From a virus, in the IMG/VR virus record IMGVR_UViG_3300022858_000061, positions 1-29,158 of that record: DNA of 29,158 bases; one strand, written 5' to 3'. The translations under genes and the position numbers were made by a program. Each line of letters begins with the position of its first letter. Position 1 is the first letter of the stretch. Under the pieces are notes generated by a model, which ran no database searches, had not been told where the DNA came from, and worked only from the letters and a program-made list of their open reading frames with translations. Positions 1 to 29,158 of the stretch are shown here, one piece after another.

Positions 1-25
1 TAATTAAATAAAAGAATAAAATAAC

Positions 26-364
26 ATGCTAATCCTACTATTTAATCTAATATTCATGATGCAACCTGTAGAAGTACCAGAGTTTGTTGAACAGATAGAC
101 ACAATGACCTGCTCGTTAAATGTTGTTTCTTGTGGAGAAAGTTGGGAAGATACATTAACAGATACAGAATATAGGATAATGATGTGTGAGAGTAAGGGAA
201 ATAATTTTGCAGAAAATCCAAATTCTTCAGCTAAAGGAATTTTTCAATTTCTTGACGGTACTTGGGAAAACTACTGCACAGGTGACGTTTTCAGCCCAGA
301 AGATAACCTAAAGTGTTTCAGAAAGTTATATCCACGACACCCCACATGGTGGGAATGTCGATAA
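26..364 (+). CDS. Lysozyme-like (transglycosylase/Rpf-type) secreted protein
   Basis: A 112-residue protein with a short hydrophobic N-terminus (LILLFNLIF) that could be a signal or membrane anchor, followed by a small lysozyme-like domain. The family pattern is visible: a catalytic-type Glu in MMCESKGN (E55), then NPNSSAKGIFQF (about 65-75), TW at 79-80, and a Cys-containing end with HPTWWEC. This is the order seen in soluble lytic transglycosylase and resuscitation-promoting-factor-like domains that cut peptidoglycan. Four or more cysteines (C54, C84, C97, C111) suggest disulfides and thus an exported protein. It could help lysis or be a virion-associated muralytic enzyme. No SD precedes the ATG. 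Family assignment is good; the exact role is inferred. Confidence 0.7.
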   Translation: MLILLFNLIFMMQPVEVPEFVEQIDTMTCSLNVVSCGESWEDTLTDTEYRIMMCESKGNNFAENPNSSAKGIFQFLDGTWENYCTGDVFSPEDNLKCFRKLYPRHPTWWECR

Positions 365-371
365 CCAACTA

Positions 372-380
372 TGGTATAAT
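372..380 (+). promoter_or_regulatory. Extended -10 promoter
   Basis: TGG directly followed by TATAAT (375-380) forms an extended -10 element (TGnTATAAT). No good -35 box lies at the usual distance, which is tolerated with an extended -10. It lies in the gap between the lysozyme-like gene and the zinc-ribbon gene at 422 and would start transcription near 387. Confidence 0.5.
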
Positions 381-421
381 TAGAGTACGGTACTCAATAG
401 AACAAGAAGGAGGCATTGGAT

Positions 422-619
422 ATGTGCTATGCAGGAACATTCGACAAGAAGAAGCATGGACTTGAAGCTTTCAGAAAGATGAGACATCTCCACCAGAGAA
501 AATGTGAGTGTATAACTTGCAGGAAGGATGTAACCGTAACTGTAACTGGTTACGGAAACAAGAAAGTTGCCATCTGCCCGAAGTGTAACAAACTGGCTTA
601 CAGTAAGAAAGGAAGGTGA
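422..619 (+). CDS. Small zinc-ribbon protein
   Basis: A 65-residue basic protein with two cysteine knuckles: C28/C30/C33 (CECITC) and C52/C55 (CPKC), separated by a short beta-like stretch. This is a zinc-ribbon layout and suggests nucleic-acid or protein binding. I chose ATG 422 rather than the in-frame TTG at 416 because a strong SD (AAGGAGG, 407-413) sits 8 nt before the ATG but only 2 nt before the TTG. This is one of the very few genes here with a good SD. The specific function is unknown. Confidence 0.65.
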   Translation: MCYAGTFDKKKHGLEAFRKMRHLHQRKCECITCRKDVTVTVTGYGNKKVAICPKCNKLAYSKKGR

Positions 620-631
620 TTAAATCTCCCA

Positions 632-690
632 GCCCAGGGTAACGGGCATGTTCTTTACTGGTTATGGTGTTCCAGTATAAAAAAACACCG
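632..690 (+). ncRNA. Leader RNA with hairpin and H-type pseudoknot
   Basis: The 96-nt gap between 619 and 716 has a hairpin (GCCC 632-635 with GGGC 644-647) followed by a classic H-type pseudoknot. Stem 1 is TACTGG (656-661) with CCAGTA (672-677). Stem 2 is GGTGTT (666-671) with AACACC (684-689). The stems interleave, with loop 1 of 4 nt (TTAT), no nucleotides between the stems, and an A-rich loop 3 (TAAAAA). Both six-base-pair stems are perfect. It ends about 26 nt before the next start codon, so it may be a riboswitch-like or protein-binding leader. The ligand is unknown. Confidence 0.55.
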
Positions 691-715
691 CCTAAAAAAA
701 TTAACTAAAACAAAT

Positions 716-862
716 ATGAAAAGAATTATTAACTGGTTACTAGGTAGATGTAGATTCTACCCCATGTGTAAGAACAGAGATAATTTAAATGCTTGTTGTA
801 TTGGTTATGAGAAGTCTAGTTATTGTGGATATGCAAGGGAACAATACAAAAATGATAAATAG
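716..862 (+). CDS. Small cysteine-rich protein
   Basis: A 48-residue ORF starting MKRIINWLLGRC with five cysteines (RC, MC, ACC, YC) and ending EQYKNDK. The cysteine spacing and the Trp/Leu-rich N-terminus look like selected coding sequence, perhaps a metal-binding or disulfide microprotein. It overlaps the following HNH gene by 11 nt and sits right after the pseudoknot leader, so it may be the gene that this leader controls. No family recognised. Confidence 0.5.
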   Translation: MKRIINWLLGRCRFYPMCKNRDNLNACCIGYEKSSYCGYAREQYKNDK

Positions 863-1268
863 AAAAAAGATAAATAATAGAATAAAAGAATACAGAAAGA
901 CACATTCTAGAAAAGAAGAATATAAGAAGAGATATGTAGAAAATAAATTATTATATAAAAAACATGTTGACAAACGTAATAATTTAATTAAGAAATATGG
1001 TGGTACACATACTTTAGGAGAATGGAATGATTTAAAAATAAAATATAATTATACTTGTCCATGCTGTAATACAAGAGAGCCAGATATTATATTAACTGTA
1101 GATCATATTGTATCAGTAAGTGTTTGGGGTGAATGGATAAAAGAAAATAAACATATAAAGTATATGTATGATGATATAAAAAACATACAACCATTGTGCT
1201 TAAAATGTAATCTTTCTAAACAAAACAAAGTAATAACTTACAGAGACAAATGTTCAAACTTGAAATAA
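852..1268 (+). CDS. HNH endonuclease, homing type
   Basis: A 138-residue basic protein. Residues 1-50 are lysine-rich and helical, probably DNA-contacting. The HNH module follows: CPCC (69-72), the catalytic DH pair (84-85), an Asn-containing stretch and CLKC (116-119), with the cysteines binding a structural zinc. I start at ATG 852 (MINRKK) because the upstream in-frame ATG at 789 would read backwards through the 716-862 gene. It overlaps the gene before it by 11 nt and the gene after it by 19 nt, so it is tightly coupled. Unlike the HNH genes at 2519 and 13709 it has no visible promoter of its own. Probably a selfish homing endonuclease, though a packaging-associated role cannot be excluded. 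Confidence 0.75.
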   Translation: MINRKKINNRIKEYRKTHSRKEEYKKRYVENKLLYKKHVDKRNNLIKKYGGTHTLGEWNDLKIKYNYTCPCCNTREPDIILTVDHIVSVSVWGEWIKENKHIKYMYDDIKNIQPLCLKCNLSKQNKVITYRDKCSNLK

Positions 1269-1789
1269 CAACTGAACAGAAAGAGTACGCCTGGAAGTTA
1301 GTAAATGAATGTAATTTTGGTAATAGAGGTGTCTTTGATGGCAATAAAGAGAGACAATATACAGGAATACTAGGAGAAGTAGTTATGGCTGATGGTATAG
1401 GATTTGGAAGACCACTTGGAGGATTAGGAAGTGATAATGGTATTGACTTCATAATTCACGATATGGCAATAGATCTTAAAACAATGGGCAGAACAGTTGA
1501 TCCTACAAATAATTATATCAATAATTTAGTAGCTTCACAGGTAGAATCAGAGACAGAAATGTATGTATTCGCATCAATTAACAAAGGAACACTAGAAATG
1601 ACGTTTTGTGGCTTCATAAAGAAGGAGAATCTTGATAAGTATTTCCTCCCTAAAGGCACAAAAAGGATAAGATTTGATAAAACATCGTTCATATTTAAGG
1701 TAGATACATACGAAATACCTAATAAAGAGCTGATAAACGCAGATAGCTTCAGCGAATTAACTAATAAAATACATCAATATTCATTATGA
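1250..1789 (+). CDS. PD-(D/E)XK-fold nuclease
   Basis: A 179-residue protein whose central part carries a restriction-endonuclease-like core: E43 in ILGEVV, D66 in NGIDF, and the D-x-K pair D75/K77 in IDLKTMG. The spacing fits a phage PD-(D/E)XK nuclease that binds Mg2+ and cleaves DNA. Typical roles are recombination, resolving replication intermediates or host DNA breakdown. It lies between two HNH proteins and ends with an ATGA overlap onto the NinG-like gene, consistent with a DNA recombination/repair operon. No SD. The fold is a good match; the substrate is unknown. Confidence 0.65.
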   Translation: MFKLEITTEQKEYAWKLVNECNFGNRGVFDGNKERQYTGILGEVVMADGIGFGRPLGGLGSDNGIDFIIHDMAIDLKTMGRTVDPTNNYINNLVASQVESETEMYVFASINKGTLEMTFCGFIKKENLDKYFLPKGTKRIRFDKTSFIFKVDTYEIPNKELINADSFSELTNKIHQYSL

Positions 1790-2157
1790 GAATAAAGATA
1801 CTAAAAGAAGATACAATATTTAGTAAATACATAAGGGATAGAGATAAATGGACTTGTCAGAAATGTACTACTAAATACTACCCACCAGCTAGAGGACTTG
1901 AATGTTCACATTTTTGGGGAAGAGGTAATTGGGCTGTAAGGTTTGATGAAGATAATGCTGATGCTTTATGTACTGGCTGTCATATGAGGTCAGAAGGAGA
2001 GAAGCAAGGATGGTACAGAGACTTTAAAATAAAACAGTTAGGAGAGGAAAGATACAATAGATTAAGGAGGAAAGCAAATAGTACGCTGAAAAAGGAGGAA
2101 GCAATCAGGAGATTTAATAAGAAAATAGCTCAATTAAATATATCAAAAGACGATTAG
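1786..2157 (+). CDS. ninG: NinG/Rap-like HNH nuclease
   Basis: A 123-residue protein resembling the lambda NinG (Rap) family: C24-x2-C27, the SHFWGR stretch with the conserved Ser-His (41-42), then C62, C65 and H66 in LCTGCH, followed by a basic helical tail. In lambda, NinG/Rap promotes Red-mediated recombination and cleaves branched DNA. Start is ATG 1786, overlapping the previous stop (ATGA). Paired with the PD-(D/E)XK nuclease it suggests a recombination module. It has none of the features of the mobile HNH cassettes. The family call is strong, the symbol less so. Confidence 0.7.
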   Translation: MRIKILKEDTIFSKYIRDRDKWTCQKCTTKYYPPARGLECSHFWGRGNWAVRFDEDNADALCTGCHMRSEGEKQGWYRDFKIKQLGEERYNRLRRKANSTLKKEEAIRRFNKKIAQLNISKDD

Positions 2158-2178
2158 AGTTATTTTCCTTCGAAATTT

Positions 2179-2227
2179 GTAGTGGTAGTAACTAGAACCT
2201 GTTAAACAGGCAGAGTGCTATCACTAC
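2179..2227 (+). ncRNA. Two-stem structured RNA upstream of HTH gene
   Basis: A 10-bp stem with one G-U pair (GTAGTGGTAG 2179-2188 with CTATCACTAC 2218-2227) encloses a 5-bp hairpin (CCTGT 2198-2202 with ACAGG 2206-2210). It lies in the only gap before the HTH gene at 2253. No U-tract follows, so it is not a simple terminator. It is a plausible cis-regulatory element or protein-binding hairpin, and as DNA it is a dyad that a protein could bind. Confidence 0.5.
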
Positions 2228-2252
2228 GGTTTTGTGGGACAAATAAACAACT

Positions 2253-2453
2253 ATGCAATTAAAAAAGGACAAGTATTACAAACCAAAAGACATAGCAGAC
2301 AATGGCTGGATAGTTAATTCTAAAGGCAATCCTGATTACTATTTTATTTTACGACACATAAAATTAGGTAATATTAGCGCAAAAGACTATTGTTCAACAA
2401 AAAAGAACTACTTTTTAATAAGAGGTAGTGAGATATTAAAATTTAATGAATAA
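2253..2453 (+). CDS. Small HTH (excisionase/MerR-like) protein
   Basis: A 66-residue protein. The N-terminal YYKPKDIADNG resembles the first helices of a winged-helix excisionase/MerR-type DNA-binding domain, followed by a recognition-helix-like RHIKLGNISAKDY and a beta turn with YFLIRGSEILKF. Similar small proteins often act as phage DNA-binding regulators or excisionases. It follows the structured element at 2179-2227, which could be its operator. The call rests on pattern only. Confidence 0.45.
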   Translation: MQLKKDKYYKPKDIADNGWIVNSKGNPDYYFILRHIKLGNISAKDYCSTKKNYFLIRGSEILKFNE

Positions 2454-2457
2454 TCAA

Positions 2458-2487
2458 ATGAAAATACTCAATCTTTATGATATTTGA
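2458..2487 (+). pseudogene. Orphaned original 5' end of the C5 methyltransferase gene
   Basis: ATG 2458, only 4 nt after the HTH stop, opens MKILNLYDI and then a stop. MKILNLY matches MRILNAY, the start of the methyltransferase at 2998, at five of seven residues, but the codons differ (AAA/CGT, ATA/ATC, CTC/TTA, CTT/GCT). The match breaks exactly where the HNH cassette begins (TTGACT at 2484). The best reading is that this is the ancestral gene start, left behind when the HNH cassette entered the gene. Confidence 0.6.
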
Positions 2488-2510
2488 CTTTATAACATAG
2501 ATTTGATAAT
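2484..2510 (+). promoter_or_regulatory. Promoter of HNH cassette
   Basis: TTGACT (2484-2489), 15 bp spacer, GATAAT (2505-2510), followed by ATT. The predicted start of transcription is at or next to the HNH ATG (2519), so the mRNA would be nearly leaderless. The layout is the same as at 13653-13679 upstream of the other HNH cassette and differs from the main phage promoters (TTGACA, 16-17 bp). Confidence 0.5.
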
Positions 2511-2518
2511 ATTAATAT

Positions 2519-3010
2519 ATGGAAAGAAATAAAAAAGGACAATTTATAAAAGGAACAAACGGTGAAACTTATGATGGTTTTGGTATTTGGTATGACAAAA
2601 AAGGATATGCAAATATTTGGATAAATATGAAATCTATTAAATTACATATTTATATATGGGAAAAAGCTAATGGAGAAAAACTAAAAGGATATGATATACA
2701 TCATAAAGATTTTAATAAAAGAAATTATAAATTATCTAATTTAGAATTATTAAATAAGTCTGACCATTTAAAAATACATGCTGGTTGGATAAGAAAAAAT
2801 AACAAATGGATATTAAAGCCATGTAAAGATTGTAAAAAAATATTGCCCTTGGATAAATTTTATCAAAGGAAAGGATTAACACCATCAAATATTTGTATTA
2901 AATGTAGTTTAATTATGTGGAAGAAAAAAAGAAAAGATAAAAAGTGGGTTGAAGAAAAAAAGAAATATTTAAGAAACTATTATAAAAATAAAAAAATATG
3001 CGTATCTTAA
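2519..3010 (+). CDS. HNH homing endonuclease with zinc finger
   Basis: A 163-residue, very lysine-rich protein. Residues 1-50 hold a small beta-rich module with KLHIYIWEKANG, then the HNH_3-type core DIHHKDFNKRNYKLSNLE (catalytic HH 61-62, N74) and H83. A C-terminal zinc finger (C102/C105 and C126/C129) probably binds DNA. This is the standard free-standing phage homing endonuclease plan. It has its own promoter, sits between an orphaned methyltransferase 5' end and the intact methyltransferase, and overlaps the latter by 13 nt. Base composition is even more A-rich than its neighbours, consistent with separate mobility. Confidence 0.85.
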   Translation: MERNKKGQFIKGTNGETYDGFGIWYDKKGYANIWINMKSIKLHIYIWEKANGEKLKGYDIHHKDFNKRNYKLSNLELLNKSDHLKIHAGWIRKNNKWILKPCKDCKKILPLDKFYQRKGLTPSNICIKCSLIMWKKKRKDKKWVEEKKKYLRNYYKNKKICVS

Positions 3011-3615
3011 ATGCTTATTCAGGGATAGGCGGTAATAGAAAGCCCTGGGGAAACAAATATCAAGTGACTGCTATTGAAAATGATCCAGATATAGCAAAAA
3101 TATATAGTGATCTATTTCCAAAAGATAAAGTCATTGTTGCAGACGCTCATCAATACATATTAGAACACTACAAGGAGTTTGATTTTATTTGGAGTAGCCC
3201 ACCTTGCCAAAGTCACTCAAGTTTTAGAAAAAATATTTGTGTTAGGTATCGTGGTACAGAACCGGTTTATCCAGATATGACACTGTATCAAGAGATATTA
3301 TTCCTACAGCATCACGCTGACTGTAAGTGGGTTGTAGAAAATGTAAAACCATATTATAAGACATTGATTGGACCATCAGTCATATTGCAAAGGCATTTAT
3401 TCTGGTCAAACTTTGAAATACCAATTAGAGAATTCAAGAAAGACAATATCAGAACAGCACAAATACCAGACTTGCAAGAGAAATATGGGTTTGATTTGTC
3501 AAATTATAAACTGAAAAACAAAAGGCAAGTTTTAAGAAATTGTGTTGAGCCAGAAGTAGGAAAGCATGTGTTAGATTGTGCTATGGGAAAACAGAAACAA
3601 AAGAATTTATTCTAA
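2998..3615 (+). CDS. DNA (cytosine-5) methyltransferase, compact phage type
   Basis: A 205-residue class I methyltransferase. Motif I for AdoMet binding is AYSGIGGN (6-13), motif IV with the catalytic cysteine is SPPCQS (C70), and motif VI is ENV (114-116). It methylates carbon 5 of cytosine, probably protecting phage DNA from host restriction. It is short for the family (usually 300 or more), with a reduced target-recognition region and no obvious motif VIII QxRxR. Start is ATG 2998. A second, diverged copy of the first seven codons lies upstream of the HNH gene at 2458. No partner endonuclease is evident, so it looks like an orphan methylase. Confidence 0.85.
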   Translation: MRILNAYSGIGGNRKPWGNKYQVTAIENDPDIAKIYSDLFPKDKVIVADAHQYILEHYKEFDFIWSSPPCQSHSSFRKNICVRYRGTEPVYPDMTLYQEILFLQHHADCKWVVENVKPYYKTLIGPSVILQRHLFWSNFEIPIREFKKDNIRTAQIPDLQEKYGFDLSNYKLKNKRQVLRNCVEPEVGKHVLDCAMGKQKQKNLF

Positions 3616-3619
3616 CTAC

Positions 3620-3648
3620 TTGACAGATATAAAAAAGTAGTCTATCAT
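3620..3648 (+). promoter_or_regulatory. Strong sigma70-type promoter
   Basis: TTGACA (3620-3625), 17 bp, TATCAT (3643-3648), followed by GTAAGTACAT. Predicted start near 3655. It is the best promoter in the left half, lies immediately after the methyltransferase stop, and points into the noncoding control region ahead of the terminase operon. A terminator follows about 45 nt into the transcript. Confidence 0.75.
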
Positions 3649-3697
3649 GTAAGTACATTCCTTCACAGCAATACATTTAAATTTATTCAGTGTACAC

Positions 3698-3727
3698 AAG
3701 AGGTCTTCGGGAATGTGGACCTCTTTT
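3698..3727 (+). terminator. Intrinsic terminator of a short leader transcript
   Basis: Perfect 8-bp stem AAGAGGTC (3698-3705) with GACCTCTT (3718-3725), running into a T-tract (3724-3727). It would end transcripts from the promoter at 3620 after about 75 nt. The terminator loop contains GGAATGT (3710-3716), exactly complementary to ACATTCC at 3655-3661, the very 5' end of the same RNA, so the loop could form a pseudoknot or be disrupted by that pairing. Confidence 0.7.
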
Positions 3728-3750
3728 GTATTCGCTACAATTTAATAAGG

Positions 3751-3790
3751 CCAGTTTTACCCTTGATTTTACTGGATAATCTAAATCAAG
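3751..3790 (+). ncRNA. H-type pseudoknot in late leader
   Basis: Stem 1 is CCAGT (3751-3755) with ACTGG (3771-3775). Stem 2 is CTTGATTT (3762-3769) with AAATCAAG (3783-3790). They interleave with loops of 6, 1 and 7 nt, a geometrically ideal H-type pseudoknot with perfect stems of 5 and 8 bp. It lies between the first terminator and the second promoter in a 483-nt stretch without genes. If transcribed by read-through from 3620 it could be a cis-acting RNA such as an antitermination signal. No ORF of note covers it. Confidence 0.55.
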
Positions 3791-3827
3791 CCAATCTAAC
3801 TTAATTCCGAGTATGCGTTAAGGACAG

Positions 3828-3876
3828 GTTGTCGCCAGATATAAAACCTAGCAATGTCGTCCCCTGACAACTAGGT
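3828..3876 (+). ncRNA. Compound hairpin with alternative pseudoknot
   Basis: ACCTAG (3846-3851) pairs with CTAGGT (3871-3876), with an inner stem TGTC (3855-3858) and GACA (3866-3869). Alternatively GTTGTC (3828-3833) pairs with GACAAC (3866-3871), interleaving with the first stem. The two choices compete, as in switching RNAs. It belongs to the same noncoding region (3616-4098). The remainder of that region (about 3880-4000) shows A/T-rich sequence and a small hairpin near 3976-3997, but no gene that I can support. Confidence 0.4.
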
Positions 3877-4003
3877 CTCTTACTTGTTGATAACTTGATA
3901 AATCGAATCTTATTAATACATAAAAAAATCTTTTTAACGCTTATATAATACAATAAGAGTATAGAGGGGAATACCTTATGCGTCGTAAAACGTAAGAATA
4001 GAG

Positions 4004-4031
4004 TTGACAAACTATTTCTATATGATAGAAT
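4004..4031 (+). promoter_or_regulatory. Sigma70-type promoter ahead of the terminase operon
   Basis: TTGACA (4004-4009), 16 bp, TAGAAT (4026-4031), followed by AAGTACAT, a sequence also found just after the -10 box of the 3620 promoter. The predicted start near 4038 leaves only about 60 nt before the terminator at 4073-4098 and the first codon at 4099. Confidence 0.7.
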
Positions 4032-4072
4032 AAGTACATGAAGAGAGGAAACAAAAGATTAATAATCTAATC

Positions 4073-4098
4073 CAACGCAATTTTAGCGTTGTTTTTTT
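4073..4098 (+). terminator. Intrinsic terminator abutting the first terminase-operon codon
   Basis: CAACGC (4073-4078), loop AATTTTA, GCGTTG (4086-4091), then seven T (4092-4098) that run straight into the ATG at 4099. As drawn it would stop most transcripts from the 4004 promoter just before the operon. This makes sense only if it is read through conditionally by antitermination or attenuation, or if it ends a separate short RNA. Confidence 0.75.
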
Positions 4099-4434
4099 AT
4101 GAATATAAGTGAAATAATAGTTGAATTAAGGGATGTGGAGAAGTTGTCCATATTAACTCCAGCTCAATTATCAGAGTATCTATGTTTACTTTCAGCCAGA
4201 ATAGATGTAGTAGGCAAACATATCATAGAGAAAGAACAGGCATACAGCTTTAAATGGGATGAAATAAGAGAACTAACAGATTCTGACAAACAGGCTGATA
4301 ATAAGATTAAACAAACAGATCAATACAAAGAACTAGAACAGGCAAAATATATATACAAGGCAGTAATGGAATCAATCAGAAGCCTTAAGAAGATGCTGAC
4401 AGTAAAGAGTGATGAATTAAGGAATATGTGTTAA
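4099..4434 (+). CDS. Unknown helical protein preceding terminase
   Basis: A 111-residue, almost wholly alpha-helical protein (heptad-like stretches around 30-60 and 70-105). I recognise no domain. Its position just before the small terminase gene is common for small packaging- or head-associated helical proteins, but that is only context. The start codon follows directly on the U-tract of a terminator with no SD, so initiation is unusual. Confidence 0.6.
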   Translation: MNISEIIVELRDVEKLSILTPAQLSEYLCLLSARIDVVGKHIIEKEQAYSFKWDEIRELTDSDKQADNKIKQTDQYKELEQAKYIYKAVMESIRSLKKMLTVKSDELRNMC

Positions 4435-4488
4435 TTTTACGACACATAGACTTGGCTAAAGTTAGGTAATTAAGTAAGTAATAATACT

Positions 4489-4875
4489 ATGGGATCAGTA
4501 CCAGAGAATTTTCATGGAGTGAAAGGAAAAAGTGGAAGGAAATCAATGTATCAAGAAAAGATGGATGCAGAGTTTTTGGCTAAAATGTTTTTTGAGGATC
4601 AGGATGAAGAAGACCTAATTAAACAGATAGAATCAGGAAAGTTCTCAATAAAGACAAGGTTACTGTTAAAGGCTATGGAAGGTAATGAAAAGGTAATGCT
4701 AGAGTTTTTTAAGAAGATATACCCAGATAAGATCGAAAGCACTATACAGGATGATAGGGTGGAAGAGGCATTGAAATCATTAAAAGAATTAGGTAATGAA
4801 GACAAGGACGTACAAAGCAGCGGAGATACTGTTCAAACTGGAGAACAAGCCCCTGATAATACCACCAAGGTTTAG
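4489..4875 (+). CDS. terS: Terminase small subunit (probable)
   Basis: A 128-residue protein. The N-terminal NFHGVKGKSGRKS resembles the loop seen at the start of many small terminase or packaging proteins, and the middle is helical (MDAEFLAKMFFEDQDEEDLIKQIESG, TRLLLKAMEGNEKVMLEFFKKIYPDKI). The C-terminus is acidic and disordered. The small subunit recognises phage DNA and recruits the large subunit. The large terminase gene overlaps its 3' end by about 80 nt in another frame. Assigned mostly by context and general pattern. Confidence 0.6.
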   Translation: MGSVPENFHGVKGKSGRKSMYQEKMDAEFLAKMFFEDQDEEDLIKQIESGKFSIKTRLLLKAMEGNEKVMLEFFKKIYPDKIESTIQDDRVEEALKSLKELGNEDKDVQSSGDTVQTGEQAPDNTTKV

Positions 4876-6157
4876 AGAATTATTTGATATTATATATAAG
4901 AGAAAGTATCCCAGAACTAATGTAATAGCTCCAACACAGGATGGTAAGAGTTTAACTATTGGAGCAGCGGTAGCATGTAGAGCAGCAATATATAAAGAGA
5001 AATTCACGATACTAGCACCTTCACAAAAGAAAGCTGATATTATCATGGCTTATGTTATTGATTTTGTTACACAAAACCCTATATTATCTGACAAGTTGTT
5101 ATTAGATAAGAACGAGAAGTTAGACAGTTTAAGAAGAGAAAGGAGTAAGAAACACATCACATTCAAAGGTGGTGGAGGAGTTCAGACACTTACTTTAGAT
5201 GCTAGGAATAGTAGAGCCTCAATGGAAGCTGCTATGGGATTTGGTGCAAAGAATATTATAGCTGATGAAGCAGGGCTTATTGATGATCCTATATGGTCAA
5301 CTGTTATGCGTATGCTTGGTGGTGCTGGTAAGTATAAAGATACCTTTCTGTTAAAGATTGGTAATCCTTTCTATAGAAATCACTTCCATAAAAGCTCTAT
5401 ATCTAACAGGTATCACCAGATAAGACATACTTATTTAGATAGTTTACAGGATAGCCAAGACGGTTATCATGGTTTTGATGAGACATTCATGGAAGAAATG
5501 AAGGGTGAAGCTAATTGGGAGGTCTATTATGAGTGTAAATTCCCTAATGAAGACGAGATAGATGCTAGAGGTTATAGAACACTTATTCCTATGGACTTAC
5601 TGATTGATAGATATGTTGATAAGAAGACAGATGGGGATAACTTAAGACTAGGAGTTGATGTAGGTGGTGGTGGAGATAAGAATGTTTATGTCTTGAGAAA
5701 TGGTAAATGTGCATGGATAGAGAGTTCAAACAAGTCTAATGATACAATGACCAATGTTACAGAGATTGTAAGATTGATAAAGGAATATAATATAACACCC
5801 CAAGATGTATTCATAGATGATATAGGAATTGGCAGAGGTGTTACAGACAGACTTATTGAAATGGGACATCCTGTTAGTGGAGTATCAGTTGGTGGTTCAG
5901 CTACTGAAAATGATAAGTATTCTAATATCAAAGCAGAGGTATCATGGAAAGCAAGAACATGGTTAAAAGAAGGTGGTAAGATAGTTAGAGATGATGGCTT
6001 TAATCAGCTTAATTGGATTAAGTATAAGGTTAATACAGAGAAGTTAATGAAGATAGAACCAAAAGCTGATTTAAAGAAAAGAACAGGTAAATCTCCTGAT
6101 TATGCAGATGCTTTCTTCTTAACATTTGGAGAATCTAATTTACCATTTGTTTATTAA
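4796..6157 (+). CDS. terL: Terminase large subunit (packaging ATPase-nuclease)
   Basis: A 453-residue motor. The ATPase domain has Walker A APTQDGKS (45-52) and Walker B NIIADEAG (D157, E158). The RNase H-like nuclease domain has acidic metal ligands in LGVDVGGGG (D288), FIDDIGIG (D341/D342) and SPDYADAFF (D435/D438). It pumps DNA into the prohead and cuts it. Start ATG 4796 lies inside the small-subunit gene. This overlap is long (80 nt) but the N-terminal residues (ILFKLENKPLIIPPRFRELF) look like genuine terminase sequence. The GKS loop preceded by TQD is a minor variant of the consensus. Confidence 0.92.
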   Translation: MKTRTYKAAEILFKLENKPLIIPPRFRELFDIIYKRKYPRTNVIAPTQDGKSLTIGAAVACRAAIYKEKFTILAPSQKKADIIMAYVIDFVTQNPILSDKLLLDKNEKLDSLRRERSKKHITFKGGGGVQTLTLDARNSRASMEAAMGFGAKNIIADEAGLIDDPIWSTVMRMLGGAGKYKDTFLLKIGNPFYRNHFHKSSISNRYHQIRHTYLDSLQDSQDGYHGFDETFMEEMKGEANWEVYYECKFPNEDEIDARGYRTLIPMDLLIDRYVDKKTDGDNLRLGVDVGGGGDKNVYVLRNGKCAWIESSNKSNDTMTNVTEIVRLIKEYNITPQDVFIDDIGIGRGVTDRLIEMGHPVSGVSVGGSATENDKYSNIKAEVSWKARTWLKEGGKIVRDDGFNQLNWIKYKVNTEKLMKIEPKADLKKRTGKSPDYADAFFLTFGESNLPFVY

Positions 6158-6162
6158 TATTT

Positions 6163-6359
6163 CTAGCTTCTTCTTTTGAAGGAGTAAAATAGATAGGTCT
6201 TTCCTCTCTGGCTAGGACGCTTGAGGGGAGGCTAGAGGTATTAATTGTTTGTTGCATCTTGAGCGGGATTGTAAAAAAGAGGTACAATTTCTTGGTTATT
6301 AATGGGTATTAGCCATGAAAATATCTACAAAATCATATACACATTTACCCGCTCGAGAT
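6163..6359 (+). ncRNA. Two-domain structured noncoding RNA candidate
   Basis: The 225-nt gap after the large terminase is rich in helices. Domain 1: CTAGCTTCTTCTT (6163-6175) pairs with GAGGGGAGGCTAG (6223-6235), 13 bp with several G-U pairs. Domain 2: ATCTTGAGCGGG (6256-6267) pairs with CCCGCTCGAGAT (6348-6359), 12 bp with one G-U. It encloses a 6-bp hairpin (ATTGTA 6268-6273, TACAAT 6283-6288) stacked directly on the outer stem, a second hairpin (TGGTTA 6293-6298, TAGCCA 6310-6315), and about 32 unpaired nt. That is a three-way junction. It ends 24 nt before the next gene. It could be a riboswitch-like leader, an antitermination element or a free small RNA. It matches no known class I can name. 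Confidence 0.55.
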
Positions 6360-6382
6360 TTAATAAATAATAATATATAAAA

Positions 6383-6676
6383 ATGGAAAACAAAGTAAAG
6401 AACAAAATTTTAGACAAGCAGTTGTTAAAACTTAACGAAGAAATGGTTATGACAATATTGCGTCTTGAAGAATTAAAAGAGAGTAAAGATGATGACAAAA
6501 TAAATGTCATGAATCAAATGACTGGAAAGACAGAGGAAAAGACAGTCAAAGAATTAACCGAAGGTAATAAGGCTCATTTAATTGATTTAGAAAAGAAAGA
6601 AAAATTAATAATTAAATTAAAAGAAAATGATATTCTCAATGAAGAAGACAAAGGAGAGAAGGTTGAAGGAAAATAA
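6383..6676 (+). CDS. Unknown charged helical protein
   Basis: A 97-residue protein, highly charged (Lys/Glu), predicted coiled coil over most of its length, with a gap at NQMTGKTEEKT. No domain recognised. It is first in a run of three small genes between the structured RNA and the sugar-modification island. No SD (the leader is A/T only). Confidence 0.5.
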   Translation: MENKVKNKILDKQLLKLNEEMVMTILRLEELKESKDDDKINVMNQMTGKTEEKTVKELTEGNKAHLIDLEKKEKLIIKLKENDILNEEDKGEKVEGK

Positions 6677-6680
6677 AGCT

Positions 6681-6872
6681 ATGTGTAGAGCCGAATTAGA
6701 GGCTGATAGTCTTAAAGCATTAATAGGTATGAGAGAGTTAGAAACTAGGAAACCGATAGATAAAAAACTTATTCCAGTTTTTGAAAAGGATATGGCAGAG
6801 TTTAATAATAGGCTAGATGGTAATAATTTAAAGATTGAAGGATTAAAAAACATTACAATTAACCATATATAA
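6681..6872 (+). CDS. Unknown small helical protein
   Basis: A 63-residue protein beginning MCRAELEAD. I prefer ATG 6681 because it lies 4 nt after the previous stop and has an AAGGA about 11 nt upstream. In-frame ATGs at 6639 and 6627 would extend it into the previous gene. The sequence is helical and charged. No homology seen. Confidence 0.45.
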   Translation: MCRAELEADSLKALIGMRELETRKPIDKKLIPVFEKDMAEFNNRLDGNNLKIEGLKNITINHI

Positions 6873-7172
6873 ATGTTAGATAAAGGATTTAAGAAAGCAA
6901 TTAAAGATTCATTAATGGGAGCAAGAAAATCTTGTGTAGCACATAGAGTTAATGAGTTATTATTTGAGAACAAATTAAAAGATTTAGGTAAGGTTAAAAA
7001 GCCAAAGTGTTATGGCAACGATAAGTTAACTGATGACCAAAAGAAGGCTACTGATATTTATGATAGATATGTAAATAAATCACTTGATTTGAATACAAAG
7101 TATTTACAGTCAAGAGAAGATAGAGAGAATATGCAAGAGGTTGTAAAAATTATTGAAAACAATGATCTATAA
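6873..7172 (+). CDS. Unknown helical protein
   Basis: A 99-residue basic protein (MLDKGFKKAIKD start) with a likely N-terminal helix, a loop with KKPKCYGND and a long C-terminal helix. It starts directly after the previous stop and overlaps the deacetylase start by 11 nt, so it is translated as part of the same operon. Function not recognised. Confidence 0.5.
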   Translation: MLDKGFKKAIKDSLMGARKSCVAHRVNELLFENKLKDLGKVKKPKCYGNDKLTDDQKKATDIYDRYVNKSLDLNTKYLQSREDRENMQEVVKIIENNDL

Positions 7173-7797
7173 AAAGATAGGGAATATTTATTTTACTACC
7201 AGTTGGGATGATGGACACCCACTAGATTTAAGAATAGCTGAATTATTAAAAAAATATACTTTTACTGGAACATTCTTTATTGCTCCAAATAATCCAGAAA
7301 GAGAAGTAATGAAACCAACTGTAATATCAAAGCTATCCTATGATAGATTATTTGAGATAGGTGGTCATACAAATACACATGTAGAATTATCTAAAGTATC
7401 ACCAGAAGTTGCTATTGCTGAAATCAGAGAAGGTAAAAGAGTTTTAAGGAGAGGTCTTTATAGACAAACACTAGATTCATTTTGCTATCCTAAAGGAAGA
7501 TATAATGAGGATGTAAAAGCAATGGTAAAGAAATGTAAGTTTAGGGAAGCAAGAACAGTTGATGTTTTAAATAATAAACTACCAAAAGATAATTATGCTA
7601 TCAAGCCAACAATACATGTTCATCCTAGTAGGAAAGAATACAATGGAAAGAATTGGTTGGAAGTAGCTAAAGAAGTTTGGAAAGATCCAGAAACAGAATA
7701 TTTCCATTTATGGGGACATAGTTGGGAAATAGAAAAGTATGGTTTGTGGGATGAGTTAGAAGAATTATTTAAATTTATTAAGAGTTATGAAGATTAA
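7162..7797 (+). CDS. NodB-type polysaccharide deacetylase
   Basis: A 211-residue carbohydrate esterase 4-like protein. Motif 1 SWDDGHP (D16, D17), motif 2 GGHTNTH (H69, H73) and YPKGRYN (about 109-115) form the metal-dependent core. HLWGHSWE (182-188) supplies the late-motif histidines. Such enzymes remove N- or O-acetyl groups from glycans. Start ATG 7162 is chosen over TTG 7153. It opens the sugar island and overlaps the next glycosyltransferase by 11 nt. In a phage it could trim a sugar on the virion surface or modify host wall polymer. No signal peptide, so it acts in the host cytoplasm or in the virion. Confidence 0.8.
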   Translation: MIYKKIGNIYFTTSWDDGHPLDLRIAELLKKYTFTGTFFIAPNNPEREVMKPTVISKLSYDRLFEIGGHTNTHVELSKVSPEVAIAEIREGKRVLRRGLYRQTLDSFCYPKGRYNEDVKAMVKKCKFREARTVDVLNNKLPKDNYAIKPTIHVHPSRKEYNGKNWLEVAKEVWKDPETEYFHLWGHSWEIEKYGLWDELEELFKFIKSYED

Positions 7798-8647
7798 ATT
7801 ATATATATCAAACTTTAGCAACACAAGCATTGGTGGAGGTTGGACTTTTCTTCGTAATTTATTAAAAGGATTAGAAGGGAAAGTAGAGATAGTTGATAAT
7901 TGGAAAGAATGTGATATATATTTTGTATTCGGTATAACCACAATAGACAAAGGAGAGATTTATAATGCTCTTTCATCTGGTAAGAAGCTTGTTTTAAGGG
8001 TTGATAATATACCTAGAAAATCAAGGAATAAAAGACAGTCTCCTGTTGCTAGATTAAAAGAGTTTGGTAACCTAGCTGACGCTGTTATATATCAAGGAGA
8101 ATGGTGTAAGTATTATGCTGGTTATTTTATAGACAATAAGAAAGAATATATTATTAACAATGGCGTAGATACATCTATATTCAATGAAAAAGGTAGAGAA
8201 ACAGGCGAAAAGACCTATTTATACATCAATTATAACGATAATCCTAACAAGCGATTTGATGAAGCATTGTATAGATTTGACATGGAATGGCGTAAAAACA
8301 ATGGAATTAAGCTTATAATTGCTGGTGATGCGCCTAGAATCTACAAAGAACACCCAGAATATGACTGGGATTTACCTATTCCTGCTGATATTGAATATGT
8401 TGGTATAAAGAATGAGCCAAAAGAAGTGGCTGAATTAATGAGAAAGTGCGATTATTTATTGTATCCTTCATTCTGTGAGGCATACCCTAACACTTTGTTA
8501 GAGGCTATGGCTTGTGGAATGAAACCTCTATATCTTAACTCCGAAGGTGGCAGTCTTGAACTGTACAAAAAGAATCTGAATGGAGTTAAGACCATCCAAG
8601 TGATGGCAGACGAGTATATGGAGGTATTCAAAAAATTAGTTCTTTAG
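7787..8647 (+). CDS. Glycosyltransferase, GT-B fold (GT4-like)
   Basis: A 286-residue retaining-type transferase. The N-terminal half has IGGGWTFLRNLLKGLEG, the glycine-rich acceptor-side loop. The C-terminal half ends with PSFCEAYPNTLLEAMACGMKPL, the E-x7-E nucleotide-sugar motif of GT4. It is shorter than typical GT4 enzymes (350-400), as is common in phages. It transfers a sugar from an activated donor onto an unknown acceptor. Translationally coupled to the deacetylase upstream. Confidence 0.8.
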   Translation: MKIKLYISNFSNTSIGGGWTFLRNLLKGLEGKVEIVDNWKECDIYFVFGITTIDKGEIYNALSSGKKLVLRVDNIPRKSRNKRQSPVARLKEFGNLADAVIYQGEWCKYYAGYFIDNKKEYIINNGVDTSIFNEKGRETGEKTYLYINYNDNPNKRFDEALYRFDMEWRKNNGIKLIIAGDAPRIYKEHPEYDWDLPIPADIEYVGIKNEPKEVAELMRKCDYLLYPSFCEAYPNTLLEAMACGMKPLYLNSEGGSLELYKKNLNGVKTIQVMADEYMEVFKKLVL

Positions 8648-8701
8648 GGGGAATCACATGAAATGGGAGTTACCTGACCCCAGCTGTATTGCAAATCCCC
8701 C
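8647..8701 (+). repeat. GC-rich hairpin between glycosyltransferase and methyltransferase
   Basis: GGGGGA (8647-8652) pairs with TCCCCC (8696-8701), enclosing an inner TGGG/CCCA stem. This is strikingly G/C-rich for the region. No U-tract follows. The same stretch also contains a 17-codon ORF (8659-8712, MKWELPDPS start), possibly a remnant of a gene. Either a regulatory hairpin or a scar. Confidence 0.4.
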
Positions 8702-8716
8702 GCAATTTTAAAAATT

Positions 8717-9283
8717 ATGAGTTATTATAGTGAACAATTAACAGACTTTATTGCTAGGCTTGAAATTAAAGCAGATAGTGTTCTTGATATTGGTTCTAGT
8801 CAAAAAAAAGTATTTGATAGAACAAAAGGTTGGGATGTAAAAGAATATATAACATTAGATTTAGAAGTTCCTCATGAGGGAGAAAAATCAGATATAGTGT
8901 GGGATATAAATGAGAAGAGTGGCATTAGAAAAGATTTATATGAGACTTTTGACATAGCATTCTGCCTAGAAGTAATGGAATATATATACGATCCTGTTAA
9001 TGCTTTAAGTATTGTATGTGGGTTTTTAAGGAAAGGTGGAGAACTATACATATCTTTCCCTTTTGTTTATTGTATCCATAAGCCTGTTAAGAATGATTAT
9101 CTACGATATACAAGGATGGGAGCTATTAAATTACTAGAAAATGCTGGATTTGAGATAGAAATGATTATGGATAGAGTAGCAAAAGACCCTGAAAAGTTAA
9201 GAGATTTCTATAAGTCAGATGGAATGCACGTTGGAGGAGATTCAAATGTAACAGGATTTATAATTAAAGCTATAAAAAGATGA
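8717..9283 (+). CDS. SAM-dependent class I methyltransferase
   Basis: A 188-residue Rossmann methyltransferase. AdoMet motif I is DSVLDIGSSQ (20-29), motif II is around YITLDLEV, and FDIAFCLEVMEYI matches the motif IV region, followed by FLRKGGELYISFPF. This is the Methyltransf_11-like plan. The substrate in this context is most likely a sugar or glycan. Ends in an ATGA overlap with the next glycosyltransferase. Confidence 0.75.
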   Translation: MSYYSEQLTDFIARLEIKADSVLDIGSSQKKVFDRTKGWDVKEYITLDLEVPHEGEKSDIVWDINEKSGIRKDLYETFDIAFCLEVMEYIYDPVNALSIVCGFLRKGGELYISFPFVYCIHKPVKNDYLRYTRMGAIKLLENAGFEIEMIMDRVAKDPEKLRDFYKSDGMHVGGDSNVTGFIIKAIKR

Positions 9284-10161
9284 AATTAAGCATACACACA
9301 ACAATAACTAATCCAGACTACTGGCAATACGCATGGAAAGAATCTATTGAATCATTCTTGGCATTGGCTGATGAAGTAATAGTAATTTATGGTTCTGAAA
9401 CAGACTTGAGGTTATTACAGAACATAGATGTACCACATGGAAAGGAATTAAAATGGGCTTATCTTGAATGGCCTTATAATTTTAGTTGGGATGAGATAAG
9501 TAGGCACAATAATCTAGGCTATTCACTATGTACTGGTGATTGGGTAATGAAGACTGATTGTGATTATGTATTCCATGAGAACGATATTAAGAATATGAGA
9601 ACACAGCTCGAGAAGTATTTAGAAGAGGGTTGGTTAGCATGTTCTTTTATGAAATATACAATAATGAATAAAGATAGAGCTTATCAGAAGGTTCATCTAC
9701 CATTCATTTTGAATAAGAAGATGTTAGGAGATACAGTAGGCTATGGCCCATCAACAACAGAGAATACAGCTTGGGGATACCCTATTCATAGAGACGAGTT
9801 TGATGATGAGTTAGGATTACCTAAAGGAAGGTCAATAGATCCTAGTGTAGTTAGATCAACTGGTGTAGATTGCTGGAATTATGATAACTTCTTCAAGGAT
9901 AAGAAGATAACAGGTGAACAGTTCTTGAGATTCAGTCATTCTAGAGATAAAGCAGGGTTTGGTGCAACTTGGGGTAAGACTAAAGAAGAAGCTTTAAAGA
10001 AGTTTTGTGAGATGTCTGCTAGTAGATTAAAGAAGACTGGAGCTACTTATAAGCCTTTATCATTAGACGATCATCCTAAATTTGTAAGAGATAAGGTAAA
10101 GAATATGACAGAAGATCAGATGGGGTATAACAACTGGAATAATTTTGAAGGAATACTATGA
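9280..10161 (+). CDS. Glycosyltransferase, GT-A fold (GT2-like)
   Basis: A 293-residue protein with a GT-A nucleotide-binding start (SIHTTITNPDYWQYAWKESI), and the metal-binding DxD as KTDCDYVF (D93, D95) after GDWV. The C-terminal half has a conserved-looking GTTW/FSHSRDK region. Probably transfers a sugar from a nucleotide donor. Overlaps the genes on both sides by 4 nt. Confidence 0.75.
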   Translation: MKLSIHTTITNPDYWQYAWKESIESFLALADEVIVIYGSETDLRLLQNIDVPHGKELKWAYLEWPYNFSWDEISRHNNLGYSLCTGDWVMKTDCDYVFHENDIKNMRTQLEKYLEEGWLACSFMKYTIMNKDRAYQKVHLPFILNKKMLGDTVGYGPSTTENTAWGYPIHRDEFDDELGLPKGRSIDPSVVRSTGVDCWNYDNFFKDKKITGEQFLRFSHSRDKAGFGATWGKTKEEALKKFCEMSASRLKKTGATYKPLSLDDHPKFVRDKVKNMTEDQMGYNNWNNFEGIL

Positions 10162-10442
10162 AGATTTTTAATAGTTATTTTATTTATACTCTAAAAAGAT
10201 ACTTGTTTGGTGGCTTCATGGATTTATTCTGTATTCTTAAAATGACTGGTTATGGTAATAAGAAAGATACTATAAGTATGATGTTTGCTGAAATTGGAAT
10301 TAGTACATTGGAAAAGATTATAAAACAAGCTAAAGATGTTAATAATGGAGAAACTGTATATTCAAACCTTACACGGATTTATTTAAATACTATATCAAAA
10401 AGATGTAGGAAAATTTATAAACCTTTTAATTTAGATGATTAA
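10158..10442 (+). CDS. Unknown small protein in sugar island
   Basis: A 94-residue basic protein with an aromatic N-terminus (FNSYFIYTLKRYLFGGFMDLF) that could form an amphipathic or membrane-associated helix, followed by a helical region. No domain recognised. ATGA overlap with the glycosyltransferase upstream suggests co-translation. Confidence 0.5.
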   Translation: MKIFNSYFIYTLKRYLFGGFMDLFCILKMTGYGNKKDTISMMFAEIGISTLEKIIKQAKDVNNGETVYSNLTRIYLNTISKRCRKIYKPFNLDD

Positions 10443-10725
10443 TAAAAAAAAGATGACAAATAACATAAGCAAAATACTTGAGGAGTTTGATAAGCTAATA
10501 GCTGATATTGGTTATAGAGCTTTGCATGGTAAAAAATACGATTCAGAGAAGGAAACTAAAGACTTCATAAAACAATCAATAGAGAAATGCCTTGATGAGA
10601 TGTTATATAAGTTGGATAAATTTGAAGAGGAGACAAACAATAACTGTCAAAGAATAAATATAAACCCATCTTTTGATGAGACAAAAGAATTTCTTGAAGA
10701 AAAAATCAATAAGATAAAAGAATAA
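10435..10725 (+). CDS. Unknown helical protein
   Basis: A 96-residue charged, helical protein. An alternative start is ATG 10453 (MTNNISK). It overlaps the previous gene by 8 nt. No recognisable family. Confidence 0.5.
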   Translation: MINKKKMTNNISKILEEFDKLIADIGYRALHGKKYDSEKETKDFIKQSIEKCLDEMLYKLDKFEEETNNNCQRININPSFDETKEFLEEKINKIKE

Positions 10726-10726
10726 T

Positions 10727-10786
10727 ATGGGAGAAATAACAAATACAGCAACATGGGAGAAAACAGGTGGCGAATATGCTATTGAT
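10727..10786 (+). repeat. 60-nt direct repeat, copy A (N-terminal module)
   Basis: The first 20 codons of this gene match the first 20 codons of the gene at 11392 in 57 of 60 nt, after which all similarity stops abruptly. This suggests a recent transfer of a 5' module between two neighbouring methyltransferase genes. Confidence 0.9.
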
Positions 10787-11392
10787 TATATGAAAAGATA
10801 TAATTTAGTTTCGTACGACGAATATATAGAATCACAACTTGCTAGAGTTAAATCAAAGCAAGGTACTTTTTTAGAACAACCAGATAGATTAGAAATGTTT
10901 AAGAAAATAGCAAACACAGCAGGAGAAAAATTACCAAAACTAAAAAGGATAGTTTGTATGGGAGTAAAAAATGGTGCTGAATGTTTTGAATTTAAAAAGA
11001 ATAGATTTTATTGCGAAGCAGAAATACATGGAGTTGAATTAAGCGAATTAGTTAAGACTGCTAAAGGAGATGATAAGCTAAAGTTTCATCAATTAGACTT
11101 TAATGAATTACCTGATGAGTGGGAGGATAAGTTTGACTTTCTTTATAGCAATAGTTTAGATCATGCTTACTTGTTAAAAGATACACTAGACGAATGGTAT
11201 AGAATAATGCACTCAAGGGGATATATGCTTCTAACCTTAAGTAAAGGATTGATTACAGAATGTGATATATACTCTTTTGATGAGAAAGACATTGATAAGT
11301 CATTAGATAAAGATAAGTTTGATTTAGTTAAGCTATGGAAAGAGAAGAATCAAGAAAACAGCTTTAATATATTATTAAAAATAAAAAAGTAA
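10727..11392 (+). CDS. Methyltransferase-like protein with shared N-terminal tag
   Basis: A 221-residue protein. The first 20 residues (MGEITNTATWEKTGGEYAID) are nearly identical to those of the next gene, whereas the rest is unrelated. The body looks like a class I methyltransferase: RIVCMGVKNGAECFEF as a divergent AdoMet loop, DFLYSNSLDHAY near motif IV, and RIMHSRGYMLLTLSKG near motif V. The glycine-rich loop is atypical, so activity is uncertain. It ends in a TAATG overlap with the next gene. Confidence 0.6.
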   Translation: MGEITNTATWEKTGGEYAIDYMKRYNLVSYDEYIESQLARVKSKQGTFLEQPDRLEMFKKIANTAGEKLPKLKRIVCMGVKNGAECFEFKKNRFYCEAEIHGVELSELVKTAKGDDKLKFHQLDFNELPDEWEDKFDFLYSNSLDHAYLLKDTLDEWYRIMHSRGYMLLTLSKGLITECDIYSFDEKDIDKSLDKDKFDLVKLWKEKNQENSFNILLKIKK

Positions 11393-11451
11393 TGGGAAAA
11401 ATAACAAACACAGAAACATGGGAGAAAACAGGTGGCGAATATGCTATTGAT
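11392..11451 (+). repeat. 60-nt direct repeat, copy B (N-terminal module)
   Basis: Second copy of the 5' module described at 10727-10786, with three substitutions (in codons 3, 6 and 8), two of which change the residue. The last 12 codons are identical, including third positions. Confidence 0.9.
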
Positions 11452-11991
11452 CTTGATAGAAGATTGAAACAATCTGGCAAAAATCCTTATGTTATACAAA
11501 GAAAGTTCGCATTAGACGCATTAAAGAAGATTAATTTTAAGACAGCACTTGAAGTTGGTTGTAATAATGGCAGGATATTAGAGCCTTTATTCAAGCATTT
11601 TCCTAAAAGACACATAGAAGGATGTGATATAAGCCGAGAAGCTTTGGATATTTTGCAAGAAAGATGCCCTAAAGCAGAGTTAAGAAAGGTAAATATAGTA
11701 GAAGGATTACCATATAAGGACAATGAGTTCGATTTAGTATATACAAGTGAGTGTTTATGCCATATTGCTTACTATGATATTGATAAAGTAAGAGATGAAC
11801 TAAAGAGGGTAGCTAAAAAGGTTATTTTCTTGAGTGAACCATTTAGACCAATCTATCCAGATAAGCATACAGTAAATGTAGGTAGTGATAGTCATGGTGG
11901 AACTTTTTGTCATCATCACGAGAAATACTTTGATAATTGTGAGACAGATTTTATGGAAAGAATAGCTAAAAATTATTTAATAACATTATGA
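11392..11991 (+). CDS. SAM-dependent class I methyltransferase with shared N-terminal tag
   Basis: A 199-residue methyltransferase. After the 20-residue tag shared with the previous gene, the fold is clear: ALEVGCNNGRIL (motif I), IEGCDISREAL (motif II), FDLVYTSECLCHI (motif IV), then a His-rich segment SHGGTFCHHHEKYF that could bind a metal. A sugar or glycan methylase is the likely role given the neighbours. Confidence 0.75.
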   Translation: MGKITNTETWEKTGGEYAIDLDRRLKQSGKNPYVIQRKFALDALKKINFKTALEVGCNNGRILEPLFKHFPKRHIEGCDISREALDILQERCPKAELRKVNIVEGLPYKDNEFDLVYTSECLCHIAYYDIDKVRDELKRVAKKVIFLSEPFRPIYPDKHTVNVGSDSHGGTFCHHHEKYFDNCETDFMERIAKNYLITL

Positions 11992-12044
11992 GAGTATTAA
12001 TAACACCAGTGAAACATGAGTATTTAATAAATAATTTAAAATAA
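11988..12044 (+). pseudogene. Orphaned glycosyltransferase 5' end
   Basis: ATG 11988 overlaps the upstream stop (ATGA), as genuine starts do in this operon, and opens MRVLITPVKHEYLINNLK before a stop. The first six residues match MRILIT, the start of the glycosyltransferase at 12046, but with different codons (AGA/CGT, GTA/ATT, TTA/CTA). It looks like the ancestral start, replaced by a second start 58 nt downstream, the same arrangement as at the two HNH cassettes but without an HNH gene. Confidence 0.45.
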
Positions 12045-12045
12045 T

Positions 12046-13635
12046 ATGCGTATTCTAATAACAAATGACGTGGAAGGTTGGGCTATTGGAAACCTAACTG
12101 ATGCCATTATCAAGCACAACAAGAATAGGTTTAATTTTATTAAAGTTCCAGTACATCCTAGGGGAGTTGGAGAATCATTAATTCCTTTAAAAGATGCGAT
12201 AGATGTTAAAGGAGTTGATCTTTGGCATGGACAATATTGGAACAGTTCGCTAAAGATGTTTGATTACTTCCCTCATTTAAGAAAGCAGACAAGCCTATTA
12301 ACTCATCACAACCATCATTGTTTAAACAAGGACACTTGGGAAGACTTTAACTCTTTGAATGAAATGACACAATGGGGAGTAGATAAGTTAAGTAAGATAC
12401 ACGAAAATGTGTTTAAAATACCTCATGGAATTGATTTAGATAGGTTTGCTTACATTGATGAGCTAACAGAAAACAAGAATATAGGGTATATCGGTAGAGT
12501 AGTACCTTGGAAATGCCTAAAAGAGATATGTGAAGCAGCTAATAAGTTCGAATATAATGTAGTTGGATCAGGATATATTGATGATGTTAAGTATTGGGAA
12601 GAGATACCAAGGGATAGATTAGAGTTTAATGGTGGTACTTGCAGGGCTGAAATGGCTTCAGCATCGTTTAAAGACGACTTATATGAAGATATGATGTGTT
12701 TTGTCATGTATTCTACTGGTGAAAAAGAATCAGGAACATTACCTTTACTAGAAGCAATGGCGAGTGGAGTTCCTATTTTAGCTACAGAACAGGGTATGGC
12801 TAGAGATTTGATTAAAGATGGAGTGAATGGAGTATTCTTTAATGAAGAAAACTTTGAAGAGAAGCTTCAACTTGTCATGGAAGATAAGAAGTTAAGAGAA
12901 AAGATTAGAAAGAATGCTTGGGAGACTATAAAGAACTATAGTGAATCAAAGATGGCTAGAGATTATGCAAAGGTTTATTACAAGACTGTATTCAAAGATA
13001 ATCCTGTTATCTCTGTTATTATCCCAACATTTGATAGAGCAGAAAAGCTATATGACATAATTGAATCTATTGATAGTCAAACTTATCCTGCTAAAGAGAT
13101 TATTATAGTTGAAGATGGTGATGATGGAGGTAAGACAAAGAAAGTATGTGAAGAGATAAAGAAACACCTTAAGACACCAGTTATTTATATGAATACTGGC
13201 AATGCTAATGACTACTATGGATTGGCTCAAGCTAGGAACATGGGAGCATGTGAAGCACTAGGTGAGGTACTTCTATTTTTAGATGATAGATATGCACTTG
13301 AACCTGATGCACTAGAACATATATCTAAATGTAAGAATAACCACTTTGACTTTGGTGTAAAGGTTATTAAGGGTAAAGAATCTACAAAGAAAGCATTTAT
13401 TGAGAACTTTGCATGGATAAGAAAGAAAGACTTCTTCAAAGCTGGAATGTTTAATGAAAGACTTAATATGTATGGTGGTTTAAGCCAAGAAACTAGAACT
13501 AGATTTAATGCTCAAGGATTCAAAATGAACCAAGATAAGAGTGTAAAATGTAAAGAGATATTAAGTTCAAGAAAAAATAAGAATAAGAGTGAGATATGGA
13601 AAGCTAAATTTTTATTAAGCAAAATATATGAATAG
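12046..13635 (+). CDS. Bifunctional glycosyltransferase (GT4 + GT2 fusion)
   Basis: A 529-residue protein with two catalytic domains. Residues 1 to about 320 are a GT-B (GT4) domain: N-terminal MRILITNDVEGWAIGNL, IPHGIDLDRF, IGYIGRVVPWK and the E-x7-E motif in KESGTLPLLEAMASG. From about residue 322 a GT-A (GT2) domain begins with VISVIIPTFDRAEK, IIIVEDGDDGG, and LLFLDDRYALEPD as the metal-binding acidic motif. The fusion probably adds two sugars in sequence to the same acceptor. An unrelated short start fragment precedes it at 11988. Confidence 0.85.
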   Translation: MRILITNDVEGWAIGNLTDAIIKHNKNRFNFIKVPVHPRGVGESLIPLKDAIDVKGVDLWHGQYWNSSLKMFDYFPHLRKQTSLLTHHNHHCLNKDTWEDFNSLNEMTQWGVDKLSKIHENVFKIPHGIDLDRFAYIDELTENKNIGYIGRVVPWKCLKEICEAANKFEYNVVGSGYIDDVKYWEEIPRDRLEFNGGTCRAEMASASFKDDLYEDMMCFVMYSTGEKESGTLPLLEAMASGVPILATEQGMARDLIKDGVNGVFFNEENFEEKLQLVMEDKKLREKIRKNAWETIKNYSESKMARDYAKVYYKTVFKDNPVISVIIPTFDRAEKLYDIIESIDSQTYPAKEIIIVEDGDDGGKTKKVCEEIKKHLKTPVIYMNTGNANDYYGLAQARNMGACEALGEVLLFLDDRYALEPDALEHISKCKNNHFDFGVKVIKGKESTKKAFIENFAWIRKKDFFKAGMFNERLNMYGGLSQETRTRFNAQGFKMNQDKSVKCKEILSSRKNKNKSEIWKAKFLLSKIYE

Positions 13636-13660
13636 AAAACTAAAAGTATATGTTGACTAG
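13628..13660 (+). pseudogene. Orphaned original 5' end of the next glycosyltransferase gene
   Basis: ATG 13628 overlaps the preceding stop, a typical operon start, and encodes MNRKLKVYVD then stop. NRKLKVYV matches KRKLRVFV encoded at 14199-14222, which leads into VTTWH, a usual first strand of a glycosyltransferase. Codons differ at nearly every position. The match breaks where the HNH cassette promoter begins (TTGACT, 13653). Confidence 0.55.
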
Positions 13661-13679
13661 TAAAGAATATTAGTATAAT
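13653..13679 (+). promoter_or_regulatory. Promoter of HNH cassette
   Basis: TTGACT (13653-13658), 15 bp spacer, TATAAT (13674-13679), then ATT. Same -35 variant, same spacer length and same KATAATATT -10 context as the promoter of the HNH gene at 2519. It lets the HNH gene be expressed on its own inside the operon. Confidence 0.55.
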
Positions 13680-13708
13680 ATTTAGGTATAACTATTAATA
13701 ATAAAATT

Positions 13709-14185
13709 ATGCCTAAAACAATTTATAGAGTTCCAATAGGAACAAAAATTACAGAGAAAGAAACTGGTTATATAAGAATTAAAATAAAACCTGGATTATG
13801 GAGAAGAGAACATTGTATAATAATGGAAAAAAAGATCGGAAGAAAGTTAATGAAAGGAGAACAAGTACACCACATTAACAGAGTAAAAGATGATAATAGA
13901 CTTGTTAATCTATCGCTATGTACAAATTCCAGTCATCATAAATTAGAGTATAGTGGTTCAGGTTTAGAGAAATACAATAAAGAAAAACATGTCAAAAACA
14001 AAAAACAATTTAAGGTTTGTAAGTGTTGTAAAAAACAATTCTCTAAATTTGACAAGGAGTATAAATCAAGCGATAAAATATGGGAAAAAACAAAGTATTG
14101 TAGCATTAAGTGTAGAAACCTTGATAGTAAAAATTGGAATCATTTATCAATAAAATTTAATAATTATGAAAAAAAGAAAGGATAG
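13709..14185 (+). CDS. HNH homing endonuclease with zinc finger
   Basis: A 158-residue basic protein. Residues 1-35 have a beta-rich segment (GYIRIKIKPGLW), then the HNH_3 core GEQVHHINRVKDDNRLVNLSLCTNSSHH with catalytic HH and Asn. A C-terminal zinc finger (CKCC ... YCSIKC) follows. Same domain plan as the 2519 gene, though the sequences are clearly different. It stands alone inside the glycosyltransferase operon and separates an orphaned gene start (13628) from the glycosyltransferase body (14245). Confidence 0.85.
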   Translation: MPKTIYRVPIGTKITEKETGYIRIKIKPGLWRREHCIIMEKKIGRKLMKGEQVHHINRVKDDNRLVNLSLCTNSSHHKLEYSGSGLEKYNKEKHVKNKKQFKVCKCCKKQFSKFDKEYKSSDKIWEKTKYCSIKCRNLDSKNWNHLSIKFNNYEKKKG

Positions 14186-14237
14186 CCATGTGGGAGCAAA
14201 GCGCAAACTTCGCGTTTTTGTAACCACATGGCACTGA
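14166..14237 (+). pseudogene. Out-of-frame N-terminus of the downstream glycosyltransferase
   Basis: Reading from ATG 14166 (or GTG 14190) gives KRKLRVFVTTWH and then TGA at 14235. The glycosyltransferase body, from ATG 14245, is in the +1 frame. Dropping one T at 14235 would join TTWH to DHVMHYYDLFNAL as one continuous, glycosyltransferase-like N-terminus. So the gene appears frameshifted here, or the base is an assembly error. This stretch is unusually rich in CGC/CGT arginine codons, whereas AGA is the norm in neighbouring genes. Confidence 0.5.
14185..14232 (+). terminator. Hairpin at right end of HNH cassette, terminator-like core
   Basis: A perfect 9-bp inverted repeat (GCCATGTGG 14185-14193 and CCACATGGC 14224-14232) encloses a second stem (AAAGCGC 14198-14204 with GCGTTTT 14212-14218) followed by T-rich sequence. 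The core could end HNH transcription. Its right arm is also the TTWH coding segment of the glycosyltransferase. Confidence 0.55.
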
Positions 14238-14244
14238 TCACGTT

Positions 14245-15234
14245 ATGCACTACTACGATTTGTTTAATGCCTTAAAGGAATATGCAGACTTCTATGTTTG
14301 TTATAACCACGCTAGAGAATGGAAAAGCAATAACTTCTTATCAGCTAGACCTATACCAGAAAATGCTACATTTGTTTGTGGCTATGAGCCTGGGATTTAT
14401 GATTTTGCTATTCTTAATGTAGATCAACAAATAACAAATCCATTATTAGGTAAGACACATGTTTTTAAGGAATTGTTTGATACAGTACAAGATATTCCAA
14501 AGGTAGTTATTAATCATGCTACACCTGTATATCCAGAACATCTGAAAGCACATGGTATGAATTTTAATGATGCAGAAAATGAATGTAAAAGAATAATTAA
14601 AGAATTATTAGGAGATACGCCAATGATTACTAATAGTCATACTGCATCATCTGAAAGTGAATGGGGATGGGGTTATCCTATTATCCACGGAATGAATAAA
14701 GAAGAATATTTTGATTTACCAAAAGAACCTCGTGCTTTTACAGCTTTAAGTCCAGCAGGTTGTGATAAATATTATAATAGAGATGTAATGGATAGAGTTA
14801 TTTCAATAATGAGAGATGAACATGGCAGAACTGTATTATGGGCTAAAAAGAATGTTCAGACAGATAAATCTTTTGAATGTTATCGTGATTATTTAGGAAG
14901 GTCTTTAATCTATCTTGATACTTCAATTAGGACACCAATGAATAGAGCCAGAACAGAAGCAATGTTATCTGGATGTTGTGTTGTTCAAGTTAATGGTTGC
15001 CACGATCAAGATAAGTTTTTTAAAGATAGAGAGAATTGTATAATTGTTCCTAATAATCCTTTTGAAATTGCTGAAATACTAGAAGATTTATTAGAGAATA
15101 AATATAAAGAGTGTTTAGCTATCGGACAAGCAGGAAAGAAAATGGCCCAAGAAACATTTACTAGAGAAAGGTTTGCACAAGATTGGCTTAAATTTATTAA
15201 AGAAGTATTAAAAATAGATTATGAAAAGATTTAA
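14245..15234 (+). CDS. Glycosyltransferase, GT-B fold, N-terminally frameshifted
   Basis: A 329-residue GT-B-like enzyme. The N-terminal part (YYDLFNALKEYADFYVCYN) lacks the first beta strand, which is encoded just upstream in another frame. The C-terminal donor domain has the typical late segment RTPMNRARTEAMLSGCCVVQ, then FEIAEILEDLLEN and a final helix pair. ATG 14245 lies 8 nt after the TGA that closes the upstream frame, so re-initiation could make a shortened protein. Possibly inactive if the missing strand is essential. Acceptor unknown. Confidence 0.7.
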   Translation: MHYYDLFNALKEYADFYVCYNHAREWKSNNFLSARPIPENATFVCGYEPGIYDFAILNVDQQITNPLLGKTHVFKELFDTVQDIPKVVINHATPVYPEHLKAHGMNFNDAENECKRIIKELLGDTPMITNSHTASSESEWGWGYPIIHGMNKEEYFDLPKEPRAFTALSPAGCDKYYNRDVMDRVISIMRDEHGRTVLWAKKNVQTDKSFECYRDYLGRSLIYLDTSIRTPMNRARTEAMLSGCCVVQVNGCHDQDKFFKDRENCIIVPNNPFEIAEILEDLLENKYKECLAIGQAGKKMAQETFTRERFAQDWLKFIKEVLKIDYEKI

Positions 15235-15328
15235 AGGAAGTCCAGCATATCTAATATTTTGGGTATTAGTATTTTTCCCATTTGCAGTTGTATATTGGGC
15301 TGCTAAACAAGAAGTAATAAAAGAATAA
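15221..15328 (+). CDS. Single-pass membrane microprotein
   Basis: A 35-residue ORF, MKRFKGSPA then a hydrophobic span (YLIFWVLVFFPFAVVYWAA) and a charged tail KQEVIKE. A basic start and acidic end around one membrane segment indicate a small inner-membrane protein. It overlaps the upstream gene by 14 nt and ends 2 nt before the dehydrogenase-like gene. It could anchor sugar enzymes or take part in lysis, but nothing proves either. Confidence 0.55.
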   Translation: MKRFKGSPAYLIFWVLVFFPFAVVYWAAKQEVIKE

Positions 15329-15330
15329 TT

Positions 15331-16107
15331 ATGGAAGTTGCAATAATTGGTTATGGTGTAGTAGGTATGGCTTATAATAAGATATTTGATAATGCTTATA
15401 TTTATGACAAGGTAGGTTTTAGTGATAATAAAGAAGATATTAATAAATGTGATTTAGGTATTATTTGTGTTCCAACACCAGAAGGAAAAAATGGTAAGAC
15501 AGATCTATCAGCCATAGAAGATGTGCTTAAATGGTTAGAAACACCCCTTATTCTGATTAAAAGTGCTGTTCCACCTAGTACCACCACCTATCTAAAAAAG
15601 AAGTATAAGAAGCGTATTTGTGTATCTCCTGAATATGTTGGAGAAAGTAAGTATTATATACCAGATAAATATTTAGATCCAACAGACCCCAGAAAACATC
15701 CATTTCAAATATTTGGAGGAGACAAAGAAGATACTAAAGAGATAGTAGATATATTCCAAGAGCAGTTAGGACCAACAGTAAGATATATTCAAGTTAGTAG
15801 TGAAACAGCAGAGCTTACTAAATATATGGAAAACTGTTTTTTTGCCACAAAGGTTACATTCTGTAATGAGTTTTATGAGATAGCAAAAGGATTTGATGTT
15901 GACTATAACGAATTGAGAGAATGCTTTATAGAAGACCCAAGGGTTTGTAATATGCACACATCAGTTTTTAAAGAGAATAGAGGGTTTGGTGGTAAATGCT
16001 ATCCTAAAGATTTAGCAAGTATTATATCTTCTAGTGAAAAGAAAGGATATAAACCAATGTTATTAAGACAAGTAAGAACATCTAATAATAAATTTAAAAA
16101 ACTATGA
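15331..16107 (+). CDS. UDP-glucose/GDP-mannose 6-dehydrogenase-like, C-terminally short
   Basis: A 258-residue NAD-dependent sugar nucleotide dehydrogenase. The N-terminal Rossmann loop is GYGVVG (7-12), CVPTPEG is the conserved turn, and the catalytic cysteine lies in GFGGKCYPKDL (C223). It stops soon after this motif, so the C-terminal UDP-binding domain is missing (family length about 390-450). It would oxidise C6 of a nucleotide sugar to the uronic acid. The loss may alter specificity or make it depend on a partner. ATGA overlap with the next glycosyltransferase. Confidence 0.8.
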   Translation: MEVAIIGYGVVGMAYNKIFDNAYIYDKVGFSDNKEDINKCDLGIICVPTPEGKNGKTDLSAIEDVLKWLETPLILIKSAVPPSTTTYLKKKYKKRICVSPEYVGESKYYIPDKYLDPTDPRKHPFQIFGGDKEDTKEIVDIFQEQLGPTVRYIQVSSETAELTKYMENCFFATKVTFCNEFYEIAKGFDVDYNELRECFIEDPRVCNMHTSVFKENRGFGGKCYPKDLASIISSSEKKGYKPMLLRQVRTSNNKFKKL

Positions 16108-16958
16108 AAACAGGAATATTAACCTATCAGATAAAACATGGGAGAGCTAAAGGATCTATTGGTTCATCTGTTATTAGGGGAGATTGGTTAGTGGATGCGT
16201 GGGAAGATGCAGAATTATGGCACAATGGAGGTCTTTATGATGCTATGATATTTCAAAAGGTTTATTGGAATTTCTTTATGGAGGATTTTAAAGGCGTAAA
16301 AATTCTAGATATGTGCGACCCAGATTGGATGCACAATCAAATAAACTTAAAAGAGATTTCACTCTTGGTGGATGCTATTACCACTTCATCAGAACCATTA
16401 AAAGAATATATAGAAAAAATAGTTGATTGCCCCGTTGTCTTTGTTCCAGATCGAGTTAATACTAGGATGTTACCTAAACCAAGAACGCATAAAAAGGAAG
16501 CAAAAACAGTTGTCTGGTTTGGATATTCTGGTAATGCTGATGAGGTATTAAGACAAGTATTACCCTCATTAAAAGCCAATGGATATAAACTATTAGTAGT
16601 ATCAGAAGCAGAGTTTAATCCTGTTAATAACTTTGGTGTAGAGATAGAGAATGTAATATGGAACAATGAAACAGCCCACATGAATATAAGAAGTGCTGAT
16701 TTTGCTATAAATCCGAGATCAATTAAGAGAAATTTTAAATATAAAAGCACCAATAAAACTCTTATTTCATGGGCTTTAGGACTACCAGTAGTTGAAACTG
16801 CTGATGATTTAGCTAAATATAAAGACCCAGTTGAGAGACAGAAAGAATCAGATTTAAGATTAAAAGAGATAGAAGAAAAATGGGACATAAAACATAGTGT
16901 TAATCAATTAAAAGAACTAATATGGGATTTGAAAAAAAATCAAGAGAAGAAACAGTAG
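16104..16958 (+). CDS. Glycosyltransferase, GT-B-like
   Basis: A 284-residue protein with IGSSVIRGDWLV near the N-terminus, VDAITTSSEPLKEYI (mid-domain), KTVVWFGYSGNADEVLRQVLPSL beginning the donor domain, and NKTLISWALGLPVVETADDLAKY near the end, where GT4 enzymes bind the nucleotide sugar. The canonical E-x7-E is not obvious, so the family is uncertain. It ends the glycan island proper and overlaps the next small gene. Confidence 0.65.
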   Translation: MKTGILTYQIKHGRAKGSIGSSVIRGDWLVDAWEDAELWHNGGLYDAMIFQKVYWNFFMEDFKGVKILDMCDPDWMHNQINLKEISLLVDAITTSSEPLKEYIEKIVDCPVVFVPDRVNTRMLPKPRTHKKEAKTVVWFGYSGNADEVLRQVLPSLKANGYKLLVVSEAEFNPVNNFGVEIENVIWNNETAHMNIRSADFAINPRSIKRNFKYKSTNKTLISWALGLPVVETADDLAKYKDPVERQKESDLRLKEIEEKWDIKHSVNQLKELIWDLKKNQEKKQ

Positions 16959-17095
16959 AAGATTTCCACGCTTATTTAGATGTTGTATTAAGGGATATTC
17001 CTTATGGTAAACTTGAAATTGATATAGAAGATGGATTACCTAAAGAAATGATTACCATTATCAGATCAAAGAGAATGGATCTAAAAAGAAAATAG
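16922..17095 (+). CDS. Unknown 57-residue protein
   Basis: A short ORF beginning MGFEKKSREET, with a helix then LRDIPYGKLEIDIEDGLP and a basic tail ending KRMDLKRK. It overlaps the glycosyltransferase 3' end by 37 nt and ends 1 nt before the promoter at 17097. The composition looks coding. No family recognised. Confidence 0.5.
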   Translation: MGFEKKSREETVEDFHAYLDVVLRDIPYGKLEIDIEDGLPKEMITIIRSKRMDLKRK

Positions 17096-17096
17096 C

Positions 17097-17125
17097 TTGA
17101 CAAGTGTAAAAAAAATAATTACAAT
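17097..17125 (+). promoter_or_regulatory. Late promoter for the portal gene
   Basis: TTGACA (17097-17102), 17 bp, TACAAT (17120-17125). The sequence CTTGACAAGTGTAAA is shared exactly with the promoter at 19482, and the downstream leader is also similar. Predicted start near 17132. It drives the head and tail genes separately from the sugar island. Confidence 0.75.
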
Positions 17126-17147
17126 ATAACTAAAGATAATTCGCTGC

Positions 17148-17179
17148 TGATGAGGAATTACATAATTAACTCCTCATTA
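17148..17179 (+). promoter_or_regulatory. Leader hairpin before the portal start
   Basis: TGATGAGGA (17148-17156) pairs with TCCTCATTA (17171-17179), 9 bp with one G-U. It ends 3 nt before the preferred portal ATG (17183). No U-tract follows. It could gate translation or serve as an attenuator half; the paralogous leader at 19538 has a real terminator at the same place. Confidence 0.5.
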
Positions 17180-17182
17180 AAT

Positions 17183-19366
17183 ATGCCAAATAAATTTAGA
17201 GAATTTTTCAATCAGGTTTTTACAGATAAGAAACCTAGTAATAATAGTGAGCCTAAAAAAGATTTAATACCTTTTTCAGCTAGTGCTACTTATAAGACAC
17301 CCGTTCTAACATCCACAGCGTTGGATCTAATGGGATTATATCAGAAGAATGGTTGGGTTTATGCTTGTGTAAATAAGATAGCACAAGAAGCGGCGAGTAT
17401 TGATATTAATTTATATAAAAAGAATAAGGATGGCGAAATCGAGAAAGTCGAAAACCATCCTGTTTTAGATTTGCTTGATAGAGTGAATCCATATATGACT
17501 TTTCATGCTTTAAAACAAACTACATTTTCATATCAGCAAATAACTGGTTCAGCTTTTTGGTGGTTAGTAAAGAATGATTCAGGAAAAGAGATATTAGAAA
17601 TATATCCTTGGTTGAATCCTGCTAACATGAAAGTATTACCAGACCCAGAAAAGTTTATATCTGGTTATCAATACCAAATTCCTGGTGGAACATTTATTAA
17701 ATTTGAGCCAGAAGATATAATCTATTTTAAAACATTTGATCCATTAGATCCTTATGTTTCTACATCTCCACTTAAAGCTTCACAACTTGAAATATTAAAT
17801 GATATTGAAGCAAAGGATTGGAACTATGCTTTTTTCAGAAACTCTGCTAGACCAGATGGAGTATTAGAAATGGATGGAGCATTAACACCAGAACAAGGGG
17901 ATAGGATAAAAGAAAATTGGTTAAAGAATCATGGCTCTGGAAACCAAAAAGAACATTCGATAGCAATTATCGGTAAGGGTAAATATAAAGATATTGGATA
18001 TTCACAAAAAGATATGGACTTCTCCTCATTGCTTAAATCATCAAGAGATCAGATACTTGCTTTTTATGGAGTACCGAAAACAGTATTAGGAATAACAGAG
18101 GATGTTAATTATGCTAATGCAGAGCAAACAAAGAAAGCATTTTTAGAATTTACTATTGTTCCAATAGTTATTAATTTTGTTGAAATGATGAATGAGTTTT
18201 TATTACCTCAATTCGACAATGCTGATGAATTATTTTTTGATTATGAAAATCCTATAAATGAAGATGTTGAATTAGATTTAAAGAGATATGATAGTGGTAT
18301 AAGAAATGGATGGTTAAGCCCTAATGAAGTTAGAGCAATGCAAGGATTAGAACCATTTGAAGGTGGAGATGAGATTGGTAGATCAACACAAGGAAATGAT
18401 GGAGAAATATTTACTGAAAATGTTGGTAAGAGTAAAGTTGTTAAAAAGATAGTACCGAACATAAAACCTAAAAAGAAAAGTAGAAAACAGTTAGACATAG
18501 AAAGGCTGAAACAACTAGCAATGAAAGATAAAAATATTCTAGATAAACTATCTAAAATATCAAAAAAAAAACAACTAAAACAAGTTAGTAAAGTATCTTT
18601 AGTTGAAAAAGATTTAGAAGCTAGATGGAGGTCAAAGATTGCTTTAACAAATAAACAAGAGATACCTTTTCAGAATCAAATTATAAGAGAATTTACTAGA
18701 CAAGAAAAAACTGTTTTAGAATCATTAAGGAAGAAAAAGATACAGACAGTAGAGGATGTTCAATTTGAATTTAATGTTGAAAAAGAAGTTAAGATTGTAA
18801 GTGAACATGTAGCACCAATGATGTTAGCTCTAGCTTTTTTCTGGGGTCAGAAAGGTAATGAAGAAATAAATTTACCTCTTGATGATTTCAGAGTAACGCC
18901 TTCTTTGATTAAATGGTCAAAAACATATTCTAAAAAGATGGCTACAAGTATGAATCAGACAACACTTGATAAACTTAAAAAACATATAGAAACTGGTTTG
19001 AATAAAGGAGAAGGATTGCCAAAGATTGAAAGTAGAATAAAAGGAATATTTGAAGAAGGAAGAAATGTAAGGTCTAAAGTAATGGCAAGGACAGAAGTAT
19101 CAAGGTCAGTTAATGAAGGAAGGATAGAAGCTTGGGAACAATCAGGAATAGTTGAAAAGAAAAGATGGGTTACAGCAGGAGATGAGAGAGTATGTGATTA
19201 TTGTGGACCAATGGAAGGTAAAACAATTAGTTTAAGAAGTGATTTTTTTAAAAAAGGAGATGAATTTTTAGGAAATTCAAAGACACCATTAAAATTAGAT
19301 TATGATTCTGTTCCAGGGAATCCATTACATGCAAATTGTAGATGTGATTTAGTACCAATACAATAA
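17183..19366 (+). CDS. Portal protein fused to MuF-type head morphogenesis domain
   Basis: A 727-residue fusion. Residues 1 to about 400 are an HK97-family (phage_portal) portal: NGWVYACVNKIAQEAASI near the N-terminus, IYPWLNPANMKVLPD, KYKDIGYSQKDMDFSSLLKSSRDQI, YGVPKTVLGI and GWLSPNEVRAMQGLEPFEGGD. After a basic linker (about 420-560) comes the MuF domain, VMARTEVSRSVNEGR (from 633) with CDYC (671-674) and NPLHANCRCDLVPI at the end. The portal forms the DNA entry vertex; MuF proteins are minor head proteins, possibly injected. I use ATG 17183 (MPNKFREFFNQ) because ATG 17150 lies within the leader hairpin. Confidence 0.9.
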   Translation: MPNKFREFFNQVFTDKKPSNNSEPKKDLIPFSASATYKTPVLTSTALDLMGLYQKNGWVYACVNKIAQEAASIDINLYKKNKDGEIEKVENHPVLDLLDRVNPYMTFHALKQTTFSYQQITGSAFWWLVKNDSGKEILEIYPWLNPANMKVLPDPEKFISGYQYQIPGGTFIKFEPEDIIYFKTFDPLDPYVSTSPLKASQLEILNDIEAKDWNYAFFRNSARPDGVLEMDGALTPEQGDRIKENWLKNHGSGNQKEHSIAIIGKGKYKDIGYSQKDMDFSSLLKSSRDQILAFYGVPKTVLGITEDVNYANAEQTKKAFLEFTIVPIVINFVEMMNEFLLPQFDNADELFFDYENPINEDVELDLKRYDSGIRNGWLSPNEVRAMQGLEPFEGGDEIGRSTQGNDGEIFTENVGKSKVVKKIVPNIKPKKKSRKQLDIERLKQLAMKDKNILDKLSKISKKKQLKQVSKVSLVEKDLEARWRSKIALTNKQEIPFQNQIIREFTRQEKTVLESLRKKKIQTVEDVQFEFNVEKEVKIVSEHVAPMMLALAFFWGQKGNEEINLPLDDFRVTPSLIKWSKTYSKKMATSMNQTTLDKLKKHIETGLNKGEGLPKIESRIKGIFEEGRNVRSKVMARTEVSRSVNEGRIEAWEQSGIVEKKRWVTAGDERVCDYCGPMEGKTISLRSDFFKKGDEFLGNSKTPLKLDYDSVPGNPLHANCRCDLVPIQ

Positions 19367-19408
19367 CAATTAATTAAAATAAAAACATGACAAGTACAAA
19401 AGATTTAT

Positions 19409-19480
19409 ATGCTAAAATACCAAGAGGAAAACAAACATGAAATAGAATTAGATTGGTACGAACATACACCTAACGCATAA
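19409..19480 (+). CDS. Possible 23-residue ORF in the portal-protease gap
   Basis: MLKYQEENKHEIELDWYEHTPNA, written here in part, is a short plausible peptide with an acidic amphipathic look. A different-frame ORF (19387-19440) overlaps it. It sits between the portal stop and the promoter at 19482. Real translation is unproven. Confidence 0.25.
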   Translation: MLKYQEENKHEIELDWYEHTPNA

Positions 19481-19481
19481 C

Positions 19482-19510
19482 TTGACAAGTGTAAATAAAT
19501 TCAATAGAAT
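19482..19510 (+). promoter_or_regulatory. Late promoter for the protease-capsid genes
   Basis: TTGACA (19482-19487), 17 bp, TAGAAT (19505-19510), followed by ATAAGTATAA. Same CTTGACAAGTGTAAA start as the 17097 promoter. A second promoter here would boost the abundant capsid mRNA. It is followed within 60 nt by a terminator-like structure. Confidence 0.75.
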
Positions 19511-19537
19511 ATAAGTATAATATAATTGGCTGCGGAA

Positions 19538-19570
19538 CGAGCAATTCTATACTAGATTTGCCCGTTTTTT
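19538..19570 (+). terminator. Attenuator-like terminator before the prohead protease
   Basis: CGAGCAA (19538-19544) pairs with TTGCCCG (19558-19564) with one mismatch, and six T follow (19565-19570). A competing hairpin, AATTG (19524-19528) with CAATT (19542-19546), would use part of the left arm and break the terminator. This is the classic switch layout between terminator and antiterminator, 18 nt before the protease ATG. Confidence 0.6.
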
Positions 19571-19587
19571 ATTATTAATAAATAGAT

Positions 19588-20454
19588 ATGAAAAAAAAGC
19601 AGTACATAAAGGGATTTGTACAAAAAATAGAAGGAGACATAGTTTCTGCCGTAGCCACAACTGATAGTGTCGATAGAGATAACGAAACTGTTAGCATTGA
19701 TGGATGGGATTTAAAAAGTTTTAATGATAATCCTATTTTATTATGGGCGCATAGATCAGCAGAACCACCTATTGGTAAAATTACTAATATTTGGAGAGAA
19801 GGTAATGCCTTAAAATTTGATGCAGTATTTGCCAAAGGAGATGTGTTTGTTGATAGGTTAGTGAACCTAGTAAAACAAGGCATTTTAAAGGCTTTTTCAG
19901 TAGGTTTTATAGCTAAAGACATGGATTCAGATGGTAATAGTTTGGAACAAGAGCTATTGGAAATATCACTTGTACCAGTACCTGCTAATCAAGATGCTAG
20001 GATGATGTCTGCTTATAAATCATTTTGTAAAGATTTTAGTGATAGAATAGATATTGAAGAACCTAAAGAAGAACCTAAAGAAGAAGTTAAATTAGAAGAT
20101 AAACCAGAAGAAAAAGAGGAAGTTAAAGAGGAAGTTAAAGAGGAAGAACCAAAGGAAGAAGTTAAAGAAGAACCAAAAGAGGAGGTTAAAGAAGAAATTA
20201 AAATGACTGAAAACAAGAAAAATAGATTAAGATTATTCGTAGATAATTGTGAGGAGATGGCTAAAGAGGGAAAAGAAATACTAAAAATTGCTAAATCTGT
20301 TCCGACAGAAAAGGTAAATTTAGATACAAAGGTAGCCGATAAACCACAAGACCCACAAGTCAAAATGGTTAAGGTAATGAAACGATTGAGTAAAGAGGTA
20401 GAGATAGCTCTTTCTCAAGCTAAAAATTATAATAGAATGGAGGTGAAAAAATAA
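19588..20454 (+). CDS. HK97-type prohead protease (S78) with acidic C-terminal tail
   Basis: A 288-residue protein. The protease domain (1 to about 140) has the triad: H55 in LLWAHRS, S104 in KAFSVGF and E125 in LLEISLVPVPAN. It cleaves the capsid delta domain during maturation. Residues about 155-205 are a long Glu/Lys/Pro repeat (KEEPKEEVKEE type), followed by a helical, more basic end. The tail is about as long as the protease domain and probably acts as scaffold. Followed 2 nt later by the capsid gene. Confidence 0.88.
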   Translation: MKKKQYIKGFVQKIEGDIVSAVATTDSVDRDNETVSIDGWDLKSFNDNPILLWAHRSAEPPIGKITNIWREGNALKFDAVFAKGDVFVDRLVNLVKQGILKAFSVGFIAKDMDSDGNSLEQELLEISLVPVPANQDARMMSAYKSFCKDFSDRIDIEEPKEEPKEEVKLEDKPEEKEEVKEEVKEEEPKEEVKEEPKEEVKEEIKMTENKKNRLRLFVDNCEEMAKEGKEILKIAKSVPTEKVNLDTKVADKPQDPQVKMVKVMKRLSKEVEIALSQAKNYNRMEVKK

Positions 20455-20455
20455 A

Positions 20456-21715
20456 ATGACAGATGAATTAAAAAAAGAAGAAGAGGAAGTAGTTGAAGAA
20501 GTAGTAGAAGAAGTAGTTGAAGAGGTTGTAGAAGAATCTAAAGAAGAGGAATCTTCAGAAGAGGAATCTAAAGATCCTGAAACTGAAAAACTAATGAACG
20601 ATTTAGTATCTAAACTTATCAAAGCGCAAGCTTCTGAAAAGGCTAAAACTAAAAAAGTGAAGTTAGTTGGTGCAGAAAAAGCTTCTGAAAAATCAATCGC
20701 AGTTTACAAATCCAGAAAGGATGGTAAAACTTTGGTTGAAATGAAAGAAAGCAATGTAGAGGCTCTAGGTAATTGGTTCGTTTCGTATGCTAAATATGCG
20801 AAAGACAAAAGCCCAGATGAATTTGCAACTGTAAAAGAGTATGTTCAGAAATTGGAATACTTAAATACAGGCACAGCAGCAGAAGGTGGAAATCTTGTTC
20901 CAACAATTCTATTACAGATTTTGACTCCTATTCTTGACGATCTAGCAGTTATGAAGCCTAGATGTACTGTATTGGATGTAGTAAATTCTGGTAGTAATTC
21001 TTTTGATATTCCTGGTGTTTCAAGCAAGCCTATTGTTTCTTGGAACGCAGAAGCAGCACAAAAAGGTACTACTTCAATGGAATTCACAAAGATTACTCTA
21101 ACACCTTACATTCTTGCAGCAATCTTGCCTGTAACCGAACAAATGATTACATCTACCCCTTTCAATATTATTCAAATAGTTGCTGAACAACTAGCTGAAG
21201 CTATTGCGAGAGAGGAAGATAGAGTTTTTGTAAATGGTACAGGTACAGCTCAACCTACTGGAATTGATGCTTATACATTTACGACTGTTAATGCTGGTGG
21301 TGCATTAAATTGGACCCACATTAATGACGCGTATTTCTCATTACAGCAACAGTACAGGACTAGGGCATATTGGATTATGCACAGTGTTACTATCAGAACC
21401 ATTGCTAACCTTATGGATAGCAACAACCGACCAATTCTTGAACAGAATTTCTTGGTTGAAGGTTTCCCTGGATTAAAGGGAAGACCAGTTCTTGAGAATA
21501 ACAATGTAAGTGATAATCAAATTTTCTTTATCGATTTGAAAGCATACTTTATCGCTCAAAAGCGTAATATGACTATTGACATTGCTCGTGAAGCAACAGT
21601 AAGAGATTACAACTTATGGGAAAGAAATATGGTAGCTATTAGAGTTGAGGAAGAATTGGATGGAGAGTTAACTACTACACAAGCTGGAGTAGAGATCTCA
21701 AATGTTAGGACATAG
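20456..21715 (+). CDS. Major capsid protein, HK97 fold
   Basis: A 419-residue HK97-type capsid protein. Residues 1 to about 45 are very acidic with a VVEEVVEE repeat, part of an N-terminal delta (scaffold) domain extending to about residue 135. The mature core starts around EGGNLVPTILLQ, with VLDVVNSGSNSFDIPG, LAAILPVTEQMI, EAIAREEDRVFVNGTGTAQPTGI and a C-terminal NMVAIRVEEELDGEL, all usual for this family. An SD (GGAGGTG, 20441-20447) is present 9 nt before the ATG, one of few in the window, in keeping with high expression. Confidence 0.92.
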   Translation: MTDELKKEEEEVVEEVVEEVVEEVVEESKEEESSEEESKDPETEKLMNDLVSKLIKAQASEKAKTKKVKLVGAEKASEKSIAVYKSRKDGKTLVEMKESNVEALGNWFVSYAKYAKDKSPDEFATVKEYVQKLEYLNTGTAAEGGNLVPTILLQILTPILDDLAVMKPRCTVLDVVNSGSNSFDIPGVSSKPIVSWNAEAAQKGTTSMEFTKITLTPYILAAILPVTEQMITSTPFNIIQIVAEQLAEAIAREEDRVFVNGTGTAQPTGIDAYTFTTVNAGGALNWTHINDAYFSLQQQYRTRAYWIMHSVTIRTIANLMDSNNRPILEQNFLVEGFPGLKGRPVLENNNVSDNQIFFIDLKAYFIAQKRNMTIDIAREATVRDYNLWERNMVAIRVEEELDGELTTTQAGVEISNVRT

Positions 21716-21731
21716 TTGTCTTTTGATATAT

Positions 21732-21758
21732 TGGGGCAAGTGGTTTGCCATAGCCCCA
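21732..21758 (+). terminator. Strong GC hairpin after the capsid gene
   Basis: TGGGGC (21732-21737) pairs with GCCCCA (21753-21758), with an inner TGG/CCA stem. It follows the capsid stop by 16 nt. No U-tract is present, so it is more likely an mRNA 3' stabiliser or partial terminator that raises capsid mRNA over downstream genes. Confidence 0.55.
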
Positions 21759-21777
21759 GTAATTAAAAGAAAACATT

Positions 21778-21891
21778 ATGAAAATTTTAAAGATTGGTAA
21801 TTTATTTAAAAAGAAAAAGGCTAAAAAGAAAAAGAAAGACGAGAAAGAGCCTAAAAAATCAACTTATAAAGATAAGATGATGAAGAATTAA
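21778..21891 (+). CDS. Lysine-rich microprotein
   Basis: A 37-residue ORF, MKILKIGNLFKKKKAKKKKK and then DEKEPKKSTYKDKMMKN, with 18 lysines. It lies between capsid and connector genes and follows the capsid hairpin. It may bind nucleic acid, or the acidic tails of the protease and capsid precursor. No family recognised. Confidence 0.5.
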   Translation: MKILKIGNLFKKKKAKKKKKDEKEPKKSTYKDKMMKN

Positions 21892-21901
21892 CATTTAAAA
21901 A

Positions 21902-22546
21902 ATGGCATTAACAACATACGCATTAACAACTTTAGCAAGATTTAAAACATTTGCAGGTATAACCGTAGCTGATGATGATGCTTTGCTTTTAAGTATTATA
22001 AATGTTGTTACAGATTTTGTAGAAAAGTATTGTGATAGAAGATTTATCAAGACTACTTATACACAGGAATTATATGATGGTAGTGGATTAAAAACATTAG
22101 TTTTAAATCAGTTTCCAGTTGTCAGTACAGAAACTTTCTTATTAGAACAAAGGTCAAGTGTTCAAAATATAGATTCATTTTCAAGTTTAGAATCAAATAG
22201 TTATTATATAAAATATACCAAAGGAATATTAGAACTTACAGGAGGTAGATTTTCAGAAGTACCACAATATTTCAGAGTTACTTATACAGCAGGATATGCT
22301 TTTAAAAATGATGTTGCACCACTGGTTACTTTAGAAGAAGTTGGTATTGCTGATTTAGAATTAGCTGTTTGGAAGTTGATTAATTATATATACCTTAAAA
22401 GGAAGTCAGCCGAAGATATACAGTCAGAAAAGCTAGGAGATTATCAGATTAGTTATAATAGTTCAAGTGATATGAAGGGATTTTTAGACGAGAATCCAGA
22501 AGTAAAAGAAATATTAGCGTTATATTGCAAAATTAATTTAATATAG
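21902..22546 (+). CDS. Head-tail connector (HK97 gp6-like adaptor)
   Basis: A 214-residue protein. The N-terminal helical part (LARFKTFAGITVADDDALLLSIINVVTDFVEKYCDRRF) is the usual start of phage gp6/gp15-like adaptors, and the rest has a beta insert and C-terminal helices. It forms the ring below the portal. Position after the capsid fits. It is longer than usual (100-200), with an extra beta domain. Confidence 0.75.
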   Translation: MALTTYALTTLARFKTFAGITVADDDALLLSIINVVTDFVEKYCDRRFIKTTYTQELYDGSGLKTLVLNQFPVVSTETFLLEQRSSVQNIDSFSSLESNSYYIKYTKGILELTGGRFSEVPQYFRVTYTAGYAFKNDVAPLVTLEEVGIADLELAVWKLINYIYLKRKSAEDIQSEKLGDYQISYNSSSDMKGFLDENPEVKEILALYCKINLI

Positions 22547-22891
22547 ATGGCAATACAAGATTATTTTAATAAGAAGATAGCTGTTTATAGAATATCAGAT
22601 AGTGGAGATGCAACTAGACCTTATGCAATATCATTCGGTAATACTGGAACTATTGATGCACACATACAAAGGATTGAGGATGGAGATACATTAGATACAT
22701 ATGGAGTACAGGGAGCATTATGGAAGGCTTGGGTAGATGTAGATACAGATATTAAAGAAGGAGATGAAGTAATGGATAGAGGGGATAATAGATATACAGT
22801 AATCGCAGTTAATAAATTAGAGTTAAGTTTTCACATTAACAACCATTTAGAATTGATTTTAAAAGAATATGGCGCTCGCAGTTCAAATTAA
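22547..22891 (+). CDS. Head closure / head-tail joining protein
   Basis: A 114-residue beta-rich protein (IAVYRI, WKAWVDVDTDIKEGDEVMDRGDNRYTVIAV), resembling SPP1 gp16 / head-completion stoppers. It starts immediately after the adaptor stop and overlaps the next gene by 23 nt. Assigned by pattern plus position. Confidence 0.65.
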   Translation: MAIQDYFNKKIAVYRISDSGDATRPYAISFGNTGTIDAHIQRIEDGDTLDTYGVQGALWKAWVDVDTDIKEGDEVMDRGDNRYTVIAVNKLELSFHINNHLELILKEYGARSSN

Positions 22892-23231
22892 AGGTTTAGA
22901 TAAGTTGATAAAAGGAGTTAAAAAATATCCTTCTGCTTCTAAATTAAATTTGAATAGAGCAATTAAAAAATCAATATTTCAAGTAGAGGCAAAGTCAAAA
23001 CCATTAACACCAATAGATACAGGAAGGTTGAGAGGAAGTTACAAAGAACAGTTTAGTCATTTCAGAGGAGTATTATGGGTACAGGCAGATTATGCTTTAT
23101 ATGTTCATGAAGGAACAAAGTATATGAGAGGAAGACCATTTTTAGAGGATGGAACAAGAAGGTCAAGAACATTTATTACAAGAGCATTTGATAAGGCAGT
23201 ACAAGATTCATTAAATAAAATTACGAGATGA
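22869..23231 (+). CDS. HK97 gp10-like tail-completion protein
   Basis: A 120-residue protein with the family plan: helix (KGLDKLIKGVKKY), SKPLTPIDTGRLRGSY (the conserved P-DTG-L-S/GS signature), YALYVHEGTKYMRGRPFLEDG and a C-terminal helix. These proteins join tail and head. It overlaps both neighbours by 23 and 4 nt. Confidence 0.85.
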   Translation: MALAVQIKGLDKLIKGVKKYPSASKLNLNRAIKKSIFQVEAKSKPLTPIDTGRLRGSYKEQFSHFRGVLWVQADYALYVHEGTKYMRGRPFLEDGTRRSRTFITRAFDKAVQDSLNKITR

Positions 23232-23680
23232 CATCATACACAACAATAAGGAATTACATATCGACACTTTTAGATTCATTGACAAAGGTAGAAGAAGTTA
23301 TTGATAATCCTGAATTACAGTTTGACAAATATCCAGTAGCAACAATAACACCAGTAGAAGGTGCAGCAGATTTTGAAACAAATACAGAAGATTTAAGAAC
23401 ATATGCTTTCGAAGTTAGTCTATATTATGAGACAAAGTATAGTGGAACAGCCAAAGCAATAAATGCCTTATTCGATACAACAGATGACATATTAGACCTT
23501 TTTACACAACAAAAAACATTTCAAGGGGTTGGTGTTATATCAAAAATTAGTATGCCAGCCAATAAAACAGTAATGTTAGTAGTACCAGTTTCAGCAGGAT
23601 GGGGAGAAGTCCCAGATAAAGATATGATATTCGCAAGGATATTAATTAATGTACAAGTTTCGTGTTTATACAATTATTAA
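23228..23680 (+). CDS. Tail terminator protein
   Basis: A 150-residue alpha/beta protein (YISTLLDSL..., YPVATITPVEGAADFETNTEDLRTYAFEVSLYYET, AINALFDTTDDIL), matching the minor tail/terminator class (gpU/gp17-like) that caps the tail tube at the head side. Position just before the tail tube gene agrees. Confidence 0.7.
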   Translation: MTSYTTIRNYISTLLDSLTKVEEVIDNPELQFDKYPVATITPVEGAADFETNTEDLRTYAFEVSLYYETKYSGTAKAINALFDTTDDILDLFTQQKTFQGVGVISKISMPANKTVMLVVPVSAGWGEVPDKDMIFARILINVQVSCLYNY

Positions 23681-23692
23681 ATAATAAATAAA

Positions 23693-24676
23693 ATGGCAAG
23701 AACAATCGGTGGTTTAGTAAACCTAGGAATCGCAAAAGAATTAGCAAGAGGAACAATGCCTGACACAGCTGATGTCTGGTATCCTTGGATAGATGTTTCT
23801 TTCAAACCAATGAGAGAATATATTTATTCGCAAGAAGCTTTGGGTAATATAGATGAAACCCACGAATCAAAAGTAATAGCAGCGTATGGCGAAGGAGATT
23901 TTAGTGGAGAGGTAAGAGTTAATCCAATAGGCTATTTGTTATATGGTCTTATGGGTACGCTGTCAACAGCAGTAGTAGAGGCTGGAACAGTTTGGGATCA
24001 TACATTTACTTTAGCAAATAATAATCAACATCAATCATTGACATTTTATTTTGATGAACCAAATGGGGATTATAGATTTCCTTTAGTAATGATTGAAACA
24101 TTTGAACTTCAATGTGAGTTAAGTGAGTATGTTAAATTTAACGGGTCGTTTGTTTCTAATAAAGAACAAGATTCTGTTATAGCTTCACCGACACATATTG
24201 ACGATTATAAATTTGTTTCTACACAGGCAAATATTAAGTTTGCTGTAAACATTGCAGGATTAGCCGCGGCTTCGGTTACAAAGATGCAATCAATGACATT
24301 AACAGTTGCTAAAAATCTATTAAGAAAAATGGTTCTAGGAACTATTGACCCTTATGATATTTTGAATCAAGTGTTTGGTGTAACTGGTTCATTCACATTA
24401 CCTTATGAAGATAAGACTTTCAGAGATTACTTTAAGGATGGTACAAGCATGGCAATGGAGATTGAATTATTAGATAATTCTACTCTTATTGGTGCAGTTT
24501 CACATCCAACACTTACAATCCAAATGCCTTCTGTAACATTTGAGGATTTCACACCACAAAGACCAAAAGGAGAACTATACGAACAAGAAATAAGCTTTAA
24601 AGCAAAACGAGATGAAGATAATGACTTATCATCAATATCATCAATCGTATTGAGAAATACTACTGATACTTATTAA
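23693..24676 (+). CDS. Major tail tube protein
   Basis: A 327-residue protein with IGGLVNLGIAKELARGTMPD at the start, alternating beta segments with GDFSGEVRVNPIGYLLYGLMG in the middle and a Lys/Glu helix near the end. This is the usual tail-tube layout, and it comes before the chaperone and tape measure. It polymerises into the tail lumen. At 327 residues it is on the large side for the family and may carry an added beta domain. Confidence 0.75.
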   Translation: MARTIGGLVNLGIAKELARGTMPDTADVWYPWIDVSFKPMREYIYSQEALGNIDETHESKVIAAYGEGDFSGEVRVNPIGYLLYGLMGTLSTAVVEAGTVWDHTFTLANNNQHQSLTFYFDEPNGDYRFPLVMIETFELQCELSEYVKFNGSFVSNKEQDSVIASPTHIDDYKFVSTQANIKFAVNIAGLAAASVTKMQSMTLTVAKNLLRKMVLGTIDPYDILNQVFGVTGSFTLPYEDKTFRDYFKDGTSMAMEIELLDNSTLIGAVSHPTLTIQMPSVTFEDFTPQRPKGELYEQEISFKAKRDEDNDLSSISSIVLRNTTDTY

Positions 24677-24695
24677 TAAATTAATATAGACAACT

Positions 24696-25055
24696 ATGGA
24701 AAGAGAATTTAAGGAGATAGAAACTCCCATTGGAAAAAACAAGATTAAAATTAAAGCATGGCTTACTGGATTTGAGAAGCGTAAGATTCAAAGTATCTTT
24801 CTAAACAATACTGAATTTAGTATGGGTGGAGAGAAAGCTGATTTAGGAAAAATTAAAGGAGAAATATTATCTAAATCACAAGATGTAACTATCGAACAAG
24901 TAATTTGTTCAGTAGATGAAAAGACAGAAGGCATATTAGACCTGATAGGAGAATTACATTATAAAGATTTTGACTTTGTATTATCTGAAATAGATAAAAT
25001 ACATAATGATAATAAAGAAGATATTGTTGAAGTTTCTAAAAAAAAAGAGAATTAG
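24696..25055 (+). CDS. Tail assembly chaperone, short form (gpG-like)
   Basis: A 119-residue protein with an N-terminal beta part and helical core (FEKRKIQSIFL, SKSQDVTIEQVICSVD, GILDLIGELHYKDFDFVL), ending at TAG 25053 just after an A9 slippery run. Together with its frameshifted form it binds the tape measure during tail assembly. The position between tail tube and tape measure is diagnostic. Confidence 0.8.
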   Translation: MEREFKEIETPIGKNKIKIKAWLTGFEKRKIQSIFLNNTEFSMGGEKADLGKIKGEILSKSQDVTIEQVICSVDEKTEGILDLIGELHYKDFDFVLSEIDKIHNDNKEDIVEVSKKKEN

Positions 25056-25210
25056 AGAGTGTAGTAACAATATGTAAGTTTATGGGCGGCTGGGATTATT
25101 ACACTTTCTATTCCCAGCCTAGATTTTTTATAGAATATTTGGCTGAATACATCCAACGAGAGAGAAGAGAAATAAAACGTCAACAAAAAAGAAATGGCAC
25201 AAACAACTAA
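24696..25210 (+). CDS. Tail assembly chaperone, -1 frameshift product (gpGT-like)
   Basis: Ribosomes slipping back one base in A9 (25038-25046, containing A-AAA-AAA) bypass TAG 25053 and continue for 54 codons to TAA 25208, giving a protein of about 171 residues. The added part has GGWDYYTFYSQPRFFIEYLA and a basic helical tail (QRERREIKRQQKR), like gpT regions. The extension overlaps the tape measure start by 17 nt. Without it the 138 nt between the short form and tape measure would have no purpose. Confidence 0.85.
25038..25046 (+). promoter_or_regulatory. -1 frameshift slippery site
   Basis: Nine A residues in zero-frame codons AAA AAA AAA followed by GAG AAT TAG. The stop is close downstream, as usual for such sites. 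The -1 frame is open only from here on and matches a chaperone extension. Confidence 0.85.
25088..25125 (+). promoter_or_regulatory. Hairpin within frameshift extension
   Basis: GGCTGGGA (25088-25095) pairs perfectly with TCCCAGCC (25112-25119), and TAGATTTTTT follows. It starts about 41 nt after the slippery run, farther than usual for a stimulator, and looks like an intrinsic terminator inside a coding segment. It might tune tail gene expression or act as a weak stimulator. Confidence 0.5.
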
Positions 25211-27500
25211 ATTACAATTAGTTATAGAGATGCAGGACAAGGCTAGTAATGACATGAAAAAACTGCAAGACAGACTGACAAAAACAAGTAAAGCAACCAG
25301 TTCGTTTGGCAGTATGGTTAAAAGACTAGCCCCATTTATAAGTGGGTATGCATTGATAAGTGGATTAAAAAGCACCACAAAGGCTTTTCTAGTCCAAGAG
25401 GCTGCCGCAATGAGATTGCGGTCGTCTTTTGGTTTTGTTGGTGGAATAACGGAAGAAACAGCTAAAGAAATGGAAAACTTTGCTAAAAGTTTGCAGAAGG
25501 TTACTACATTTGGAGATGAGGCTATAATATCTGCCCAAGCACAATTGGGTACATTCGGTTTAACAACAGATCAAGTCAAACAATTATCAATGAGCTTGTT
25601 AGATATGGCAGTACATCAGAGCAAAGCAACTGGGACAACAATGGAATTAGAAGATGGTGCTAAAGCACTTGGTAAAGCATTTACTACTGGAGCAGGAGCA
25701 TTGACTAGGTATGGTGTAACCATGACTGATGCAGAGATGAAAACATTTAATATGTTAGATACACAGGGAAAAGTTGATATGATGCAAAAGGTTTTAAATG
25801 ATAACTATGGTGGTGCCGCTGTTAATGCAGCCCAGACTTATGGTGGTCAATTAACACAACTTACTAATAGCTTTGGAGACTTAAAAGAGATAATCGGTGG
25901 AGCAGTTATTAATGCCTTATCACAATTATCTGGTGGGTGGAAAGAATCTATTGAAAATACTGGCGATCAATTAGATAAATCTAACGCATTATCTAAAGCA
26001 TTTTATTCTTTAGCACAAGTTATGTTAGGTGTTTGGTCAGCCTTGAAAGTTGTAGGTGGAGCATTAGCAGGTATCGGAGAATTACTATGGGGAGTTGGAA
26101 CAACAGTTGTTGGTTTTGCCAAAGATACTATAAAAGCATTTAAAAATGTTGGATGGTTTATACAAGGATTTGCCTCTATGGTAAAAAAAGTTTTTAGAGG
26201 AGATTTTGCAGGTGCTTTTGATGATGCCAAGAGAATGATTAGTACATCTTTTGACAGTACTATATCTAGTGCGGTCAATTTTGGCAGAACATTACATTTT
26301 GTATTTGAAGACATGGGCAATAATGTTTCTAATATGTGGGGACATTTTGCAGAGGCTATGGATCAGCGTGGATTTAAACCATTAGAAAGTTTTGCTGTTG
26401 ATTCTGCTAAAGGAGTGGGAGGAGCAATGACTGATGCTGCTGAAGAAGCTTCTGAATCAGCTAAAAAGGCTTCTGATAGTTTAAAAGATACAGTTAAAGA
26501 ATATCAAGATACTATAAATGATTTAGTAAAAGAACAAAAAAGTGCCATAGAACAGGCTACTAATGATTGGATTTCATTCAAAGATAGTGCAGGAAAACAA
26601 TTAGACGACCTAGCTGAAAGACACAAAGCATCTGTTAGTAGTATTTTAGATGATATAAAGAAAGAAAAAGATAGTTTTAAAGAATCACAAGAAGAAAGCG
26701 CACAAGATTTTAAAACAAGAATGGGAGAAATGGTTGTCGATCATGAAGATAAATCTAAAGCAATACAAATACAAATAGCTGAAGAATTGAAAAAGGGAGT
26801 TGATGCAGATGTTAAAAAACTGGATTCATTAAGAAAAGAATTAAACGAAGAAAAAAGATTAATCAATGATGGTTTTTCTTTCATACAAAAATATAATATT
26901 GATATAGATAGTGTCAGAAATGTTGCACACATGAATGAGATGGAAAGACTTGAATATGAATTTAAAGAAAAGAAAAGAATAGCAAAAGAAGAACATGCTG
27001 AAAGATTAAAGATTTTAGATGAGACATTAAATGCTGAAAAGGCAGAATATAAAGAATACTATGCTGAATTAAAAAAAGAGTTAAGTGATTATAAGAGTGA
27101 ATACGAAACAACATTAATTGATATAACAGAATCGACAAGGAAAGAGGTTGCAAAAATGAATGTTGAATGGGATAAATTGGGTCTTAAACATATTACTAGT
27201 CCTGAAGATTTAAAAAATTATACAGAAGATCAATTAGTTAGAATTGATGGAAAGATTTTTGCTAAAAGAGCAAAAGGTGGACCAGTAGGAGCAAACCAAC
27301 CTTATATGGTGGGAGAGCAAGGACCAGAGTTATTTGTACCGAAAAATTCAGGAGATATTGTACCCAATAATAAAGTTGGTGGAATTACTATAAACTTTAA
27401 TAATGTTTCTGTTAGAAATGATGATGACTTAAATTCAATATCACAAATAGTTCAAGCGGCTATATCGAGGCAATTAAAATTAACCCAGATGGGAGTTTAA
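25194..27500 (+). CDS. Tape measure protein
   Basis: A 768-residue protein. The N-terminus (KLQLVIEMQDKASNDMKKLQDRL) is typical for the family. A hydrophobic Gly/Ala-rich middle (about 275-315) may cross the membrane during DNA injection. Residues about 405-650 are strongly coiled coil, and the end has GGPVGANQPYMVGEQGPELFVP, a common tape measure C-terminal motif. By the usual rule of about 0.15 nm per residue the tail would be near 115 nm. It sets tail length and interacts with the chaperones just upstream. Confidence 0.9.
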   Translation: MAQTTKLQLVIEMQDKASNDMKKLQDRLTKTSKATSSFGSMVKRLAPFISGYALISGLKSTTKAFLVQEAAAMRLRSSFGFVGGITEETAKEMENFAKSLQKVTTFGDEAIISAQAQLGTFGLTTDQVKQLSMSLLDMAVHQSKATGTTMELEDGAKALGKAFTTGAGALTRYGVTMTDAEMKTFNMLDTQGKVDMMQKVLNDNYGGAAVNAAQTYGGQLTQLTNSFGDLKEIIGGAVINALSQLSGGWKESIENTGDQLDKSNALSKAFYSLAQVMLGVWSALKVVGGALAGIGELLWGVGTTVVGFAKDTIKAFKNVGWFIQGFASMVKKVFRGDFAGAFDDAKRMISTSFDSTISSAVNFGRTLHFVFEDMGNNVSNMWGHFAEAMDQRGFKPLESFAVDSAKGVGGAMTDAAEEASESAKKASDSLKDTVKEYQDTINDLVKEQKSAIEQATNDWISFKDSAGKQLDDLAERHKASVSSILDDIKKEKDSFKESQEESAQDFKTRMGEMVVDHEDKSKAIQIQIAEELKKGVDADVKKLDSLRKELNEEKRLINDGFSFIQKYNIDIDSVRNVAHMNEMERLEYEFKEKKRIAKEEHAERLKILDETLNAEKAEYKEYYAELKKELSDYKSEYETTLIDITESTRKEVAKMNVEWDKLGLKHITSPEDLKNYTEDQLVRIDGKIFAKRAKGGPVGANQPYMVGEQGPELFVPKNSGDIVPNNKVGGITINFNNVSVRNDDDLNSISQIVQAAISRQLKLTQMGV

Positions 27501-27504
27501 AACT

Positions 27505-28293
27505 ATGGCAAGAGTAGACATAAAATACAATGAGCAATCAATTCAAACTTCAACTTATGTAGTTGAGGAGATTGAGCATGAATCAATGGATAATAAGGAA
27601 TTAAATATACAGAGATTAGGTAATAATGATGGTGGTAAAATTGTTTCTCAATTATATGATGTAAAGATAGTTAGGATCAGAGGAACTGTTTTTGGTACTG
27701 ATATTGATAACCTAGAAGATAATATAGATCAGTTTAAGTTCCTTTTGAATCAAGATAATAAGCCTTTAGACGTTGAATATGCTGGTGATTGGAGAAGATA
27801 TGATGTTTATACAGCCAAAATAAACTATGTTAGAAGGCATTATAACCTTACTTTTGCTGAATATGAGGCAGAGTTTGTAGTTGCATTTCAACCATTCGGA
27901 CACAGTATAGATACATCTACAATAGAACAAGGAATAATCGTTACAGGTACATCTACTATTGAAGGTAGTTATACTTTTGAAGGTACTAGAAGACCACTGC
28001 CAATAATACAGACCACAGTTAATTCAGAAACTGGATTATCACAGATGATATTTACTAATGTAACTACTGGTAGTTATATAATAGTTGATTATGTTTTTGA
28101 AGATTTAGATGTTCTAACCATAGATACAGAGAATTATACTGTTGTTTTAACAAGGGCTGGTGTAGATACGGCAATAGATTATAGAGGAATGTTCCCTGAT
28201 TTTGCTAGGAGTACAAATAGAATTAATGTTGGATTAAGAGCAACTGCTGCTGACATAACAGTCAAGTATATTTATTACAGTTTATATTTATAA
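27505..28293 (+). CDS. Distal tail protein (Dit-like)
   Basis: A 262-residue beta-rich protein. The N-terminal half (VDIKYNEQSIQTSTYVVEEI, VRIRGTVFGTDIDNLEDNIDQFKFLL, RRYDVYTAKINYVRRHYNLTFAEYEAEFVVAFQPFGHS) has the siphovirus tail component/Dit hub fold, followed by a beta-sandwich C-terminal domain that may bind carbohydrate. It joins tail tube and hub. Stop overlaps the next ATG (TAATG). Confidence 0.75.
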   Translation: MARVDIKYNEQSIQTSTYVVEEIEHESMDNKELNIQRLGNNDGGKIVSQLYDVKIVRIRGTVFGTDIDNLEDNIDQFKFLLNQDNKPLDVEYAGDWRRYDVYTAKINYVRRHYNLTFAEYEAEFVVAFQPFGHSIDTSTIEQGIIVTGTSTIEGSYTFEGTRRPLPIIQTTVNSETGLSQMIFTNVTTGSYIIVDYVFEDLDVLTIDTENYTVVLTRAGVDTAIDYRGMFPDFARSTNRINVGLRATAADITVKYIYYSLYL

Positions 28294-29158
28294 TGAAGCA
28301 ATTTATACATAAAATTTATGATAGAGATGGAACTTATGTAGCTACCTTATCAAGGGATATAGTAACTTCAGTGCCATCTTTTACTTGGAAGATTAACTCT
28401 GGTATTGGTCAGATGAATATTAAGTTGGCTTTGTCTTTTAAAGAATTTAATACAACCTATGAGAATATAATAATAAAATTAGGTTATGAATTAAGAACAT
28501 TTATAAAAGGATTAAATGATACTGAAACTGTAAGGATATATTCTGGAGAGATAACAGGATATTCACAAACGATTCCAGAGAATGGAAAAGAATCTGTAAC
28601 TGTTACTTGTATTGGTTATACAAAACAACTAACTGAACAGATGCTTAAAGAGGCTGATGAAACAACAACTATAGCTTTTAATAGTAAAGACCCTAGTAAT
28701 ATTTTAAAAGGAGTTGTAGATAGATTAACAGGTTCACAGATTTGTTATGATGGTGGAAGTATTAGAAATACTGGAACATTAGTTAGTTATACATTTCAAT
28801 CTGTAATAGCGTTCACAGCAGTTACAAAGGTTCTTAATATGACACCTAATTACTGGTTTTGGTATGTTGATGCTAATAATATTATACATCTTGATAGACC
28901 AGATGAAGTAGTAGATCATGAGTTATTCCTAGGTAAAGAGATTAACTCTTTAGAGGGAGAAAAATCAATAGATGAGTTAGTAAATTCAGTTTATTTTGTA
29001 GGTGGTGGAGATCCATTATTATATAACAGATACACTGACCCTGGATCTATAACTGAATGGGGAATTAGAAATTCTAAAGTAGTTGATTTGAATGTAGAAG
29101 AAGATGCAACAGCACAGATAATAGCGAATAAAGTTTTAGATCAACAGAACATACCTAG
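28293..29158 (+). CDS. Tail hub / Tal-like protein, 3' end outside window
   Basis: An open frame from ATG 28293 (MKQFIHKIYDRDGTY) to the window edge, 288 codons without a stop. The sequence has hub features: FTWKINSGIGQMNIKLAL, LRTFIKGLNDTETVRIYSGEITGYS, PENGKESVTVTCIGYTKQL and INSLEGEKSIDELVNSVYFVGGG, like gp44/gpD-type baseplate hub proteins. A peptidoglycan hydrolase or receptor-binding domain may lie in the missing part. Confidence 0.75.
   Translation, partial: MKQFIHKIYDRDGTYVATLSRDIVTSVPSFTWKINSGIGQMNIKLALSFKEFNTTYENIIIKLGYELRTFIKGLNDTETVRIYSGEITGYSQTIPENGKESVTVTCIGYTKQLTEQMLKEADETTTIAFNSKDPSNILKGVVDRLTGSQICYDGGSIRNTGTLVSYTFQSVIAFTAVTKVLNMTPNYWFWYVDANNIIHLDRPDEVVDHELFLGKEINSLEGEKSIDELVNSVYFVGGGDPLLYNRYTDPGSITEWGIRNSKVVDLNVEEDATAQIIANKVLDQQNIP

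Follow-up and report, generated by a model that had tools for sequence, protein, structure and literature searches.

The insertion at the start of a glycosyltransferase (GT) gene in the window, by which we mean the whole 29,158-nucleotide stretch of viral DNA analyzed, is very likely an intronless, end-replacing homing cassette, one that provides a substitute for the end of the gene it enters. Sequence comparison shows such a cassette to be made up of a left-edge promoter-like element, an HNH_3 endonuclease gene and a diverged copy of the target's 5' end, and to sit within the first conserved codons of the target, whose native start remains as a dead stub. The endonuclease would cut or nick the conserved start of an uninvaded gene, repair using the cassette-bearing genome would copy the cassette in, and the replacement end would reopen the gene and, being altered in sequence, would escape as a target.

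Two invaded genes in the window

The native first codons of the GT gene, severed by the insertion, persist as the stub MNRKLKVYVD* (13628..13660, + strand, as are all features given here), of which the native part ends at approximately 13652-13654 and the stop codon is 13658-13660. A preliminary description of this DNA had noted an ATG at 13628, overlapping the stop of the previous gene (TAG, 13633-13635), encoding MNRKLKVYV and followed by an HNH cassette, and both the sequence and the match to PF13392 agree. The left edge of the cassette carries a promoter-like TTGACT-17-TAATAT (13653..13681), found in a consensus scan that by itself is not above chance. The endonuclease gene (13709..14185) encodes a homing-type HNH_3 protein of 158 aa (PF13392, E=3.8e-10, above cutoff), placed in HNH endonuclease families by PHROG, with zinc-ribbon-like cysteines at the C-terminus and with conserved residues H54, H55, and N67 (invariant in A1), so that the catalytic H-H...N domain of the free-standing HNH_3 homing endonucleases is present. 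A Shine-Dalgarno-like AAAGGA with a GTG start (14177..14192) probably serves the replacement GT 5' end, recoded or foreign, which reads (M)GAKRKLRVFVTTWH (14190-14234) and then TGA (14190..14237 in all), as matched by GT relatives. The second start KRKLRVFVTTWH, previously located at 14199-14234, is indeed read there, 3' of the HNH_3 ORF. At the right junction (CAC-TGAT-CAC) stands a 7-nt insert, TGATCAC (14235..14241), missing in GT relatives, which the insertion would have left as a scar between the replacement end and the body. The GT body (14245..15234), of the GT-B, GT4-like type, is recognized by a weak Pfam match, by Foldseek matches to GT-B enzymes and by 55-58% identity to its closest relatives over approximately 335 residues. 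Several GT genes are found in tandem around the insertion site.

The two GT starts differ in most aligned codons, including four out of five that specify the same residue, with a nucleotide identity of 14/24, which bears out the earlier statement that their codons are mostly unlike. Homologous GT genes in IMG/VR, whose 5' ends the preliminary description had proposed to compare, start KKKYKIFTTPWHTMHFYDLFNAL or KKKYKVFTTNWHVMHFYDLFNAL, which makes each of the two copies a genuine GT N-terminus. At 50% G+C, the resumed stretch is above the GT body (31%) and the HNH gene (25%), and it uses CGC codons, which occur in none of the 11 window ORFs counted. Prior to insertion, the window allele would have been a single GT starting MNRKLKVYVTTWHVMHYYDLF, in which ...AAAGTATATGTT would run straight into the stretch coding for TTWHVMHYY, as reconstructed from GT relatives of only about 58% identity.

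The GT body had been thought to continue directly from the second start, but the TGA and the 7-nt insert shift the frame. The resumed frame, opened at GTG 14190 or later, stops at TGA 14235-14237, and it differs from the frame of the body's ATG at 14245 because TGATCAC stands between TGGCAC and GTTATG, as compared to relatives. The insert is also present in a second contig (L001), with six mismatches in 11,361 bases and none at the insert. Since the second start and the body are in different frames, expression of the window GT is uncertain: a recoded start is present, as described, but its restoration of the gene is incomplete or dependent on recoding or reinitiation. Most likely the window GT is truncated or inactive, or, alternatively, it may be rescued by reinitiation, stop-hopping or recoding. 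In the AlphaFold model of a relative (L008) the first beta strand is E5-10, and a GT body translated from ATG 14245 is predicted to be without this strand. At 14232-14241 the letters read CAC-TGA-T-CAC, in which the two CAC codons might act as take-off and landing sites; a stop-hop from CAC 14232 over TGAT to CAC 14239 would yield exactly ...TTWHVMHYYDLF..., the GT family sequence. A possible parallel is T4 gene 60, with a short insert thought to be nuclease-protective and bypassed by ribosomes (PMC2988022, PMC5009743). By this analogy TGATCAC would be decoded, not a lesion, combining stop-hop bypass with nuclease protection of the repaired site, which we consider improbable.

At the methyltransferase gene of the window (2458-3615), end replacement would have worked cleanly. 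Of 1128 ATG starts, that of its stub, MKILNLYDI* (2458..2487), gives the best independent match to the N-termini of the methyltransferase family. The stub is followed by a promoter-like TTGACT-17-TAATAT (2484..2512, sequence scan), the element thus standing at the left edge of both window cassettes, by an HNH_3 endonuclease gene (2519..3010; 163 aa, PF13392, E=1.5e-11), and by the methyltransferase (2998..3615, PF00145), which has the replacement N-terminus MRILNAYSGIGG and a 13-nt overlap with the 3' end of the HNH gene. In an unrelated contig, L290, a homing endonuclease gene (HEG) 69% identical to that of this first cassette occupies the same codon in the same methyltransferase family, with the stub MKTLNLYA and the resumed start MKVLNCYCG; the insertion codon common to L290 and the window is an indirect hint as to the target site. 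Judged by eye, a similar left-edge promoter-like element is present in the cassettes of L290 and of coliphage HC6. The target residues are LNLY in 76/80 methyltransferase relatives, LNAY or LNCY only in combination with the HEG, and LNLC in L333, which is without it. No stub was seen at the third HNH gene of the window (789-1268, PF01844) or at the HNH-like ORF 1786-2157.

The ssb unit and the survey of HNH_3 loci

A matching cassette architecture is carried by ssb in coliphage HC6 and in two Klebsiella phages. The gene is split in HC6, ZCEC08, BUCT541, and KlebP_265, in the order ATGGCACGCGGCGTAAATAAAGTAATT, TTGACT promoter and HNH gene, ATGTCTTCGATTGGTATTAATAAGTGCATAATCCTTGGTCGAGTTGG..., and the site is empty in ST1UNAM, ST46, Bas79, and Akira, which have an unbroken MA(T)RGVNK(V/C)II(V/L)GTLGND. 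For the unit of 597 bp, made up of promoter, HNH gene and replacement N-terminus, the identity between phages is 98.7-99.8% (589-596/597), versus 78-92% for the flanks. The ssb cassette is thus present or absent at one site and is more alike than its flanks, as expected for a mobile element, and these alignments show that its three predicted parts move between phages as one 597-bp unit. In the invaded ssb, the downstream gene forms an entire ORF and has a start of its own.

An enrichment was also found in the survey of HNH_3 genes for duplicated ends that the preliminary description had suggested: diverged duplicated gene ends flank the nuclease in 10 cases, versus 0.71 expected, among the 194 HNH_3 loci listed (score of at least 45, within-contig null, complexity filter, both orientations), in a pattern-selected sample of at least 194 loci. 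An across-contig null gave 11 versus 0.75, too optimistic owing to base composition, and the within-contig null without the complexity filter gave 11 versus 3.1. Inspection left at least nine convincing loci, five N-terminal and four C-terminal, the latter being mirror images at gene 3' ends (L115, L064, L114, and L183). The thyX gene has been invaded twice, with unlike break points (L111 and L122). Matches dropped were L028 and L189, whose repeats were interpreted as the ends of tRNA genes, L252, for its low complexity, L094, with a repeat common to the C-terminus of a neighboring frame (possibly nuclease domains in tandem), L242, which could not be interpreted, and L077 and L177, both probably chance. 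End replacement is a minority mode among HNH_3 genes, detectable in approximately 5% of the sample listed by a test that misses short stubs such as those of the window. The general mode of insertion proposed earlier, at gene starts and with a recoded second start, is supported, but it does not always fall within the first 25 nt (the L122 thyX stub is of about 57 nt), nor is it restricted to gene starts, given the 3' mirror images. The earlier opinion that coincidence was unlikely is sustained by the recurrence in independent phages and genes, by the empty ssb sites, and by this survey.

Competing explanations

We consider it somewhat unlikely that the pattern is the work of ordinary free-standing HEGs with co-conversion, the replacement end being the divergent donor's own gene start, with no dedicated rescue. 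The anatomy expected of such genes overlaps that of the cassette, the difference being in the origin and the purpose of the replacement end. The G+C-rich resumed GT end with its foreign codons would fit, flank co-conversion is known for lactococcal HEGs and for those of T4 (PMC12724721, PMC2988022), and the replacement ends in L290 and in the window are unlike at one site, fitting separate donors. However, the ssb replacement end moves together with the HEG within the sharply bounded 597-bp unit, replacement affects gene ends in both orientations, 3' ends included, and the conserved target codon is altered in the HEG-bearing methyltransferases. As to a tandem paralogue remnant, in which the stub would be the start of a deleted second GT and the HEG would lie between paralogues, the region does have tandem GT genes, and near-identical 5' ends are found on two neighboring methyltransferase-like genes (10727 and 11392). 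Recombination between the tandem GTs beside the site could in principle produce a stub. The remnant is nevertheless quite unlikely: the ssb, thyX, and methyltransferase loci show a like architecture, and empty-site relatives of ssb have a single gene with an intact start.

A self-splicing intron, or an intein, with an HNH gene, with splicing rejoining the stub and the body, could be suspected from the position within coding sequence and from the habit of phage group I introns to host HNH_3 genes, but it is highly improbable. No Rfam match to intron families was found, even at E<=10, apart from the duplicated ends the HNH ORF is flanked by no more than about 50 nt on its 5' side and about 4 nt on its 3' side, and, with the stub repeated in the resumed gene, splicing would duplicate or drop residues; the invaded ssb, moreover, keeps a complete downstream ORF that opens at a start of its own. 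With regard to an intein, the stub is stopped at 13660 and the HNH ORF begins and ends with start and stop codons of its own. Finally, the stub/resumed match scores 27, and in unanchored matching such scores are common, being expected by chance at this length. The significance of the short GT match is due to its being anchored at start codons and to homologues: among the 1127 other ATG starts of the window, none equals the stub in its match to the N-termini of the GT family or to the resumed copy. The independent cases have much longer duplications, leaving chance similarity of short peptides a negligible explanation at the GT, and for the class it has already been refuted, by the ssb comparison and the survey. 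No sister of the window phage with an empty site was found among the viral contigs searched; the matches there were near-identical copies only, and one of them, L268, stops at window position 13564, 64 nt short of the stub. Neither the window DNA nor the GT protein has a relative in the phage collection.

Known systems and significance

End-replacing cassettes were not found described as a class in phages in the literature searched. The closest described analogue is the mobile ORFs of fungal mitochondria with duplicated gene ends, in Allomyces atp6 and in Glomus atp6, atp9, cox2, and nad3 (PMC3630166). Like the phage cassettes, these combine an endonuclease ORF with a copy of the severed end that has diverged in sequence but conserves the protein, the native end persists as a remnant, and mobility is ascribed to the endonuclease (PMC3630166); endonuclease ORF, diverged end copy and native remnant are all found at the GT, the methyltransferase, ssb, and the survey loci. 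Unlike in the phage cassettes, in fungi it is the C-terminus that is replaced, the ORF is often fused in frame, and for atp6 a LAGLIDADG enzyme is named (PMC3630166). The phage cassettes are mostly N-terminal, with C-terminal mirror images in addition, and have a promoter-like element of their own in the window, HC6, and L290. With an N-terminal HNH_3 insertion in a phage, the window element works alike but is no member of the fungal type. The free-standing seg/mob HEGs of T4 are likewise phage endonuclease genes near or in their targets, in the parts consulted of PMC2988022 and PMC5009743, but the former has intergenic insertion sites, the latter has gene 39 split into two genes (gene 39/60), and the portions of both contain no description of a replacement gene end for T4 HEGs or gene 60.

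The ShiLan element is similarly an intronless HNH insertion, in a phage methylase, though open in frame with the methylase throughout the insert. Its authors, who considered intron and intein signatures, reported a likeness between the insert's 11 initial residues and the 11 that come after the insertion site, and a greater closeness of uninvaded than of invaded genes to the start of the insert, which is what end replacement would predict; the similarity, left unexplained by them, is possibly accounted for by cassettes of this kind. I-HmuI, the product of a gene within a group I intron, shares the HNH_3 catalytic domain with the window nuclease and was the top match in a solved-structure profile search (1u3e), a weak one (E=0.011), but no intron is found at the GT site.

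A selfish nuclease gene could by such means persist in a conserved gene without an intron or an intein, by bringing a substitute for the piece it destroys, and it could spread while often leaving the invaded gene intact. The cassettes would be a natural counterpart of engineered cleave-and-rescue, for which the earlier accounts, in the literature found, are mainly from fungal mitochondria. They would also account for abrupt differences in N-termini between close relatives (ssb, thyX, and DNA methyltransferases) and for orphan start codons ahead of HNH genes, and in annotation a stub or an exchanged gene end next to an HNH gene should be read as a likely homing scar.

Anatomy of the glycosyltransferase cassette

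The end of the gene at 12046-13635 (ending ...ATATATGAATAG) is overlapped by ATG 13628, which opens the glycosyltransferase (GT) stub MNRKLKVYVD, the native first codons severed by the insertion, with a stop at 13658-13660, and an HNH_3 endonuclease ORF follows at 13709-14185. After the HNH stop and an SD-like AAAGGA, GTG 14190 opens a diverged second copy of the GT start, (M)GAKRKLRVFVTTWH, which closes with TGA at 14235-14237, and the GT body opens at ATG 14245. While the stub and the second start are both present, as the preliminary description had it, the second start does not run continuously into the body, because of the TGA and because the body lies in a different frame. Its claim of mostly different codons in the two starts is borne out: most of the aligned codons differ, including four of the five encoding the same residue. 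The GT stub outscores all 1127 other ATG starts on both window strands, against family N-termini and against the resumed copy. Likewise, for the methyltransferase stub MKILNLYDI (2458) of the other cassette (2458-3615), the sole better start against family N-termini is the resumed methyltransferase itself. At 50%, the G+C content of the resumed GT start exceeds that of the HNH region (25%) and that of the body (31%), and this start uses CGC, a codon missing from the 11 window ORFs counted; by its sequence it looks foreign or recoded. An IMG/VR contig, L268 (3300005939_000484), matches the window at 100% identity for 5,519 bases and stops at position 13564 of the window, short of the stub by 64 nt; the assembly may have broken there at a population-polymorphic site.

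GT relatives drawn from IMG/VR by a degenerate-pattern scan (L005-L011), the closest of them 55-58% identical over about 335 residues, have the N-termini KKKYKIFTTPWHTMHFYDLFNAL, QRKIKIFTTPWHTMHFYDLFNAL, and KKKYKVFTTNWHVMHFYDLFNAL. An uninterrupted window GT would be expected to read about ...RKLKVYVTTWHVMHYYDLFNAL; against this, TGGCAC and GTTATG are separated in the window by an insert of exactly 7 bases, TGATCAC, which a further contig, belonging to a different IMG/VR record, also carries. In the AlphaFold model of one relative, L008 (pLDDT 84.5; GT-B fold by Foldseek), the first strand comprises residues 5-10. A window product from ATG 14245 would, on this model, be without the first strand, and the GT is probably impaired. 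Rescue is possible by reinitiation 7 nt 3' of the TGA or by a stop-hop from one CAC codon to the other, stop-hops being a class of event known from synthetic constructs (PMC5009743).

The methyltransferase and ssb cassettes

The same methyltransferase codon is interrupted in contig L290, whose homing endonuclease gene (HEG) is 69% identical to the window HNH gene (2519-3010), in the order stub ATGAAGACATTAAACCTTTATGC..., TTGACA-17-TATAAT, HNH gene, resumed MKVLNCYCGLGG. Among 80 relatives of the window methyltransferase, 76 carry the motif LNLY, HEG-bearing loci carry LNAY (the window locus, in two near-identical copies) or LNCY (L290), and one HEG-less locus carries LNLC. In only two independent cases, this fits replacement ends that would alter the cut site. 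Two adjacent methyltransferase-like genes, at 10727 and 11392 (starts MGEITNTATWEKTGGEYAIDY and MGKITNTETWEKTGGEYAIDL), have 5' ends with 89% DNA identity (10711-10786 and 11378-11451) and are divergent beyond.

Another example is the ssb gene of Escherichia phage HC6, found by tblastn with the window HNH protein, to which the HC6 protein is 37% identical (HNH protein alignment A1). Here ATGGCACGCGGCGTAAATAAAGTAATT (MARGVNKVI) is followed by promoter-like AAAAGTTGACTT...TATATT, the HNH gene, and an ssb opening MSSIGINKCIILGRVGNDPEVKYS. In the nuclease-free close relatives ST1UNAM, ST46, Bas79, and Akira, ssb is unbroken and starts MA(T)RGVNK(V/C)II(V/L)GTLGNDPEVK. Phages ZCEC08, BUCT541, and KlebP_265 have the same insertion as HC6. 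The unit, which begins at the left junction and takes in the replacement N-terminus, measures 597 bp in HC6, and identities to it in the three other carriers are 596/597, 592/597, and 589/597. As the unit is near-identical between phages while its left and right flanks are only 78-92% identical, it bears the signature of recent mobility, with the replacement gene end as its right-hand part.

Duplicated gene ends beside other HNH_3 genes

HNH_3 loci were sampled, non-randomly, from IMG/VR by two pattern scans, and translated duplications flanking the nuclease were scored in both orientations against a within-contig null, with a complexity filter. As had been proposed, such duplications are enriched: among the 194 loci in the matches listed, 10 have one at score >= 45 (0.71 expected) and 8 at score >= 50 (0.36 expected). 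Nine loci among the matches listed were upheld on inspection. The N-terminus is duplicated in five: L111 and L122, which are thyX-like and differ in where the gene is broken, L208, L230, and L047 (nuclease antisense). The C-terminus is duplicated in the other four: L115 (removed by the complexity filter and restored on inspection), L064, L114 (methyltransferase-like, antisense), and L183 (antisense). Without anchoring, scores for the window and for HC6 reach only 27-29, so short stubs are missed and the survey frequency is a lower bound.

In L122 the HNH gene (186-849, minus strand) shares one open reading frame with the stub of thyX (MNNTVELLGWYGGDKEHAMS, then KRKNSWTSEEDAF...), which means that nuclease expression may now run from the gene's native start. 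In L094 the C-terminus of the HNH frame (8932-9532, minus strand) repeats that of the upstream ORF (DPLSG[EQ]IVY..VQ.EIY), resembling tandem related nuclease domains instead of a replaced target end. In L028 and L189, HNH_3 genes adjoin repeats resembling tRNA gene ends, which suggests homing near tRNA arrays.

Origin of the replacement ends

Cassettes of this anatomy recur, and the ssb unit is mobile. Most likely, the nuclease would recognize a conserved gene end and nick or cut there, and repair from a cassette-bearing genome would bring in the promoter, the nuclease gene, and a substitute end that would keep the target gene open and, because its sequence differs, presumably escape recutting. 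The closest rival is plain co-conversion from a donor with a HEG upstream of the gene, and this may be how such cassettes originate. A group I intron is unsupported by Rfam search or reading frames, and an intein is unsupported by reading frames.

In fungal mitochondria, mobile ORFs bring with them a foreign version of the C-terminus that they sever (PMC3630166), and in ShiLan an HNH insert is reported to begin with a stretch resembling, over 11 residues, the sequence that follows the insert, a likeness that the authors left unexplained (PMC11855218). Replacement ends are undescribed in the portions seen of the phage HEG reviews and surveys PMC2988022, PMC10448857, and PMC12724721, and their novelty in phages is provisional, relating to the openly accessible literature.

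Elsewhere in the window, a repeat of about 70 nt with 80% identity lies upstream of the portal gene (17092-17159) and of ORF 19588 (19477-19546), possibly a shared regulatory region.
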